Of a stretch of 62,859 nucleotides of DNA, positions 1 to 62,859 are shown one piece after another; positions within the stretch are counted from its first letter, which is position 1, and each line of letters starts with the position of its first letter. The stretch covers positions 1-62,859 of the forward strand of contig CALUYN010000010.1 in NCBI GenBank assembly GCA_944325025.1, read 5' to 3'. The notes under the pieces were generated by a model. That model was not told the DNA's origin. It ran no database searches and was given only the letters and a program-made list of their open reading frames with translations. A program made the translations under genes and the position numbers. Source of the DNA: Candidatus Gastranaerophilales bacterium. Its GTDB lineage: Bacteria; Cyanobacteriota; Vampirovibrionia; Gastranaerophilales; Gastranaerophilaceae.

Positions 1-263
1 AGACGGCGTCTACTCTCCCCTCCTTCTTTTTTGATTATCAATCAAAAAAGCGGAGTCCTTGCCACCAGGGCATATTTAATTTTGAAATAAAATCCTGCTT
101 TTATGCTTAACGACAAGATTTTGAGCAAATTTATATTAGCGTAAACATATATTAATGTCAAGAAATTTGTTTTGGGACATATATTGTAGTTCTCACAAGA
201 TATTTCTGAAAAGCAGTTATAATGTCATTTGGAACTTGTTTGACAAAGCGAATCAAAATTTTT

Positions 264-290
264 GTCATCCTGAATTTATTTCAGGATCTT
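264..290. repeat. Dispersed palindrome, family A copy 1
   Basis: The core CCTGAATTTATTTCAGG is a near-perfect palindrome preceded by GTCAT. Related copies lie at 414-441 and 6184-6209 in this window. Short palindromes of this general type, CTGAAyTTrTTTCAGG-like, are scattered through many bacterial genomes. Confidence 0.75.
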
Positions 291-413
291 AAAAATTTTG
301 AGTGAGCCTGTCCTTACAAAGTGCGGAATCTCATCATTACAAGACCCTGCCCGCATTGGGACATTTTGCACGAAATCATAGATTTCGGCAAAAGCAGTCA
401 AACAAGTTCAGAG

Positions 414-441
414 CCTGCCCTGAATTTATTTCAGGGGTGAC
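414..441. repeat. Dispersed palindrome, family A copy 2
   Basis: CCCTGAATTTATTTCAGGG followed by GTGAC. It is oriented opposite to the copy at 264-290, so the pair is bounded by GTCATCC on the left and GGGTGAC on the right and could behave as one composite element of about 178 bp. Confidence 0.7.
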
Positions 442-454
442 AATTTATATCCCT

Positions 455-1657
455 TTATTTTTCCTCGTATTTATTTATATATTTACATAAATCTGAAACT
501 TTTTCTTTGAAATTGTTATTAATTCTTGTCAGCTCAGTTTTAACAAGAGTTTCATTTGACAGCTTAATTGCGCCGAATAGAGGCGGATATTTTATATTTT
601 GTAAAAATAAGTTCTTAAAAGCTTTTATATCATTGTAATCGTTTTCATCTATTATTGAATTTAAATCAGATAGTTCAATAAAGAGTTCTCCGAGTTCTAC
701 TTTTGCCTTAAATATTTTTTTTGCAGATATAAATTTTAGAATTTTTTGCGTAAATGAAAGTATTTTTTCATAGCCTTTTTTTATTTTTATCTTTTTAGAA
801 GTTAAAGTTCTTGTAAAGTAGTCCATTGTCTGCTTGTAGCCTGATTCTATAAGTTCATTTCTTTTTGCTTCATTCATGTTGAAATCCACAATAACAATAT
901 CACCGGTATTCAGAACAATGTAATCATATTTGTCGTTATCTCCGTAAATACTTGTAATAAACGAAGTTGACATTGCAGTCATGCAGCTGTAAACTGCATT
1001 TGCATAATCTATTCCAGAAATGTTATTTTTATCATAGTCACCTTCGAGCCGGAATTCAAGAATTCTTTCATCTCTGCTTACCAAGTTATTGGATAGCTTC
1101 CACATAGGAAGGCTTTTTTGAAGATCTCCGTCAACCAGAAGCGTGTTATTGTATTCAATTGGCTTCATAAGCCCTGGCATACAGGAAGAAATCCTTATTG
1201 CAGAAGCTATTTCATAATCAGGCGTTTCAAACCTTGAAAATTCTTTACATTCAAAATTAGAAAGATTTGTAGTTATTATAACCAGATTTTTTTCAATATC
1301 TTTAAAAGTTACAGCTCTGTTAGCACCTTTTTTATATTTTTCACCATAGAATTTTGTTTCTATAAGTTCTCTTACCCACTCCAGAAATACTTCGCCCTTG
1401 CTGATTGCAAAAAGCGGGCCTATCCCGATTGAAATATCCTTAAACAGTTCAAAATTAACCTTAATAAATATCTCTTTTAATTCTTCTGCGGTGTATCCGA
1501 CAGCAAGCAGCCCTGCAATTATTGAACCAACAGAAGAACCGCCGAAGGTTTGAACCTCAAGCCCAAGTTCTTCCATGGCCTTAATTGCTCCGATATATGA
1601 AACCCCGCGTATTGCGCCTCCGCCGAATAAGCATGTATATTTTAAATTATTGTCCAT
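455..1657 (-). CDS. Patatin-like phospholipase
   Basis: A 400-residue serine lipid acyl hydrolase of the patatin family, expected to hydrolyse acyl esters of membrane or storage lipids with a Ser-Asp dyad. The oxyanion loop GGGAIRG is at residues 12-18, the nucleophile elbow GSSVG has Ser42, and the catalytic Asp lies in DGD at 176-178 (the family usually has DGG or DGA). There is no signal peptide, so a cytosolic or peripheral membrane role is likely. The ATG at 1657 has a TATAAT-like box six bases upstream and no clear Shine-Dalgarno, though a matching -35 is not convincing here. It lies just downstream of the membrane protein gene at 1673-3181 and may be co-transcribed with it. The substrate cannot be told from sequence. 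Confidence 0.85.
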   Translation of the reverse strand: MDNNLKYTCLFGGGAIRGVSYIGAIKAMEELGLEVQTFGGSSVGSIIAGLLAVGYTAEELKEIFIKVNFELFKDISIGIGPLFAISKGEVFLEWVRELIETKFYGEKYKKGANRAVTFKDIEKNLVIITTNLSNFECKEFSRFETPDYEIASAIRISSCMPGLMKPIEYNNTLLVDGDLQKSLPMWKLSNNLVSRDERILEFRLEGDYDKNNISGIDYANAVYSCMTAMSTSFITSIYGDNDKYDYIVLNTGDIVIVDFNMNEAKRNELIESGYKQTMDYFTRTLTSKKIKIKKGYEKILSFTQKILKFISAKKIFKAKVELGELFIELSDLNSIIDENDYNDIKAFKNLFLQNIKYPPLFGAIKLSNETLVKTELTRINNNFKEKVSDLCKYINKYEEK

Positions 1658-1672
1658 ATTTTAATTATACTC

Positions 1673-3181
1673 TTATTTAAAATTTATACCTGTAGTAAAT
1701 AGTGTATTTTTATAATAATTCAAATCATCAGTCGGTTGTATAAATTTTTTATTTGCTTTTGATTTCGGGAGGAACACTCCAAATGATTTATCATGATAAA
1801 CAAGCTTCCAGTCACTTTCTTTCTGCAAAACATTGTATATAGGATAATATTTTTCAATAATAATTATATCCGGCGGGAAATAAGTCAAAATTTCTTTCCA
1901 ATGGGGGTAAGCAAGGCAAAATTCTTTAAGCATGGGAACCATATAATCGTAGTAAACTTCTTCATATCTTCCATCCATAAATATCTTATTGTCTGGATAA
2001 GTTTTGTAAGCTACATAGCTTCCAAGTCCGAAATTAGTAAGAATATTTCCTTTCAGATTATTTATTTTAATAAATTCAACCTCTTTTACTGGATATGTTC
2101 CTATGCCTGTTGGAACAGAAAAATCTTTTGATATAAGAGTAAAAACAGAAACAAAAAGCAGCATGCCGTATATTGCTTTGTCCTTCCACTGCGGAAATTT
2201 GTATTTTTCTATTAAGTTATAAAAATCATCATAGTCAAAACAGAGTGCTGAAATAGCAAAAAACGGCATTAGTTTTACATGGCTTATTGCAAGGTATAAT
2301 GTTGAAAGGAGAATAATATATTTGACTTTATCGGCCTTATTATACCACTGCTTAATACCTTCAAGTTTTATTTTTCTGTACAAGTGAATACCTTCCGTAA
2401 TAACTATGGCGAGCATAAATACTTTAAATATTAAGTGCTTGAACATGTGGAATTTTGAAAAAATACTCCACCACTCAACAATATATGTTCTCTGCATTGT
2501 ATTTGCCATTAATAAAAATTTTATATATTCGTATCCCCATGGATTTATAATCAATACAGCAGAAGAAATAAGAAAAGTTATGAGATATTTTGCAAACGCT
2601 TTTTTATTAAGAAACTCGCCTAATGCGTACATTAAAAGGAGTCCTATACCCGAAACAACACCTCCGTGTATGTTGTTCCATAAAATTGTTAAAATGGGGA
2701 TTAGAATTAAGAGTTTGTTATTTCCCCTTCTAACCTTTTCAAGCAGGTATAGAAAAACAGTGAATAAAAGAAAGCTAAACATATGACAGCGTACAGGATT
2801 ATTTAAACTACCCATTACTGCCATAACAGTAAAGAAATAAAACAAAATATTATAAGGGTTTGCATTCGTCCTTAATTTTACAATTCGCGATGCAGTAAAA
2901 AATATTAAAAACATTAACGCTGCTTGCAGTATTATAAGACTGTACGGCCCTAAAAATTTTAAGAACAAATAAAAAATAACACCTGAACCCCACTCGTGAT
3001 CCCACCAGGTGTGAACAGGAGTATATGATAAAAAGTCTGTTTTTAAAACCTGACCGCCGTCTACAACACCCATGCCTGCGATTAATCTTGCCCATAAGTC
3101 AAAATCAAAATAATTTGCAGCAGTTGAAAAGGCTAAAATAAGTAAAAAAAGTGTTAAATAAAACAATATCCCCTTTTTCAT
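1673..3181 (-). CDS. Polytopic membrane protein, GT-C-like
   Basis: A 502-residue integral membrane protein with roughly ten hydrophobic segments. The first loop carries FDFDLWARLIAG, TDFLSYTPV and WWDHEWGSG. The same layout (F-x-H/A, DxFSYT, W-x-x-HEW) is seen in a widespread family of uncharacterised bacterial membrane proteins resembling lipid-linked-sugar (GT-C fold) glycosyltransferases, in which early acidic loop residues are catalytic. The C-terminal 120 residues are soluble and probably extracytoplasmic. Function as a glycosyltransferase is inferred from this layout only. A terminator-like hairpin lies upstream (3206-3224), so it likely starts its own transcript, possibly reading into the patatin-like gene 15 bases downstream. 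Confidence 0.6.
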   Translation of the reverse strand: MKKGILFYLTLFLLILAFSTAANYFDFDLWARLIAGMGVVDGGQVLKTDFLSYTPVHTWWDHEWGSGVIFYLFLKFLGPYSLIILQAALMFLIFFTASRIVKLRTNANPYNILFYFFTVMAVMGSLNNPVRCHMFSFLLFTVFLYLLEKVRRGNNKLLILIPILTILWNNIHGGVVSGIGLLLMYALGEFLNKKAFAKYLITFLISSAVLIINPWGYEYIKFLLMANTMQRTYIVEWWSIFSKFHMFKHLIFKVFMLAIVITEGIHLYRKIKLEGIKQWYNKADKVKYIILLSTLYLAISHVKLMPFFAISALCFDYDDFYNLIEKYKFPQWKDKAIYGMLLFVSVFTLISKDFSVPTGIGTYPVKEVEFIKINNLKGNILTNFGLGSYVAYKTYPDNKIFMDGRYEEVYYDYMVPMLKEFCLAYPHWKEILTYFPPDIIIIEKYYPIYNVLQKESDWKLVYHDKSFGVFLPKSKANKKFIQPTDDLNYYKNTLFTTGINFK

Positions 3182-3205
3182 GATTATAATTTTATCATAA
3201 AAAAA

Positions 3206-3224
3206 GACCGTTTATATAACGGCC
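3206..3224 (-). terminator. Rho-independent terminator
   Basis: On the minus strand GGCCGTTATATAAACGGTC folds into a hairpin followed by a T run. It terminates the small HEAT-like gene just upstream. Confidence 0.75.
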
Positions 3225-3253
3225 TTTTTTCTATTTTGTAATGTTTTTTATAA

Positions 3254-3538
3254 TTAAGCAGCAACAGAACCTTTAATTTCTCTGATTAAATATTCAGCAA
3301 CCCATTCAAAGTCTTTGTTGCATTCAGCTGCTTTTTTCAAATATTTAACGGAAGCATCGCCTATTCTAATCAATGTCATAGCAACAACACCTCTTTTAAT
3401 TCCCCTTACAACCTGCAATTCATCAACTAGCTGCGGAAGAACAGATGTTCCAATATTAACAAGTTCATTTTCCAATTCATTTTTAGTTGTGTTGTCTGCA
3501 TTTTCTAATTTTGAAAGAATTTCATTAACTGTTTCCAT
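3254..3538 (-). CDS. Small HEAT-like repeat protein
   Basis: An 94-residue all-helical protein. The segment VLPQLVDELQVVRGIKRGV is followed by an amphipathic helix pair, which resembles HEAT or PBS-lyase-type repeats (about three helices pairs). Such proteins are usually protein-interaction scaffolds. The preferred start is the ATG at 3538, which has GGAG upstream; an in-frame ATG five codons earlier overlaps the Shine-Dalgarno. It is flanked by terminators, so it appears monocistronic. No specific partner can be named. Confidence 0.65.
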   Translation of the reverse strand: METVNEILSKLENADNTTKNELENELVNIGTSVLPQLVDELQVVRGIKRGVVAMTLIRIGDASVKYLKKAAECNKDFEWVAEYLIREIKGSVAA

Positions 3539-3657
3539 TATAATTATCTCCATTTATCTTATCTATATTCAAATTATAAACTAAAAAACATCATGACTTT
3601 GATTTCCTTACATAATCTTTATATCTTTATAAAGAGAAAACATATAAAAATAAAAAA

Positions 3658-3675
3658 GCAGGTGTATAACCTGCT
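3658..3675 (-). terminator. Rho-independent terminator
   Basis: AGCAGG/CCTGCT stem with a TTTTTT run on the minus strand, directly downstream of the 747-residue gene. Confidence 0.8.
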
Positions 3676-3701
3676 AAGTGTGTAGTGTGTAGCTTTTTTT
3701 A

Positions 3702-5945
3702 TTAACTGTATATTTTGAACGTTCTTTCTATATTTTTGTCAATTGCTGTTTTGATTGAATCGTATTCTGTCTGTAGTGAATTGTGTTCTGTATCAATATT
3801 TTTTAATTCAAGGTCATATCTTTTATCTTTGTTTTCAATTTTGTTCATAGCTGCATTGTATTCAGCTTCAGCGATTGCAACAGCTTTGTCATTTGTTTGT
3901 TCAGTAATATCGCTGCAGTTTGTGTAGTTCATGCTGTTCCAGTTGTCTTCTGAATCAACCTGTTCCATTGTAACTATTCCGTTTTCTAATGCAAACTGTA
4001 TCCATTCATTGCTTGATGCAAGGCCATCTTGAAGTACTGCAAAACCGTTTTGCATACGTGTAAATAGATTTGAGTACCATTTGTATTTTGCTTCACCGTT
4101 TTCGTCCGGATTTTTTGTGTCAACCCATGCAATTTTCGGTTCGCCATATGTGTTCATGACGTTATTTAGAACGATAACATCAAGTAAGTCTTGCATTTCT
4201 TCTTGATCAAACTGAATCGTAACATCTGTTCCAGAAATAGAGCCTTGTTTTGCAGGGAGTCCACTAGTAATAATAGAATCTAACGACTCTTGATCCGTAG
4301 CCATTGCAAGTACTGTATTAAGGTCGATATAATATGTTTCTGAACCTTTTTTAATTATAATAGATTGGAAATCATTTTGTGCGGTTGCATTAGCTTTATC
4401 ACTTGACATAGTACCAACAGAATAGTCATCTGAATCTGTACCTTCATTTAAAATACTTACTAGAAATTCCGCAGCAGCTTGCCTAAAGTTTAAATGTGCT
4501 GCAGTTTCGTTCCCATCTTTATCTTTTGTAAATTCTGGTCTAGTTGTATCCCAATAAGTATAAATTGCTATTTTAAGTTCCTCTATAATATCTTGAGCAG
4601 TAGTTTGCATTTCTTCAGCACTAATTTTTTGCTTACCTGTTGCAGTAGCATTTGCATTATCGTTGAATAGGTCTTTTACTGCGGTTGTTAATTCTAAATA
4701 TCCACTAGCATCGTCCTTATCGGTTGCAACAAGGACTGTTCCTGTATCATCTTGTTTGTAGTATATTGCATTAGCTGAACCACTTACTTGCCCAATTTCA
4801 GTTTCTTTTATCGTTGTTATTGGTACTCCATTTTCATCTTCTTTGATGCTTCCATCTGCATTTTTTTGAGGTTCTTCGCTAAGAGTAAATACCGTATAAA
4901 TATCAGACATAGTAGATGGATCATAACTTTTTTTTATTCGCCATTTTTCGCCAATGGTAACGGTATTATTAGTTGAATCGTATTTAATAGTCCCATCAGC
5001 TGAACTGCCTATAGTATATGAACTCAAACCGGAAGCTAAATCATTAACCTTTTTCTTAAGAGAAGTAAAATATTGAGCAGCTTCACTTGTAGTATTTTTA
5101 TATTCTGCAGCTTTATCAATGAATTTTGAAAGATTCCCCAAGTGAGCCTTTAAAGGGTCAGTCGGATCGTAATTTTCAGCAGGTGTCATATTCGTCCTAT
5201 CAATATCATTAATTATCGTGTTTAATGTTGTGGTGTTATCATCAAGTGTTATGGTACCTAAAAGTTCACCCATGCTTGATGCAATGGTTTCTGTAAATGT
5301 AGTATATGCAGTATCAAATTTTTCAGCATAACTTACATAGTTATTGTATACAGCTGAATATAACGCAGTATCATATCCGCTGTGTTTGACTCCGTTCTTA
5401 TCTACTCCGCCGTTGAATAAGATTTCTAGCTGATCCCAAGTATAGCCGGAATCGGTATAACCTACTTCTCCTGTTGTAGTATCAGTATACATAACTGGAA
5501 CATTATTAATAGTTTTACCTGTGATAGCGTCGGTTGCAGTTCCCTGATATTTTTCAAGTTCTTCAAAATATGTTGTTTTTTGTTCAAGATTGTAAAAGGA
5601 CAGGAATTTCTCCCTATCACCATTTGCATTCATAAAGTTTGTTGCATCTGTTTCTGATACGAGAATTTGTCCTGATGCATTTACAAGACCGTACTGGTTG
5701 TTGTACGGGTTATAAGATGTTAATGAATTAAACGTCAACTGCTGATAGCTTGTATTGTTATCAGCGTCATAGTTTGTAAACATCATCTGAGCCTGGTTCA
5801 AAGCGTTAACATAAGCTTCACTTACCTGTGAGCTTTCTGTTGCAAGACGCATCTTGTTATTGTTGATAATCTGAGCTCTTAGCTCGTTATCAGACATACG
5901 AGATGTGATTGATAATAATCTAGCTTGTCCTGCCGCCATTCCCAT
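3702..5945 (-). CDS. Large MGMAAGQAR-type structural protein
   Basis: A 747-residue protein rich in Thr, Asp, Asn and Ala and almost free of Cys, with no classical signal peptide. It opens with MGMAAGQARLLSITSRM followed by a long helix (about residues 15-55). It ends with a heptad-like coiled-coil region (about 690-740) rich in Lys and Glu. A helical N-terminus and coiled C-terminus around a polar, beta-type middle recall hook, filament or needle-like proteins, but no family is assigned. The same N-terminal motif starts the gene at 62804. I recall the motif as typical of Vampirovibrionia proteins. AAAGGA lies 14 bases before the ATG. Function unknown; export and self-assembly are inference. 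Confidence 0.6.
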   Translation of the reverse strand: MGMAAGQARLLSITSRMSDNELRAQIINNNKMRLATESSQVSEAYVNALNQAQMMFTNYDADNNTSYQQLTFNSLTSYNPYNNQYGLVNASGQILVSETDATNFMNANGDREKFLSFYNLEQKTTYFEELEKYQGTATDAITGKTINNVPVMYTDTTTGEVGYTDSGYTWDQLEILFNGGVDKNGVKHSGYDTALYSAVYNNYVSYAEKFDTAYTTFTETIASSMGELLGTITLDDNTTTLNTIINDIDRTNMTPAENYDPTDPLKAHLGNLSKFIDKAAEYKNTTSEAAQYFTSLKKKVNDLASGLSSYTIGSSADGTIKYDSTNNTVTIGEKWRIKKSYDPSTMSDIYTVFTLSEEPQKNADGSIKEDENGVPITTIKETEIGQVSGSANAIYYKQDDTGTVLVATDKDDASGYLELTTAVKDLFNDNANATATGKQKISAEEMQTTAQDIIEELKIAIYTYWDTTRPEFTKDKDGNETAAHLNFRQAAAEFLVSILNEGTDSDDYSVGTMSSDKANATAQNDFQSIIIKKGSETYYIDLNTVLAMATDQESLDSIITSGLPAKQGSISGTDVTIQFDQEEMQDLLDVIVLNNVMNTYGEPKIAWVDTKNPDENGEAKYKWYSNLFTRMQNGFAVLQDGLASSNEWIQFALENGIVTMEQVDSEDNWNSMNYTNCSDITEQTNDKAVAIAEAEYNAAMNKIENKDKRYDLELKNIDTEHNSLQTEYDSIKTAIDKNIERTFKIYS

Positions 5946-6183
5946 AGTTGACGATTATTCCTTTCGATTTCCTTAGTAACGTTCACTATTGTCTAACGGC
6001 TTTTTTATATAAAAACTTTAATATATATAAGTAATTTTGTTACAAATCGTAATAATTTACTACCTTCCCACCCATTCCTCTTCTTGTAGTCGCGAGTGAG
6101 TTACGGTATCCCGTCATTGCGGACTTGATCCGCAATCGCATAATTGTTATAGCTGACGGAGGACAAGAAGGCAGGCTATATAC

Positions 6184-6209
6184 GTCATTCTGAATTTATT
6201 TCAGGATCT
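6184..6209. repeat. Dispersed palindrome, family A copy 3
   Basis: GTCATTC then TGAATTTATTTCA then GGATCT. It matches the 264-290 copy with only a C/T change. Confidence 0.75.
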
Positions 6210-6548
6210 CTTAAAAAAATCCCCCTCGCCCTTTGGGAGAGGGAGCAGTTGCGTGAATAAAGTGAACTTACAACTGCGGGTGAGGGTTTTATCGGAAGCC
6301 CAGAGGTCCAGAGGTAGGATGTCAAGCTAGTATCATTAATAAATTTTTGAACAATTTAGCCAAGCTATCTTTAAATGAAAATAGCCTGCCTTCCTGCCCT
6401 CCGGGCTTCTATTCTTCTGACTTCACCCACCCCTTTACTTCCCCTCCCCTCAAGGGAGGGGAAAAAGAAACCTCACACGAACCCTCTCCTTGTAAAGGAG
6501 AGGGGAAAATATATGCAAAATCAAGAAGCCAGATTAAAAAACTACGTT

Positions 6549-6559
6549 CCCCCCCCCCC
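6549..6559. repeat. Homopolymer C11 tract
   Basis: Eleven consecutive C in an AT-rich genome. On the plus strand an ATG at 6513 with purine-rich sequence upstream gives twelve codons that end exactly at the tract, after which the frame runs through repeat sequence to a stop near 6642. This resembles the ten-codon-plus-G10 layout of two pilin-like genes in the window but has no pilin sequence after it. It is probably a relic or coincidence. Confidence 0.6.
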
Positions 6560-6677
6560 ATCCGGTACTTCGTACCACCTTCTCCCACAAAGGGGAGAAG
6601 GAAGAAATAGGCTCTTCACGCTTCACTTAAAACAGAATAAGTAGGGTGGGATAAGCAAAGCGTTCCCACCAGATAGC

Positions 6678-7709
6678 TTATCCTTTCAATTTTTTGATAG
6701 CTCTGAACAATCGCTCTAACTTCTTTTCATCCGTACCTATACCGCAGAGAAGCATTGTTGAAATTTTATTTGTTTTCTCATCTTCAATATTAAAATCTTC
6801 ATAGAGCTTTTCTGACAGCTCATAACCTGTTATGCCATCTTTTTTTATTAGGATTTTTGTTATGTCATCCCCGCCAAAGTCAACATTAGAAACTGATTTT
6901 TTAAGAGTTTTAATACATTCAATAAGATTATCAAGTTTTTTTCTGCCTCTTTTGGAGTTTAAAAAATTTATATTCGCCTCAATACTTGCAAGAAGCGGAT
7001 ATGAAGGCGATGTAGTATTTATCATCGAAAGAGCTTTATCTGCATTCAAGCCGCAGTTTACATGTAAAAGTGCTGTAGGATTGAGCCCTCCCGCAGTCTT
7101 ATGAAGCGACTGAATTGTAAAATCAGCGATTTTAACGGCACTTTCGGGAAGCTTATCGGAAAATGGATAAAGTGCGCCGTGGGCTTCGTCAACAATTAAG
7201 TAAGCATTATTTTTTTTACAAATTTCTTTTAATGCTTTTATATCAGAAACAATTCCCTCATAAGTTGGAGATGTAATAATAACAGCCTTAACCCCTTTTA
7301 TATCAATAAGATCCGGTGTAGTTCTATCCGGCACTCCCCACTCTTTAATTATAGGCAGTTCATAATAAACAGGCTCACATCCCGCAAGTTTTACAGCGTT
7401 AAGATGTGAAGGATGCGCGTTATTCCATATTAATACCTTATCGCCTTTTTGAGTGCATGCCAGAACGGAAGCAATTATACCGCTTGTTGAACCGTTTGTT
7501 AGAAAGCAGGTCTGTTTTGTCCCGTAAATTTTTGCAGCATTATTCTGTGCTTTTTCTAGCGCTGACTGCGGATCATAAGCGTCAGTTTCTGATATATCAT
7601 ACTTATAAAACTGTTTGAATTTATGAAAAATAAAAAACTTTTGAGAATGTGACGGAGTCGTAAACAAAAGCTTTCTATTTTTTTCCCTTAATAAATTAAC
7701 AAGGCTCAT
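6678..7709 (-). CDS. Orn/Lys/Arg decarboxylase family protein (short form)
   Basis: A fold-type I PLP enzyme of the Orn/Lys/Arg decarboxylase major-domain family. Cofactor residues are visible: the GSTSG phosphate loop at 73-77, the His in NNAHPSH near 99, DEAHG at 174-178 (Asp174 pairs with the pyridine nitrogen) and SLHKTAGG with the Schiff-base Lys204. It would decarboxylate a basic amino acid to a polyamine or diamine. At 343 residues it is much shorter than the 450-490 usual for YaaO/SpeA-like members: the C-terminal domain is reduced to about 60 residues. Start ATG at 7709 has AAAAGG four bases upstream. The substrate is unassigned. Confidence 0.75.
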   Translation of the reverse strand: MSLVNLLREKNRKLLFTTPSHSQKFFIFHKFKQFYKYDISETDAYDPQSALEKAQNNAAKIYGTKQTCFLTNGSTSGIIASVLACTQKGDKVLIWNNAHPSHLNAVKLAGCEPVYYELPIIKEWGVPDRTTPDLIDIKGVKAVIITSPTYEGIVSDIKALKEICKKNNAYLIVDEAHGALYPFSDKLPESAVKIADFTIQSLHKTAGGLNPTALLHVNCGLNADKALSMINTTSPSYPLLASIEANINFLNSKRGRKKLDNLIECIKTLKKSVSNVDFGGDDITKILIKKDGITGYELSEKLYEDFNIEDEKTNKISTMLLCGIGTDEKKLERLFRAIKKLKG

Positions 7710-7728
7710 TAATACCTTTTTACCCTCT

Positions 7729-7756
7729 CCCTAACCCTCCCCCGAGGGAGGGAATA
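7729..7756. repeat. Dispersed CCCTCTCCC/GAGGGAGGG repeat
   Basis: ACCCTCTCCCTAACCCTCCC followed by CCGAGGGAGGG. The same element occurs inside the leader of the pilin-like gene at 53586-53622 (reverse orientation) and related forms lie in 6220-6605. Confidence 0.75.
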
Positions 7757-7766
7757 GTGGCTACGC

Positions 7767-8357
7767 TCATTTGTTCCGGATTTCTATACTTCTTTTTGCG
7801 CAGTACTGGATTAATGTCATTCTGTCTTTACTGTCATTGTATTCAAAACGACCGGATATTGTGTATCCGCCGTTTTCATTTTTTTCAATTCTTATTGGAA
7901 CAAAGAAACATTCAACTGACTGTTCCTCAGAAAGCGGAAGGACAATAGAATATCTGCCTTCAATATTGACATTTTCATTTGTTCTGAATTTCATACCGCC
8001 TGCTGAAATATCAAGTGTAGTAATCTTATGCGAAATATTTTCCGTATTTAGTGTTAAATCATATACATACTTAATACGTGTATACTGACGTCTTTGTAAA
8101 AATCTGTGTTTTGCAGGATTAGCCACCTTAATTTTGTTGCCTTCTATTGTTTCCGGATAAGAATCAAAATAAAGTGTGCCATGCGTTGTTTGCGTATAAA
8201 ACTCACAGTAATTATGACGCATTATACCTGTTGGTTCATATTCAAGCTCTACTGTAAAAAATCGAGGCTCAACATCAACAATTATTCCTTTATTTGCACA
8301 TTTGAAATCTGCAGGAACTACTGTAATTTTTCTATCTTTTTCAACTAATTCTCTCAT
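7767..8357 (-). CDS. PilZ-domain c-di-GMP-binding protein
   Basis: A 196-residue cytosolic protein. Residues 1-85 form a YcgR-N-like beta domain (inferred); residues 88-195 form a PilZ domain with the RxxxR motif RQYTR at 90-94 and DxSxxG as DISAGG at 116-121. These are the two c-di-GMP-binding signatures, and both are intact. PilZ proteins couple c-di-GMP to pili, motility or polysaccharide export. The start ATG at 8357 has AGAGGA well placed. It is separated from secY by two hairpins. A pilus-related role would suit the pilin-like genes in the window, but this is inference. Confidence 0.88.
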   Translation of the reverse strand: MRELVEKDRKITVVPADFKCANKGIIVDVEPRFFTVELEYEPTGIMRHNYCEFYTQTTHGTLYFDSYPETIEGNKIKVANPAKHRFLQRRQYTRIKYVYDLTLNTENISHKITTLDISAGGMKFRTNENVNIEGRYSIVLPLSEEQSVECFFVPIRIEKNENGGYTISGRFEYNDSKDRMTLIQYCAKRSIEIRNK

Positions 8358-8424
8358 AAAATCCTCTTTCTTTAGCTTTATTCTACACTATTTTTTTTTA
8401 TTTGTCGATATGTTAAGAAGGAAA

Positions 8425-8449
8425 AGCCCTGATCATATGAGTCAGGGCT
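8425..8449. terminator. Hairpin, probable terminator
   Basis: AGCCCTGA/TCAGGGCT stem; on the minus strand it is followed by TTTTCC. It lies between secY and the PilZ gene. Confidence 0.55.
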
Positions 8450-8551
8450 GAAATACTGAGCAATCAGAAGAGTTGAGGATTTACATTTATATAATACTTA
8501 TTTTTCAGCTTATTATCATTCAACTAAATAGCTATTGTTTGCAATAAAAAA

Positions 8552-8576
8552 ATAGCCCCTAAGTATTAGAGGCTAT
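8552..8576 (-). terminator. Terminator of the rpsE-secY operon
   Basis: On the minus strand ATAGCCTCTAA..TTAGGGGCTAT folds into a stem with one G-T pair, followed by seven T. It begins 23 bases after the secY stop. Confidence 0.85.
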
Positions 8577-8598
8577 CTTTTTATTATTTTTACTATGA

Positions 8599-9936
8599 TT
8601 ATTCTTTTAAGAATGATTCATAATTTCTTGCCAGAAGGTGTGTTCTTACCTGATTGATTAAATCAAGCGCAACACCGACCATGATGATTAATGATGTTGC
8701 TCCAATACCCTGCAATGTTTTGATATTTGTTATATAACTTGCAAGTGACGGAACAAGTGCAATAATACCAAGTCCCATAGCTCCTATGAATGTTGTTTTT
8801 GTCAATATTCTATCAAGAGCTTCTGCTGTCGGTCTGCCCGGTTTAATGCCAGGAATTGATGAACCGTATTTTTTCAGGTTATCAGCAATATCTTTTGGCT
8901 GCATATTCGGCATGATTGACGCATAGAAAAATGTCAATGCAACAATCAGCAAGAAATATAAAACATAGTAAGTTATACCGTCAGGACTTAAAAATTGGTT
9001 TAACTGTATAACCACATTTTTAACAGCCTCGCTTTTGAAATTAGCCTGCCCGACAAGACTTAAAATTGTTGACGGGAAGAGTAAAATTGCAATCGCAAAG
9101 ATAATCGGCATTACACCGCCCGGATTAAGTTTAAACGGAATAAACGAATTCATCCCACCGTAAACTTTGTTGCCTACCTGCCTTTTTGGATTGACAATAA
9201 TTACTTTTCTTACTGCTTCCTGCATAATTACAATGAATACCATTGCTGCAAAGAAGATTAAAAGTAAAGCTGCCAACCCTAGCTGCATCATCGAATTGTT
9301 CGCAACAATCTGTGCAGTTCTAGACGCGTAAATCGGAATACCTGAGAGGATACCAATAAAGATGATTAGAGAACCGCCGTTTCCTATACCTTTTTCGGTA
9401 ATAAGCTCTGATATCCACATTACAAGAACCGAACCTGCCGTTAACACTACAATTGAACTTATAAAGAACATTACAGGATTAACGTTCGGCAATACAGCAC
9501 CCGGCAGATGGTGCAGATATAACATAAAGATTAATGACTGGAACACAGCTAATACAACAGTAAATACTCTTGTATACTGTGACAGTTTTCTTCTGCCTGC
9601 TTCCCCCTCTTCTTTCTGAAGTTTTTCCAACGATGGAATAACAACAGAAACAAGTTGGATAATAATTGATGATGTGATGTAAGGGCCGATACCTAAGGCA
9701 AATATTGAAACCTTTCCTAAAGCACCGCCTGAAAACAAATCTAAAAATCCTATAATATTGTTTCCTTGAGCGATGTTTTGGAAAATCTGGTTATTGATAC
9801 CAAATAAAGGCATCTGAACCCCGAATCTGAATGCGGCAATCATCAGGAAAGTAAACAATATTTTTTGTTTCAATCCTGATGCGTTCCACATTGATAACAA
9901 ATCATCAGTTGTAGGCATTTTCATTTGTGGTGCCAT
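8599..9936 (-). CDS. secY: Preprotein translocase subunit SecY
   Basis: A 445-residue polytopic channel subunit of the Sec translocon, which moves unfolded proteins through or into the inner membrane with SecE, SecG and SecA. About ten transmembrane helices are visible. Family signatures include the plug-region segment FLDLFSGGALGKVSIFALGI, the conserved ITEKGIGNG, and GIKPGRPT in the late cytoplasmic loop. The length is typical. The start overlaps the rplO stop by one base, and secY is the last gene of the rpsE-rpmD-rplO-secY unit. Unlike the usual spc operon, adk, map and infA do not follow. Confidence 0.97.
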   Translation of the reverse strand: MAPQMKMPTTDDLLSMWNASGLKQKILFTFLMIAAFRFGVQMPLFGINNQIFQNIAQGNNIIGFLDLFSGGALGKVSIFALGIGPYITSSIIIQLVSVVIPSLEKLQKEEGEAGRRKLSQYTRVFTVVLAVFQSLIFMLYLHHLPGAVLPNVNPVMFFISSIVVLTAGSVLVMWISELITEKGIGNGGSLIIFIGILSGIPIYASRTAQIVANNSMMQLGLAALLLIFFAAMVFIVIMQEAVRKVIIVNPKRQVGNKVYGGMNSFIPFKLNPGGVMPIIFAIAILLFPSTILSLVGQANFKSEAVKNVVIQLNQFLSPDGITYYVLYFLLIVALTFFYASIMPNMQPKDIADNLKKYGSSIPGIKPGRPTAEALDRILTKTTFIGAMGLGIIALVPSLASYITNIKTLQGIGATSLIIMVGVALDLINQVRTHLLARNYESFLKE

Positions 9937-10382
9937 TATACTAACTCAACCTTTCCGCCTGCTTTTTCAATTTTTTCTTTTGCTGATGGTGTTACATAAC
10001 AAGCTTTAACAGTAACAGCACCTTTCAATTCGCCGTTACCTAAAACTCTTAAACCTACACATGAAGGATGAACTCTTCCTGCTTCTTTCAAAATTTCAAG
10101 AGAAACTTCTTTCATGCCGTACTGAGCAATTCTGCCGACGTTAATTTCAGCATATTGAAGCTGGTTAATAAGTTTAAACCCTTTCAATTTAGGCATTTGT
10201 CTGTAACCTGGCATTTGGCCGCCTTCAAAACCTCTTTTTGCAGAGCTTCCTGAACGCTGTCCTTCACCATTGTGACCGCGGCAAGATGTTTTACCTCTGC
10301 CTGATGAACGGCCTCTTCCTACTCTTTTAATTTTATGTGTTGAACCTTCTGCAGGTCTTAAATCTTCTAATGTAATTGTCAT
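9936..10382 (-). CDS. rplO: 50S ribosomal protein L15
   Basis: A 148-residue large-subunit protein. The basic, glycine-rich N-terminal arm (GRGRSSGRGKTSCRGHNG) that threads into 23S rRNA is followed by the globular domain with MPKLKGFK and the C-terminal VTVKAC segment typical of L15. It is co-transcribed with rpmD upstream and secY downstream (one-base overlap). Confidence 0.97.
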   Translation of the reverse strand: MTITLEDLRPAEGSTHKIKRVGRGRSSGRGKTSCRGHNGEGQRSGSSAKRGFEGGQMPGYRQMPKLKGFKLINQLQYAEINVGRIAQYGMKEVSLEILKEAGRVHPSCVGLRVLGNGELKGAVTVKACYVTPSAKEKIEKAGGKVELV

Positions 10383-10498
10383 TTTTAAATTTCCTTTCTT
10401 TTACTGCGCCTCACGTAAATGACACTGTTATTGTGCCTCTGTTCGGCTTGCTCGCTTTCACTATCGCCTTAAAAAAGGCTATACGCAATTATGCAGAT

Positions 10499-10690
10499 TT
10501 ACTCAACGATTTGAACTAAATGAGGCACTTTGTTTACCATGCCTAAAATAGTTGCACTGTTGTAGTGTTCTACAATTTGATTTTGTTTTTTCAAACCTAA
10601 ACCTGCAACAACTCTGCGCTGCTTTTCAGAAGCACCGATAAGGCTGCCTGTAAGTTTGATTTTGATTTGTTTTAATTCTGTTTTTGCCAT
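10499..10690 (-). CDS. rpmD: 50S ribosomal protein L30
   Basis: A 63-residue L30 with the family pattern IKIKLTGSLIG, a basic helix (EKQRRVVAGLGLKK) and the C-terminal GMVNKVPHLVQIVE strand. It sits between rpsE and rplO in the conserved order. The 116-base gap to rplO is long for this operon and contains a small GCCTTTTTTAAGGC-type hairpin (about 10466-10479), but no gene. Confidence 0.95.
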   Translation of the reverse strand: MAKTELKQIKIKLTGSLIGASEKQRRVVAGLGLKKQNQIVEHYNSATILGMVNKVPHLVQIVE

Positions 10691-10766
10691 TTTATTTTTC
10701 CTTATATTTTATAATACGAAGTTTGGTTAATATAATAAATAACCTGATTGGCTACGTGCGTAGCAC

Positions 10767-11459
10767 CTAATTAAGTAATTCAGCCATTGTCAAACCGCGT
10801 TTAGCTGCAACTTCAGAGAACGGAGTTAATTTTTGAAGTGCATCCAATGTTGCATTTGCTGCGTTAAGCGGAGATTTTGAACCTAAAGATTTTGAAAGAA
10901 TATTTTCAATACCTGCAAGTTCAAGAACCAAACGAACAGCACCGCCTGCAATAATACCTGTACCTTGAGAAGCCGGTTTAAGCATTACAGCACCTGCGCC
11001 TGAACGTCCTGTAATCGGGTGAGGAATAGTAGTTTTGAAAATAGGAACTGTAATAAGATTTTTTCTGCCGTCTGCAATTGCCTTTTGAATAGCAATGATA
11101 ACTTCAGCAGCTTTAGCGCAGCCTACACCTACCTGTCCTTTTTTGTTACCAACGATAACAATTGCACGGAAGCTTAATTTTTTACCGCCTTTTACAACTT
11201 TTGTAACACGGCTGATTTGAACAACACGTTCAACCCATTCAGATTGAGGTTTTTCTTCTGTTGTTTCGATTTTTTGTTTTTTGCTGCCTCTAGATCTTCT
11301 TTTAGAAGGTCTTTCTTCTTCAACGGGCAATTCTTCTACTTTAATTTCTTCAACAGTTTCTTCTGCTTGAGCACTTTCAACTGTTTTTTCTTCAGTATCT
11401 TCAACTACATTGCCTGCAGCAGCTTCTACATTCATTTCATCTTTGTTTTCTAAATCCAT
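10767..11459 (-). CDS. rpsE: 30S ribosomal protein S5 with acidic extension
   Basis: S5 takes part in decoding fidelity and mRNA entry on the small subunit. The conserved S5 body starts near [20 protein letters not shown] and includes [14 protein letters not shown] and [12 protein letters not shown]. It is preceded by about 65 extra residues: a Glu-rich stretch, then a basic KRRSRGSKK patch. The total of 230 residues compares with the usual 165-175. The ATG at 11459 is preferred, with AAAGGT about eight bases upstream; an ATG six codons earlier overlaps that site. It is the first gene of its unit: a pilin-like gene and not rplR/rplF lies upstream, with a likely promoter in the 230-base gap. 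Confidence 0.95.
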
Positions 11460-11690
11460 TGATTTTTTACCTTTCATTTAACTTGTTATTCCGAACTAGT
11501 TTCAGAATATAATTTCTATTAAATTAACGAATACATCAAAATAAAGCTATTTTGTAGCTATTGATAAAATATTCGTGAGTAACTTTTCTGACAAGCTTTA
11601 TTATTACAAAAAATAATATAAAAATCAAGTATAAATTTAAGGATATGTATAGAAATTTACACTGTATGTGCGCCAAATAGCATATAACCC
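11460..11690 (-). promoter_or_regulatory. Upstream region and likely promoter of rpsE operon
   Basis: The minus strand holds TTGTCA, 17 bases, then TATTTT within about 11550-11595, a plausible sigma70 promoter for rpsE-secY. No gene is seen. An inverted pair AGCTA..TAGCT around 11545-11560 is short. Confidence 0.45.
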
Positions 11691-12368
11691 CTAAATTTTA
11701 TATGGATAGTCGTCTGGAATTTCAAAGTTGTTATACATTAAATAAGAGCTACAATATTTAGCATCTCTTTTACACGCATCAAGCGCTTTTGCCTTCGTAT
11801 TGTAAAGCGGGAGATACACAGCATCAAACGAACGATTTTCATATAATTCTTGTTCACGGCCTTCAAATTGGTGAATAAAACTTGTTGCTATAAAAAACAA
11901 AAATATATCCCGCCCCAATTCGTTAGGTTTTTTATCTCCATTTACATCATAATAAAGGCTGACACAGTATCCTGAATTAATTTCCATTGTTGAGCTGTCC
12001 GGAAAATATACTTTTGTTTTAGAATTTATGTTATTTTGGGTATCATATACACCTTTTTCAACTTTTAAAGTTTTTATATAAGGTGCAAGATATTTGTTAT
12101 AATAAGCATATGTTTCATTATATGATTGTCCTGGATTATTTGATGCCTGTGTAACAGAATCCCACTCATACGCTTTCATGCCCAAATCAGCTTCTGCGTG
12201 CATTATTGCTTGACTCATAGTTGAATAAAATTTTTTTAATCTTGCCGTTGTTTCCTGTTTTCTATATTTTTGCATGAGAGAAGGTATTGTCATTGATGCA
12301 ACAACGCCAATAATACCTAGTGTAATTAAAACTTCTGCAAGTGTAAAAGCTGAAATAAATTTTTTCAT
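11691..12368 (-). CDS. Type IV pilin/pseudopilin-like protein, intact
   Basis: A 225-residue prepilin-like protein with a very short leader: MKKFISA, then the processing site before FTLAEVLITLGIIGVVASM. Phe+1 and Glu+5 of the class III/type IV prepilin signature are present and lead into a hydrophobic alpha1 helix of about 20 residues. The globular domain includes a YYDVNGDKKPNELGRD segment and ends FEIPDDYPYKI. The same ending style (WEIKDDYPW) is found in the gene at 52832-53760, so both belong to one family. The ATG at 12368 places the leader normally; an upstream in-frame ATG would add 19 unlikely residues. Cell-surface or periplasmic assembly is inferred. No G-tract interrupts this copy. 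Confidence 0.85.
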   Translation of the reverse strand: MKKFISAFTLAEVLITLGIIGVVASMTIPSLMQKYRKQETTARLKKFYSTMSQAIMHAEADLGMKAYEWDSVTQASNNPGQSYNETYAYYNKYLAPYIKTLKVEKGVYDTQNNINSKTKVYFPDSSTMEINSGYCVSLYYDVNGDKKPNELGRDIFLFFIATSFIHQFEGREQELYENRSFDAVYLPLYNTKAKALDACKRDAKYCSSYLMYNNFEIPDDYPYKI

Positions 12369-12468
12369 AAAAAATAAGCGCCTTATATCGTTGATACTAA
12401 TGCAATAGTAACATAAAATCTCCAAAATAGCAATATTTTTATTCTTATTATTTGATATACCTTAGTTA

Positions 12469-12693
12469 ATGACAAAAAAAATGGATAAGGTGTTTCATAA
12501 AAAATTTGGTCAAAGAGTCCGTTTTCTAAGAAAAGAAAGAGGGATGACCCAGGAACAGCTGAGTTTTGAAATAGAGGCTGATAATTCTTATATTGCAAAT
12601 ATCGAAAATGCGCACAGAGATATTCCGCTGTCACGCATTCGATTAATTGCTAAGGCTCTAAATGTAGAACCTTATGAGTTATTAAAGTTTTGA
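12469..12693 (+). CDS. XRE-family HTH regulator
   Basis: A 74-residue single-domain Cro/C1-type DNA-binding protein. The helix-turn-helix lies at about residues 12-66: RVRFLRKERGMTQEQLSFEI then the recognition helix NSYIANIENAHRDIP. It is typical of small regulators that act on a nearby promoter. There is no Shine-Dalgarno; a TATACC box lies seven bases before the ATG, so the mRNA may be leaderless. It is divergent from the pilin-like gene (100 bases between starts) and may regulate it, which is inference from position only. Confidence 0.88.
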   Translation: MTKKMDKVFHKKFGQRVRFLRKERGMTQEQLSFEIEADNSYIANIENAHRDIPLSRIRLIAKALNVEPYELLKF

Positions 12694-12718
12694 TTATATT
12701 TTTCTTTTTATTTTTTTG

Positions 12719-14206
12719 TTATTTTAAAATATTTTCTAATGTATTTATCATGCAATGTTTAAATTTTTCGCATTCTTCTTTGTTTTTGGCTTCAAACCTT
12801 AACGTAAATACCGGCTCTGTATTGCTTTGTCTGATGAGTGCAAAGCCTCCGTCAAATACTATTCTCATACCGTCAAGAGTAATAATATCTTTTATATCAG
12901 AGCCGAACAAATTTTTGTTAGCGTCTACGCACTTTTTAAATTTTTCAAGAACTTCTTTTTTTCTTTCATTCGGACATGGAAAGCGCACTTCTTCTGAAGA
13001 ACACACATTATCAAAAGCTTTTAGCATATCTGAAATCTTAAAATCCGGATTATTTTTTCTATGATTTGCAATAATTTCGATAATTCTGCATCCGGCGTAG
13101 ATTGCGTCATCAAAGCCATAGTAACGGTCTTTAAAGAATGTGTGCCCGCTCATTTCTCCTGCAAGGATAGCCCCGGTTTCTTTCATTTTATCTTTTATGT
13201 ATCCGTGGCCTGTTTTACACATAACAGCATTTCCGCCAAGTTTGTTTATGCCGTCATATAAGACCTGTGAACATTTTACTTCGCTTACAATAGTAGGGCA
13301 GATGCCTTTTGGCTTGCATTCATCAATCAAATCTTGTGCATAGATAAAAAGCAGCTTGTCACCGGTAAGGAACTTGCCTTTTTCATCCACAACACCTATT
13401 CTGTCGCTGTCACCATCATATGCTATACCAATATCAGCATTGTTTTCTACGACAACTTCCTTTAAAGTATCAAGAGTTTTTTCTACGCTAGGATTTGGGT
13501 GGTGATTAGGGAAATTTCCGTCAGGTTCGGAAAATAGTTCTATCACTTCACACCCAAGCTCCTTGTAAAGTTCAGGACCTACAACTCCGCCTGTAGCATT
13601 TGCGCTGTCTACTACAACTTTTATTCCCAGTCCGATTTTTCCAAATTTATTTTTCATCTCGTTTATATAATCAGGGATAATATTGTATTCTTTTACTTTT
13701 CCGGCATTGCTAAACTCCGGTTCAGCTTTTAATATGTCAGTAACATCAATAGGTTTAAATATTTTAAATGTTACTTCCTTGACTTCCGCAATTTGTTTTT
13801 CAGTAAGTGTACGTTTATTAAATGTCATTTTTAGGCCGTTGTATTCTTTAGGGTTGTGGCTGGCAGTAATAATTGCAGCTGCAATTACATTTTTGCCTTC
13901 AGTGACATCTTTTGGTAACCCGACAACTTCGCTGTAGTAACCGATTGGCGTTGGTGCAAGCCCTAAGTTCACAACATTTGCCCCGGTTGAGGTTATACCT
14001 TTTTCCAAAGCTTTTTCAAGAGCCGGAGAATGCAGTCTGGCATCTCGTGTAATAGTAATCCACATATCAGCAGGCTGTTTTTCTGATTGCTTTTTCAACC
14101 ATTCAACAAAACCTCGTCCGATATTATAAAATAATTCTTCAGTAATGTCCTCCCCGTAAATTCCGCGGATATCATTTTTACCGAATGCTTGTTCATATTT
14201 TTTCAT
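12719..14206 (-). CDS. manB: Phosphomannomutase/phosphoglucomutase
   Basis: A 495-residue alpha-D-phosphohexomutase that interconverts hexose 1- and 6-phosphates for nucleotide-sugar and polysaccharide synthesis. Visible: the phosphoserine loop TASHNP with Ser116, the metal loop DGDSDRIG around residue 260, the sugar-specificity loop GEMSGH, and the phosphate-binding loop RQSNTEPVF in the C-terminal domain. The length is typical. The start ATG at 14206 has GGGGAGAG upstream. Glucose versus mannose preference cannot be decided from sequence; the symbol follows the family. Confidence 0.9.
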   Translation of the reverse strand: MKKYEQAFGKNDIRGIYGEDITEELFYNIGRGFVEWLKKQSEKQPADMWITITRDARLHSPALEKALEKGITSTGANVVNLGLAPTPIGYYSEVVGLPKDVTEGKNVIAAAIITASHNPKEYNGLKMTFNKRTLTEKQIAEVKEVTFKIFKPIDVTDILKAEPEFSNAGKVKEYNIIPDYINEMKNKFGKIGLGIKVVVDSANATGGVVGPELYKELGCEVIELFSEPDGNFPNHHPNPSVEKTLDTLKEVVVENNADIGIAYDGDSDRIGVVDEKGKFLTGDKLLFIYAQDLIDECKPKGICPTIVSEVKCSQVLYDGINKLGGNAVMCKTGHGYIKDKMKETGAILAGEMSGHTFFKDRYYGFDDAIYAGCRIIEIIANHRKNNPDFKISDMLKAFDNVCSSEEVRFPCPNERKKEVLEKFKKCVDANKNLFGSDIKDIITLDGMRIVFDGGFALIRQSNTEPVFTLRFEAKNKEECEKFKHCMINTLENILK

Positions 14207-14207
14207 A

Positions 14208-14244
14208 TTAACTCTCCCCTGATTTATTATTGTATAATTATAAC
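14208..14244 (+). promoter_or_regulatory. Promoter directly abutting the ABC permease start
   Basis: TATAAT at 14233-14238 ends six bases before the ATG at 14245, so transcription would start at or next to the A of the start codon. A weak TTAACT at 14208-14213 is 19 bases upstream of the -10 box. No Shine-Dalgarno is seen. Confidence 0.5.
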
Positions 14245-15126
14245 ATGAAAAAATTTCTTAATTATTTCTTAAATAGTGAAAAATCAGCCGGATGGGTATT
14301 TATTTTTCCTGCATTGGTTGGAACTTTAATTTTTATTATTATACCGGTTATTTGTTCTTTTGGTTTAAGCTTTACAAAGTGGGATTTGCTTAACCCTATA
14401 GAATTTGTCGGGTTTGAAAATTACAGAATGTTGTTTCATGAACCATTATTTTATAAAATATTGTTAAATACGATAGTTTTTGCTTTATCAACATCTATTT
14501 TTGGTGTTATTATCCCGCTAATACTTGCCAGTATTTTAAACTCAAAAATAAGAGGTTCAGAGTTTTATAAAACAGCGTATTTTTTGCCGTTTATAACTCC
14601 TATGATAGTAATAGGCGTTGTTTGGGAATGGATTTTCGACCCGAATATTGGAATTTTAAATCGCATTTTGCATCTACATATAAACTGGCTTTACGATACA
14701 CATTTTGCAATGCCTGCGTTAATAATTGTTTCAGTCTGGAAGCTTATAGGATATAACATGATAATATTTCTAAGTTCACTAAGTTCATTATCTCAGAGTT
14801 TGTTTGAGGCTGCTAAAATTGACGGTGCAAATCCTGTGCAGGTGTTTTTTTATGTAACAATACCTCTTTTGTCGCCTAGTATTTTCTTTGTTGTAATAAT
14901 TACAGCAATAAGTTCTTTTCAGATATTTGATTTAATATATCTAATGACTCAGGGCGGGCCTTTAGACAGTACAAATGTTCTTGTGTATTCAATATACAAA
15001 AATGCCTTTGAATACTTTAACGTAGGCAAAGCATCTGCTACTGCCTACGTTTTGTTTGTTATTATTTTAGTTTTAACACTGATACAGTGGTCTTTACGTA
15101 AAAAGCTTGTATACAACGAAGATTAA
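14245..15126 (+). CDS. Sugar ABC transporter permease (MalF/UgpA type)
   Basis: A 293-residue inner-membrane permease with six hydrophobic segments. The cytoplasmic EAA loop, which docks the ATPase, is clear: EAAKIDGANPVQVFFYVTIP. The family imports sugars or glycerol phosphates together with a second permease, a binding protein and an ATPase. None of those partners is adjacent: the gene stands alone between manB (divergent) and a convergent small gene. The ATG at 14245 is chosen over an upstream TTG because the N-terminus MKKFLNYFLN fits the family and the -10 box sits between them. Confidence 0.88.
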   Translation: MKKFLNYFLNSEKSAGWVFIFPALVGTLIFIIIPVICSFGLSFTKWDLLNPIEFVGFENYRMLFHEPLFYKILLNTIVFALSTSIFGVIIPLILASILNSKIRGSEFYKTAYFLPFITPMIVIGVVWEWIFDPNIGILNRILHLHINWLYDTHFAMPALIIVSVWKLIGYNMIIFLSSLSSLSQSLFEAAKIDGANPVQVFFYVTIPLLSPSIFFVVIITAISSFQIFDLIYLMTQGGPLDSTNVLVYSIYKNAFEYFNVGKASATAYVLFVIILVLTLIQWSLRKKLVYNED

Positions 15127-15509
15127 ACAGTTATATCAGTTGTATAGTTTTTCATAATATCGTTTGCCGTAATATTTTCTTTAACATTACCGCCTGCGAG
15201 TTTTCTGAATTTTGCACCTAGTGCGCCTAAATCCAAAATTCCATTGAAAGATGCTTCTGCAGGTGTCTGTGCTGTTGCATTATATACTGCTCTTTTACCC
15301 ATTGTAAAATTTGAAAATACATGGCCGTTATTAGCACCGTGCATAATTAAAATATCGCCTTCATTAGCCTTTTTCAAATTATTTAATGCGCTGTCAAGTG
15401 CTCTAAGCTGTTTAGTATTAGCAGCATAGTCAACAACTTCTTTAAAAGCTTTGTTCGGGATAAATTTTGCAGTAAATGCGGGGTGATTACATTTTTTTGA
15501 AATTTCCAT
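15123..15509 (-). CDS. Conserved hypothetical PAFTAKF-type protein
   Basis: A 128-residue soluble protein of unknown function. It starts MEISKKCNHPAFTAKFIPNK, a short opening I associate with many small Gastranaerophilales proteins. The middle is helical and the rest Ala/Gly/Asn-rich. No catalytic motif is visible. The end overlaps the permease stop by four bases on the opposite strand. AGGAGGC-like sequence precedes the ATG. Confidence 0.6.
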   Translation of the reverse strand: MEISKKCNHPAFTAKFIPNKAFKEVVDYAANTKQLRALDSALNNLKKANEGDILIMHGANNGHVFSNFTMGKRAVYNATAQTPAEASFNGILDLGALGAKFRKLAGGNVKENITANDIMKNYTTDITV

Positions 15510-15655
15510 ATTATTGCCTCCTTATTAATATTGTTATTTAAAGCCCATAAAAATATTTTTTGCTGAAATTTAAATTTTTGTAACAAATAACAAAAATATT
15601 TTAAAGAAAATATGCAAATTGTCCGTTAACCAATATGTAATAGGGAGTGTATATT

Positions 15656-15796
15656 ATGTATGAAGATTTAAGAAATGAAAAAATTATAGTTGAAATAATT
15701 AATCTTGTAGACAATATTGAGCAGTTTGAAAATGATGTAGATGCTTACTGTACTTTTATGAAAGAGGTAATTTTAAATACGTCTGGTTTAAATTAG
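15656..15796 (+). CDS. Small acidic hypothetical protein, 46 residues
   Basis: ATG at 15656 with AGGGAGT about seven bases upstream, stop TAG at 15794-15796. The product starts MYEDLRNEKIIVEIINLVDN and is a single predicted helix rich in Asp, Glu and Ile. It has no recognised family. Good ribosome-binding site and uninterrupted frame support it as a real small gene; it could also be chance. Confidence 0.45.
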   Translation: MYEDLRNEKIIVEIINLVDNIEQFENDVDAYCTFMKEVILNTSGLN

Positions 15797-15846
15797 TATA
15801 GTTGATTATTGTATTCTTTTAAAAAATCCGATAAATTATATTTGTT

Positions 15847-17208
15847 ATGAAGATAGTAATTATAGGCGGTGTAGCAGCGGGTGCAAAGGCTGCTGCAAAG
15901 TCCCGCAGAGAACTGCCGGATGCCGAAATAAATTTATATACTGATGATACGCATATATCTTATTCTGCCTGCGGTCTGCCTTATTATATTGAAGGTAATT
16001 TTGAAGATTATAGACTGCTTTTAGTACGTTCTCCTGAAGAATTTGAAGAAAAAAATATACATATTCATCTGAAACACAGGGTTGCCAAAATTATACCGGA
16101 GTCTAAGCAGATTTTAGTTCAGAACTTAGATACACAGAAGGCTTTTTTGACAGAATACGACAAATTAATAATTGCGACAGGCGCGCGTCCAATTGTACCT
16201 AAAATAAAAAATGTAAATTTGCCGGATGTCTTTACTCTGCGCAGGATTGAAGACGGGATTGCAATTAAAGAAAAAGCGCTTAAATCAAAACATGCAACAA
16301 TAGTAGGAGCAGGCTACATAGGAATGGAACTTTTGGAAGCATTTGTCCGCCAAAATCTGCATGTGACTGTCTGCGAGTATTCCCCGCAGATTATGAATTT
16401 TTTTGATGAAGACATGTCAAAACTTATAGAAGAGCAGCTAAAGTCAATAAGTAAAGGCAGATTTGATTTGTATACATCAGAGCTCGTTACTGAATTTTCA
16501 GGCGATACGACAGGCGTCAACGGCGTACGAACAGGTTCAGGCCGGGAATTCCAGACAGATATGGTGGTTCTATGCGCCGGAGTTACGCCAAATGTTGAAA
16601 TTGCGCAGGAGGCAGGTATTGAACTCGGCATAACTGGAGCAATCAGCGTTAATGAACGCATGGAAACAAGTATCAAAGATATTTACGCCTGCGGTGACTG
16701 TGTGGAATCAAACCTTGTTGTAAGCAACAGTAAAATCTGGGTTCCGCTCGGTTCTACAGCTAATAAGCAAGGTCGAACCGCAGCAATAAATGCCTGCGGC
16801 GGGGAGGATAAATTTAGCGGTGTTTTAGGATCTGCAGTAACAAGATGTTTAAATCTTACAATGTCAATGACAGGATTAACAGAGCGTAAAGCAGCACTTT
16901 TGGGATACAAGCCGATATCAGTAACAGTAACAAAAAATGATAAAGTTGGTTATATGCCCGATGTAAATAATATAACTTTAAAACTTGTTGCAGACTATGA
17001 AAGCGGTCAGATTTTAGGTGCTCAGGCTGTAGGCGCAGGTGATGCTGACAAAAGAATTAATGCATTGACTGCTGCGTTACTTGCTAAAATGACAGTAACT
17101 GAATTTTACAAAAATGATTTAACCTATGCACCGCCGTATTCTCCGACGATTGATCCGCTATTAAATGCTGCCCAAATCCTTGCAGGAAAAATCAAGCCAA
17201 AAGATTAG
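15847..17208 (+). CDS. CoA-disulfide reductase / NADH oxidase family flavoprotein
   Basis: A 453-residue pyridine-nucleotide-disulfide oxidoreductase. The N-terminal FAD motif is GGVAAGAKAAAKSRR at 7-21; the single redox Cys42 lies in SACGLPYYIEG, characteristic of the CoA-disulfide reductase, NADH oxidase and NADH peroxidase branch. The NAD(P) motif GAGYIGME lies near 157, and the second FAD-binding segment IYACGDC near 280. A C-terminal dimerisation domain is present; there is no fused rhodanese domain. A role in thiol homeostasis or oxygen detoxification is inferred, consistent with the superoxide reductase elsewhere in the window. The last 17 bases overlap the convergent FAD gene. Confidence 0.85.
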   Translation: MKIVIIGGVAAGAKAAAKSRRELPDAEINLYTDDTHISYSACGLPYYIEGNFEDYRLLLVRSPEEFEEKNIHIHLKHRVAKIIPESKQILVQNLDTQKAFLTEYDKLIIATGARPIVPKIKNVNLPDVFTLRRIEDGIAIKEKALKSKHATIVGAGYIGMELLEAFVRQNLHVTVCEYSPQIMNFFDEDMSKLIEEQLKSISKGRFDLYTSELVTEFSGDTTGVNGVRTGSGREFQTDMVVLCAGVTPNVEIAQEAGIELGITGAISVNERMETSIKDIYACGDCVESNLVVSNSKIWVPLGSTANKQGRTAAINACGGEDKFSGVLGSAVTRCLNLTMSMTGLTERKAALLGYKPISVTVTKNDKVGYMPDVNNITLKLVADYESGQILGAQAVGAGDADKRINALTAALLAKMTVTEFYKNDLTYAPPYSPTIDPLLNAAQILAGKIKPKD

Positions 17209-18487
17209 CAATATATTTTGCAGCGCCTTCTCCCATTGAAAAACAGCTCCCTTGAACTCTCAGGGCCCCTTGTGAGAGAAAATCAGCTGAAAGGCATCGT
17301 CCTGCAACAAACAGATTATCAATATCAGCTGACATAAGGCTTTCTATTGGCAATTGATAATCTTGAACTTTTTCAAGTCTGCTTTCAGCTCTTTTATTTG
17401 AATGAACATCAACAGGATAGTCAGATACTACAACAGGATGCTCAAACTTCCTGCCTGATCTTAAATCATCTATTGTATAAATATATTTCCCTTTAATTCT
17501 ACGGGAAACCCTGACACCAATCATATCAGCCATATTGGAGATATAGGAATTTTCAAACCCCGGAAAATACTTGCGGCAAAATTGCAAATACCTGTATATA
17601 TTCTGCCTTGCAAGCAATAGCGCCTTAGATATGCTTTTAACCTCAAGAGAGTTATTGTAATCAATTATTCTTGGGCAGTTGAATGCAACTGTATCAGGCA
17701 TTCCAGGAACTGTAAATATTTGAAAATAGTTAGTATCATACCTTTTAAGTATACCTTGCTTGACCGCATCTTTAAACAGCGGCTCCAATGCCCATTTTTT
17801 ATCCTTATCCCACGTATAAGCCGTAGAAAGATGTATATACCCGTCTATTTCTTCAACAACAGTAACATTTCTATCCTTATCAAAATCCTTTAACCATTCA
17901 GAAAAAGTTCTAAGATTAATTCCACCCATCATAAAGCGCAGAGTAACAGGCTGAAATTCATGATCTTTTTCCAAAAAATTACAGTTACAAATTTTTCCGA
18001 CAACACAATTTCCTGTTGCATCAATTACATATCTCGCCCCGACAGATACTGATAATTTTTTTACTTCTAATTCTATCTCATCGTTATATGCCGATAATAT
18101 TTCTTTGGTTATTTTAATTCTTTTTATCTTGTTATCTTCAATTTTTATTCCTAAAATATTTGTATCAAAGAAAATTTCAACTCCTGCACGCTTCATTAAG
18201 TTGTCTAATGCGATTTTTGTGATTTCCGGATTGAACCAGGCTGGATTATTTTGAAATGTAGTTTGTCCGCCGAGCCGCTTACATTCTTCAATCAAAGCAT
18301 TTCTAAATTCTGTATTTATCTGATTATTTCCTGATTTCATCACAGGGATCACCAGACCTGAGGTTATTGTTCCGCCAAGATGAATATTTTTTTCTATAAT
18401 TAATGTTTTTAAGCCTAGCATTCCTGCTGTATATGCTGCTGCACAGCCTGCAGTACCGCCTCCGACAACAACTACATCATATATCAT
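17192..18487 (-). CDS. FAD-dependent oxidoreductase (FAD_oxidored type)
   Basis: A 431-residue flavoprotein. Residues 3-36 form a classical dinucleotide fold (VVVVGGGTAGCAAAYTAG then the acidic end of beta2, LIIEK), and GGTITSGLV follows at about 42-50. The C-terminal LFVAGRCLSADFLSQGALR closes the FAD site. The overall style matches the FAD_oxidored (PF12831) group, whose substrates are mostly unknown. Its start overlaps the end of the MnmC-like methyltransferase by 11 bases, implying translational coupling. In canonical MnmC a methyltransferase is fused to an FAD oxidase of a different (DAO) family, so a functional link is tempting but unproven. Confidence 0.8.
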   Translation of the reverse strand: MIYDVVVVGGGTAGCAAAYTAGMLGLKTLIIEKNIHLGGTITSGLVIPVMKSGNNQINTEFRNALIEECKRLGGQTTFQNNPAWFNPEITKIALDNLMKRAGVEIFFDTNILGIKIEDNKIKRIKITKEILSAYNDEIELEVKKLSVSVGARYVIDATGNCVVGKICNCNFLEKDHEFQPVTLRFMMGGINLRTFSEWLKDFDKDRNVTVVEEIDGYIHLSTAYTWDKDKKWALEPLFKDAVKQGILKRYDTNYFQIFTVPGMPDTVAFNCPRIIDYNNSLEVKSISKALLLARQNIYRYLQFCRKYFPGFENSYISNMADMIGVRVSRRIKGKYIYTIDDLRSGRKFEHPVVVSDYPVDVHSNKRAESRLEKVQDYQLPIESLMSADIDNLFVAGRCLSADFLSQGALRVQGSCFSMGEGAAKYIANLLA

Positions 18488-19673
18488 TTTTCCTCCTGAA
18501 TTCTTTTATATATTTAGAACTTGATATCAAATCAGAATTCTCAGTGTCATGTTTATGCCTGTTTATAATAGCCTCATTAAGGCCGTTTAAATTTTCGTCG
18601 CGATAAAATATACCTGCCTTAGTTTTCATAAGCCCTAAATCGTATTCTGAGAGTTCATATTTTATAAGAGATTTATCTTTTACAGCAACAGTACCTGTAA
18701 ATTTGTTTGAGCTCTCAGAAAAAATTTTCCCGACATAAAATCCTGCGCTCAAAAATGCATTTCTTACTGCCGCAGAATTTGAATAGGTTAAAATCATGCC
18801 ATTGGGCTCTAAATGCTCATATAAAAGCTTAAAAAAGTCTAATGTCCAAAGACAAGGGCACTTTGCAGGAGTAAAAGCATCCAAAAATACAAAATTATAT
18901 GTGTTATTATCAATTTTTAATGCTTGCCTTGCATCATCTATATCAAGCTTTAAATTAAAATCTAGTAGTTTTAGGGGTTTTAATGCGTTTTTATAACGTA
19001 AAGAAATATACTTATAATATATATTATGTAAGAACGCAATTAAATTATGCTCGGGTATAATTTTACCTTTATTATATTTTAAAAGCCTATAAAAGGTAAT
19101 TAAACGCCTGTCAAAAAATTCAGAATATTTTTTTGAAAAAAGCAGGTTTTCAGTTTCTAAATCGATGTTATTAACTAATTTGTCTAATAAAAGATATGAA
19201 ACTTCTTTTTTTAAAGAGAAATTTTGTTTTGTATATTCTGAAAGCATTCTTTGAATTTTTTCTTCTTTAAAACTCAATTTATTATTTTTAAAGTTGTTTT
19301 TATCAGAAATAAAAAACGGAGATAAATTTGCTAAAATTTTATCTTTGTCTATAGCATGTACAAAAATCTTATATTTCTTGTTATCACCATATATCTTATC
19401 GATATTTTTATTATTAGTAGCTATCGCTTCGGTATATATAAATTCTAAAATATTATTTAAAAAACTTTTTGTGTTATATCCAATTCCAAAACAAATATCT
19501 AAAACTTTTATTTCTGAATTTTTTTTTAAGAATTCATGTAAATTTGCGGGGATAATAAATTTTTCATAAGCCTCTGTTAGTGCGCCATAAGTTGAATGAT
19601 AAATATCATCAGCTTCAGGAGAATAGAGTCCTACAGATCCATCGTTAGTAAAATATGGGTATAATTCGTACAT
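18477..19673 (-). CDS. MnmC-type tRNA methyltransferase domain protein
   Basis: A 398-residue SAM-dependent methyltransferase. The opening DGSVGLYSPEADDIYHSTYG is typical of the MnmC methyltransferase domain (MnmD), followed by the SAM-binding LDICFGIGYN at 58-67 and the signature DAFTPAKCPCLWT at 265-277. The family methylates 5-aminomethyl-2-thiouridine at the wobble position of tRNA. A long insertion (about residues 115-235) rich in Lys and Asn separates the two halves, making it longer than stand-alone MnmD proteins. The promoter abuts the ATG (see 19680-19707). It is coupled to the FAD oxidoreductase downstream. Function is assigned at domain level only. Confidence 0.78.
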   Translation of the reverse strand: MYELYPYFTNDGSVGLYSPEADDIYHSTYGALTEAYEKFIIPANLHEFLKKNSEIKVLDICFGIGYNTKSFLNNILEFIYTEAIATNNKNIDKIYGDNKKYKIFVHAIDKDKILANLSPFFISDKNNFKNNKLSFKEEKIQRMLSEYTKQNFSLKKEVSYLLLDKLVNNIDLETENLLFSKKYSEFFDRRLITFYRLLKYNKGKIIPEHNLIAFLHNIYYKYISLRYKNALKPLKLLDFNLKLDIDDARQALKIDNNTYNFVFLDAFTPAKCPCLWTLDFFKLLYEHLEPNGMILTYSNSAAVRNAFLSAGFYVGKIFSESSNKFTGTVAVKDKSLIKYELSEYDLGLMKTKAGIFYRDENLNGLNEAIINRHKHDTENSDLISSSKYIKEFRRKNDI

Positions 19674-19707
19674 ATTGGTATTATAGAGCAGTTATAAAAT
19701 AGTTCAA
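19674..19707 (-). promoter_or_regulatory. Leaderless-type promoter of the MnmC-like gene
   Basis: On the minus strand TTGAAC (19707-19702), 16 bases, TATAAT (19685-19680), then exactly six bases to the ATG at 19673. No Shine-Dalgarno is present. The predicted transcription start coincides with the start codon. Confidence 0.65.
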
Positions 19708-19751
19708 ATTCTTTAAATATCTTCACTATTAGCTTTTTTTCTTGTTTTTGG

Positions 19752-19757
19752 TATAAT
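19752..19757 (+). promoter_or_regulatory. thrB -10 box
   Basis: TATAATG with preceding TTTTTGG. A weak TTAGCT lies 17 bases upstream. The leader is about 20 bases and contains GAGGGAA as ribosome-binding site before the ATG at 19781. Confidence 0.6.
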
Positions 19758-19780
19758 GTAATTGTTAAAATGAGGGAATT

Positions 19781-20728
19781 ATGAAAATAAGTGTAAAAGT
19801 ACCCGCAACAACAGCAAATTTAGGTCCAGGATTTGATTGTCTTGGGATGGCTCTGCCTATTTACAACACAATCACTATAGAAGAAACTGTTTTACCGGGT
19901 ACAGGTATAGAAATTAATGTTATAAATGATGACGATAGCGCAGATGCTCTTATGCTAGAGCATATTCCTATGGATGAAAACAGTATAATATACAAGGCTG
20001 TAGAGCTTTTATACAATTCAATAGGGCAAACTCCTAGCGAGTTAAAAATTACAGTACAAGGCCAAATACCGATTGCCCGCGGTTTAGGAAGCAGTGCAGC
20101 AGTTATTGTAGGCGGTTTACTCGCTGCAAATGAACTTTTAGGACATCCTGCAGATGAAGTTGCACTGCTTTCCATTGCAACAGAAGTTGAAGGACACCCC
20201 GATAACGTAACCCCTGCAATTGTTGGCGGCTTGGTCTTAACATCGCAGGAAGATGACGGAAGAATTGTTTATACAAAACTTGACTGGCCTGATGAATGGA
20301 ACATTACTGTATGTATACCGGACTATGAACTCTCGACTGAAATTTCACGCTCTGTTTTACCTAAAGAAGTTCCTATGCAGGATGCTGTTTTTAATGCTAA
20401 AAGATTAGGCATGTTTGTTCAGGCTGTTAATACTAAAGATGCAGAACTTATGAAGCTCGCGCTGCAGGATAGATTACATCAGCCGTACAGAATGAAATTA
20501 GTTCCCGGTTTAGATAAGATTACAGAAAATTTGAAACACGAAGAAAATGTTCTCGGTTGTGTTTTAAGCGGCGCAGGCCCTGCTATAATTGTAATTTCTC
20601 AAAAAAACAATTTGGATAAAATAAAATCTATAGTAAAAACTACTTGGGAAGAAATGAATGTTAAAGTTAATATGCTTACGCTCCCTGTAGCAAAAGAAGG
20701 CGCATTTATTATAAATAACGAAAATTAA
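19781..20728 (+). CDS. thrB: Homoserine kinase
   Basis: A 315-residue GHMP kinase that phosphorylates L-homoserine with ATP, the step before threonine synthase in threonine synthesis. Visible: PATTANLGPGFDCLGMAL at 8-25 (substrate side), the ATP loop PIARGLGSSAA at 97-107, VEGHPDNVTPAIVGG near 142, and the GHMP C-terminal motif LSGAGPAI. The length is typical. GAGGGAA precedes the ATG. No other threonine gene is adjacent. A strong bidirectional hairpin follows. Confidence 0.95.
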   Translation: MKISVKVPATTANLGPGFDCLGMALPIYNTITIEETVLPGTGIEINVINDDDSADALMLEHIPMDENSIIYKAVELLYNSIGQTPSELKITVQGQIPIARGLGSSAAVIVGGLLAANELLGHPADEVALLSIATEVEGHPDNVTPAIVGGLVLTSQEDDGRIVYTKLDWPDEWNITVCIPDYELSTEISRSVLPKEVPMQDAVFNAKRLGMFVQAVNTKDAELMKLALQDRLHQPYRMKLVPGLDKITENLKHEENVLGCVLSGAGPAIIVISQKNNLDKIKSIVKTTWEEMNVKVNMLTLPVAKEGAFIINNEN

Positions 20729-20739
20729 GCATTAAAAAA

Positions 20740-20761
20740 GGCTCCCTTTGTAGGGGAGCCT
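20740..20761. terminator. Bidirectional terminator between thrB and the 20771 gene
   Basis: AGGCTCCC/GGGAGCCT stem with A run on one side and T-rich sequence on the other, shared by two convergent genes. Confidence 0.8.
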
Positions 20762-20770
20762 CTATATTTA

Positions 20771-21262
20771 TTAACCCTGTCCGCCTGTGTAGTCCGGAAC
20801 AACATTCTTGGCGCCGTCTTGTTCTTCTTTCTTCTTGGCTTCGTATTGACCTTTTGCAAGTTCCAGTCTTGATTCAAGATTGTCTTTTTGAGTTTCAAGC
20901 TGTTCTTGAATAGCTTTTAACGGTTCTAGCTGAGCATCTCTCATCATATCAAACTGCTCAGCCATCATACTTTGCTGCATTTGCATTTGCATTTGCAATG
21001 ATTGTACGCCCATTAAATAATTATTATAAGAATTAGTGTCATTTTGATTAACACATGAGCCCATACCTGCTCTAATTTGATTAAAGACATTCATGTTATA
21101 CATGTTGTAAGCACGTTCTTGACGCTGCAGGCTTTCTTCCATGTCACCAATTTGTTTGGTAACACGGTTATAACGGCTTGTTACGCTTGTCAACTGCCAT
21201 TGTAGCTGTCTGACAAGTCGCCCGGCCATTAATTTACCATATGCGCCTGATAGGAAACCCAT
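20771..21262 (-). CDS. Gln/Met-rich coiled-coil hypothetical protein
   Basis: A 163-residue helical protein. It starts MGFLSGAYGKLMAGRLVRQL, followed by a predicted coiled coil (about 20-60), a Gln/Met-rich stretch (about 85-100) and a second coiled coil (about 105-150). No signal peptide. The opening is loosely reminiscent of the MGMAASQAR proteins, but the similarity is too weak to call. AAAGGA lies eight bases before the ATG. Function unknown. Confidence 0.6.
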   Translation of the reverse strand: MGFLSGAYGKLMAGRLVRQLQWQLTSVTSRYNRVTKQIGDMEESLQRQERAYNMYNMNVFNQIRAGMGSCVNQNDTNSYNNYLMGVQSLQMQMQMQQSMMAEQFDMMRDAQLEPLKAIQEQLETQKDNLESRLELAKGQYEAKKKEEQDGAKNVVPDYTGGQG

Positions 21263-21432
21263 GTCTTTATCCTTTGTGTTTAGTCCTCGTAAATATATAA
21301 AGTATATCTATGTTTGATAATTGCCTTTATAGGGATTATTTTTACATTTCTTTACAAAAAATTTACAATTGTAAACTTTTTGTTAATTGCATGATTTTTT
21401 AATTTTTGATAAAATCTTTTAGAGGAGAAGGT

Positions 21433-22476
21433 ATGCTTAATAAACGTTTTTTTACAGGGAAAAATATAATTTTTATAGGACTTGTTATAATTCTTTTGCT
21501 TATGCTGCCGAAAATTATCGGTGTGCTGATGCTATTTTTCGGAGCTTATGTAATCGCCTGCGCACTTAACCCTTATGTTACAAAATTAATGAAAAAAATG
21601 AACAGGACAACTGCCTCTTCTGTCGTTTTGATGGGAAGCATTCTTGGTATAGTTGCACTGTTTATCCCGATATTTTTTGTTGCATATAAAGAAATTAAAA
21701 CATTTTTAATAACGCTTCCAGAAAAAATAACGGATGTTACAAATTTTCTTATTAATACAGAATTTATGGGGCATAGAATTCCAGAGATGTTTGATCCCGG
21801 TACAATTTTAGGGAGTTCATCTTCTTTTGCAAAAGGACTCGTTAATCAGTCCTGGAGCTTTACTGTCGGTATATTTCAGCTAGTAATGGTATCCGTTGCG
21901 CTGACTATGATTGTTTACTATATTCTTGCAGATAAAGCGTATTTAAAGAAAAAATTTCTTGAATTTTTCCCTCCTGATTTGAAGGATAAAGCTGAGGAAA
22001 TTTTAACAAACATTAGCAACAAAGTCGGCGGTTATGTAAGAGCTCAAATCTTATCAATGGCTGCTGTCGGCATAATGATGGCTGTTGTTCTTGTTATACT
22101 TGGAATTGAATACTCTACACTGCTTGGGTTAATCTCAGGTATTTTAGATATTATCCCGATTTTGGGGCCTACAATTGCTTTGGGAATTATAATCCTGGTT
22201 GCATACCCTGCAGGTATAGTCAAAATTATTTTGATAATAGCAGGTTTTTTACTTGTTCAGCAGATTTCAAATTATGTTGTACGGCCTGTTCTGTTCGGGA
22301 AATTAATGGAATTACATCCGCTAATGATTTTCTTAGCTTTGTTTTTGGCTGAACAGTTTTTGGGCTTTTGGGGTGTAATTCTTTCCCCTGCAATTGCAGC
22401 AACTGTTTGTGTGCTCATTGACGAATTATATATAATTCCGATGAATTTAAAGGCGAAAGATTCTGATGAACAATAA
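21433..22476 (+). CDS. AI-2E family (PerM-like) transporter
   Basis: A 347-residue polytopic membrane protein of the AI-2 exporter family. Hydrophobic segments cluster at about 10-60, 65-90, 150-180 and 205-330; the family core with PILGPTIALG and the late LSPAIAA segment is visible. Members export autoinducer-2 or act in other ion or solute transport, so the substrate is open. Start: the ATG at 21433 has AGAGGAGAAGG directly upstream; an in-frame TTG nine codons earlier has none. It overlaps the radical SAM gene by 11 bases, implying coupling. Confidence 0.82.
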   Translation: MLNKRFFTGKNIIFIGLVIILLLMLPKIIGVLMLFFGAYVIACALNPYVTKLMKKMNRTTASSVVLMGSILGIVALFIPIFFVAYKEIKTFLITLPEKITDVTNFLINTEFMGHRIPEMFDPGTILGSSSSFAKGLVNQSWSFTVGIFQLVMVSVALTMIVYYILADKAYLKKKFLEFFPPDLKDKAEEILTNISNKVGGYVRAQILSMAAVGIMMAVVLVILGIEYSTLLGLISGILDIIPILGPTIALGIIILVAYPAGIVKIILIIAGFLLVQQISNYVVRPVLFGKLMELHPLMIFLALFLAEQFLGFWGVILSPAIAATVCVLIDELYIIPMNLKAKDSDEQ

Positions 22477-23998
22477 GGAAATCTTTTTATATAAAAGAAA
22501 ACAAAGTAAAAGCAACGATTTTATAATGTGGATGGCATTCCCCGGCATATACTCTTTTTCAATGTCCTCACTCGGATATTTGTGGATGTTTAAAACTATC
22601 GACACGATTGACGGAGTTAACATTGAAAGAATTTGCTCTGACACGGAAAAGACTGAATTTAACGTTAAAGATGTAAATTTATTCGGATTTTCTTTTTCTT
22701 TTGATATGGATTTTTTAACTATATTTTCAATGCTTGAAAAATATAATATTCCGCTAAAATCAAAAGAAAGAACAAATGAACCTCTGATATTTGCAGGCGG
22801 CCCGGTTGTAACAGCAAATCCTGAACCTTATAAGGAGTTTTTCGACTTTTTTATAATCGGCGACGGAGAGGATGTAAATCTTACTGCAGTTGATATTTGT
22901 AAAAAAAATCGTGACCGAGAGGCTGCATTGAAGCTTCTTTCAGAAGTTGAGGGGATTTATGTTCCGAAATATCCTAAAAAAATAAAGAAACTTACAAAAA
23001 AGCTCTCAGAATGCATCTATACACCTGTAATCAGCGAGGATGCCTTTTTTAAAAATACTTTTATATTAGAAATGTCAAGAGGCTGTGCTAATCGCTGCGG
23101 CTTCTGCCTTGCTTCATACTTAAATTTACCACTTAGATGCGTTCCTTATGACGAACTTATTAAAACAATTGATTTAGGATTATCTTATACTAATAAAATT
23201 GCACTTTTGGGGGCTCAAATCAGTGCTCATCCGCATTTTCACGATGTTTGCAAATACATATATGACAAAATCAAATCCGGACAAAAAATTGAAATGAGTG
23301 TTTCTTCATTAAGAGTTGATGCAATTACACCTGATGTTGTTCAGACACTGGCTGCAGCAGGCCAGAAAAATTCCACTCTGGCAATTGAAGCAGGGAGTGA
23401 AAGATTAAGAAAAGTTATAAACAAAAATTTGACTGAGCAGCAAATTTTCAATGCTGTAAAAATTGCAAAAGAAAACGGTCTTAAAGGTTTAAAATTTTAC
23501 GGGATGATAGGACTGCCGACAGAAAAATATGAGGATTTACAGGAAATTATTGAACTAGGAAGAAAAGTAAAACTTGAAAATAAAGGATTTGACATATCAT
23601 TCGGATTTTCAAGTTTTGTGCCTAAACCTAACACCCCCTTCCAATGGTGTGGCCGCGAAAACACAAAATCATTGGAAGAAAAGGCAAATTTCCTAAAAAA
23701 AGAATTACACAAAATAGGCATATCATCGAATATTTCAAGTATTAAATGGGACTACTGGCAGGCTGTTTTATCAAGAGGCGGCGAAACTTTAAATGATTTT
23801 GTTCTCGAAGTGTACAAAATGGGCGGCAAGCTTGGTGCATTCAAATCAGCAGCGAAGAAATTGAATATTGACACAGATTATTTTGCGCTTGAAAATTACT
23901 CATTTGAAAAACCTCTTCCCTGGGATTTTATAGAAATAAACCCGGGAAAAGAGTTCTTAATTAAAGAAAATAAACGGCTTATACTTGATAAACAATAA
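22466..23998 (+). CDS. Radical SAM protein with B12-binding-like N-terminus
   Basis: A 510-residue radical SAM enzyme. The 4Fe-4S motif CxxxCxxC is C207-C211-C214 in RGCANRCGFC. A GAGS-like segment (AIEAGSERL) and the LPTE motif (MIGLPTEKYED) follow. Residues 20-160 resemble a cobalamin-binding-like Rossmann domain of the YgiQ/TIGR03960-type radical SAM group (GGPVVTANPEPY, IGDGED). The reaction is unknown; related proteins are often fused to a DUF2344 domain, which is absent here. It is coupled to the AI-2E transporter upstream and ends at a hairpin. Confidence 0.85.
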   Translation: MNNKEIFLYKRKQSKSNDFIMWMAFPGIYSFSMSSLGYLWMFKTIDTIDGVNIERICSDTEKTEFNVKDVNLFGFSFSFDMDFLTIFSMLEKYNIPLKSKERTNEPLIFAGGPVVTANPEPYKEFFDFFIIGDGEDVNLTAVDICKKNRDREAALKLLSEVEGIYVPKYPKKIKKLTKKLSECIYTPVISEDAFFKNTFILEMSRGCANRCGFCLASYLNLPLRCVPYDELIKTIDLGLSYTNKIALLGAQISAHPHFHDVCKYIYDKIKSGQKIEMSVSSLRVDAITPDVVQTLAAAGQKNSTLAIEAGSERLRKVINKNLTEQQIFNAVKIAKENGLKGLKFYGMIGLPTEKYEDLQEIIELGRKVKLENKGFDISFGFSSFVPKPNTPFQWCGRENTKSLEEKANFLKKELHKIGISSNISSIKWDYWQAVLSRGGETLNDFVLEVYKMGGKLGAFKSAAKKLNIDTDYFALENYSFEKPLPWDFIEINPGKEFLIKENKRLILDKQ

Positions 23999-24034
23999 TA
24001 TGAGGATAAACTTGTAAATAGCTTATCCTCATAT
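23998..24034. terminator. Terminator between convergent genes
   Basis: ATATGAGGATAA/TTATCCTCATAT, a 12-bp perfect stem followed by CTTTT on the plus strand. Confidence 0.75.
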
Positions 24035-24057
24035 CTTTTAAATTAGTTTGCTTTGTA

Positions 24058-24899
24058 TTAGAAAAATTTAACTGGTTTAACGGTTTTTAAGGTGCATTTA
24101 CTGCCAGATGCAGCACTTGAACATTCTGCATGCTCTGTTACTCCTGAACAATATGGAGTACTGCTGTTAATAAAACCGGATTTGCAAGCGCCTTCTCTAA
24201 ATGAAACACTTTTTGACAGCCAATCAAGCTTTCTGCGGCCTGTATTGCTTATACGTTCATACTGTACGCTAGTCTGCAAGTACTCATTACTGCTGCCGCC
24301 AACATCTTTGCCGTCTACTGTGTTAAATGCAGGAATTACCTGTCCGCTCAGGGTTATGTAAAATGGAAATACATCTTCCCATAAAGTTGAACTTCCCTTA
24401 TCGCCGTCTATGTCGATGTAAACGGTATATCCATATTCTCCTGTATCAATCTGCACCTTATTAGGAATATTTGGAGTTACAGGCGGACTTTCAGGTTCAT
24501 CAGCGGGTACATCCTCGTCATCATCATTATCCTCTACAACTGGCGGAGCAGGTTCCGGCTCTGGTTCTGGTTCAGCGGGTCTTTCTACACATTGACAGCT
24601 CGCTTCATCAAAAAAAACATTTTCGCCTAAACTACTTCTAATATCACAGGCCAGTCGATCTGTATCAAAACAGCCAGGTTCCTCAGGTTCTGGAGCTGCT
24701 TCACATTTGCAGTTCGTAATATTATATACTTCATCAATAGCACAACTTGAGGGTTTTCTTTGTAGACAATATGCCGTAACATTTGGAGGATTATTGGGAC
24801 TATATAATTTCAAACAGAGTATACGCAAGCCGAAACCTTTTAGCGGAGCTTAGAGTCCACCCCCCCCCCGAAGCTAACTTGTGATTTGAATTTTTTCAT
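24058..24899 (-). pseudogene. Broken pilin-like gene with G10 tract
   Basis: The ATG at 24899 has AAAGGA upstream and ten codons (MKKFKSQVSF) ending exactly at a G10 tract (24869-24860). With ten G the frame stops after seven more codons. A G9 or G12 frame continues as WTLSSAKRFRLAYTLFEII, which looks like a prepilin processing site (A before YTLFE), then stops. The downstream frame from TTG 24828 to 24058 encodes a Cys- and Pro/Glu-rich domain with repeated PEPEPE, then YTVYIDIDGDKGSSTLWEDV, the calcium-loop-like segment also seen in the intact pilin-like proteins. The alpha1 helix is missing. Two disruptions suggest a pseudogene, though a separately started secreted domain cannot be excluded. 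Confidence 0.65.
24860..24869. repeat. G10 tract (C10 on plus strand)
   Basis: Ten G on the coding strand of the broken pilin-like gene, followed by TGGACTCTAAGCTCCGC. The 12-of-14 match of ACTCTAAGCTCCGC with the sequence after the other G10 tract (ACTGTAGGCTCCGC) marks a shared element. Confidence 0.8.
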
Positions 24900-24940
24900 A
24901 CGTTTTCCTTTCTTTACAACTTTATGACTATATTACACGG

Positions 24941-25564
24941 TTACATAGGTGTATAATCACAGTAAACAAGACTTGACCATTTTTCATAGTAGCTTATTTG
25001 AGTCGCACTGCCTGATTTTACATATATGCGGCTTAACGAGCTGTGCGGAATATTTAAGGCTAAGCATATCGCAGCTTTGATAATATCTTTATGAGTTACA
25101 ATAATAATTCTATTCCCAATATTTTCTTCAATTACACGATTTAGCGTAACTTCAACTCTATTTATAAAATCTGTTATACTTTCAGCATCATCAGGTGTTG
25201 CAATTTCAGGGGAATTAATCAATTTTTCAAGCTCATCAGGATAATTTTCATACAGCTGTTCATAGGTCATGCCGTTAAAACTTCCGCATTTTCGAGGGTG
25301 CAGATCTTCTATTACCTGAAAATCCTGTTTATAAACTTTTGCAACCATTTCAGCACTCTGACGCGAGCGAACCGCCGGAGAAGAGTATATAATACTGTTT
25401 TTTATCCCGCGCCTTTTTATAAATTCACATATTTTTTCTATTTCTTGCTGCCCTGTTTCGCTTAAAGGGGGATAATTCTCGGAATCAGTAAGCCTGTCAT
25501 CCTCACTATATATGGTTGCACCGTTGCATATAAAAGTTACTTTACATTTTCTATTAAAATACAT
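24941..25564 (-). CDS. Histidine phosphatase fold protein lacking the catalytic His
   Basis: A 207-residue phosphoglycerate-mutase-like protein. The family normally opens with RHGE; here the equivalent is FICNGAT with Cys13-Asn14-Gly15, so both the Arg and the phosphorylated His are gone. Other motifs persist: PLSETGQQE near 33-41, YSSPAVRSRQSAE with Arg66, EDLHPRKCGSFNGM near 86-99 and VTHKD with His158. The fold is clear, but ordinary phosphatase or mutase chemistry is not expected. It could be a pseudoenzyme or use another nucleophile. ATG 25564 has GAGGT upstream. It is divergent from leuD. Confidence 0.78.
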   Translation of the reverse strand: MYFNRKCKVTFICNGATIYSEDDRLTDSENYPPLSETGQQEIEKICEFIKRRGIKNSIIYSSPAVRSRQSAEMVAKVYKQDFQVIEDLHPRKCGSFNGMTYEQLYENYPDELEKLINSPEIATPDDAESITDFINRVEVTLNRVIEENIGNRIIIVTHKDIIKAAICLALNIPHSSLSRIYVKSGSATQISYYEKWSSLVYCDYTPM

Positions 25565-25606
25565 AATAATTTACCTCATTTTCTTTATTATAACACTATT
25601 TTGTAG

Positions 25607-25612
25607 TATAAT
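25607..25612 (+). promoter_or_regulatory. leuD -10 box
   Basis: TATAAT 21 bases before the leuD ATG, with AAAGGAG as ribosome-binding site between them. Confidence 0.55.
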
Positions 25613-25633
25613 CAAGAAAAAAAGGAGTCTATT

Positions 25634-26128
25634 ATGAGAGGAAAAGCATTTAAATTCGGGGATAACATTTCAACAGACCATATTGCACCAGGCAGGCTGT
25701 TTCATCTGCGTTCAAACCTGCCAGAGTTTGCCAAACACGTTCTAGAAGACGCAGATCCTTCATTTGCTTCGTCAATGAAAAAAGGAGATTTTGTGGTTGG
25801 AGGGTCTAATTTTGGACTGGGCTCATCAAGAGAGCATGCTCCTCAAATTATAAAAATAGCAGGAGTAGGGGCAGTTATCGCAAAATCTTTTGCAAGAATT
25901 TTTTACAGAAACGCAATAAACATCGGACTTCTTGCAATAGAAGCTGACACAGACGCTATTGATGCAGGTGATGAACTGGATTTAGATATTGAAAAAGGTA
26001 TCTTAACTGACCTTACTAACGGCGCGATTATTCCAATTGAACCGCTTCCGCCTGTTATGATAAAACTTCTCAATGACGGTGGGTTAGTGGAACACATAAA
26101 GAAAAACGGTGATTTTAAACTAACATAA
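25634..26128 (+). CDS. leuD: 3-isopropylmalate dehydratase small subunit
   Basis: A 164-residue swivel domain of the aconitase superfamily that pairs with LeuC to isomerise 2-isopropylmalate to 3-isopropylmalate in leucine synthesis. Visible: FGDNISTDHIAPG, the substrate loop LFHLRSN, and GGSNFGLGSSREHAPQ, followed by FARIFYRNAINIG. The size fits the short archaeal-type LeuD/HacB group. In that group the loop after the first strand (often YLRT) tunes substrate choice; FHLRS leaves open a related hydroxyacid. LeuC and the other leu genes are not nearby. AAAGGAG lies seven bases before the ATG. Confidence 0.9.
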   Translation: MRGKAFKFGDNISTDHIAPGRLFHLRSNLPEFAKHVLEDADPSFASSMKKGDFVVGGSNFGLGSSREHAPQIIKIAGVGAVIAKSFARIFYRNAINIGLLAIEADTDAIDAGDELDLDIEKGILTDLTNGAIIPIEPLPPVMIKLLNDGGLVEHIKKNGDFKLT

Positions 26129-26130
26129 AA

Positions 26131-26823
26131 TTACCATTCTCTTAAATTATCCAACGTATGGACAGCAGATGCAAAATTTCTGTCTTTCAATATTACATAA
26201 GTGTTATTGTAAGGGTTAATAATACACACAGTTTGACCGCATCTTCTGAAAAATTCTGCCATATTTGAATAATCAGAAGCAGATTTTCTCTGGTTGTTAC
26301 ATTCTTCAAGACTGTTACAGATTTTGCTCGGTCCTATCATACCCGCCTTGATATTTTTAAACTGAGATGAAGTAATCGCAAAATTATTATAATAGGGTCT
26401 ATTGTCCTCATTGTTTAAATAGTTAGTCATTCTAAAGTGGAAATCTTCAGAAAGTCTTTGATCACTGCCAGTCGGGTCATAAAGATAAAAAACTGCTTTT
26501 TTATCCGAGTCAAATATATTAACCCAGGTATTAGATTCGTATACCCCTCGCAAAACAGTTTCAGGAATTGTGCGCGGTCTGTAATTTTTGTATGAAGCAG
26601 ACTTTTGCGATGTAGAATTATTAGAACTCAATATGCGCTCTCTAGCGCCACCGCCCTGAACTTTTTTAGAAAGATTATGTTCCATCTTTTGATAAGAAGT
26701 TTTAAAATCCTGCGGTGTAAAACCTTTTAAAATTCCTGTGTAGTAACCAATTCCAACTAAGACAGCAGCACAAAGTACAAAACTTCCCGCTTCTTTTAAC
26801 TTATCCTTCATTTTATTATCCAT
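26131..26823 (-). CDS. Membrane-anchored hypothetical protein
   Basis: A 230-residue protein with one N-terminal transmembrane segment (about residues 12-30, AGSFVLCAAVLVGIGYY), Lys-rich on the cytoplasmic side, and a soluble domain of about 190 residues. The soluble part contains FDSDKKAVFYLYDPTGSDQR and ends with a compact Cys-containing region (CNSLEECNN; CGQTVCIINPYNNTY). No family recognised. AGAGGAG precedes the ATG. It is convergent with leuD with only two bases between stops. Confidence 0.6.
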   Translation of the reverse strand: MDNKMKDKLKEAGSFVLCAAVLVGIGYYTGILKGFTPQDFKTSYQKMEHNLSKKVQGGGARERILSSNNSTSQKSASYKNYRPRTIPETVLRGVYESNTWVNIFDSDKKAVFYLYDPTGSDQRLSEDFHFRMTNYLNNEDNRPYYNNFAITSSQFKNIKAGMIGPSKICNSLEECNNQRKSASDYSNMAEFFRRCGQTVCIINPYNNTYVILKDRNFASAVHTLDNLREW

Positions 26824-26883
26824 TAAAAAGCTCCTCTGTTCAAATACAATTATATAGCATTATTAAGTTATTTGCAATATTTA

Positions 26884-26913
26884 TTGACAACACACTTTGG
26901 CTGTAGTTAAATA
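26884..26913 (+). promoter_or_regulatory. Promoter of rpsL-rpsG
   Basis: TTGACA at 26884-26889 with TTAAAT at 26907-26912 (17-base spacer). It is the best consensus promoter in the window, as expected for ribosomal protein genes. Confidence 0.75.
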
Positions 26914-26919
26914 AAATTA

Positions 26920-27075
26920 CGCACTTGCCGAATTTTTGCGTTTAAAAATTTGTACTTAGTGCGGGTAAAGCAGGAACGTAGGAATGAATTTTCGTTCGGC
27001 AGTTCCGGTTAAAATCAGAATGCGTAAGGGTTTTAGATTTTAATCTTTACCGGTGTAGAAAAAGAAAAAGGAGAA
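26920..27075 (+). promoter_or_regulatory. Structured 5' leader of rpsL
   Basis: About 150 bases of untranslated leader with several inverted pairs: TGCCGAA 26927-26933 with TTCGGCA 26995-27001; GGTAAAG 26964-26970 with CTTTACC 27045-27051; GGAAC 26973-26977 with GTTCC 27002-27006. The first pairing is incompatible with the other two in a simple nested fold, so two alternative structures or a pseudoknot are possible. This would suit autogenous control by S7 or S12. It matches no leader family I can name. Confidence 0.45.
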
Positions 27076-27080
27076 ATTAA

Positions 27081-27467
27081 ATGCCTACAATTAATCAGCT
27101 TGTTCGCAGAGAACGTAAAAAGCTAACTGACAAAACAAAATCTCCTGCTTTGATGGATTGTCCTCAAAGACGCGGAGTATGTACAAGGGTTTACACAACT
27201 ACCCCTAAAAAACCTAATTCAGCTTTAAGAAAAGTTGCAAGGGTCAGATTAACAAACGGATTTGAAGTTACTTCATATATTCCGGGTATCGGCCATAACC
27301 TTCAGGAACACAGTGTTGTTCTTATTAGAGGCGGCAGGGTTAAAGACCTTCCTGGTGTAAGATACCACATTGTAAGAGGCACTTTAGATACTGCAGGCGT
27401 TGCAAACCGTGCTCAGAGCAGATCTAAATACGGTGCTAAGAAAAATGCTAAAGGAGGGAAGAAATAA
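27081..27467 (+). CDS. rpsL: 30S ribosomal protein S12
   Basis: A 128-residue decoding-centre protein. It shows the canonical [11 protein letters not shown] start, [17 protein letters not shown] (Lys at the streptomycin-sensitive position) and [14 protein letters not shown]. Streptomycin-sensitive residues appear wild type. AAAGGAG precedes the ATG. The stop overlaps the rpsG start (TAATG). Confidence 0.98.
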
Positions 27468-27937
27468 TGTCAAGACGTTCTAAACCGGCTAAAAGAATAC
27501 CTTTAGCAGATCCTGTATACAACAGCGTAGATATTTCTAAATTTATTAACAGAATTATGCGCCGCGGTAAAAAATCTCTCGCTGAAAAAATCTTCTATGC
27601 AACTTTATTGAAAATAGAAGAAAGAACCGGCGAAAAACCGCTTGAAATTTTCCAAAAAGCAATGTCGAATGCTACACCGCTTTTGGAAGTAAAAGCCAGA
27701 CGTATCGGCGGTTCAACTTATCAGGTGCCTATTGAAGTTAAAGCAGACAGAGGTTTTGCTCTTGCTTCTTCATGGTTAATTGAAGCTGCTAAAAAACGCG
27801 GCGGCAAATCATTCATAGATAAGTTAACTAACGAATTGATTGATGCTTCAAACGGTTCAGGTTCTGCTTGCAAAAAACGTGAAGACACCCACAAAATGGC
27901 TGAAGCAAACAAAGCTTTTGCTCATTACAGATATTAA
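27467..27937 (+). CDS. rpsG: 30S ribosomal protein S7
   Basis: A 156-residue 3'-domain assembly protein that binds 16S rRNA and shapes the E site. Visible: FINRIMRRGKKSLAEKIFY, the VKARRIGGSTYQVP beta hairpin and the basic C-terminal helix EDTHKMAEANKAFAHYRY. It is coupled to rpsL. fusA and tuf, which usually follow, are absent: a strong terminator comes 34 bases later. Confidence 0.98.
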   Translation: MSRRSKPAKRIPLADPVYNSVDISKFINRIMRRGKKSLAEKIFYATLLKIEERTGEKPLEIFQKAMSNATPLLEVKARRIGGSTYQVPIEVKADRGFALASSWLIEAAKKRGGKSFIDKLTNELIDASNGSGSACKKREDTHKMAEANKAFAHYRY

Positions 27938-27970
27938 TATTGCAAGCATTGCGTGTATAAATATAAAAAA

Positions 27971-27994
27971 AGAGGAACTAATATTAGTTCCTCT
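27971..27994. terminator. Terminator after rpsG
   Basis: AGAGGAACTAA/TTAGTTCCTCT, an 11-bp perfect stem followed by TTTTTAT; it also serves the convergent HCP-like gene. Confidence 0.9.
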
Positions 27995-27996
27995 TT

Positions 27997-29577
27997 TTAT
28001 TTAAATATTTTCAAATCTTCTTCAGGCGTTGTAATTGGATAAATATCGTAAATCTTATTGAAGGCTGATAGTACAGAAGGATTAATAACAGTTGGAGGAC
28101 AGTCAGATAAAAATATATTTTTTGCACCTTCGTTTTTAAGATTAATAATGTTTGAAAAAGAGTTTACATCGCATTTTGTCAGAAAAAATGCAAGTTTGTC
28201 TGAATTAACAGGTATTTTTTCAAAAACTTTTTGAAGTACTCCGTAAATTTGCGGATAATCATTACATAAATTAATTGTAAAAACGTTATCTTTGTTTGGA
28301 TTATATGAAAAACTTATTGCAAAAGTGTTTTCAGGCATTATTGAAAAAAACTTTTTGAAATAATCATTTTTTTGCATATTCAAGTTTGTATGTCCTACTA
28401 TAAATAAATAATCAAAATTTTTAGCAATTAAATTATCAATAAAATCATTAAATTGACTTTCGTCAAAACCTATATTTATTGGGGATTTTTGACGTCCCTT
28501 TGCAAAACCTTTTGCCTGCATTGCAGAGTCAACAAGAGGTGAAAAATCATTCCCGATAATTTGTGAAACTCCTTTTGGAGCAATATCATCAGTTGTGAAT
28601 AATCTTCCTCTGTATAAATATTCAATATTTTGAGTTTCATTTTTGGTTAATAAAATAGCACCCGGAAAGGTTGCAAAATCAAGAATTGAATTTAATGTGC
28701 CGGAGCCAAAGTGACCTTTTAAATTGTGAAAATTTTGAAAATATGGAAAAGCATGTGCGATTAAAAGATTTCCGTTTGTGTATATGTCAATATCAGTATC
28801 TTTTGTAAATTCAAGAATATTCTTTAAATCATTTAGATTTGAACCCGATACAAGGATAGCTTTATTAGGAATAGTAGATGCAGAAACATCCGTTTTTATA
28901 ACTTTTCCAAACGAATTCTCTTGTGAGCGTTTTAATAGCTTTAAAAGTTCAATATCAATTTTTGAAAGGATTTCCGTATATTTTTTTATTGCATCAAAGT
29001 CGATTTTAGATGAATTAAAGATATTTAACCCTTCCAAAACATTGTCAGATGCATACTCGCATTCACAGCCGAACTCATAGAGCGAAACTATATTTTGACA
29101 GACACTTTTCATCACTGCTGTCAAAATTTCGGCTGTATATTTTTTATCTGTATTCAATTTTTTATATTTAGCAAGAAATTCCTTATCGCCTTTTTTAAGA
29201 ATAACAGATAACGTTGTTGCTTGAGAAAATTTAAGCAAATTTTTTAAATCATGGCACTGCTCTTCACGTTCCTTGCACAATTTTAAATAATCTTTTCTTA
29301 ATTCTACAAGATTTTCATACATACTAGAAAATATATTTAAAATCTGGTATTCAGATAGGTCTTTTACAGCATCAAACATGGCTATCTGTGCGATTAAAGC
29401 ATATGTAATATCTTTTTTTTCTGAGTTGAATTCTTTTAATTTCAAAAGATAATACGAAATTTGCCTCAAAAGAATAAGCATAACCTCTTGCATAGAAGAT
29501 ACTGCAGGAGAAACAGAACATGCCCCGCGTGAAACACAATCATTGTATTCAAAGCTGTTTGATGAATTATAAAACAT
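27997..29577 (-). CDS. Hybrid-cluster-protein-like protein lacking cluster ligands
   Basis: A 526-residue homologue of hydroxylamine reductase / hybrid cluster protein (Hcp). Family-like segments: IDIYTNGNLLIAHAFPYF, LKGHFGSG, FPGAILLTKN, and YRGRLFTTDDIAPKGVSQI. Canonical Hcp carries Cys in the segments equal to LLTKN(C) and TTGPVGWPG(C); here these are Glu and absent, and the N-terminal cysteines are reduced to CVSRGACS. Most hybrid-cluster ligands therefore seem lost. I recall a clostridial branch of similar proteins with the GACSVSP start. Enzymatic function is uncertain. The glutaredoxin gene is immediately upstream (three bases), so the pair is one unit, suggesting a thiol or nitrosative-stress role. 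Confidence 0.72.
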   Translation of the reverse strand: MFYNSSNSFEYNDCVSRGACSVSPAVSSMQEVMLILLRQISYYLLKLKEFNSEKKDITYALIAQIAMFDAVKDLSEYQILNIFSSMYENLVELRKDYLKLCKEREEQCHDLKNLLKFSQATTLSVILKKGDKEFLAKYKKLNTDKKYTAEILTAVMKSVCQNIVSLYEFGCECEYASDNVLEGLNIFNSSKIDFDAIKKYTEILSKIDIELLKLLKRSQENSFGKVIKTDVSASTIPNKAILVSGSNLNDLKNILEFTKDTDIDIYTNGNLLIAHAFPYFQNFHNLKGHFGSGTLNSILDFATFPGAILLTKNETQNIEYLYRGRLFTTDDIAPKGVSQIIGNDFSPLVDSAMQAKGFAKGRQKSPINIGFDESQFNDFIDNLIAKNFDYLFIVGHTNLNMQKNDYFKKFFSIMPENTFAISFSYNPNKDNVFTINLCNDYPQIYGVLQKVFEKIPVNSDKLAFFLTKCDVNSFSNIINLKNEGAKNIFLSDCPPTVINPSVLSAFNKIYDIYPITTPEEDLKIFK

Positions 29578-29580
29578 ACA

Positions 29581-29811
29581 TTACACCCTGCTTTCTGCGT
29601 ATTTTATTATATCATCAGATTCATACATCCCTTTGCTGCTATCACTATCAAATAGGAAAGGCACTTGTTCATATCCGCCTAATTTCAAAAGATTTTCACG
29701 GTTTTCTCTGTCCGCAATATTTTTTTTATTATATGTTATTCCGTTTTCATCAAAATAACTCATTACTTTGCGGCAGTAAGGGCAAGTTTCTAAAATATAT
29801 AAATCAAACAT
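29581..29811 (-). CDS. Glutaredoxin
   Basis: A 76-residue glutaredoxin. The dithiol active site CPYC lies at about residues 10-13 in YILETCPYCRKVM. VPFLF provides the cis-Pro, and a short GMYESDDIIKYAE helix closes the glutathione side. It would reduce disulfides or glutathionylated proteins. AAAGGAG upstream of the ATG. It is transcribed with the HCP-like gene downstream. Confidence 0.9.
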   Translation of the reverse strand: MFDLYILETCPYCRKVMSYFDENGITYNKKNIADRENRENLLKLGGYEQVPFLFDSDSSKGMYESDDIIKYAESRV

Positions 29812-29929
29812 GAATTTTTCTCCTTTTGAAAATATTATAAAAGCTTTGTAACAAATATAAATCGCCGCAGTAGCCGATAAACTGATTATACAATTGCATA
29901 AGAATATTTTTTATATTAAACTAGGCAGT

Positions 29930-31048
29930 ATGAAAAATATATTATTCGTATTCGGCACAAGACCGGAAGTTATAAAACTTGCACCGGTGATAATAGAGCT
30001 TAAAAAATATCCTGATAAATATAATGTTATTATTTGTAACACCGAACAGCAAAAAGAACTATCCAATCAGACTCTGGAATATTTTGGGTTAAAAGCAGAT
30101 TTAAATCTTGATTGTATGCGTCCAAATCAGTCGCTTTTGGAGGTGCAGACAAGAATTTTAACAGCGTTGGATAAAGTATTTGATACACACAAAATAGATG
30201 CTACTGTTGTGCAGGGTGACACTATGACAGTTTTATGCGGTGCACTGGCAAGTTTTTACAGAAAAATTCCAGTTTATCACGTTGAAGCGGGATTACGCTC
30301 TTACGATATATATGAACCTTTTCCGGAAGAAGTTATGCGCCAGATGACAACAAGGGTTGCAGAGTTAAACTTCGCCCCCACAGAAAAGAACCGTCAGGCG
30401 CTTTTAAAAGAAAATATCAAAGACGATAAAATTTTTGTTGTAGGAAATACCGTTATAGATGCTCTTTTCTGTCTTTCAGAAGATACATTGAATAACGCTA
30501 AAAAATATTTCAATGAGTTAGGAATACAAGTTGATGACAAACTTGTACTCATAACCGCTCACAGACGCGAAAACCACGGCGAAAGAATAGACAGAATTCT
30601 TGATGCCGTTGAATTTTTGGTTCAGAAATATAACAATCATACGTTTATAATTCCTGTTCATCCAAACCCTAATGTAAAAGACAAAATTCACAGCAGACTT
30701 GAAAAATACGGGAATGTAAAACTATTACAACCGCTTGATTATCCGTATCTTGTCTATTTAATGAAAAATGCAAAATTAATACTTACTGATTCAGGCGGCA
30801 TACAGGAAGAAGCTCCGTCTTTCGGGTGCCCGACACTTGTAATGCGTTATGAAACTGAACGGCAGGAAGGAATAGATGCCGGTGTTTCAATACTGGTAGG
30901 CGCTGATTATGACAAAATAATTTCTTCAAGTGAGGCAATTCTTGCTAAATCCAAAGAAGAAACCCGCCTGAAAGCGCAAAACCCTTATGGTGACGGAACT
31001 TCTGCTAAAAAAATTGTTGAAATTATGAACAGACAATTAGCATTATAA
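29930..31048 (+). CDS. wecB: UDP-N-acetylglucosamine 2-epimerase
   Basis: A 372-residue non-hydrolysing epimerase interconverting UDP-GlcNAc and UDP-ManNAc for surface polysaccharide or teichoic-type polymers. Visible: FGTRPEVIKLAPVI, VQGDTMTV, VEAGLRS, TAHRRENHGER and the UDP-binding DSGGIQEEAPSFG. The ATG at 29930 begins MKNILFVFGTRPE as in the family; an earlier TTG in frame adds 12 residues and is not preferred. The last six bases overlap a convergent gene. No neighbouring glycan genes. Confidence 0.94.
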   Translation: MKNILFVFGTRPEVIKLAPVIIELKKYPDKYNVIICNTEQQKELSNQTLEYFGLKADLNLDCMRPNQSLLEVQTRILTALDKVFDTHKIDATVVQGDTMTVLCGALASFYRKIPVYHVEAGLRSYDIYEPFPEEVMRQMTTRVAELNFAPTEKNRQALLKENIKDDKIFVVGNTVIDALFCLSEDTLNNAKKYFNELGIQVDDKLVLITAHRRENHGERIDRILDAVEFLVQKYNNHTFIIPVHPNPNVKDKIHSRLEKYGNVKLLQPLDYPYLVYLMKNAKLILTDSGGIQEEAPSFGCPTLVMRYETERQEGIDAGVSILVGADYDKIISSSEAILAKSKEETRLKAQNPYGDGTSAKKIVEIMNRQLAL

Positions 31049-31666
31049 TTTAGTAAGAGTATTGCTATAATGTCTTAAAGTTTCACCTTTTAAAACATGC
31101 TTTTTGTAACTTTTTAATTTATAATTTATATTTGGCATGGAAGCAACTTCTTTTTGAAAATTTTTATATAAAGCCATTTCGCGTTCTTTTATCAATTCTT
31201 CACGGCTTTTTTCTGCAGGCTGCTTTCTTGCAGTGCGCATAACAGTTAGCAAAATAAGAATAGAAATAGCGCTCCATAAGACTTTTTCTTCATTAGTTCT
31301 ATTAACAACAGTTATTGGGGATGAATTCGGGGTTTCCAGAACTACATTTGCTTTAGAAATTCCCTTTGCATCTAAATATATTTTTATATCATTATTGCCT
31401 ACACTTTGAACTGCAACACCGTTTATATTAGATGTATTTTTATAAAGAGTATTTATATCCGGAGATTGCTCTATACCTTTCATATAAAGAACAATTTTAT
31501 CAGGAGAGTCAATTTCTTTTCTAACTTTAGTAAGTTTATCCGCCCTTAAAATAACTGACATTTGCCCGTCATTATTATCAATTACAACAGAATTAAGAAA
31601 ATTTTCTGCAGCACAGGCAGACAAACCCATAAAAATAGCAAATATAAGAATAATTTTTTTCAACAT
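31043..31666 (-). CDS. AMIN-like envelope protein with lipobox
   Basis: A 207-residue envelope protein. The N-terminus MLKKIILIFAIFMGLSAC ends in a possible lipobox (LSAC), followed by a beta-rich domain of about 100 residues (VVIDNNDGQMSVILRADK..IVLYMKGI) resembling AMIN domains that bind cell-wall or secretin partners. A second transmembrane segment lies near residues 130-148, followed by a basic cytoplasmic tail of about 60 residues. Two membrane segments make a plain lipoprotein less likely. Function unknown. Confidence 0.55.
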   Translation of the reverse strand: MLKKIILIFAIFMGLSACAAENFLNSVVIDNNDGQMSVILRADKLTKVRKEIDSPDKIVLYMKGIEQSPDINTLYKNTSNINGVAVQSVGNNDIKIYLDAKGISKANVVLETPNSSPITVVNRTNEEKVLWSAISILILLTVMRTARKQPAEKSREELIKEREMALYKNFQKEVASMPNINYKLKSYKKHVLKGETLRHYSNTLTKL

Positions 31667-31857
31667 ATCCTTTTAATCCTCTACATTTATACATTACTTG
31701 ATTTTATGTAAATGCACATCAATCAGCAGTTTTAAGTAAATAAATCATTAGGTTGATATATTTGTTAAGTATTGTAACAAAGAAAAGCCATGCTGAAATA
31801 AGGGAAAAAAATTTTTGTTTATATAAATGTAAGACACGAGAACGAGGAGTTTGAAGA

Positions 31858-32226
31858 ATGAACGGTATATTAGCTAAAACTTCAGAAGACAGAACAAATA
31901 ATATAAGAAGCAGTAAACCTGCAGAATCAGTTGAAACAGCAGGTTCTTTAGCTATGAATCAATTTCACAGTCTATTTGAAACAAATTCTTATGATGAATT
32001 TTCAACTAGCAATCCTTTTGCAGTTGACTATTCACAGTACTCTGATGCAGGCGAAACTGTTGCATATTCTGGATTTTTAAGCAGTTTTTCAAATGCCGTA
32101 TCAACTCTGTCAACATCAAGTTTTTCTTCAGGCGGAACTTCAACTGCCGGCTCTTGCGGAGGTTTTTCAGGCGGAGCATCTGCAGGCGGTTCCTGTGGCG
32201 GCGGTGGATTTTCATCAGTCTGCTAG
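31858..32226 (+). CDS. Small protein with Gly/Ser/Cys-rich tail
   Basis: A 122-residue protein. The first 75 residues are polar (Ser, Thr, Asn, Glu) without a signal peptide. The last 35 are almost wholly Gly, Ser and Cys: two SCGG units (SCGGFSGGASAGGSCGGGG) and a terminal Cys. ATG at 31858 has GAGGAG upstream. The tail could be a flexible metal- or disulfide-forming segment, or a modified peptide core; no maturation enzyme is adjacent. Flanked by its own terminator. Confidence 0.6.
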   Translation: MNGILAKTSEDRTNNIRSSKPAESVETAGSLAMNQFHSLFETNSYDEFSTSNPFAVDYSQYSDAGETVAYSGFLSSFSNAVSTLSTSSFSSGGTSTAGSCGGFSGGASAGGSCGGGGFSSVC

Positions 32227-32265
32227 GTTATAAAAAGGTAATAAAGAAAAAGAAATACTATAAAC

Positions 32266-32284
32266 GGCGGTACACAAAACCGCC
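32266..32284 (+). terminator. Rho-independent terminator
   Basis: GGCGGT/ACCGCC stem followed by TTTTTT, downstream of the Gly/Ser/Cys-rich gene. Confidence 0.85.
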
Positions 32285-32305
32285 TTTTTTATTTATTAAT
32301 ATAAT

Positions 32306-32554
32306 ATGAACAAAAAGTATTATACTTATATGCTCTTAACAGAACGCGGAACATATTATTGCGGTTATACTGATGATTTAGAAAAACGATTTAAGCAGCA
32401 CTGCGAAGGCAAAGGCGCAAAATATACACGGGCAAATAAACCTGTAAAAATCGTCTATACAAAAGAGTTTGACACCAAGTCAGATGCAATGAAAGAAGAA
32501 TTTCGTATTAAACATATGCCGAGAAAAGACAAAATTAATCTTATAAACAACTAA
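32306..32554 (+). CDS. GIY-YIG domain protein
   Basis: An 82-residue single-domain GIY-YIG nuclease-like protein of the UPF0213/YhbQ type. The motif pair is YYTYMLLTERGTYYCGYT (YTY..YCGYT as GIY..YIG), then the Arg in LEKRFKQH and the Glu in KEEFRIKHM. The biological role of the group is unclear, possibly DNA repair. A TATAAT box directly abuts the ATG and no Shine-Dalgarno is visible. Confidence 0.85.
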   Translation: MNKKYYTYMLLTERGTYYCGYTDDLEKRFKQHCEGKGAKYTRANKPVKIVYTKEFDTKSDAMKEEFRIKHMPRKDKINLINN

Positions 32555-33978
32555 TTGGAGGGATTTGTATTATTGTTGCTGCTAGCAGCTTCAGGAGTTG
32601 TATTATTTGAGTTTGAAGTACTTGAAGAATTTTGAGTTTTTTGTGCTTCTTTAGCTTTTTCTTTTTCAAGACGTTTAAGTTCTTTTTGTTTAAGTTTTTC
32701 TAGCTTTTGCTGTTCTTTTAGTTCCTGCTTTTCTTTTATTTCATTATATTTGATAAGAACTTCATTGCCGGAAGTTGAACCTTGAATGCGTTTGCGAAGC
32801 TTGTAGTCTTTTTGCTGCTCTTTAAATTCTTTATCCATTTCTTTAATTTTAGCTTTATAAGAAGCTTCCAAATCTTTTACATATTTTTTATCTTCTTGTT
32901 TTTTCTTTTTCGCATTTGCTTCTTCGATACGTTTGAGCTGTTCCTGTTCGCGCTCTGTAACAGACGGTGCTACAACGCCCTGTTTAACAAGTTTGTACCC
33001 GTTCATACTTATGTTTATTGTTTCCGGCTTAAAAGTTATAAGACGCGACTGTTCACCTTTATAGCTGACAGTCCATGTGCCCAAATTTACCGGAGTATCA
33101 CCTGTATAAGCATAAGCGTTTACCACAACCCAATCAGGATTATCTGCGGCAAATCCTAAAGGATAAACATCCCAACGTTTATCTTCAAGGTTTAAACCTT
33201 TATTTTCTTCCCAATAATAAGCAATAGCATCTCTCACTTCTACAAGGCTGTATGAAACATTTGTCGTAAAATCATAAACAACCGGAGTTGTTTTCCAGAT
33301 GCCGTCTTTTGTGTTACCTATTTTTTCTTTCACTAAAAGTTTTGTCCCATCCGAAGAAAAATCAACAGGAGTGAGTGTTCTAAAAGTAAAATAGTTATCA
33401 ATATTTTTGTCTGTTGACAAAATCGGCTCTGCAAGCCTGTGTATAACGTTAGCAGTAAGAATTTTATGTAAATTTGATTTTGCTTCTTCAAGGTTGATTA
33501 CAAACAAATCACAGGCAGTAGAAGCACTGTCAGGATAATAATAAACTGACGGGTAAACAAGTTTTGAAAAATCAGGAGAAACAATGCCTTGAGCATTCAG
33601 CTGTCTTTTTTCGTAAAAAGTTTTGTTTAAAGATATTTCAGCTACACCTGGAGGATTATTGTATTTTACAATTCTATATTCAGGCTGCGGGACATAAATC
33701 ATATCAGCAGGTGTTGGAATTTTGGGAACTTCTACTTCTTCTGTCATTCTATCTTTTGGAGCAGAAAGCTGTTCATATTCTTCTACCGTCATAAAACCGG
33801 AAGGATGTCTGTTTAATTTAGTACGTTCAAATTTTTCTTTTTCTGCTTTTTTATTTACATTATGAATGTACTTTGCCTCTTTTTGATTTAGGTCATCAAA
33901 ATTCGGCATTGGGATTTCATCTCCCCACTGAATATAAGCACAAAAAGCAGCAGCTATAGCGAGCAGTGCATAAATCAT
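32551..33978 (-). CDS. Envelope-anchored hypothetical with Lys/Glu coiled coil
   Basis: A 475-residue protein. Residues 1-17 form a signal or anchor segment (MIYALLAIAAAFCAYIQ). Residues about 115-330 form a beta-rich domain with features of WD/TolB-like repeats (VSPDFSKLVYPSVYYY, VDFSSDGTKLLVKE). Residues about 340-450 form a highly charged Lys/Glu/Gln coiled coil, with a Ser/Asn-rich tail. No family assigned. It follows the response regulator by one base, so it is the third gene of the kinase-regulator unit and may belong to the same signalling or envelope response. Confidence 0.6.
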   Translation of the reverse strand: MIYALLAIAAAFCAYIQWGDEIPMPNFDDLNQKEAKYIHNVNKKAEKEKFERTKLNRHPSGFMTVEEYEQLSAPKDRMTEEVEVPKIPTPADMIYVPQPEYRIVKYNNPPGVAEISLNKTFYEKRQLNAQGIVSPDFSKLVYPSVYYYPDSASTACDLFVINLEEAKSNLHKILTANVIHRLAEPILSTDKNIDNYFTFRTLTPVDFSSDGTKLLVKEKIGNTKDGIWKTTPVVYDFTTNVSYSLVEVRDAIAYYWEENKGLNLEDKRWDVYPLGFAADNPDWVVVNAYAYTGDTPVNLGTWTVSYKGEQSRLITFKPETINISMNGYKLVKQGVVAPSVTEREQEQLKRIEEANAKKKKQEDKKYVKDLEASYKAKIKEMDKEFKEQQKDYKLRKRIQGSTSGNEVLIKYNEIKEKQELKEQQKLEKLKQKELKRLEKEKAKEAQKTQNSSSTSNSNNTTPEAASSNNNTNPSN

Positions 33979-33979
33979 A

Positions 33980-34654
33980 CTAAACTAAACCCTCTTTCAT
34001 AGCCATAGAAATAGCTTTTGAACGCGAATTAACATAAAGTTTCTGCAAAATACTATGAACATGCGTTTTTGTAGTAGAAATAGTAATAACAAGCTTTTCT
34101 GCGATTTGAGGATTTGTAAGACCGTCAACAATTAATGCTAAAACCTCCATTTCGCGCTCAGTAAGCCCGTATAAATTTTTACCGAGTTTATAATTAATTT
34201 CTCCGCGTTTTTCTGTGTATTCACTGCCGCGTCTTATATTTGTCAACACAACTTTGGCAATTGCAGGATCAAGCCATCCTGCACCTTCAGAAACAGCCTT
34301 TACAGCAGCAACCGTCTGCTCAGCAGATGCACCTTTTGTTATATAGCCATCGGCTCCTGCCTGGAATGAATCAAAAATATCGTCATCACCTTCGCGGGAA
34401 GTATACATCAAAACTCTAATATCAGGATTTACAGCTTTTATCCTTTTTGTGGCTTCTATACCATCAATTGTAGGGAGGCCGATATCCATAACAACGACAT
34501 CCGGCTTGAGTTCAACTGCTTTTTCAACACCTTCAAGACCGTCTGCACACATGTCTGAAATCATAATGTCAGGGTTGTTACTTAGTATTACAGAAAGTCC
34601 CATACGTGCCATGTCATGGTCTTCAATAATTAAAACTTTCACATTCTTAGCCAT
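33980..34654 (-). CDS. NarL/FixJ-type response regulator
   Basis: A 224-residue two-component regulator. The receiver domain (about 1-125) has the acidic pair IEDHD and the phospho-acceptor Asp in VVVMDIGLPTIDG. The output is a LuxR-type HTH (about 155-220): LTEREMEVLALIVDGLTNPQIAEKL. The ATG at 34654 overlaps the kinase stop by eight bases; an earlier in-frame start would lie inside the kinase gene. It is most likely phosphorylated by the adjacent kinase. Target genes unknown; the coupled envelope gene is a candidate. Confidence 0.93.
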   Translation of the reverse strand: MAKNVKVLIIEDHDMARMGLSVILSNNPDIMISDMCADGLEGVEKAVELKPDVVVMDIGLPTIDGIEATKRIKAVNPDIRVLMYTSREGDDDIFDSFQAGADGYITKGASAEQTVAAVKAVSEGAGWLDPAIAKVVLTNIRRGSEYTEKRGEINYKLGKNLYGLTEREMEVLALIVDGLTNPQIAEKLVITISTTKTHVHSILQKLYVNSRSKAISMAMKEGLV

Positions 34655-36251
34655 TAGATACCTGTCTTTCTTTAATTTTAGCATCTGTAACAACATTTGT
34701 TAAAAGGAAAGAAAATTCACTACCTTTGTTCATTTTACTATCCACCCAAATTTTACCGTTATGAGCTTCAATAATCTGCCTTGACAAATACAAGCCTAAC
34801 CCTGTACCGGTAGAGCGCTTTCTTGTAGTACCTTGCGAAAAGCGTTTAAATAAATTCGGAATATCAGATGTTGGAATACCGTTTCCGTTATCACTTACTG
34901 AAAAAATGAAGTCATTATTCTGAGCTTTTGCAAGGATTTTTATTTCTCCGTCTTTATTTGTATAATTAACCGCGTTTCCGCACAAATTTGTTATAACACG
35001 TTTTATTTCAGCCCTGTCTGCATAAATATGAAGATCGTCTGGAAGTTCAAAAGTTACACTGAATTTCAAATTCTTTTTATCAGCCAACGGTTTTAATTCT
35101 GCATAACACTGCTCAACAAGATCTTTTACAGGGAAAGCTGTTTTACATAAAGTCAACTTTCCGCTTTCAAACCTGTAAACTTCCAAAAGTGCATTTACAA
35201 GCCCAAGCAAGTCCTCATTGCTTTGAAGCATAGTAGAAAGAAGCACCTTTTGCTTTTCTTCAAGATTACCTATTGCACCTTCAAGGAAAAATCTTAAAGT
35301 TTGAATTGCTGCAAGAAGCGGCGTTCTCATATCATGCGTCAGCGTTGCGATAAAGTCATCTCTTAATCTTTCGGTTTCTTTTTGGACACTAACGTCACGT
35401 ATTACACCTACAAATTTATCAAAATTATTTTCGCTATCGTTTGAAATAGCCGCAAAACTAATCTCCACAGGAGTATGCTCGCCGCTTAGCGAATTTATAA
35501 TATAATAATCTCGTAAAAAAACTTCCGATCTATCGCTGCCGAGTCCGAAAATCTCTCCTGTTTTATTATCTTTAGCGCTATTTAATTCTTTTACGTTTGA
35601 ATAAGCAATTTCTTGAAATTTTTTCTTGCATAAAGTCTTTTCAGACAACCCGACAAGATTTTCACAGGCAGGATTAACTTGCATTATACGACCTTCGCCG
35701 TCAACAATTATAATTCCATCAGCGCAGTAATTGATTATTCCTGAAAGTTTTTTATTCGCTTCTATTAAATCAGCAGTACGCTCAGCAACAATTTTTTCAA
35801 GATTTTGAGAATAATCTTCGAGCTTCAATTTTGCATCTTCAAGCTCATCAATTTTGTTTCTGAGGTTTTCAAGCAAATGGCTTCTTTCAATGCCGTTTCG
35901 GATATTCATCATCAAATCATCATTATCCCACGGCTTTTCTATGTATTTGTAAAGACCTATTTCATTTATAGCCTTAATTGCATTTTCTTTATCTGCATAT
36001 CCTGTAAGCAAAATCATGCTTACTTCCGGATAAAGCTTTTTCGCTTCAGTTAAAAATTCCAACCCGTTCATTTCAGGCATTATAAAGTCTGAAATAATCA
36101 AATCAGGAGCGTTAGTTTTTAAAAATTCAACGGCTTCATGCGGGGAATTAAATAAATGTATATCAGAATATCCCTCAACCTTAAATAGAGCTTTAAAAGC
36201 TGAGGTAACTATTTTTTCATCATCGACTACTACTATTTTACCTTTATTCAT
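34647..36251 (-). CDS. Receiver-PAS-histidine kinase
   Basis: A 534-residue soluble sensor kinase with an N-terminal receiver. REC domain at 1-125 with Asp55 (DLIISDFIMPEMNG); a coiled linker at 130-170; PAS domain at about 170-290; HisKA with His306 in TLTHDMRTP; HATPase with N-box NLCGNAVNYTN (near 415), DNGNGIP and GTGLGLYLS. It has no transmembrane segment, so it senses a cytosolic signal or is itself controlled through its receiver. A full promoter lies with its -10 box six bases before the ATG, predicting a leaderless mRNA. Confidence 0.92.
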   Translation of the reverse strand: MNKGKIVVVDDEKIVTSAFKALFKVEGYSDIHLFNSPHEAVEFLKTNAPDLIISDFIMPEMNGLEFLTEAKKLYPEVSMILLTGYADKENAIKAINEIGLYKYIEKPWDNDDLMMNIRNGIERSHLLENLRNKIDELEDAKLKLEDYSQNLEKIVAERTADLIEANKKLSGIINYCADGIIIVDGEGRIMQVNPACENLVGLSEKTLCKKKFQEIAYSNVKELNSAKDNKTGEIFGLGSDRSEVFLRDYYIINSLSGEHTPVEISFAAISNDSENNFDKFVGVIRDVSVQKETERLRDDFIATLTHDMRTPLLAAIQTLRFFLEGAIGNLEEKQKVLLSTMLQSNEDLLGLVNALLEVYRFESGKLTLCKTAFPVKDLVEQCYAELKPLADKKNLKFSVTFELPDDLHIYADRAEIKRVITNLCGNAVNYTNKDGEIKILAKAQNNDFIFSVSDNGNGIPTSDIPNLFKRFSQGTTRKRSTGTGLGLYLSRQIIEAHNGKIWVDSKMNKGSEFSFLLTNVVTDAKIKERQVSNG

Positions 36252-36286
36252 ACCTATATGATAAGCTATTTTTTAATTTCAGACAA
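36252..36286 (-). promoter_or_regulatory. Leaderless-type promoter of the kinase gene
   Basis: Minus strand: TTGTCT (36286-36281), 17 bases, TATCAT (36263-36258), six bases (ATAGGT), ATG at 36251. Confidence 0.6.
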
Positions 36287-36314
36287 ATTCATTACAAAAT
36301 TGAAATAATTCAAA

Positions 36315-36340
36315 AAGGCGGGAAATAAAATTCCCGCCTT
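36315..36340 (-). terminator. Terminator of the superoxide reductase-ferritin unit
   Basis: AAGGCGGGAA/TTCCCGCCTT, a 10-bp perfect stem followed by TTTTT on the minus strand. Confidence 0.9.
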
Positions 36341-36343
36341 AAT

Positions 36344-36853
36344 TTACTTATAAGAATGAGCTTTATATTCGCGTTTTGCCAGATCCTGATCAAGATGATA
36401 TAATGAAGCTTTTTCATCACCGAACATCTTTAACTTGGTAATTACATCTCTGGCATTAGCTTCTTCTTCTACCTGCTCAGATATGTACCAGTTTATAAAA
36501 TGCCGGGTTGCAAGGTCGCATTCATCTTCACTCAATGAAGCAACGCAATTTATGCTGTCTGTTACAAATTTTTCATGTTCGAGAATTTTTTCAAACACCT
36601 GAAGCGGATTTTGAAAATCTCTTTGAGGAGCATCAATTTGCTCTAATTTAACTGTACCGTCACGCTCGATAATATAATCAAACAGTATCATTCCGTGATC
36701 CATTTCTTCTCTCGCCTGAACCTTTGTCCAATTAGCAAACCCAAATAATCCAATTTCATCAAAGAATGCAGACATAGCAAGATAAAGATAAGCTGAATAA
36801 AATTCTTTGTTAATTTGTGAATTTAATATGTTTTCTACCTTTTCGTTAATCAC
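36344..36853 (-). CDS. ftn: Ferritin
   Basis: A 169-residue bacterial non-haem ferritin that oxidises and stores iron in a 24-mer shell. The four-helix signature is visible: LNSQINKEFYSAYLYLAMSA, ANWTKVQAREEMDHGM, and EQVEEEANARDV carrying ferroxidase Glu and His residues. The start is GTG at 36853 (MINEKVENIL), overlapping the superoxide reductase stop by eight bases with GGGAGGG upstream; this matches family N-termini better than longer alternatives. Together with superoxide reductase it forms an oxidative-stress and iron operon. Confidence 0.94.
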   Translation of the reverse strand: MINEKVENILNSQINKEFYSAYLYLAMSAFFDEIGLFGFANWTKVQAREEMDHGMILFDYIIERDGTVKLEQIDAPQRDFQNPLQVFEKILEHEKFVTDSINCVASLSEDECDLATRHFINWYISEQVEEEANARDVITKLKMFGDEKASLYHLDQDLAKREYKAHSYK

Positions 36854-37238
36854 TTTCGCCCTCCCATAGACCGTGTAAGTTGCAAAATTCCCGTGCAAGA
36901 GTTTTACCTAATTTATTTTCCAAAATCATTTTTGCCTCCTGACCGGGATGTAAATACTGAAGTTGAACATGGTTTTTGTCTTCAGAAACAGTTTCAATAA
37001 ACATTATGTAATGTTCGTCTGTCATAGGATGTAAAACTTCGCCGACTCTAACTTCATCGCCGTTGTTTTCATTTTTTATAAAAACAGGAATATGTTTTTC
37101 AAAAATAGCTTCTTCCCTGTTTTGCCCGTTAACCTTTTGCATAGGCTGACCGCAGCAGACAAGCTCGCCGCCGCCGACTAGTATAACTTCAACAAGATTC
37201 CCGCAGATTTCACACCTGTATAAATCAAGTTTTTCCAT
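36846..37238 (-). CDS. dfx: Desulfoferrodoxin (superoxide reductase)
   Basis: A 130-residue two-iron superoxide reductase that reduces superoxide to peroxide in anaerobes. The N-terminal desulforedoxin domain has Cys ligands CEIC and CC (YRCEICGN, LVCCGQPM). The catalytic centre has the His in EKHIPV, HPMTDEHYI, and CNLHGLW with the Cys-His pair. ATG at 37238 has AAAGGAG directly upstream, so the TTG five codons earlier is not used. It is coupled to ferritin. Confidence 0.95.
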   Translation of the reverse strand: MEKLDLYRCEICGNLVEVILVGGGELVCCGQPMQKVNGQNREEAIFEKHIPVFIKNENNGDEVRVGEVLHPMTDEHYIMFIETVSEDKNHVQLQYLHPGQEAKMILENKLGKTLAREFCNLHGLWEGESD

Positions 37239-37334
37239 TATTTCTCCTTTCAAATTATTATTAACCTGTTTGGAGTAATTTTTACATTCACCAAATGTCT
37301 ATAAAATAAAAATGGAAATATTAAATTTTTATGC

Positions 37335-37340
37335 TAAAAT
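37335..37340 (+). promoter_or_regulatory. SRP RNA -10 box
   Basis: TGC-TAAAAT, an extended -10 box, ends seven bases before the predicted RNA start at 37348. Confidence 0.55.
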
Positions 37341-37347
37341 AAAATTA

Positions 37348-37602
37348 ACCGTGCTCCACGGGGAATTGCAATCCCTTGACCCGAAGCTTATGCGGGGTGC
37401 AGAGCCTGTTGTGAGGGTATAACGGTTAATTTTGATAAATTTGATATTGTTGACGTTTAAATCTATGGCGGCGTAATCTGCCGAACCGTGTCAGGATGGA
37501 AACATAGCAGCACTAAGGCAATCATTGCGGGTGTTGTATTTTTAAAAAGAGATATCAAGTTTAAAGATTTTTTCCGTTATATTCGATAGACAGTGGCACG
37601 GT
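37348..37602 (+). ncRNA. ffs: SRP RNA, large type with Alu domain
   Basis: About 255 nt. The ends pair (ACCGTGC at 37348-37354 with GCACGGT at 37596-37602). Domain IV is diagnostic: GTGTCAGG, ATG-GAAA-CAT hairpin loop, then AGCAGCACTAAGG around 37488-37517, the Ffh-binding element with a GNRA loop. TGTTGACGTTT upstream and GATAGACAGTGGCACGGT at the 3' end match the large SRP RNA of Bacillus type, and the 5' third would form the Alu domain. The RNA targets nascent membrane proteins with Ffh and FtsY. Ends in TTTTTT. Confidence 0.92.
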
Positions 37603-37618
37603 TTTTTACAAAAAAAAG

Positions 37619-37635
37619 CCTCCTTTGAAAGGAGG
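37619..37635 (+). terminator. Terminator after SRP RNA
   Basis: CCTCCTTTGAAAGGAGG hairpin followed by T-rich sequence. Confidence 0.8.
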
Positions 37636-37856
37636 TAAATTTTTGTTTTAGGAAAGTAGGAATAGGAATTTTAAATCTCTCTCTTATTTAAATACTCTCT
37701 CTTAATATCCTCGTGTTTATTTAATGTATATATATAAAGTATATAAATATTATACAATTTCAAAGATTACCCAATTCGTTACAAAAATTAATACTTGATT
37801 TTATATTTTACCCGTATTATAATTTAATTTGGTAGGAGACATAGTAGGAGTTAGGA
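37636..37856. other. AT-rich intergenic region with promoter
   Basis: No gene seen. A TATTATAAT box lies around 37814-37821, about 37 bases before the next ATG, with GGTAGGAG and TAGGAG between them. Confidence 0.5.
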
Positions 37857-38111
37857 ATGTTAGTTTCTTCAATTGCCCGTCTAAATGTACATAATACTCT
37901 GAATAATTCAGCATCTTTACAAAATAATGGGGTATCTAATTCTGCACACACTTTTGGCGGCGAACATGATTTAAGCATGTTAAACAAAATGGATAATAAA
38001 TTAAGCCTTGATTTGCTGACTAACAAATTATTATATAAAGTTAACTATTTGCAGGAAAAATTTGTTGGTCGTCAGGCAAATGAAAAAAAATCTCTTAATG
38101 TTTTAGCATAA
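37857..38111 (+). CDS. Small hypothetical protein
   Basis: An 84-residue polar protein starting MLVSSIARLNVHNTLNNSAS. The second half is helical (NKLSLDLLTNKLLYKVNYL). No signal peptide or known motif. TAGGAG lies before the ATG and a promoter is present, which supports a real gene. It ends seven bases before the convergent MFS gene stop. Confidence 0.6.
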   Translation: MLVSSIARLNVHNTLNNSASLQNNGVSNSAHTFGGEHDLSMLNKMDNKLSLDLLTNKLLYKVNYLQEKFVGRQANEKKSLNVLA

Positions 38112-38118
38112 ACTTTTA

Positions 38119-39288
38119 TCAGGTTTCTTTAAACAATTCTTTTACCAGAATTGAACACAGTGCAGGTATTGCTGCAACAAAAATTAATACGTTTGTTATT
38201 CCAAAATTTTCTGCAACAAAGCCTAAAAGTGACATGGCAACAGCCACTATTCCCCATGAAAAGCCGTTAATAAACCCTGATATTATACTTTTATACTCAG
38301 GCAAAACATTCTGAGCCATTACCATAGTAACCGGAGTTGCCATCATTGTTATAAAACCTGTGATAACAAAAATAACAAGCGATATTGTTGGATGAGCTGA
38401 ATAAGTAAGCACAAATAAAATCATTAACGGCAATGTTGAAATCATAGATATATAAAATACATTTGCAGCTCCAATACGCCTTTCAACAGAATTACTGAGC
38501 AGAGAGCCAATACCGCCTGCAAAAATAAACAAGAATAAAGCCATACCGATATAAAACGGCTCATACCCCATATTTTTCCACAAAAAAGGAAGAAGTATAA
38601 AACAGGCAGACATAATCATTGTCTTTAGCATGGCAATTACATTTAATATATTCAGTTTTCTGTTTGTTAAAATTCGTTTAAAAGCTGTTTTAAAATTTAT
38701 TTTTGAAAGAACAGGTTCTGACAGTGACAATTTTGGAACAAATTTGAACATTAGCAAAGCCCACATAACTCCAAGGCATGTCATTAAAGGCATTTTATGC
38801 ATTCCTAAAAACTGTGTAATTCCGGATGAAATAATAGGCCCGCAGGAATATCCGAGAGTCCCCATAGCCACAAAAACAGCCATAGATTTGCCGGGATTAA
38901 GCTTGTTTGCAAATCTTGAAGCAAAACCGAGCGCCTGCGGGTGAAAAAGACTTGAACCTATACTTCCGATTATAATAAATATAACAAGTATAAACGGATT
39001 ATCAGATAGCGCTGATAAAGGTATAAAAATTGATGAAAGAATTAATCCCCAGAATATAAACGACCGTTTAACTATATTGTCAGCAAAATACCCGAACAAC
39101 GGCTGCAAAAGTGATGAAAATATATGCGAAACAGTCAAGATAATAGTTGCAATTGCCATTGAAAGGCCTATTTTTGCAGCAATAAAGGGCATAATCGGAT
39201 TTAAAACACCTGTGTAGATATCATTTATAAAATGTCCGCCGCTTAGCCAGACAAGCGCTTTTTTATCAGAGGGTAAATTTTTGTTCAT
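38119..39288 (-). CDS. MFS transporter, fosmidomycin-resistance type
   Basis: A 389-residue major facilitator with about twelve transmembrane helices. The Fsr-like start is GGHFINDIYTGVLNPIMPF, with motif A region LFGYFADNIVKR between helices 2 and 3 and FHPQALGFASRFA in helix 4-5. Fsr homologues export fosmidomycin and other small molecules; native substrate unknown. It lies downstream of lgt in the same direction with a 34-base gap. No clear Shine-Dalgarno. Confidence 0.85.
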   Translation of the reverse strand: MNKNLPSDKKALVWLSGGHFINDIYTGVLNPIMPFIAAKIGLSMAIATIILTVSHIFSSLLQPLFGYFADNIVKRSFIFWGLILSSIFIPLSALSDNPFILVIFIIIGSIGSSLFHPQALGFASRFANKLNPGKSMAVFVAMGTLGYSCGPIISSGITQFLGMHKMPLMTCLGVMWALLMFKFVPKLSLSEPVLSKINFKTAFKRILTNRKLNILNVIAMLKTMIMSACFILLPFLWKNMGYEPFYIGMALFLFIFAGGIGSLLSNSVERRIGAANVFYISMISTLPLMILFVLTYSAHPTISLVIFVITGFITMMATPVTMVMAQNVLPEYKSIISGFINGFSWGIVAVAMSLLGFVAENFGITNVLIFVAAIPALCSILVKELFKET

Positions 39289-39322
39289 AACAAAAAAATT
39301 AAACGCTAAATAAAGACAAAAA

Positions 39323-40108
39323 TCAACCTGCTTTTCTACGCGAAAGAAAAACAGCTGCGGCAGATGCTAAAATAATTATAATTAATGAAATAATCTGCGC
39401 GACAGGAAAACCTGCAATATTTAAAACACTGTCAATTCTGCAATGTTCGACAAAAATGCGCGCAACAGAATACAAAATTAAATACAAACAAGCTAAAGTC
39501 CCCGGTTTTTGAGAGAATTTTTTAAACAAAATAATCAAAATTATAAATATAACTAAATCAAGTATACTTTCATACAAAAAAGCAGGGTGAAAATATTCAT
39601 AATTCATATATTCTAAAGGTCTGTGAGCTTGTGGAATAAAGAGTTTCCAAGGGAGATCTGTCGGGTATCCGAAAGCTTCCGAATTAAAAAAGTTCCCCCA
39701 TCTGCCTATACTCTGCGCCAGCGCAGTTCCGCACAAAAATACATCCAATAGTTTCAAAAAAGACATTTTATATTTTTTCCCGAAAAAGTATAAAGCGATT
39801 ATTCCGGCAATAATCATGCCATGAATTGAGAGCCCGCCTTGTCTTATATAAAAAATTTCTGCGGGGTTTAAGGAATAATAAGAAAAATTTACAAGGCAAT
39901 AATATAGTCTTGCACCTGCTATGCCAATCAATATAATAAACGGCGAAAAATCTATTATATTTGGAGCCTTTTCGCTTTCATAAAATTTTTTATAAAGAAA
40001 ATATGCAGCATATACACCAACTAAAATTGAAAAAGCTAGAATAATTCCGTAAAAATATACAGGAAAATCAAAAATTCTAAATGCGACTTCGCCGGGAGAT
40101 TGAAACAT
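39323..40108 (-). CDS. lgt: Prolipoprotein diacylglyceryl transferase
   Basis: A 261-residue integral membrane enzyme that transfers diacylglycerol from phosphatidylglycerol to the lipobox Cys of prolipoproteins. Visible: RQGGLSIHGMIIAG (conserved His), the Lgt signature AQSIGRWGNFFNSEAFG, and HPAFLYES. Seven transmembrane segments. The gene starts three bases after the stop of a lipoprotein gene, a natural substrate. Confidence 0.96.
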   Translation of the reverse strand: MFQSPGEVAFRIFDFPVYFYGIILAFSILVGVYAAYFLYKKFYESEKAPNIIDFSPFIILIGIAGARLYYCLVNFSYYSLNPAEIFYIRQGGLSIHGMIIAGIIALYFFGKKYKMSFLKLLDVFLCGTALAQSIGRWGNFFNSEAFGYPTDLPWKLFIPQAHRPLEYMNYEYFHPAFLYESILDLVIFIILIILFKKFSQKPGTLACLYLILYSVARIFVEHCRIDSVLNIAGFPVAQIISLIIIILASAAAVFLSRRKAG

Positions 40109-40111
40109 AAA

Positions 40112-40711
40112 TTACTCAGCTTTATGTGTATACTCTGCAATCAACATTTGCAGTTCTTTAATTTTATTTTCAATATACGTTCTGTTATCAATAGTACCAA
40201 CTTTATCAAGGTACAAGCCATAATCTGATATTGCATCATTCAATAAATTAGTTAACATTTTTTTGTCATTTTCTGAAAGAGTCTTTTCCGAATTTTCAGA
40301 AATAGTTTCATCCTGAGAATTTATTTGTTCAACTTTTTCAATAGTGCCGTCATCATTGACTTTCACATAACCTGATATTATGTCTTTAGCTAAATTTTCT
40401 TCACATACTGCAAGAGAATAATATGTATCAGCGAAATCAGGATTTAACTTTATAGCAGTATTATAAGTTGCTATTGCATTTGCATAATCTTCTGCTTTAG
40501 TGTAAGCAACAGCAAGATTATATTGAGTTTCAAAAACGCTTCCGTCTAAATCAACACTGGATTTTAAGCGTTCAATTGCAGATACATAATCGCCTTTATC
40601 CATAAATTCTTTTGCTTTATTATTCAATTCCTGCACCGCAAAATTGTTAATACATGCAGTTGATATTACAGAAATAAACAAGATACTAGCTAGTAAAAAA
40701 GCTTTTTTCAT
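40112..40711 (-). CDS. TPR lipoprotein
   Basis: A 199-residue secreted lipoprotein. Signal MKKAFLLASILFISVISTAC with lipobox STAC. Two to three TPR units follow: a Lys/Asp-rich AKEFMDKGDYVSAIERLK, then FETQYNLAVAYTKAEDYANA and a third helix pair with PDFADTYYSLAV. It is probably an envelope scaffold. The ATG at 40711 is chosen because it starts the signal peptide; an earlier in-frame start adds 22 residues. It is co-directional and almost contiguous with lgt. Confidence 0.82.
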   Translation of the reverse strand: MKKAFLLASILFISVISTACINNFAVQELNNKAKEFMDKGDYVSAIERLKSSVDLDGSVFETQYNLAVAYTKAEDYANAIATYNTAIKLNPDFADTYYSLAVCEENLAKDIISGYVKVNDDGTIEKVEQINSQDETISENSEKTLSENDKKMLTNLLNDAISDYGLYLDKVGTIDNRTYIENKIKELQMLIAEYTHKAE

Positions 40712-40819
40712 GCTATAATAATCCTCATAAAACCATCCGTATTTTTTGATTATAAAATAAGCATTCATATTTGGCAAATTTTATGACAAAAAGTTACAAA
40801 CGGATAAAACGAGGTGAAT

Positions 40820-41086
40820 ATGTCAGAAGATAAAGTTATAAAATTAGGAGCAAAAAGAGAAAAACATTCAGAAAAAGCAGAGCATGAACACAATCATGAC
40901 GATTTAGTTTATTGCAGCTTCTGCCACAGGCCAAATACACAGGTATTAAAGATGGTGCAAGGACCGGGAGTAAATATCTGTTCCGAATGCGCAATGATTG
41001 CCGTTCAATATCTTATACTCAATGACAGAATGCCTTCTGCAGAAGCTCAGCAAATTCTTGATGCGTTTTGGGGGAAAGCCAGATAA
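40820..41086 (+). CDS. Stand-alone ClpX-type zinc-finger protein
   Basis: An 88-residue protein. A His/Glu/Lys-rich arm (EKHSEKAEHEHNHDD) is followed by a ClpX-type C4 zinc-binding domain: C32-x2-C35 (YCSFCHRPN) and C54-x2-C57 (ICSECAMIA). In ClpX this N-terminal domain dimerises and binds adaptors or substrates; here no AAA+ domain follows. ATG at 40820 has GAGGTG upstream. It overlaps the next gene by one base. It heads a seven-gene operon that also holds a Clp N-domain-only protein, so a link to Clp proteolysis is plausible but inferred. Confidence 0.8.
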   Translation: MSEDKVIKLGAKREKHSEKAEHEHNHDDLVYCSFCHRPNTQVLKMVQGPGVNICSECAMIAVQYLILNDRMPSAEAQQILDAFWGKAR

Positions 41087-42600
41087 TGGTTGAAAATTTT
41101 GAACTTAATCCTTTTGAAATTAAGGCTGAAATCTCAAATATACTGACAAAACTTGCTGATGTGAAAGACTTTGAGAGTTACGAAATTCATTACAGAACAC
41201 TCGATTCGCAAAGCGATAAAAGTATTATTGTTAAGCTCTTATTTAAAGAAATTAACACGGAACAAAAAAATCCTGATTTAATCAAATTTCTTCTTGCCCG
41301 CTATTGTCCAAAACAAGAACTTGTTGAACGTTTATGGAATATAATAAAAAATAATATGTCATCCAACAATGCAAAAATATTCGCGCTTGATCTTCTGAGG
41401 GACATTGATACAAACTGGTCTTATGATGAGTGCGATCAGTATCTTGAAAATCCAAATGAATTAGTTAATTCTGATACTAAAAAAATTTTGGATAACGCAA
41501 TTATTAACCCCGAAGTTCAGATTGATTTTCTGGATTTTTTAAACTCATTGCCTGATAATGACAAGATAGTACTTTTAAACTCGCTTGCTGATGACTATTC
41601 AAATGACGAGCTTGCTAACATGCTTGTACCGGTATTTTTATCTGCACCGAACAGCGAAATAGGCAAAAAAGCCCTTGAAATTCTTGGCAGTTCAAAATCT
41701 CAACTTGCATACCACGCACTCAGCAATGCATTAGAATTTGCATCGGACAGCCTTAAACCCGCTATAAAAAAGAATTTATCAATATTAAAACTATCAGGAA
41801 TAAGAGAAGATAACTCCCATGAATTTTATAAAAATTTGCTAAAGGATTCTAGTCCTTATAAATTTTGCATCACTTATCCTGACGGGCATGGAAATCAGGC
41901 AGTCATAATTTCCAGAATAAAGAAAAGCGGAAAAATTCAGTTTGTTGCAATTGTAATTGATGATTATAAAGGCATACGCGACTGTTTCGGATTTAATGAG
42001 ATTTCAAAATTTGAATGCAACGCAATTATTGAACGTTTTTACAGAGGGCAAAGAGCACTTGAGCTTGAACCTGGAGTTTTAAAATCAATTCTTATATATG
42101 CCGAAAAGCTTTCCGCACAGAAAATACCTTATGAATATGTGTGTTGGAAAAATCTTCTTGCAGATATAGAACCAACCTCTCTGGCACTGAATTACTCCCC
42201 TGAAAAGCTTTCGTCAAAAGAGTTTGAAGATATTTTAAAATCTGATTTTACTGACTACTGGTTTTTAAACAGCACATACAGCGATGAGTATGAAGAGTTT
42301 TTAAAAGAACTTGCTAATATATGCCCTGAAAAGTATGACAAATTTATAGACGAAAATGTTGAAAAAGTTTTTTTCAACGACGAATTTAAAATATGGCATG
42401 AAAGAATTATGCATACTGCAGTTTTAAAACATTTTGCAGGAGATTATAAAACTGCAAAAAATTTATGTTCGCTGTATAATGATAAAAACCTTGTGCGTGA
42501 ATTTTTTAAAAACATTTTAAGGAAAAGTATTTATGAATACTATTTTGCAAAAAATGAAAAAGAAAAAGTTCGAACAATTGAAAAAATGTGGGTAAAATAA
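41086..42600 (+). CDS. Large helical repeat protein of unknown function
   Basis: A 504-residue soluble, largely alpha-helical protein. The first half has HEAT-like helix pairs (LARYCPKQELVERLW, LVPVFLSAPNSEIGKKALEIL, HALSNALEFASDSL); the second half is a mixed domain with FVAIVIDDYKGIRDCFG. No catalytic motif recognised. ATG at 41086 overlaps the stop of the zinc-finger gene, with GGGGGAAAG upstream, and its stop overlaps the ruvX start. Conserved coupling suggests shared function, possibly as adaptor scaffold. Confidence 0.65.
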   Translation: MVENFELNPFEIKAEISNILTKLADVKDFESYEIHYRTLDSQSDKSIIVKLLFKEINTEQKNPDLIKFLLARYCPKQELVERLWNIIKNNMSSNNAKIFALDLLRDIDTNWSYDECDQYLENPNELVNSDTKKILDNAIINPEVQIDFLDFLNSLPDNDKIVLLNSLADDYSNDELANMLVPVFLSAPNSEIGKKALEILGSSKSQLAYHALSNALEFASDSLKPAIKKNLSILKLSGIREDNSHEFYKNLLKDSSPYKFCITYPDGHGNQAVIISRIKKSGKIQFVAIVIDDYKGIRDCFGFNEISKFECNAIIERFYRGQRALELEPGVLKSILIYAEKLSAQKIPYEYVCWKNLLADIEPTSLALNYSPEKLSSKEFEDILKSDFTDYWFLNSTYSDEYEEFLKELANICPEKYDKFIDENVEKVFFNDEFKIWHERIMHTAVLKHFAGDYKTAKNLCSLYNDKNLVREFFKNILRKSIYEYYFAKNEKEKVRTIEKMWVK

Positions 42601-43001
42601 TGTACAAAGTAATGGCACTTGATATAGGAACAAAAAGAATAGGGGTTGCACTAAGCGACTATCTTCTTATGATATCAAACGGCCATTCATGCATTAACCG
42701 CGAACCGGAAGATAAGGCTCTTAAAGAAATCTCAAAAATTGCAAAAGAAAATAACGTTCAAAAAATAGTTGTCGGAGTTCCATTAAATATGGACGGCACG
42801 CAGGGCTCTCAGGCTGATGATTGTAAAAATTTTGCCTCAAAAATTGAAGGATATGAAATTATTTTTGAAGATGAAAGACTTACATCAGAAGCAGCTGAAG
42901 AAAATTTGAGAGAAAAAAAAATAGACTTTAGAAAAAACAAAGGACTGGTTGATATTGAGAGTGCTTGTATTATACTGGAACAGTACCTCAGCAGAAAATA
43001 A
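42600..43001 (+). CDS. ruvX: Holliday junction resolvase-like RuvX (YqgF)
   Basis: A 133-residue RNase H-fold protein implicated in Holliday junction resolution or 16S rRNA 5' maturation. Visible: LDIGTKRIGVALSD (first Asp), VVGVPLNMDGTQG, and EDERLTSEAAEE with acidic residues. Start ATG at 42600 overlaps the preceding stop. Confidence 0.94.
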   Translation: MYKVMALDIGTKRIGVALSDYLLMISNGHSCINREPEDKALKEISKIAKENNVQKIVVGVPLNMDGTQGSQADDCKNFASKIEGYEIIFEDERLTSEAAEENLREKKIDFRKNKGLVDIESACIILEQYLSRK

Positions 43002-43020
43002 AAAAGAAAGGAAAATAAAA

Positions 43021-43290
43021 ATGGCAGACGAAGATCAAATAATTGAAACAATTGATGAAAACGGGAACCGCATTAAATTTGAATTATACGACATTGTAGA
43101 AGTTGATGAACAGGAATATGCACTTCTTTTACCTATCGAAGACGATAGCGAGGAAGGCGACGAAGTTGTTCTTATGAAATTAACAAAAGACGGTGAAGAT
43201 TATCTGTTCGAAACAATCGACGACGATGCAGAATTTGACAAGGTTGCTGCTTACGTTGAAAATATGGATGAGGAAGAAGACGAGGAATAG
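43021..43290 (+). CDS. DUF1292 protein
   Basis: An 89-residue strongly acidic protein of the DUF1292 (YrzB-like) family: IETIDENGNRIKFELYDIVE, EQEYALLLPI, VVLMKL and a Glu/Asp-rich tail. These proteins commonly follow ruvX in Firmicutes and related genomes; function unknown. AAAGGAAAAT precedes the ATG at 43021. The stop is three bases before the next gene. Confidence 0.88.
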   Translation: MADEDQIIETIDENGNRIKFELYDIVEVDEQEYALLLPIEDDSEEGDEVVLMKLTKDGEDYLFETIDDDAEFDKVAAYVENMDEEEDEE

Positions 43291-43293
43291 ATT

Positions 43294-44655
43294 TTGTTTG
43301 AAAAGTTTACCGAAAAAGCAATAAATGTTGTAAGCACCTCACAAAATTTAGCCAGAGAGATGAAGTCGGATAAAGTATATCCGGAACATCTTCTTCTAGC
43401 TCTTTTTGATGAGGCAAAGGGAATTTCTCTTAAAATTTTTAAATCATATAATATTACGCACGAAAAATTATCTGATGAAATTTATAAAACAACGCATTAT
43501 AAAACGGTTAGTACGGCATCTCTAAAACCGCTTCCGTTTGACGATGATTTTAAAGAAATTCTCAAAAAATCTCTAGATTTAGCGAACAAATCCGGAAACC
43601 CGACAATACTTTACGAACATCTGCTTCTTTCGGTAATTTCTGACAAGAAATCAAATAATGTAAAAATACTTGAAGATTTAGGGTTTGATATTTATAAATC
43701 AAAATCGCTTCTTGAAAAACTCGTCCAAAGAAAGACAAAACGCCTTTACCATCCGGAAGTTGACGAGAAAAATGAAACGGATGATAAAGCAAAAGAAACG
43801 GATAATATATTTGACAGCGAAGAATCCACAAAAGTTTTTCAGCGTGCGGTTGCAAAACTATCAGCTTCAAATTACGAAATCTTAGGTACGGAGCAAATCC
43901 TTTCTTCAATTCTAGAAGATAAAGACTCAGAATTAACAAAAATATTTGCTAAGTACGGCGTAACAAGCGAAAATTTTGAAGAGAAACTCGAAAAAATTCA
44001 ATCAAGACAGGCAGAATACGAGGGACGGCAAATAATTTTTACTCCTAATGCTTTTACAACAATGAATATGGCTTTGCAAACAGCAAAAGAGCTAGGATCT
44101 TCTGTAGTGCTGCCGGAACACATTGTTTTAGGACTCTTGAAAACTAAACGCGGGATAGCATACGATATTCTAAAAGAGCTCAAAATCCCTGATGATGACC
44201 TTGCACACAGTATAATAAAACCGATAGAAAAACAAATGCCTGAAACATTAACAATTCTGCGCCTTGCAAAAGAAGAGGCAAGACGGCTTGGAAGAAACAT
44301 TGTCGGCACTGAGATGTTTCTGTTAGGTATTATAGGAGAAGCAACAGGAATAGGCGCACAGGTTCTTGCAGAATTGGAAATTAACATAAAAGATGCCAGA
44401 GCAGTTGTTGAAAGTCTTATCGGGTTTGGCAACGAGTATTACGACACTGAAATAATATTCACAGAACGTGCAAAACGCGTGTTGGAAACAGCATGGGAGC
44501 TTGCCAAAAAAGATCATAAAGATAAAATTGAATCTGCTCATATGCTTCTTGCCTTGACAACAGAGCCGGATTCGCTTGCAATGAAAGCGCTTGAGCAGCT
44601 CGGAGTCGATGCCGTTGAAATTAAAGAAGGAGTAAAAAAATTCCAAGAGGCTTAG
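43294..44655 (+). CDS. Clp N-domain array protein without ATPase
   Basis: A 453-residue protein made almost only of Clp_N repeats. The first repeat (about 1-65) reads FTEKAINVVSTSQNLAREMK then YPEHLLLALFDE. Further repeats begin near residues 78, 178, 245, 312 and 385 (for example LPEHIVLGLLK, GTEMFLLGIIGE, ESAHMLLALTTE). Six half-repeats would make three ClpC/ClpA-type N-domains. No Walker motifs follow. In ClpC these domains bind adaptors and phosphoarginine-tagged substrates. Start TTG at 43294 with GAGGAAT upstream. A substrate receptor or decoy for ClpC is inferred. Confidence 0.85.
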   Translation: MFEKFTEKAINVVSTSQNLAREMKSDKVYPEHLLLALFDEAKGISLKIFKSYNITHEKLSDEIYKTTHYKTVSTASLKPLPFDDDFKEILKKSLDLANKSGNPTILYEHLLLSVISDKKSNNVKILEDLGFDIYKSKSLLEKLVQRKTKRLYHPEVDEKNETDDKAKETDNIFDSEESTKVFQRAVAKLSASNYEILGTEQILSSILEDKDSELTKIFAKYGVTSENFEEKLEKIQSRQAEYEGRQIIFTPNAFTTMNMALQTAKELGSSVVLPEHIVLGLLKTKRGIAYDILKELKIPDDDLAHSIIKPIEKQMPETLTILRLAKEEARRLGRNIVGTEMFLLGIIGEATGIGAQVLAELEINIKDARAVVESLIGFGNEYYDTEIIFTERAKRVLETAWELAKKDHKDKIESAHMLLALTTEPDSLAMKALEQLGVDAVEIKEGVKKFQEA

Positions 44656-45921
44656 GTGATTGAAGAAAAAGTAAAAGATTTTATAAATAAATATAATTTA
44701 TCAGGCACATTTATCGTGGCATTTTCAGGAGGATACGATTCAATGTGCCTTTTAGATATTTTAAATAAATCAAAATATGACGCTGTTGCTGCACACCTGA
44801 ATCACAACTGGCGGGGGAAAGAAAGTTTAGACGAAGCACAAAACTGCTTTGAATTTGCAAATAAAAATAACATAAAATTTTACACTGAAACTCTGGGAAC
44901 TGAAATTGAAAAAACAGAAACTGCAGCACGTGAAGCAAGATACGAATTTTTAAAAAGATGTGCAAAAAAATTTAACTCAAACGTTGTTTTTACTGCACAT
45001 AATTTCAACGATAACGCTGAAACTGTTTTATACAGAATTATAAAAGGGACAGGTACAATCGGCCTTCAAGGCATTGCTGAGCATAGAGATATATTTTACA
45101 GACCGCTTTTAAAAGTTACAAGGGAAGAAATAGAAAAATACTGTCAAGAAAATAATTTAGAGCCTAATATTGACAGTTCTAATTACAATACAAACTATAA
45201 ACGAAACTTTATCAGGCATAAAGTTCTCCCTCTTTTAAAAGAAATTAACCCAAAAGTAACTGACGCTTTAAATACTCTTTCAGAAATTGCAAAGGATGAA
45301 AATATTTTGATTGATAAATATTCGCCCCAAAACATTATTGAAGCCTCTGCAATTGAGCAAAAAAGGATAATATATAAAATTTTAAGCAGCTACAATCTTG
45401 AATATGATAAGAAAAAAATTGATAATATTCAAAAATTTATATCTGAAAACAAAGGTTCTAAGTCAGGAAAAACTATATCCTTAACAAGTGATTTGTGGCT
45501 TTTAGTAAATAACAAAAAGGTTGAGGTCATAAAAAAGTCAGAAAAAAATCCCCTGGAAATTGAAGTTACAAATACAGGTACATACAATTTTGAAGAATAC
45601 ATATTTTCCATAGAAAAGATAAAGGACAATCCGCAAATATTTCCTGAAGATAGTGAATTCAAAGCATATATAGAAACAGATAACATAAATTTTACGCTAA
45701 GACACAGAAAAGATGGGGATAAAATTTCGCCGTTGGGCACCTGCGGTACCCAGAAACTCAAAAAATATCTTAATGAGAAAAAAATTCCGCGGCACGAAAA
45801 GGATAAACTTATACTGCTTTGCAAAGAAGATGAAGTCTTATGGGTTGCAGGGATAGGTTTAAGCAATAAGATAAAAGTAGTGGATAAACCAACACATATG
45901 ATAACATTGAAAAAGAGGTAG
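44656..45921 (+). CDS. tilS: tRNA(Ile)-lysidine synthase
   Basis: A 421-residue N-type ATP pyrophosphatase that converts the wobble cytidine of tRNA-Ile(CAU) to lysidine. The PP-loop is FSGGYDSM (family SGGxDS). HLNHNWRG, TAHNFNDNAETVLYRI and RPLLKVTREEI follow; the C-terminal domain with RHRKDGDKI is present. Start is GTG at 44656, contiguous with the preceding stop. It lies directly before hpt, a conserved pairing in many bacteria. Confidence 0.95.
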   Translation: MIEEKVKDFINKYNLSGTFIVAFSGGYDSMCLLDILNKSKYDAVAAHLNHNWRGKESLDEAQNCFEFANKNNIKFYTETLGTEIEKTETAAREARYEFLKRCAKKFNSNVVFTAHNFNDNAETVLYRIIKGTGTIGLQGIAEHRDIFYRPLLKVTREEIEKYCQENNLEPNIDSSNYNTNYKRNFIRHKVLPLLKEINPKVTDALNTLSEIAKDENILIDKYSPQNIIEASAIEQKRIIYKILSSYNLEYDKKKIDNIQKFISENKGSKSGKTISLTSDLWLLVNNKKVEVIKKSEKNPLEIEVTNTGTYNFEEYIFSIEKIKDNPQIFPEDSEFKAYIETDNINFTLRHRKDGDKISPLGTCGTQKLKKYLNEKKIPRHEKDKLILLCKEDEVLWVAGIGLSNKIKVVDKPTHMITLKKR

Positions 45922-45924
45922 GTT

Positions 45925-46464
45925 ATGGATATTAAAAATTTAAAAATTTTGTTTACGGAAGAACAAATTCAATCAAGAATAAAAGAACTCGCAGAGGAAA
46001 TGAATAAATTTTACAAAGGTGAAGAAGTTTATGCGGTTTGCGTTTTAAAGGGAGCTGTAATGTTCGCGACAGATTTGATTAAACATCTTAATATGCCTTT
46101 AAAAATGGAGTTTATAAGATTATCCAGTTATAACGGAAGCACACAAACATCCGGGAAAGTTAATGCTGTTGATATTTCACTGCCGGATTTGAATGATAAA
46201 AACGTTTTAATTATAGAAGATATTGTTGATACAGGGCTCACTGCAAAGTTTTTACTTGATTTTATGAACTGTAACTTTCATACAAAATCCACTAAATTCT
46301 GTTCGCTTCTTGATAAAAAAATCACAAGAGTAACTGACGTTGAGCCGGATTACTATGGGTTTGAGGTGGATGACAAATTTTTAATAGGTTACGGTCTGGA
46401 CTATGACGGTTATTACAGAAACCTCACTTATATCGGCTATGCTGATAAATCAGAATTAGAATAG
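45925..46464 (+). CDS. hpt: Hypoxanthine phosphoribosyltransferase
   Basis: A 179-residue purine-salvage enzyme that makes IMP/GMP from hypoxanthine/guanine and PRPP. Visible: VCVLKGAVMFATDL (PPi loop), the flexible loop LSSYNGSTQTSG, and the PRPP motif VLIIEDIVDTG. FEVDDKFLIGYGLDYDGYYR binds the base and closes the fold. Last gene of the operon. Confidence 0.96.
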   Translation: MDIKNLKILFTEEQIQSRIKELAEEMNKFYKGEEVYAVCVLKGAVMFATDLIKHLNMPLKMEFIRLSSYNGSTQTSGKVNAVDISLPDLNDKNVLIIEDIVDTGLTAKFLLDFMNCNFHTKSTKFCSLLDKKITRVTDVEPDYYGFEVDDKFLIGYGLDYDGYYRNLTYIGYADKSELE

Positions 46465-46496
46465 CTTAATTTCAACAATAATAAACGTGAACACAG

Positions 46497-46524
46497 TTGA
46501 TTTTTATATAAAATATGGTATACT
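46497..46524 (+). promoter_or_regulatory. Promoter of the 46549 gene
   Basis: TTGATT (46497-46502), 16 bases, TATACT (46519-46524); GAAAGAGGGC serves as ribosome-binding site. Confidence 0.6.
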
Positions 46525-46548
46525 CAAAAGGAAAGAGGGCTTTGAAGT

Positions 46549-47265
46549 ATGGCATCAATAAAAGACGCGTTTGAAGAATCTTTTCACGACCACCATGCAC
46601 TGACAAAATATTTTATCTTTGCAATCCCTGTATATTACTGTGTAGATTTGTACAGCAAAAATGACAGTACTTTTTGGGCTGTATGCGCAGCTGTTTTTAT
46701 ACTTCTTTTTGGATTTATGATAAAATGCACGTCAAATGTAAGAAACGGGAAAAATTATGTTTTACCCTCTTTAAATATATTTTCAATGTTCTGGGCAGGC
46801 ATAAAGGGGCTTGTTGCACTGGGGCCGATTATTGCCGTCTGCTCTTGGGCTGCTTTTTATATATGCAGCTTTTTAAGCGGTTACTTTACTGATCCAAACT
46901 CAATGAAGGTATGGTACTTTATAGTCTGGGGGCTTTTTGCTTCGTTTATGCTGACAGGGTATTTATGTTATGCCAGACGATTTAAAATCTCAGATGCATA
47001 TAATCTAAAAACAATATCAAACTCAAGCGTTGATGTATTTGCAGGGGTTCTTTTTATGATACCTCAAATTTTAATTGTTAATGCAATTATAGCAGGCCCG
47101 ATTACTTATATTATCTGGTTGTTTTTTGGTATACCGCATCCTATAGCTGTATTTTTCTGGAGCATGTGCCTGATATTAAATCTCTCAATTACAGGGCATT
47201 ATCTTGCACAAATTGACTATGAAGCTATAGCTACCGATGAAAAAGAAAAAGACAGAATTATTTAA
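46549..47265 (+). CDS. Polytopic membrane protein, unknown
   Basis: A 238-residue inner-membrane protein with about six to seven hydrophobic segments (near 20-60, 75-105, 120-140, 165-190, 195-220) and short polar ends. Resembles the loosely defined DUF4013-type membrane proteins in style; no motif is decisive. It overlaps the uvrB stop by eight bases on the opposite strand. Confidence 0.65.
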
Positions 47266-49243
47266 CCATTTCACGCAATTTTTTAAGTTTGTCACGAATT
47301 TCTGCAGCACGTTCAAAATCAAGGATTTTAGCGGCTTTATGCATGTCTTTTTCTAATTTATCAATAAGTTTTGGCAAGTCTTTCTTTTCAATATTCATTT
47401 CAACCATTTCTTCAGCAACAATGTCTTCCAAATCTCTGTAACTGGCAACAAGTGAGAGCAGATTATTTTCTATCGGCTTTTTAATCGTCTGAGGAATAAT
47501 ACCGTACTTTTTATTGTAATCAAGCTGAATTTTTCGGCGTCGCTCAGTTTCTGATATTGCTTTTTCCATTGATTCAGTCATTCTATCAGCATACATAATA
47601 ACTTCTCCGCAGGCATTACGTGCTGCTCGGCCGATTGTTTGAATAAGACTTGTTTCAGAACGCAAAAATCCTTCCTTGTCCGCATCCATAATAGCAACAA
47701 GAGAAACTTCAGGAATATCAAGACCTTCTCTTAACAGGTTTACACCGATTAAAACATCAAATTCACCGAGTCTTAAATCTCTAAGGATTTCAACACGTTC
47801 AAGCGACTGAATTTCACTGTGAAGATATCTGACTTTTATACCTTCCTGAATAAAGAAATCAGTTAAATCTTCAGCCATTCGTTTTGTTAAAGTTGTAATT
47901 AATACGCGTTCGTTTTTGTCAGTACGTTTTTGAATTTCCTTTTTCAAATCTTCAATCTGCGACTCTATAGGTCGAACAGAAATTTTAGGGTCAACAAGTC
48001 CTGTAGGCCTGATAATCTGTTCAACAAGCTGCTCTGATGTTTTTCGTTCAAATTCGCCGGGAGTTGCCGAAATATAGATTTTTTGATGAACTTTTTTAAA
48101 AAACTCATCGTTTTTCAGCGGTCTGTTATCTCTTGCACAGGGAAGTCTGAAACCGTACTGTATAAGTGTGTCTTTTCTTGATGCATCACCGTGATACATA
48201 CCTTTTAGCTGCGGAAGGGTAACATGGGATTCATCAATTACAGTCAAAAAATCACCTTGGAAATAATCTAAAAGCGTTGCGGGAGCAGAACCGGGCGGAC
48301 GACGTTCAATTATTCTAGAATAATTTTCAATTCCTGAGCAGTAACCCATTTCTTTAATCATTTCTATATCATATTTTACGCGCTGCTCAAGCCTCTGCGC
48401 TTCAACAATTTTGTTTTCTGCATTAAGTTCTGCAAGACGCTGCTGCAATTCTTTTCGTATTAACGAAATTGTTTCATCTACATTTTCATCATAAGAAAGA
48501 TAGTGAACAGCCGGATAAATAACAACTTTTGAAGGTGTCTCAAGAATTTCGCCTGTTACGTTGTCAATTCTGACAATTTTTTCTATTTCATCTCCGAAGA
48601 AATAAATCCTTGTCACAATTTTTTCATAAGCGGGCATAATTTCAACAATATCCCCTCTTGCTCTGAATGTAGAACGTTCTAGAACTAAATCGTTACGCGT
48701 ATACTGAATACTTATAAGATGCCTGAGCAAATCATCGCGGGCAACTTCATCCCCGACATTTAATTCAACCGAACCTTTAAAATAGTTTTCTGGCAGGCCT
48801 AAACCGTAAATACAGCTTACGGAAGCAACTATTATCACGTCATTACGCTCATACAGGCTTCTTGTTGAATTATGCCGCAGTCTGTCAATTTCTTCATTTA
48901 TAGATGCAGATTTTTCAATAAATGTATCTGTTCGGGGAATATACGCTTCCGGCTGATAATAATCGTAATAACTGATAAAATATTCAACCGCATTGTCAGG
49001 AAAAAGTTCTTTAAATTCGTTATATAACTGTGCAGCAAGCGTCTTGTTATGTGCAATAATAAGTGTAGGTTTTTGGATACGTTCAATTACATTTGCAATA
49101 GTAAAAGTTTTGCCAGAACCTGTTATCCCGAGCAGAGTTTGGGCATCATCGCCGTTTTCAAGTCCTTGAACAAGCTGTTCAATTGCCTTTGGCTGATCTC
49201 CTGCAGGTTTGTATTTAGATGATATTTTAAACTTTTTCTCCAT
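47258..49243 (-). CDS. uvrB: Excinuclease ABC subunit B
   Basis: A 661-residue helicase-fold damage-verification subunit of nucleotide excision repair. Visible: Walker [11 protein letters not shown], the beta-hairpin region [25 protein letters not shown] box ([12 protein letters not shown]), motif [11 protein letters not shown] and the C-terminal UVR domain that binds UvrC ([21 protein letters not shown]). Start ATG 49243 matches family N-termini and sits six bases from a consensus -10 box, so the earlier in-frame start, which would lie across the promoter, is rejected. Confidence 0.97.
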
Positions 49244-49278
49244 AAAAAAATTATAACCTAATATAAAAATAGTAGCAA
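49244..49278 (-). promoter_or_regulatory. Leaderless-type promoter of uvrB
   Basis: Minus strand: TTGCTA (49278-49273), 17 bases, TATAAT (49255-49250), six T, ATG at 49243. No Shine-Dalgarno. Confidence 0.7.
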
Positions 49279-49336
49279 AAAATATTTTTGACAAACGTAT
49301 ATATATTTGCGAAAATTAAGCACAAGGTAAAAAGAA

Positions 49337-50413
49337 TTGATAACACCGGTATTTCAAAGTAAAAATAATAGTGCAGAACATCAGAACAACAAATATCATG
49401 ACCCTTTAAACAAAGGGATATTTGTAGTTTTATCAAATTCAAACGAAATAGGTACAGCAATTTCTGATATTGCGCCAAGGCTTGGCGCAGCTCTTTGGGC
49501 GCCTACATTCATGTATCTCGGTGCTGATATTTATGACAAATACAAAAATGACAAAGACAACTACGACCCTAGTGCTAAACGTGCATTTAAAAGAGCAATA
49601 TATCAGGCGCTTACATCAGTCGTTGCTATGCCTGCTGCAATCATTTTAGGTAAATATATAATTTCACCGCTCGGGAAACTTGACAAAACCGGAGTATCCG
49701 GCAATACAAAAGATGCAATCTACCGCCATACAAGAGATATAATATCTCAGGCACATGGATACGCATTTGAAAATTACGACAATTTTAAAAATGTTGTACT
49801 GACAACGCTGCAAAATACAATCAACAGCAGAAAAAATGAAACCAACACAAGCAATATTTTCAACCGGTATTACAAGAAAATATTTACTGGGAAATACCAA
49901 ATTTTAAGTAATGACGAGAGCAAAATACTAAAATTTGCAGAACAAAATGCAAAAAAAACATTCGAAATTTTTGAAGCACTAAAAAGCGGTGATACAAAAA
50001 AAGTTCCTAAAAAAATTCTAAATATATATAATAAAATACTTCCTAAAATGAAAGAAATGTATCACGAAGCAGACTATTCATATCAGGCTACAAGAAATGC
50101 TCTTATGGAATATCAAACATCACTGATATTTAAGAATAAACTTCTTAAAACAATAAGCGGTATAACAGTAATGTTCTTATTGACAAAACCGATTAACGAC
50201 TTTGTAGATAAACAAATTATGAAAAAAGTCATAAACCCTGGAATTGATCAAATTGCAAGTGCTTCAGTTAACGATTCACGCTTAAAGAAAATATTTAACG
50301 ACATGAAAAATAATGCTACTAATTTGAGCGGTAGAAACGCGAATACATCGAACCGCCCTGAGAAATTACAGACTCAGCCCGAATTGAAGTCAAAGGCTGC
50401 GGAATCTCGGTAA
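49337..50413 (+). CDS. Hypothetical helical protein with two hydrophobic segments
   Basis: A 358-residue protein, start TTG at 49337 with AAGGT upstream. Polar N-terminus, hydrophobic segments near 45-65 and 88-110 and another near 270-285, separated by long Lys/Asn-rich helical regions. No family motif is recognised; the style fits lineage-specific Gastranaerophilales proteins. The last 95 bases overlap the convergent CpaF-like gene, so its polar C-terminal tail (NLSGRNANTSNRPEKLQ) is encoded antisense to that gene. Confidence 0.6.
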   Translation: MITPVFQSKNNSAEHQNNKYHDPLNKGIFVVLSNSNEIGTAISDIAPRLGAALWAPTFMYLGADIYDKYKNDKDNYDPSAKRAFKRAIYQALTSVVAMPAAIILGKYIISPLGKLDKTGVSGNTKDAIYRHTRDIISQAHGYAFENYDNFKNVVLTTLQNTINSRKNETNTSNIFNRYYKKIFTGKYQILSNDESKILKFAEQNAKKTFEIFEALKSGDTKKVPKKILNIYNKILPKMKEMYHEADYSYQATRNALMEYQTSLIFKNKLLKTISGITVMFLLTKPINDFVDKQIMKKVINPGIDQIASASVNDSRLKKIFNDMKNNATNLSGRNANTSNRPEKLQTQPELKSKAAESR

Positions 50414-51611
50414 TATATTGACCGTCAACAAGTTTAGCAACCGTTTTTAGGGACAACGCAAGTGTTCTGGCAGGTTTTAGTTCTACAACGGATGTGACTT
50501 TTGAAGTTCCGTCAGACATCTTATTTATTTGCACAATATAATCATAATCTGATAATACTTTTTGTTTTGCAAATTTTTCCGGCAAAGCCTGCTGTTCAAT
50601 AAAAGCAGATACAAGTTTTGTAATTGCCGCATCAATTGAAGATGCTCTTAATGTAATTACTGAACCTTTCTTTTCTGACATATCTGTTAATGGAACATTC
50701 AAATCCGCAAAAACAAACTCGGGCGAAATTTTTAAAAGAGTTGAAACAAATGCATCTAGCTGCTCTTGATTATCAGGAATTAAAAATTTCATCAAATTTT
50801 CGCCATCAGTTGATAACTGAGGATATTTTTCGACAACAGCAAAGCGTTTGTCAGAAGCAAATACATTTATCAGCACATTTGAAAAGAAAGTTTTTCCGCT
50901 GTTAATATCACCTGAAATAACAATATTTTTGCCTTCAGAAACAGCAGATACTATAAAATCAAAAATTTCCTTTGATGTAATATTTCGTTCATAAAATGTT
51001 TCAATATCCGGTGTTAAAATCTTACGAACAGAAATATTTATGCCGTTTTCACTAACAGGAGGAAACATTACTGTAATACAATACTTTTCATTCTTTAAAT
51101 TCCAAATTTTTTTTGTGCTGTCAAATTTTACACCGCACAATTTAAAGATATTATTAACAGTCATTTTTATCTGAATTTCAGAAAGAGAAATCTCAGTATT
51201 TAGAATTTTTCCATCTATTTCAATATGAACATTTCCTGTACCGTTAACAAAAACCGCTGAGACATTGTCGCGGGAAAGCAGGTAATCAAGCTGTCCTAAA
51301 CCGGAAACAACATCATACAGGTTATTTGCAAATTTATCTTTTTGCAGGTCATCCGCAGAAAAATTAATCGAATTTAAATAATTATCTATAAAATTTCGGA
51401 TTAATTCTCTCTGTTTCAAATCACTGTACTCAAACCAGACAGGAGTTGAGTCAATTTTATTCAACAAAGCTGATTGCAAATCCGCTTCTATAGTGCTGAA
51501 ATCAAGAGAATTACTGAAGTTATCATCAGATTTTATAAGCTGTTCTGTGCCTTCATTGACAGTTTCATCTTTCTTTTTAAATCTATCGCTTAATTTACTG
51601 CTCTTTAACAA
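50319..51611 (-). CDS. Degenerate CpaF/TadA-type secretion ATPase
   Basis: A 430-residue homologue of the CpaF/TadA ATPases that drive Tad pilus assembly. The N-terminal domain keeps YDVVSGLGQLDYLLSRDNVSAVFVNGTG, and the Walker A is GDINSGKTF at 234-242. Later elements are eroded: the Asp-box region reads FAVVEKYPQLS; Walker B, normally IIVGExR, reads FVFADLNVP; the His box (TTIHANS in the family) reads ITLRASS. ATP hydrolysis is therefore doubtful. It follows the CpaE-like gene by two bases. Other Tad genes (cpaB, cpaC, tadB, tadC) are absent here. Confidence 0.78.
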   Translation of the reverse strand: MLKSSKLSDRFKKKDETVNEGTEQLIKSDDNFSNSLDFSTIEADLQSALLNKIDSTPVWFEYSDLKQRELIRNFIDNYLNSINFSADDLQKDKFANNLYDVVSGLGQLDYLLSRDNVSAVFVNGTGNVHIEIDGKILNTEISLSEIQIKMTVNNIFKLCGVKFDSTKKIWNLKNEKYCITVMFPPVSENGINISVRKILTPDIETFYERNITSKEIFDFIVSAVSEGKNIVISGDINSGKTFFSNVLINVFASDKRFAVVEKYPQLSTDGENLMKFLIPDNQEQLDAFVSTLLKISPEFVFADLNVPLTDMSEKKGSVITLRASSIDAAITKLVSAFIEQQALPEKFAKQKVLSDYDYIVQINKMSDGTSKVTSVVELKPARTLALSLKTVAKLVDGQYITEIPQPLTSIRAESVISQGGSMYSRFYRSN

Positions 51612-51613
51612 TT

Positions 51614-52783
51614 TTATACCTTTCCGAGCTTTTTAGCCAAATTTTGTCTGAAAACACTGTCTGAAACCATCAAAGCAAGATGTTTGTAACTTAAAGCCAC
51701 ATTTGAATCCGGATTTATTAAAGAAACTGGAACACCTTTGTTTATGGCAGACATCATTGTAAAGTAGTTATTCGGGATTTTCCAGTAAATATTTTTTCCC
51801 AACACTTCTTCTGCCTCTTCGGCGCTTATTTCATCATTTTCCATATAACGATTAATAAGAATTTGGATTTTTTCATCTTCCAAACCTAGTTTATCAAACA
51901 ATTCCATACATCTCTGGCAATTTCTCAAAGCCGGCAGATTTATTATTGTGACTAGAAAAATTAAATCGGAATTTTCAAGGGCATTAATAGCTTTGGAGTC
52001 AAAACCGCCCGATGTATCAACAACAACATAAGAAAAAGTATCACGCAAAATATCAAATAATTTTGTAATCTCTTTTGAAGAAACATTATCAGCCTGTTTA
52101 AAGTATGGAGGATCCGCCAGAACGTAAAGACTGGTATCTTTATATTTTTCAAGTGTTGAAAGAAGAAAATCCTCATTTATCTTATCAAGATTTTGAAGCA
52201 TGTATGAGATGTTAAAGGAAGGCTTCAAATCAAGAAAAGTAGTCACATCGCCGAGTTGAAAATTTAAATCAATAAGTGCAACGTTTTCTTTTGTAATTTT
52301 AGCAAGTTCCAATGCCAGATTTGTGGCAATTGAAGTTTTGCCGACTCCTCCCTTATTAGAATAGACTGTAACAACTCTGCATTTTGATTTTTTAGGCTTT
52401 GCACCAGTCATATCAAGGTAGTGCTTATTTAAAACTTCAAAAAATTCATCCTTAATTAACGGCAGAGAAAGAAAATCAGAAGCACCAATACGCATGGCGC
52501 GAATAACAATATCAACATCCGGCCTGTCAGAGAGAATAATAACCCTGCAGTTTTGGAATTCAGAAGTTATTTTAGAAACAAAATTAAGCGCCTGCTCTTG
52601 ATAGCCTGAAATATCTATTATTACAAGGGATTTATCTAATTCTTTAATTGCATTATAAGATTTTGTAAAATCGGATGATGCAGCAAGAAAATTAAACTTT
52701 TCAAATTCCTGTAAATATAATTTTAAAAGTTCACAGGTGCTTTGCTGCTCAGAAATTACAATTGTTGGAATACTTTGTTTCAT
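51614..52783 (-). CDS. CpaE/TadZ-like ATPase
   Basis: A 389-residue protein with an N-terminal atypical receiver-like domain (1-125; LVIIDISG keeps a possible acceptor Asp) and a ParA/MinD-type ATPase domain with the deviant Walker A KGGVGKT at 144-150, IDLNFQLGD, and the switch VVVDTSGGFDSKA. CpaE/TadZ proteins position the pilus machine at the pole or along the membrane. It has its own leaderless-type promoter and is coupled to the CpaF-like gene; the phase-variable pilin-like gene lies 48 bases upstream in the same direction. Confidence 0.85.
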   Translation of the reverse strand: MKQSIPTIVISEQQSTCELLKLYLQEFEKFNFLAASSDFTKSYNAIKELDKSLVIIDISGYQEQALNFVSKITSEFQNCRVIILSDRPDVDIVIRAMRIGASDFLSLPLIKDEFFEVLNKHYLDMTGAKPKKSKCRVVTVYSNKGGVGKTSIATNLALELAKITKENVALIDLNFQLGDVTTFLDLKPSFNISYMLQNLDKINEDFLLSTLEKYKDTSLYVLADPPYFKQADNVSSKEITKLFDILRDTFSYVVVDTSGGFDSKAINALENSDLIFLVTIINLPALRNCQRCMELFDKLGLEDEKIQILINRYMENDEISAEEAEEVLGKNIYWKIPNNYFTMMSAINKGVPVSLINPDSNVALSYKHLALMVSDSVFRQNLAKKLGKV

Positions 52784-52818
52784 ACAAGTATTTTAGCATA
52801 TTAAAACAAAAGTAACAA
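52784..52818 (-). promoter_or_regulatory. Leaderless-type promoter of the cpaE-like gene
   Basis: Minus strand: TTGTTA (52818-52813), 17 bases ending TGC, TAAAAT (52795-52790), six bases, ATG at 52783. The TGC before the -10 resembles an extended -10. Confidence 0.65.
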
Positions 52819-52831
52819 GTTTTTTAACACT

Positions 52832-53760
52832 CTACCAAGGATAATCATCTTTTATTTCCCAACCATCAAACATTATAAGCGCAGTACAATAAAAGTTTGC
52901 AGAAACACCTTCTTCAGGAGGATTATTACCGCAATATTCTTTTAAAGTTTCTCTGTCTAAGTTTCCGTATGCAAATGGTTTCAGCTTCATCTGACGTGTA
53001 CCGTCGAAGTAGAACATATACCAATCTCTACCAACGATATTAGGATTTTGTTTACCATTAATATCAACAAATATTAAAGGAGTAGAAAATACGTCAGAAT
53101 TCCCATTATAACTTATGAATAGAGTAACGCCATTTGTAAGTTCCATTAAATAAGCTTTATCCAAACCATATATACGTCCATCTTTTGTTTGTGGATTAAC
53201 ATATCCTAGATTTTTTATATTAGAAGCATAAAGAGGTTCAGATGAAAGCTTCAAATAAGGAGCAAGATAAGTTTCTGCAAAAGCTGTTACCAGTTCTCTG
53301 CCTTGATTGGGGTTATTGGGGTCTATGTCAGTAGCAGCAACCATTCCCCAACTTGAAATATCACCGTAATCAGCTTGGGCATGAAGAATTGCCTGAGATA
53401 AAATGCTATAAGTTTGTTCCAAGCGTTTTGCCGCAATCTGTTTTTGGTGTTTTACAATCATACCCGGAATTGTGATAGCGGCAACCACCCCGATTATGCC
53501 GAGGGTTATTAAAACCTCAGAAAGAGTGAATGCAACTTTTCTTTTTAGTGAAGGGTGAAAAGTGAAAAGTGAAGAGGATCTTTTAACGTCCCTCCCTCGG
53601 GGGAGGGATTGAGGGAGAGGGTTAGTGTCATCAAGAACGTCTGATTGACCTCCTGCCTTCCTGACATCTGGGCTTCTATCTAATTGACTAGCCTCTTTGC
53701 CTCCGGCGGAGCCTACAGTGCCCCCCCCCCGAAAATCCGTAATAATTTAAATCTCTTCAT
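52832..53760 (-). CDS. Pilin-like protein, G-tract phase-variable, off as assembled
   Basis: ATG at 53760 has AAAGGAG five bases upstream. Ten codons (MKRFKLLRIF) lead exactly into G10 (53730-53721); as assembled the frame then stops (GGG GGG GGG GCA CTG TAG). With G11 or G8 the frame is open to the stop at 52832. The G11 product of 309 residues has a leader of about 78 residues derived partly from dispersed repeats, then the prepilin site: KRKVA before FTLSEVLITLGIIGVVAA, with Glu+5, then a globular domain ending WEIKDDYPW. From GTG 53488 a 218-residue fragment without signal could be made. A G10 assembly error is the alternative. Confidence 0.8.
53586..53622. repeat. Dispersed GGGAGGG palindrome inside the pilin leader
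   Basis: Plus strand GTCCCTCCCTCGGGGGAGGG followed by ATTGAGGGAGAGGGTTAG. It is the inverse of the element at 7729-7756. In the open (G11) frame it is translated as TNPLPQSLPRGRD, part of the cleavable leader. Confidence 0.8.
53652..53680. repeat. Dispersed CTGCCTTCCTG repeat inside the pilin leader
   Basis: CCTGCCTTCCTGACATCTGG then GCTTCTAT. It matches CCTGCCTTCCTG..CTCCGGGCTTCTAT at 6384-6412 in the repeat mosaic. Confidence 0.7.
53721..53730. repeat. G10 tract controlling the pilin frame
   Basis: Ten C on the plus strand, ten G on the coding strand, starting exactly after codon 10. The sequence after it, CACTGTAGGCTCCGC, is shared with the 24860 tract. Confidence 0.85.
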
Positions 53761-53790
53761 AATTACTCCTTTCTTATACTAAAACTTTAG

Positions 53791-54744
53791 TTATTTCAGT
53801 TCAATATCCTTGACATATCGAGGTCTTGCTTTGACTTCACGGAAAACCTGCCCTACATATTCACCGATTAAGCCAAGACAAAAAAGCTGAATTCCTCCGA
53901 ATACACACAGCAAAATAATTGTTGTTGCCCAACCATTTGGGGAGTTATGAAAAAATATTTTTTCAAATACAGTTTCTACCCCGACTAAAAAGCCAAAAAG
54001 TGCCATAAAAAAGCCTAATACAGCCACAAATCGCAAAGGAACAACACTGTATGAAGTTATACCGTTTAATGCCAATGCCATAAGGCTGAAAAAGTTAAAT
54101 TTAGATTCACCGGCCTCACGTGGTTTTACATCAAATTCAACATAAGCTGTTTTTAAACCGACTTCATTAAAAAATCCTCTCAAGAAAAGATATTTTTCCG
54201 GATATAGTTCCATAATCTTTAAAGCTTTTCTGCTTACAAGCCTGAAATCTGAATGATTAGGAGGGATTTTTGCGCCTAATATATTCATTGTTTTATAGAA
54301 CATTACCGCAGTAAATTTTTTAAAGAAAGAATCTGTTTTTCTGTCGCGCCTTATGCCTGAAACGATATCTGCACCTTTCATATATTCGTCAATAAATTTT
54401 TCGATAGCATTTTCATCTTGCTGCAAATCAGCATCAATAGATACCGCACAGTCGCACCCAATTTCTCTAACACTTTCAAGACCGGCTATAAGCGCCTTTT
54501 GATTTCCAAAATTGCGAATAAATTTTGTACCTTTAACTCTTTTATCAATTTTATGCAAATTTTCTATAATTTTCCAGGTTGAATCAGTCGAGCCGTCATC
54601 AACAAGATATAAATAACTATTTGATTTGATTTTATCTTTAGATATCAAATCATCTAGCACTTCAAAAAGTCTAGAAACAGTTTTTTCTATACACAATTCT
54701 TCATTGTAGCAGGGAATAATAATTGCCAAAGTCGGTTTATCCAT
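53791..54744 (-). CDS. Family 2 glycosyltransferase (GtrB/DPM1-like)
   Basis: A 317-residue membrane-bound polyprenyl-phosphate glycosyltransferase. GT-A domain: IIPCYNEELCIEKTV, LVDDGSTDSTW, DADLQQDENAI, and ISGIRRDRKTDSF; two C-terminal transmembrane helices (about 225-250, 262-290). The family loads a sugar on undecaprenyl or dolichyl phosphate for transfer outside the membrane. ATG 54744 has AGAGAGGAA upstream. Divergent from the YdjC gene with about 80 bases between. Confidence 0.9.
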   Translation of the reverse strand: MDKPTLAIIIPCYNEELCIEKTVSRLFEVLDDLISKDKIKSNSYLYLVDDGSTDSTWKIIENLHKIDKRVKGTKFIRNFGNQKALIAGLESVREIGCDCAVSIDADLQQDENAIEKFIDEYMKGADIVSGIRRDRKTDSFFKKFTAVMFYKTMNILGAKIPPNHSDFRLVSRKALKIMELYPEKYLFLRGFFNEVGLKTAYVEFDVKPREAGESKFNFFSLMALALNGITSYSVVPLRFVAVLGFFMALFGFLVGVETVFEKIFFHNSPNGWATTIILLCVFGGIQLFCLGLIGEYVGQVFREVKARPRYVKDIELK

Positions 54745-54823
54745 AATTCCTCTCTCAAAATTTGCAAAAACAAGCATATTTATACTATAATATTTATAAT
54801 ATTAAATCAAGGATTTATTGCGA

Positions 54824-55675
54824 ATGGGAAACAAAAAATTTATTTTAAATGCAGATGATTTCGGGATGTCTAAAGCCTTTAACAGAGCTGTGCTTGAAGG
54901 ATATCATAACGGTTTTTTAACAAGCGCAAGCCTCTGCGCTAACGGCAAAGCATTTAACGCGGCCGTAAATGAAATAATCCCTGAATGTCCAAACCTAGGT
55001 ATAGGTGTTCACTTGAATATTATGGAAGGACGTTCCTTAACAAAAGCACCAATGCTTACCAATAAACGCGGGAAATTCAATAACAGCTACTTAAAATTAA
55101 TTTTAAAATCTAATGATTATAAATTTCTTGAGCAGCTTGAATACGAGTTCAGAACACAGATAGAAACTGTTATGAACTACACAAAAGTTGACCACATAGA
55201 TTCGCACGTGCATACCCATGCAATACCAGGAATATTCAAAATAACTGCCAAACTTGCAAAAGAATATAAAATACCATTCATAAGAACCCAGTATGAAGAA
55301 ATGTATTTTGTCCCGAGTTTAAGAAAACATCTCAATTTTAAGTATCCGCCAAACATCCTGAAAATACTGCTTTTAAACAGCTTTACTCAAATTAATAAGA
55401 AAACCGTAATAGAGTACGGACTTAGAACAAATGATTATCTTATCGGTGTCGGCTATACCGGACTAATGGACAGTATGACTATAGAATACGGTTTAAAAGC
55501 TATTGAAGATGACGGAATTGCAGAAGCGCTTATACATCCTTGCAATTACGCAGCGTCACATAAAAATCAACATTACACAGAATTTTTAATAACTCAGAAC
55601 AAAGCTCTGAAAGATAAAATTGACAGACTTGGTTTTGAACTGACAAATTACAAGCAGGAATATGCAATCCGGTAA
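54824..55675 (+). CDS. YdjC/ChbG-family deacetylase (HpnK-like)
   Basis: A 283-residue metal-dependent carbohydrate deacetylase. Metal and catalytic motifs: NADDFGMS near the N-terminus (Asp-Asp), GVHLNIMEG, and IDSHVHTHAIP (His-x3-His). Members deacetylate chito-oligosaccharides or, as HpnK, hopanoid-linked sugars. ATG at 54824 has AAGGA upstream; an earlier TTG two codons before is unlikely. The end overlaps the PLD gene start by 14 bases. Confidence 0.88.
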   Translation: MGNKKFILNADDFGMSKAFNRAVLEGYHNGFLTSASLCANGKAFNAAVNEIIPECPNLGIGVHLNIMEGRSLTKAPMLTNKRGKFNNSYLKLILKSNDYKFLEQLEYEFRTQIETVMNYTKVDHIDSHVHTHAIPGIFKITAKLAKEYKIPFIRTQYEEMYFVPSLRKHLNFKYPPNILKILLLNSFTQINKKTVIEYGLRTNDYLIGVGYTGLMDSMTIEYGLKAIEDDGIAEALIHPCNYAASHKNQHYTEFLITQNKALKDKIDRLGFELTNYKQEYAIR

Positions 55676-57434
55676 GCTCATATCAATATTAACTATTTTA
55701 ATTCTGCTGTCAGGTTTTATAGGATTTGAAACAATTAGAAAATCTGACAAGTACGTTATCGGAATTGTCACTCCAACAGTGATTCAAATTGATTTAAACG
55801 GGAATAAAGCTGTTGACAACAATGAAACGATATGTATTTCGCAGGTTGAAACCCTAACGTCAAAATTAACGGTAAATCAGGATGAGCTCATAAAAAATTT
55901 AAAAATTTCAAATACTGACGCAATAAAGTTAGGCTATCTTACAGACAATTTTTCAGAAAATTTATTGTTGAACAAGAGGGTAAGACTTAAATATACAGGT
56001 ACAGAAAATCAAAACTGTAAATTCGCAGATATAGTTATTAATAACGAATCATACAGAAGCAAGCTTCTAAAATCAGGATTGGGATTTTACAACGGTAAAA
56101 CACTTCTGAAAAAAGAATATAACAAACAGCTTGCAACAGCCAAAAAGTTAAACCTTGTTATACTAAACCACAGAAGCAGCAAATACCACAAACTTGACTG
56201 CAAATACGGTCTTATTGCAAGGGACGCAATTATTATTCCGGCAAGACAGCTTCCAAAAGAAGCGCAGCCATGCAAATTTTGTCATACAGACAGAAAAATT
56301 AATCAGCAGCAAAAAGAGAGAAAAACCATTCCCGTTTCATATCCTCTTGCAATCTCAAACGGCAGTGTAAAAATGTATCTCACTGATTTAACGATAAAAT
56401 TGAAACCAGAAAGAACATGCGCATCGTTAGCCTGCAAAGAAATATTAAATCAGATAAATCAGGCACAAGATACTATAGATATTGCCCTTTATGGATGGGA
56501 CGCAACACCTGAAATTCATAACGCAATATTGAAAGCTAAATCAAGAGGAGTAAAGCTTAGAATTGTCTATGACACAAGTAACAACGACTATTATCCGGAA
56601 ACAAAAGAAATTATTAAAGCTGCAGATGAAAGTGCAACAGACGGCAAACAGTTTCTTATGCACAACAAATTTATGATATTTGATAAAAAGAAAATAATCA
56701 CAGGCTCAATGAATTTTTCTAATACTGATTTTTCTGGTTTTAATTCAAATTGTCTTTTATTTATTAATTCTGCAGAGATAGCGCAAATTTATCTTGAAGA
56801 ATTTGAACAAATGCTATCTGGTAAATTCCATAATGCAAAATCACATATTGCACACAAAACCGTGGTTTTAGGTAAGACCAAGCTTACTCCATTCTTTTCG
56901 CCAAAAGATAAAATAATAACAACAAACATTATCCCGCTAATTAACAGTGCAAAAAATTATATTTATATACCTGCGTTTATATTGACGCATGACGAATTAG
57001 CAGCAGCACTTATAAAAGCTAAACAGCGCGGAGTGGATGTAAAAATTATAATAGATGCAACTAACACTTTTGCCTCAAGAAGCAAGATAAAAATACTTAG
57101 AAACGCCGGAGTACCGGTAAAAGTTGAAAATTACGCAGGTAAAGTTCACTCAAAAAGCATAATAATTGATGATAAATATATTATCGCCGGCTCTATGAAT
57201 TTTACCAAAAGCGGCGAAAACACAAATGATGAAAATTCTTTAATAATAGAAGATGAAAGACTTGCTAGATATTACAGAGAATTTTTTGAATATTTATGGA
57301 GAAAAATACCTGACAAGTATTTGAAACAGGGTGTCAGAGCCGAAGGTAAATATTCAATAGGTTCTTGCTCAGACGGTGTAGACAACAACTTTGACGGAAA
57401 AATTGATATGGAAGATGCAGGCTGTAAAAATTAA
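55662..57434 (+). CDS. Secreted multi-domain phospholipase D-family protein
   Basis: A 590-residue exported protein. Signal/anchor at 5-22; a degenerate staphylococcal-nuclease-like domain at about 30-165; a YHKLDCKYG..PCKFCH metal-binding-like module at 175-208 (His176, Cys180, Cys204, Cys207); two PLD domains with complete HKD motifs, HNKFMIFD (334-341) and HSKSIIID (496-503), each followed by GSMNF; and a C-terminal calcium-loop motif CSDGVDNNFDGKIDMEDAGC as in MopE-type surface proteins. It could cleave DNA or phospholipid outside the cell. It is coupled to the deacetylase gene. Confidence 0.82.
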   Translation: MQSGKLISILTILILLSGFIGFETIRKSDKYVIGIVTPTVIQIDLNGNKAVDNNETICISQVETLTSKLTVNQDELIKNLKISNTDAIKLGYLTDNFSENLLLNKRVRLKYTGTENQNCKFADIVINNESYRSKLLKSGLGFYNGKTLLKKEYNKQLATAKKLNLVILNHRSSKYHKLDCKYGLIARDAIIIPARQLPKEAQPCKFCHTDRKINQQQKERKTIPVSYPLAISNGSVKMYLTDLTIKLKPERTCASLACKEILNQINQAQDTIDIALYGWDATPEIHNAILKAKSRGVKLRIVYDTSNNDYYPETKEIIKAADESATDGKQFLMHNKFMIFDKKKIITGSMNFSNTDFSGFNSNCLLFINSAEIAQIYLEEFEQMLSGKFHNAKSHIAHKTVVLGKTKLTPFFSPKDKIITTNIIPLINSAKNYIYIPAFILTHDELAAALIKAKQRGVDVKIIIDATNTFASRSKIKILRNAGVPVKVENYAGKVHSKSIIIDDKYIIAGSMNFTKSGENTNDENSLIIEDERLARYYREFFEYLWRKIPDKYLKQGVRAEGKYSIGSCSDGVDNNFDGKIDMEDAGCKN

Positions 57435-57441
57435 TCTAATA

Positions 57442-58650
57442 TTAAACGTACAATTTCAATTTTTTAATAATGTCTGGGTCAATAACATCATATACATCAA
57501 CACAGCTATTTATTTTACTACAAGCACGTTCTGAAGGTTTAGATAAATATTTGTTTATAGCCATATCAATCTTTCTTAAGCCTATGCTGTCAACTAATGT
57601 GTTAAAAGCTGTATACAAGCTAATTTCAGCTTCACCATCGGTAAAATTTTTATAATAGTCCAAACTCTCTTTGCTGACCATAGAAGAAATACCTATTTCT
57701 GATTTAATCATATTTACTGCATCTTTTGGAGATGCTGACTTTTGAATAATACTGGATAATTTATTAATATCAATATCAACAGGATAGTTATATGCTTTTG
57801 CATATCTGTCAATATATTTTATTGCATCCGACATGCTTTTTCGCATATCAAGAATAACTTCTCCTTCTTTCACAAACTGCCATCCTTTATTAAGTTGCGC
57901 CCTTAAATGAAGGTTTAATAAAAGCAAGTCTATTTTACCATTTGGCGTATACGTGTGAAGCATTGGTTTCATACCGTTTTTTGTAAGAAATCTATTGAAT
58001 GTTCTTATATATGTTAATATAGACTTGTCAACATCATTACCAAATTCAAGTGGGTTATCTACATTACGTAAATTATAACCAAGCTTTTTCACAACAGAAT
58101 CAACAGATTTTTTCATATTTGGATTAGATGTTTCAATTACTTTTACCCCATGCAACTTTTTAAATTCTTCAATTTTTGATGCATCTGATATTCTAAACTT
58201 TCCAGGTTGAATAGTATCTGTTCTTTTTACAATAATTGAGCCTTCCGGAATCTTCACTCTGCCATGTGAAAAGAAATCAGATACAATACCTCCAACAAAC
58301 TTATTCCCGCTTTCAGCTCTTGCAGCACGCATAGGTATTAAAATAGCATATTTCTTATTTGACCAATCACCGCCCAAATGAGAGCTTACTCCATGATTTA
58401 CCGCAAAATGAACACTGTCACGTGACGCACCTATAGCAGTTCTTGCAGTATCTATATATCCATCCCTAGGCAAAAAATCTGTTATATGAGTCAAAATCAT
58501 GCCGTCTTCATTAAGTTCCCGCCCAGATGTTTTTAACGGATGTCTTTTGGCAAAAGAAAATAAACTTTTACTATCTGCACAGACAGTTCTGGTTCTGAAA
58601 CATTGCGTAACAGCACGCCCTGCTTTTTGTACTGCGCGTATTGATACCAT
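57442..58650 (-). CDS. Hypothetical protein with HFxxNHxV motif
   Basis: A 402-residue soluble protein without signal peptide. The most patterned part is residues 52-110: LTHITDFLPRDGYIDTAR, then SVHFAVNHGVSSHLGGDW and KKYAILIPM. Three His in this patch hint at a catalytic or metal site but no family is recognised. The rest is helical and Lys-rich. GGGGAT precedes the ATG. Its stop is seven bases from the convergent PLD gene. Confidence 0.55.
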   Translation of the reverse strand: MVSIRAVQKAGRAVTQCFRTRTVCADSKSLFSFAKRHPLKTSGRELNEDGMILTHITDFLPRDGYIDTARTAIGASRDSVHFAVNHGVSSHLGGDWSNKKYAILIPMRAARAESGNKFVGGIVSDFFSHGRVKIPEGSIIVKRTDTIQPGKFRISDASKIEEFKKLHGVKVIETSNPNMKKSVDSVVKKLGYNLRNVDNPLEFGNDVDKSILTYIRTFNRFLTKNGMKPMLHTYTPNGKIDLLLLNLHLRAQLNKGWQFVKEGEVILDMRKSMSDAIKYIDRYAKAYNYPVDIDINKLSSIIQKSASPKDAVNMIKSEIGISSMVSKESLDYYKNFTDGEAEISLYTAFNTLVDSIGLRKIDMAINKYLSKPSERACSKINSCVDVYDVIDPDIIKKLKLYV

Positions 58651-58702
58651 ATCTTAATCCCCTATATTTATATAAAAACATTTACTCTTAAAAAATTGCC
58701 AA

Positions 58703-59413
58703 TTAATTCTCAATAATTTTTGCTTCGACTTTTTTAACGCTGTTAACACTGTTGTTTAAACTTCTTGCAAGTTCAGCTGCTGTCTTTGCATTATAAAACT
58801 TTCCGCTTGTAACAAGTGATGTACATTCAAGCTGTGACAAATCATCCTCATCATTAATGTTAAATGCAATAACATCAATTGTTATATCTTTTCTCATTTT
58901 TATCAATTCTAAAACATAAGTACAGGGACTTTCGTCGCAGTTTTCTCCGCCGTCAGTAAGTAAAATTATATGTTTCTTGCCTGAATATCCTAAAAAATCT
59001 TTATTTACTGCCTGTTTTAAAGAGTAAGTAATAGGAGTCATTCCTTTAGGCTTTATATCAAGGAGGGAATTTCTTATATTTATCCCGTTCGCAGCAGATA
59101 CAGGATTGACAAGAGTTGAAGCTCGACACGCCTCAAATGGAGTAAATCCCATTCTATGCCCGTAAACCCGAAGGCCGACAGACATATTCCGCGGTAAATT
59201 CGGAAGAATGGATTTCATTGTATCAATCATCAAATCAACTTTTCTGCGTCCTTCTAGATATTCAGACATGCTGTTTGAAAAATCAAGGATAAATAAAAGC
59301 CTTTCATCGTCATCTACAGAGGGCAAACTATCCGGCCTGTGAACGTCATATCCGCCTGCAAACACAGGAATTATAGAAACTAAAAATAATAATATTGATA
59401 GTAAACCCTTCAT
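58703..59413 (-). CDS. Secreted von Willebrand factor A domain protein
   Basis: A 236-residue secreted protein. Signal peptide MKGLLSILLFLVSIIPVFAG, then a VWA domain from about residue 38: MIDAS residues in FILDFSNSMSEYL (DxSxS), GMTPITYSL (Thr), and ILLTDGGENCDESPC (Asp), so divalent-metal binding looks intact. Such domains mediate protein binding at the surface. Start ATG 59413 begins the signal peptide; an upstream in-frame ATG adds 13 polar residues and is not preferred. Confidence 0.85.
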   Translation of the reverse strand: MKGLLSILLFLVSIIPVFAGGYDVHRPDSLPSVDDDERLLFILDFSNSMSEYLEGRRKVDLMIDTMKSILPNLPRNMSVGLRVYGHRMGFTPFEACRASTLVNPVSAANGINIRNSLLDIKPKGMTPITYSLKQAVNKDFLGYSGKKHIILLTDGGENCDESPCTYVLELIKMRKDITIDVIAFNINDEDDLSQLECTSLVTSGKFYNAKTAAELARSLNNSVNSVKKVEAKIIEN

Positions 59414-59525
59414 ATCAAATATTATTACATCACTACACTGTTCACACTTCACTCTTCACTTTACCCATTTGACGATTATTTTTTCTTGCAATATTATAAA
59501 AGTAATCAGAATTGGCGGAGAAATT

Positions 59526-60755
59526 ATGAATAGCAAAGAACTTATAAAACAGGCAGAAAAAAGCTTACAAAAAGAATTTGAAATAATAGATGAAATTAGA
59601 GATTTTAATCAGGAAAAAGTTTTAAATGCATTTATTGAAAACAGAGTTGCACCTGAACATTTTTATACAGTTTCCGGCTACGGGCACGATGATATAGGAA
59701 GAGAAGTCTTAGATAGAGTATTTGCAGATGTTTTTAAAGCCGAAAAAGCAATTGCAAGAATACATTTTGCCTCAGGCACACATACACTTGCCTGCTGCCT
59801 GTTTGGGAATTTAAGGCCGGGGAACAAATTAATTTCCGCTGCAGGCGCACCTTATGACACAATGCAGGAAGTTATCGGAACAGCAGGGGATGAAGATACA
59901 AAAGAAGATTCCCTGATTGCACACGGTGTTTTGTATGACGAAATTCCATTAAAAAATGATGAAATTGATTTTGAAGCACTTGAAAAGGCAATTGATGAAA
60001 CTGTTACAATGGTTTTAATCCAACGTTCTAAAGGGTATTCCACAAGAAAATCTCTTACAATTAATGAAATAGAAAAGATCTGCAAAATAGTGAAGTCAAA
60101 AAATCCAAACTGTATCTGTTTTGTAGACAACTGTTACGGAGAATTTGTAGAAGACAGAGAACCTTTGGAAGCAGGAGCTGACTTAATAGCAGGCTCGCTA
60201 ATCAAAAATCCCGGCGGCGGTATTGTTGAAGCAGGCGGCTACATCGCAGGCAAAACAAGGTACGTAGACAAATCAGCAAACAGGTTAACTGCTCCTGGAA
60301 TAGGCGCAGAAGGCGGCGCAATGTTTAATCAGCACAGATTGATTTTTCAGGGGCTATTTATGGCGCCATCAGTTGTTGCAGATGCTGTTAAAGGTGCTGT
60401 TCTTGCCTCAAAAATCTTTGAAGATTTAGGATACAACACAGCGCCCAAATATAATGAAAAACGTACGGATATTATACAAAACATAATTTTTAACAATCCC
60501 GATCACTTAGAAGAATTTTGCAGAACAATTCAATCTTTTTCTCCTGTAAATGGTTATGTAACGCCAATTCCTGAGTATATTCCGGGCTATGAGGACAAAG
60601 TAATAATGGCAGGCGGAACTTTTATTGAAGGCTCTACAATAGAATTGTCGGCAGACGGCCCTATGAGAGAACCGTATGTGGCCTATATGCAGGGCGGATT
60701 GAATTATGCACATGTTAAAATTGCGCTGAAAAAATTCCTTGATAAAATAGCATAA
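59526..60755 (+). CDS. Methionine gamma-lyase family protein (PF06838 type)
   Basis: A 409-residue fold-type I PLP protein of the group annotated aluminium-resistance or methionine gamma-lyase family. Visible: VSGYGHDDIGREVLD, HFASGTHTLA, SRKS-like FIQRSKGYSTRKSLT (written here as QRSKGYSTRKSLT), FVDNCYGEF (Asp to the pyridine ring) and SLIKNPGGGI with the likely Schiff-base Lys. Physiological reaction unproven. ATG 59526 has GGCGGAGA upstream. Preceded by short TTCAC repeats near 59446. Confidence 0.82.
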   Translation: MNSKELIKQAEKSLQKEFEIIDEIRDFNQEKVLNAFIENRVAPEHFYTVSGYGHDDIGREVLDRVFADVFKAEKAIARIHFASGTHTLACCLFGNLRPGNKLISAAGAPYDTMQEVIGTAGDEDTKEDSLIAHGVLYDEIPLKNDEIDFEALEKAIDETVTMVLIQRSKGYSTRKSLTINEIEKICKIVKSKNPNCICFVDNCYGEFVEDREPLEAGADLIAGSLIKNPGGGIVEAGGYIAGKTRYVDKSANRLTAPGIGAEGGAMFNQHRLIFQGLFMAPSVVADAVKGAVLASKIFEDLGYNTAPKYNEKRTDIIQNIIFNNPDHLEEFCRTIQSFSPVNGYVTPIPEYIPGYEDKVIMAGGTFIEGSTIELSADGPMREPYVAYMQGGLNYAHVKIALKKFLDKIA

Positions 60756-60942
60756 ATTAAATTTTATTAGGCTTTGTAAACTTTTCTAAAGCGCTCAATA
60801 ACCTTATATGACTAATTCTTTAGGATTAGACAGCAGAGATTTATTAATATTAATTGACTATATGATTTTTGTGGTATGCTGTTGTAGTACCCCAAAAATA
60901 TGGGACAGATAGTTTACATAGTATAAGAAGAGGAAGGTTAAT
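60756..60942 (+). promoter_or_regulatory. Upstream region of the phosphorylase-like gene
   Basis: TTGACT at 60854-60859 and TATGCT at 60875-60880 (15-base spacer) suggest a promoter about 65 bases before the ATG. GAGGAAGG is the ribosome-binding site. Nothing else seen. Confidence 0.45.
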
Positions 60943-62637
60943 ATGTCATTACCAAATGTAGCATATTTCTCAATGGAAATCGCACTGGATCAGTCCTTGA
61001 AAACTTACTCAGGCGGTTTGGGATTTTTGGCAGGTTCACATATGTTATCTGCCGGTTATTTACAGATGCCTATGGTCGGTGTTACTATGCTATGGTCTTA
61101 TGGTTATTATGATCAGCGTATTGCACAGGATGGTCAGGTTGAAGTAGCTTACATCAGAAAATATTATGAATTTTTAAAAGACATCAATGCTTCTACTGAA
61201 GTTAATATTTTCGGAGAAAAAGTTAAAGTTAAAGCTTATTTAGTTGAACCGGAATTATTCGGTGCTTGTCCGGTATATCTTTTAACAACTGATATCGACG
61301 GAAACAGCGACTGGGCAAAGAGCATTTCTCATAAACTTTATGACGGAAATGAAAAAATCAGAATTGCTCAGGAAACAGTTCTCGGCGTTGCAGGTATCAG
61401 AATTCTGCAGCAAATCGGTTACAACTTTGATGTTGTCCACATGAACGAAGGCCATGCGCTTCCTGCAGCTTTTGAATTGTTAAGACAATACAACGGCAAC
61501 CTTGAAGAAGTTAAAAAGAAAACAGTATTTACAACTCACACACCTGTTGCTGCAGGTAATGAAGTTCACTGGGTTGATACACTTCTTGAAGGCGGCTTCT
61601 TTGCAGGATGTTCAAGAGAAACTGCAGTTCAATTAGGCGGAGAAAACTTCTCGCTTACAGTTGCAGCACTCAGAATGTCAAGAATTGCAAACGCTGTATC
61701 ACAGCTCCACGGACTTGTTGCTAACAAAATGTGGGAATGGGTTGAAGGCAGATGCCCGATACGTGCTATAACTAACGCTGTAAACCTTCACTACTGGCAG
61801 GATGACAGAGTTAAAGAAGCTGCAAACAATCCTGAAAAGTTGTTAGCTGTTAAACGTGAAATGAAAGCAGAATTGTTTGAATACGTTGCTAACGTTGCAG
61901 GTAAAAGATTTGATCCTGATGTATTAACTATTACCTGGGCAAGAAGATTTGCGGATTACAAACGCGCCTGGCTTATCCTTATGGATAAAGACAGAATTAC
62001 AAAACTTCTTGACGCTAACAAAATCCAAATTATCTTTGCAGGTAAATTCCATCCGGATGATGTTATGGGCAAAGAAATGTTCAACAAACTTCTTAACCGT
62101 TCTCACAGCATGAAAAATGTTGTTGTATTGCCAGGTTATGAACTTGAATTGTCAGGCAAATTGAAACGCGGTTCTGATATTTGGTTAAATACACCTTTAA
62201 GGCCGTTTGAAGCTTCCGGTACTTCAGGTATGTCAGCTAACGCTAACGGAACAGTACACCTTTCTATCTATGACGGTTGGACTGTTGAAGGTACATTTAA
62301 CGGAATTAACGGTTACACTGTTGAATATCCTGGACTTGATGATGAAATGCCTTGGGAAGAACGTCACTGGAAAGACCATGAATGCATTATGAACATCATT
62401 GAAAACGAAATCATTCCAACATACTATGAAAACAAACAGGAATGGGCTCGTTTAATGAGACAGGCTATCAGAACATCTGAAGCATACTTCAATTCTGATC
62501 GTATGGTAATTGAATATTACAACAGATTGTATAAACCAATTGCTCACAACGATTCTACATCAGCAGAAAAGAAAAAAGAAATGAATATTTCAGAAACTCC
62601 GACTTTTGATGCTTGGACTTTCGCCAACATCAAATAG
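60943..62637 (+). CDS. Alpha-glucan phosphorylase homologue lacking the PLP lysine
   Basis: A 564-residue member of glycosyltransferase family 35 in the short bacterial/archaeal form. Hallmarks: YFSMEIALDQSLKTYSGGLG, VVHMNEGHA, TTHTPVAAGNE, ITWARRFADYKR, and FEASGTSGM. The residue after that GM, which in phosphorylases is the Lys that binds pyridoxal phosphate (SGTSGMKxxxNG), is Ser431 here (codon TCA at 62233-62235) in MSANANG. Phosphorolysis of glycogen by the normal mechanism is therefore doubtful; a glycosyltransferase-like or regulatory role is possible. Codon use is cleaner than neighbours, suggesting high expression. Strong Shine-Dalgarno. Confidence 0.85.
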   Translation: MSLPNVAYFSMEIALDQSLKTYSGGLGFLAGSHMLSAGYLQMPMVGVTMLWSYGYYDQRIAQDGQVEVAYIRKYYEFLKDINASTEVNIFGEKVKVKAYLVEPELFGACPVYLLTTDIDGNSDWAKSISHKLYDGNEKIRIAQETVLGVAGIRILQQIGYNFDVVHMNEGHALPAAFELLRQYNGNLEEVKKKTVFTTHTPVAAGNEVHWVDTLLEGGFFAGCSRETAVQLGGENFSLTVAALRMSRIANAVSQLHGLVANKMWEWVEGRCPIRAITNAVNLHYWQDDRVKEAANNPEKLLAVKREMKAELFEYVANVAGKRFDPDVLTITWARRFADYKRAWLILMDKDRITKLLDANKIQIIFAGKFHPDDVMGKEMFNKLLNRSHSMKNVVVLPGYELELSGKLKRGSDIWLNTPLRPFEASGTSGMSANANGTVHLSIYDGWTVEGTFNGINGYTVEYPGLDDEMPWEERHWKDHECIMNIIENEIIPTYYENKQEWARLMRQAIRTSEAYFNSDRMVIEYYNRLYKPIAHNDSTSAEKKKEMNISETPTFDAWTFANIK

Positions 62638-62656
62638 TTTGATATGCAACACATAG

Positions 62657-62684
62657 CAGGGCTTTCATTAATTTGAAGGCCCTG
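62657..62684 (+). terminator. Rho-independent terminator
   Basis: CAGGGC/GCCCTG stem with inner CTTTCA/TGAAG pairing, followed by TTCTTTTTT. Confidence 0.85.
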
Positions 62685-62803
62685 TTCTTTTTTGCAATTG
62701 TTACAAAAACTTAACAAAATAATATAAAAAATTAAAGTTTTATAGAAAGATATCCGACATGGAGATTAAGGAAACTAATTTTACGAAAGGAAGATCGACA
62801 AAA

Positions 62804-62859
62804 ATGGGAATGGCAGCGTCACAAGCTAGATTTTTAGGTCTGACAGCCAGAAAAACCAA
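62804..62859 (+). CDS. MGMAASQAR-type protein, 5' end only
   Basis: The gene runs off the window; only 18 codons are visible: MGMAASQARFLGLTARKT. AAAGGAAG lies about ten bases before the ATG. The N-terminus closely matches that of the 747-residue protein at 3702-5945 (MGMAAGQARLLSITSR), so they share an N-terminal module. I recall this motif repeatedly in Vampirovibrionia proteins of unknown function. Confidence 0.7.
   Translation, partial: MGMAASQARFLGLTARKT

Follow-up and report, generated by a model that had tools for sequence, protein, structure and literature searches.

Does the run of ten G that separates a ribosome-binding site and start codon from a long pilin-like frame act as an on/off switch, and if so, at which level, DNA or RNA, is the frame decided? 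The question arises at positions 53760 to 52832 of the minus strand of the window, that is, the whole stretch of 62,859 nucleotides analysed here from a Candidatus Gastranaerophilales bacterium. The original prediction, made from the letters of this locus, had proposed an on/off switch for a surface pilin that is off in this assembly. Read across relatives, the sequences point to a genome-wide, mostly-OFF system of slipped-strand phase variation for pilins in Gastranaerophilales as the probable explanation, with the window G10 serving as one contingency tract. The genome-wide scale, the conserved flanks and the locking of tracts to one strand go beyond what had been predicted.

Architecture of the locus

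The features of the locus, and a second tract of the same kind elsewhere in the window, are the following.

53766 to 53772, minus strand: Shine-Dalgarno sequence AAAGGAG (read from the sequence)
53731 to 53760, minus strand: leader MKRFKLLRIF, ATG 53760 and nine codons (sequence and frame reading)
53721 to 53730, minus strand: G10 tract, the proposed switch (one of 57 genome tracts of at least 8 G)
53708 to 53720, minus strand: conserved 3' flank CACTGTAGGCTCC, containing the assembled-frame stop TAG at 53715-53713 (sequence and flank statistics)
53534 to 53719, minus strand: leader in the pilin frame, low-complexity, repeat-like DNA without a start codon (frame reading)
53471 to 53533, minus strand: prepilin N-methylation motif, expected cut A/F (PF07963 and TIGR02532 profile scores)
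52832 to 53530, minus strand: mature pilin-like part through the stop codon (open frame; dN 0.26 and dS 1.46 against the own-genome paralogue L281)
24860 to 24869, minus strand: second motif tract, with the layout Shine-Dalgarno, ATG, ten codons, G10, then a truncated pilin-like frame (sequence)

The predicted anatomy proved base-exact on the minus strand: AAAGGAG is followed by ATG 53760, ten codons and exactly ten G at 53730-53721, and directly 3' of these stands CACTGTAGGCTCCGCC. As had been read, the assembled G10 frame ends GCA CTG TAG, and the three possible frames give an early stop, a later stop and a frame of 309 codons, the computed lengths being 15, 23 and 309 codons. The distance from 53760 to 53488 is indeed 272, one below a multiple of three, the pilin frame being offset by one base. 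This frame is open from 53719 to 52835 (295 codons) and reads KRKVA/FTLSEVLITLGIIGVVAA at the expected cut, and its first ATG, GTG or TTG is the GTG at 53488, within the mature part. The window protein scores 20.9 bits against PF07963 (cut-off 21.2) and 16.3 bits against TIGR02532 (cut-off 16.3). As in a homopolymeric contingency locus, the length of the 5' G tract decides between the full frame and an early stop. Words of eight G occur in the window as ten overlapping matches (three tracts) against 0.18 expected from dinucleotide shuffles, and a repeat search of the window returned nothing bearing on the G10 tract.

Several further observations concern the surroundings of the gene. Prepilin leaders are very long, low-complexity and repeat-like in the window (53534-53719), L058, L066 and others; in L058, the N_methyl motif begins 277 residues past the tract, and usual prepilin leaders are far shorter than that. 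Stretches similar to the window leader are also found behind other tracts. At 24500-24910 of the window (minus strand), a G10 is followed by a pilin-like frame, AYTLFEII, that ends at once and looks like a truncated pilin gene, and at 6200-6700 a G11 tract with T and A flanks lies in repeat-rich intergenic DNA. Directly downstream of the pilin, the region 50319-52783 (minus strand) encodes a CpaE-like protein (response-regulator receiver and ParA/MinD-type ATPase), followed by an ORF that matches nothing in Pfam and is CpaF-like by eye; both are possibly pilus assembly genes.

A genome-wide family of tracts

The window gene is one of many of its design. Its genome (G000; 1.76 Mb) carries 57 tracts of at least eight G, and many of them share a layout of Shine-Dalgarno sequence, ATG, about nine codons, tract and gene, with the long frame behind the tract usually differing from the ATG frame at length 10. 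C tracts in some genes are the same DNA motif on the opposite strand. Pfam N_methyl (PF07963) matched in all eight tract-borne proteins scanned, in seven of them above the cut-off, the window protein being the exception. One such gene (L086, 72-2060, minus strand) joins a pilin N-terminus to YadA-head repeats and an S74 chaperone domain; L090 and L092 start in the same way, and as assembled only L090 of the three is out of frame. A first look at the genus genomes (G000-G033) returned 10 to 200 candidates for the window pilin per genome, unconfirmed as genes, which suggests very large pilin families in the genus.

The tracts also lie in genes of other kinds. Among ten non-pilin ORFs, hand-picked for an open frame crossing or adjoining the tract, are three glycosyltransferases of family 2, a class that is commonly phase-variable, as well as one AAA domain with an M41 peptidase, one AAA domain and one DUF1796; EF-hand, DUF6781 and TMEM260-like matches fell below the cut-off, and one ORF had no match. 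In L069, L091 and the second ORF of L096, a Pfam domain spans a length-10 tract in frame. Length 10 is therefore the common length and not an OFF state in itself; it is the pilins that are set out of frame at this length.

Frame setting in pilin genes

The frame setting was counted in 130 deduplicated pilin genes drawn from several genus genomes, each with an ATG preceded by a Shine-Dalgarno sequence, a tract of at least 8 and a pilin motif; excluded were genes lacking such an ATG, those in which no pilin motif came within 170 codons and those with N directly behind the tract. The length class that brings the pilin into frame is 8/11 in 118 genes, 10 in nine and 9/12 in three, while the tract is 10 long in 106 genes and only 20 of the 130 are in frame as assembled. 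Weighted by cluster, the three classes amount to 87.5, 5.5 and 3.0 of 96 at 60% identity and to 11.4, 1.5 and 1.0 of 14 at 45% identity. By set, the main class accounts for 25/31 genes in G000, 24/24 in G001, 7/8 in G013, 11/15 in G009 and 58/62 among those fetched by pattern; the G009 regions, 18 of 20 of which were picked from TC-G10-CA places and are thereby length-biased, enter only these per-set frame figures. The distance from start to tract and the downstream phase vary yet compensate, such that three matching combinations make up 95 of 107 G-coding and all 23 C-coding genes. Such a one-sided offset, 118 against 3, is not predicted by plain slippage. Among the out-of-frame pilins of length 10, furthermore, a leader ATG precedes the pilin motif in 40 of 104 and any start codon in 64 of 104; such pilins could therefore be made without the switch, which weakens a strict on/off reading, and the window gene has no such codon.

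The one-sided offset would be accounted for by programmed frameshifting at the RNA level, in which length 10 is fixed, the DNA stays unchanged and slippage of the ribosome (-1) or of RNA polymerase (+1) yields a set fraction of pilin. Specifically, 98 of the 106 length-10 pilin genes share the same offset, which is exactly that of a -1 ribosomal or a +1 transcriptional slip, and the length-10 frame meets a stop after a median of 1-3 codons (five sets), the remaining frame after 8-10.5; a nearby stop is found at some recoding sites. However, the C tracts, whose RNA differs, have the same offset (18 of 18 at length 10), and tracts of 9, 11 and other lengths occur both in and out of frame among the 130 genes. 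The three non-pilin genes named above are, moreover, in frame at length 10 across a Pfam domain, and no consistent fold was found behind the tract in four genes (z -1.43, 0.06, -1.50 and 0.92; a fifth stretch, L231, was not directly behind the tract and was left out). Since the orientation of the tracts is, in addition, set by the replication strand and not fixed with respect to the mRNA, frameshifting at the RNA level is an unlikely account of the family.

A DNA motif locked to the replication strand

The tracts sit in a conserved DNA motif, YTC-G10-CR-n-RGCT (n = 4-8). A sum over 17 genus genomes gives 534 occurrences of TC-G10-CA against two of the reversed string. As the stretches L104-L213 were fetched with a pattern that fixes part of the flanks, figures for flanks and length rest on the stretches from G000, G001 and G013: of the 94 tracts of at least nine G in these, 77 are exactly ten long, 82 have C on both sides and 66 have RGCT 4-16 bases downstream, compared with five in the mirror position upstream. 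The nearest flanks are common to G-coding and C-coding pilins, so that the constraint seems to be on the DNA and not on the peptide. The pattern TTCG8-N0-6-CACTNTARGC occurs in at least 80 stretches of genome contigs; among the 80 matches listed, Gastranaerophilales, Melainabacteria or uncultured-bacterium records account for 79, and the last, perhaps by chance, is from Gloeomargaritales.

The motif is, furthermore, confined to one strand over long distances. All 13 G000 contigs with two or more C-flanked tracts carry them on a single strand (40 tracts), and the five contigs of G013 hold 35 tracts with two strand switches. In G013, third-position GC skew changes sign near 240 kb on C2, where the flanking tracts lie at 201 and 305 kb, and within the 50-90 kb interval of C1, where they lie at 35 and 374 kb. 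Across 28 segments, several of them with skew that is weak or conflicting in plus versus minus genes (e.g. L238, L239, L242, L243, L253), 45 of the 46 tracts place their G's on the leading strand as the skew defines it, with genes pointing either way; leading here denotes the G-rich strand by GC-skew convention, and the origin was not located. The sole exception is the G11 tract at 6549 of the window, which lacks C flanks. Plain GC skew tracked gene strand and was too coarse, and third-position skew, taken separately for the genes of each strand, replaced it. By the usual convention, the plus-to-minus switch near 240 kb of G013 C2 is terminus-like. As a candidate for the point of strand switching, dnaA was rejected, lying away from the switches in G013, and Rfam scans of 14 G013 stretches found only tRNAs and one SRP RNA and no origin or terminus marker.

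In 766 kb of two related genomes, with L236, the switch segment, left out and each contig part given its strand sign by the skew, short G runs are divided almost evenly between the two strands, 641/545 for four G, 74/62 for five and 7/8 for six; runs of seven and eight are absent, and runs of at least nine G stand 43 to 0. The longest ORF following these 43 runs is co-directional in 25 and head-on in 14, and four are followed by none of 100 codons. The window's own genome has four tracts of 8 G. Tract strand thus follows replication while genes are transcribed either way, which argues for DNA replication and against ribosomal or transcriptional frameshifting. The conserved motif and the strand locking go beyond textbook phase variation.

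These properties raise the question whether the motif serves another DNA process altogether, be it site-specific recombination, cassette exchange or a chromosome polarity signal, with the effect on the reading frame being secondary. Its flanks are kept across unrelated genes in both coding orientations, 5' modules are common to different genes and the strand polarity resembles that of FtsK- or Chi-type signals, which are likewise strand-polar. A general polarity signal, however, would have no need of lying about 20-40 bases past a pilin start codon with compensating frames, as many tracts do, and this explanation is very unlikely.

Relatives, orthologues and selection

The original prediction had looked to related genomes for the same tract, and a G or C tract of 10 or 11 is present in the leader at six of seven other-species loci. 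At E <1e-40, the window pilin matches ten places in 7 of the 34 genus genomes, with 36-66% identity apart from itself. The leader tract is C10 in G030 and G005, G10 at two places in G012 and in G019, and G11 in G009; the G033 locus has no leader tract and starts 95 bases from a contig end, and its leader may therefore be cut. The offset equals the window's in five of the six tract-bearing loci; in G009 (G11) it differs, and the gene is likewise out of frame. Within the window's own genome, the paralogue L281 has G10 and the other match is a contig-edge fragment. Among the 34 genus genomes, the window locus has no close orthologue for a comparison of lengths, the best other-species match being at 64%.

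Elsewhere in the genome, an orthologous pilin is preceded by C9, out of frame, in G000 and by C11, in frame, in G009, with flanks that are 98% identical upstream and 93% identical downstream. The orthologue search yielded 8 pairs, and 23 after adding the G009 regions and loosening the limits (one of them, L238, adjoins N's); tract length is equal in 17 of these 23 pairs alike on both flanks, a count that speaks against switching, and most of the pairs are paralogues or distant. Of the two near-identical G000/G009 pairs, L045/L199 differ in length, and L042/L133 both have G10 with one flank base different. Counting the window pilin and L281, whose dN and dS are given above, dN is below dS in all five computable of seven pilin pairs, with two dS undefined, four above 1 and some near saturation; the window pilin appears to be still under selection. 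The many paralogues of the same design, the natural in-frame and out-of-frame alleles, the orthologous pair among them, and the excess of dS over dN thereby lend support to the predicted on/off switch.

Tracts of at least nine occur in 33 of 34 genus genomes, and 45 of 68 genomes of the family have at least one tract of exactly 10. These exactly-10 tracts reach high density in the window's genus and, for g4, g7, g8, g81 and g82, in some or all of the members sampled, with few or none elsewhere; the g8 genome mostly has T in the 3' flank, and a few of the listed contigs of g7 and g8 carry tracts on both strands. Loss of MutS was rejected as a cause, MutS1 being present above the cut-off in 33 of the 34 genus genomes. 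Matches to mutS1 with internal stop codons were seen in G010, G011, G018 and G028. Resetting of the tract by a reverse transcriptase, for instance by retron DNA annealing at the lagging template, was likewise rejected as a general cause: PF00078 occurs in 13 of 34 genus genomes and in neither G000 nor G013, both of which carry tracts.

The same comparisons bear on two further readings. If the consensus were in error and the true lengths were one longer, the genes would simply be expressed; this would fit the error-prone nature of homopolymers and the single-base offset that most pilins have in common. But G11 does get assembled (in 11 of the 130 pilin genes, nine of them in frame, with C11 in two more), a domain spans the tract in frame at length 10 in three non-pilin genes, and, to judge from contig names, assemblies made with different assemblers in different projects repeat the same length, so that such an error is highly improbable. 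Barely credible, finally, is that these are decayed pilin copies without function behind a spreading repeat, for despite the common 5' module, the repeat-rich leaders and the truncated look of the second window locus, pilin frames of at least 200 codons are open, dN is below dS where measurable and the same offset recurs across sequence clusters (87.5 of 96 by weight at 60% identity).

A model of the proposed switch

Under slipped-strand phase variation, the preferred reading, replication slippage would change the length of the G10 tract by one. At length 10, translation from ATG 53760 would stop just past the tract (OFF), while at an in-frame length it would continue into a type IV prepilin, the cut by prepilin peptidase being expected between A and F. 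The window switch would be one of many in the genus, with the common length OFF and a minority in frame in each assembly, and the leading-strand position of the motif, independent of gene direction, suggests that the switch acts at the level of replication. A longer ON state might decay fast to 10, each pilin presumably being on briefly and rarely. Slippage at replication explains why on/off alleles exist, why the common length lies close to the equilibrium known for G tracts and why strand matters; the accessible part of a review notes that the rise in substitutions caused by G tracts is seen more often on the leading strand (PMC10710837). Beyond the anatomy, the family, the frame statistics, the strand locking and the one orthologous length difference, which are observed, the model would entail reversible switching within a population and protein production when in frame, and it may contribute to surface diversity towards host or phages.

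A stronger, tentative variant posits a dedicated switch at the DNA level. Specifically, a replication-linked factor might read the leading-strand-only motif YTC-G10-CR-n(4-8)-RGCT, hold the tract at ten and make one-base steps, such that many pilins facing either way share a mostly-OFF setting. This would explain the gap at seven and eight G in the two genomes, flanks common to unrelated genes, strand locking and the one-sided offset; the variant is founded on the one-sided offset and the lack of short relics in two genomes, both left unexplained by plain slippage. This possibility appears less probable than not at present. In either form, switching would mean that pili vary by phase on a large scale in uncultured gut relatives of cyanobacteria. 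It would also provide a clean example, found in nature, of hypermutable tracts placed according to replication strand and not gene direction, thereby making strand-dependent slippage directly testable.

Comparison with known systems

A literature search for Gastranaerophilales and phase variation found nothing, which is a weak absence as most subscription papers lay outside the search. In the accessible parts of the literature, work on Melainabacteria and phase variation concerns flagellins, and there is literature on pilin in Melainabacteria and on pili in Gastranaerophilales, including type IV pilus genes in a termite-gut member (PMC5877343). For replication-strand-locked tracts, no title or abstract opening on the subject was returned, again a weak absence with subscription papers mostly outside the search.

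Programmed -1 frameshift sites, for example in dnaX and IS elements, combine a slippery homopolymer with a fixed offset and a nearby stop, and the pilin tracts resemble them in all three respects. Unlike at such sites, orientation here is given by replication and not by the mRNA, G and C serve alike and the four genes folded have no consistent RNA structure downstream.

The poly-G/C phase-variable pilus and surface genes of Neisseria, such as pilC, are similar in that homopolymer slippage affects pili. In Neisseria, tracts switch pilus accessory genes, and one pilin varies by recombination with silent copies, whereas here many separate pilin genes each have their own leader tract. For N. meningitidis, the accessible part of one study gives 115 genes predicted to be phase-variable (PMC5084427).

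The tracts are also like the loci of Campylobacter jejuni, where, as far as the accessible parts of the sources go, G/C tracts of about 8-12 lie in surface and glycosylation genes and one-base changes switch frames. Conserved flanks and strand-locked G's, both biases measured on the Gastranaerophilales side only, distinguish the present tracts. In C. jejuni, according to the part of the report accessible, insertions are favoured at G8 and deletions at G11 or longer, this mutation bias keeping tracts mainly at G9 and G10, and mismatch repair is lacking (PMC8355987), whereas MutS1 is present here. Finally, a further source on C. jejuni, accessible in part, describes 29 variable regions and gives in-frame lengths of 9, 10 or 11 depending on the gene (PMC3025981), whereas in the pilins of Gastranaerophilales one class dominates.
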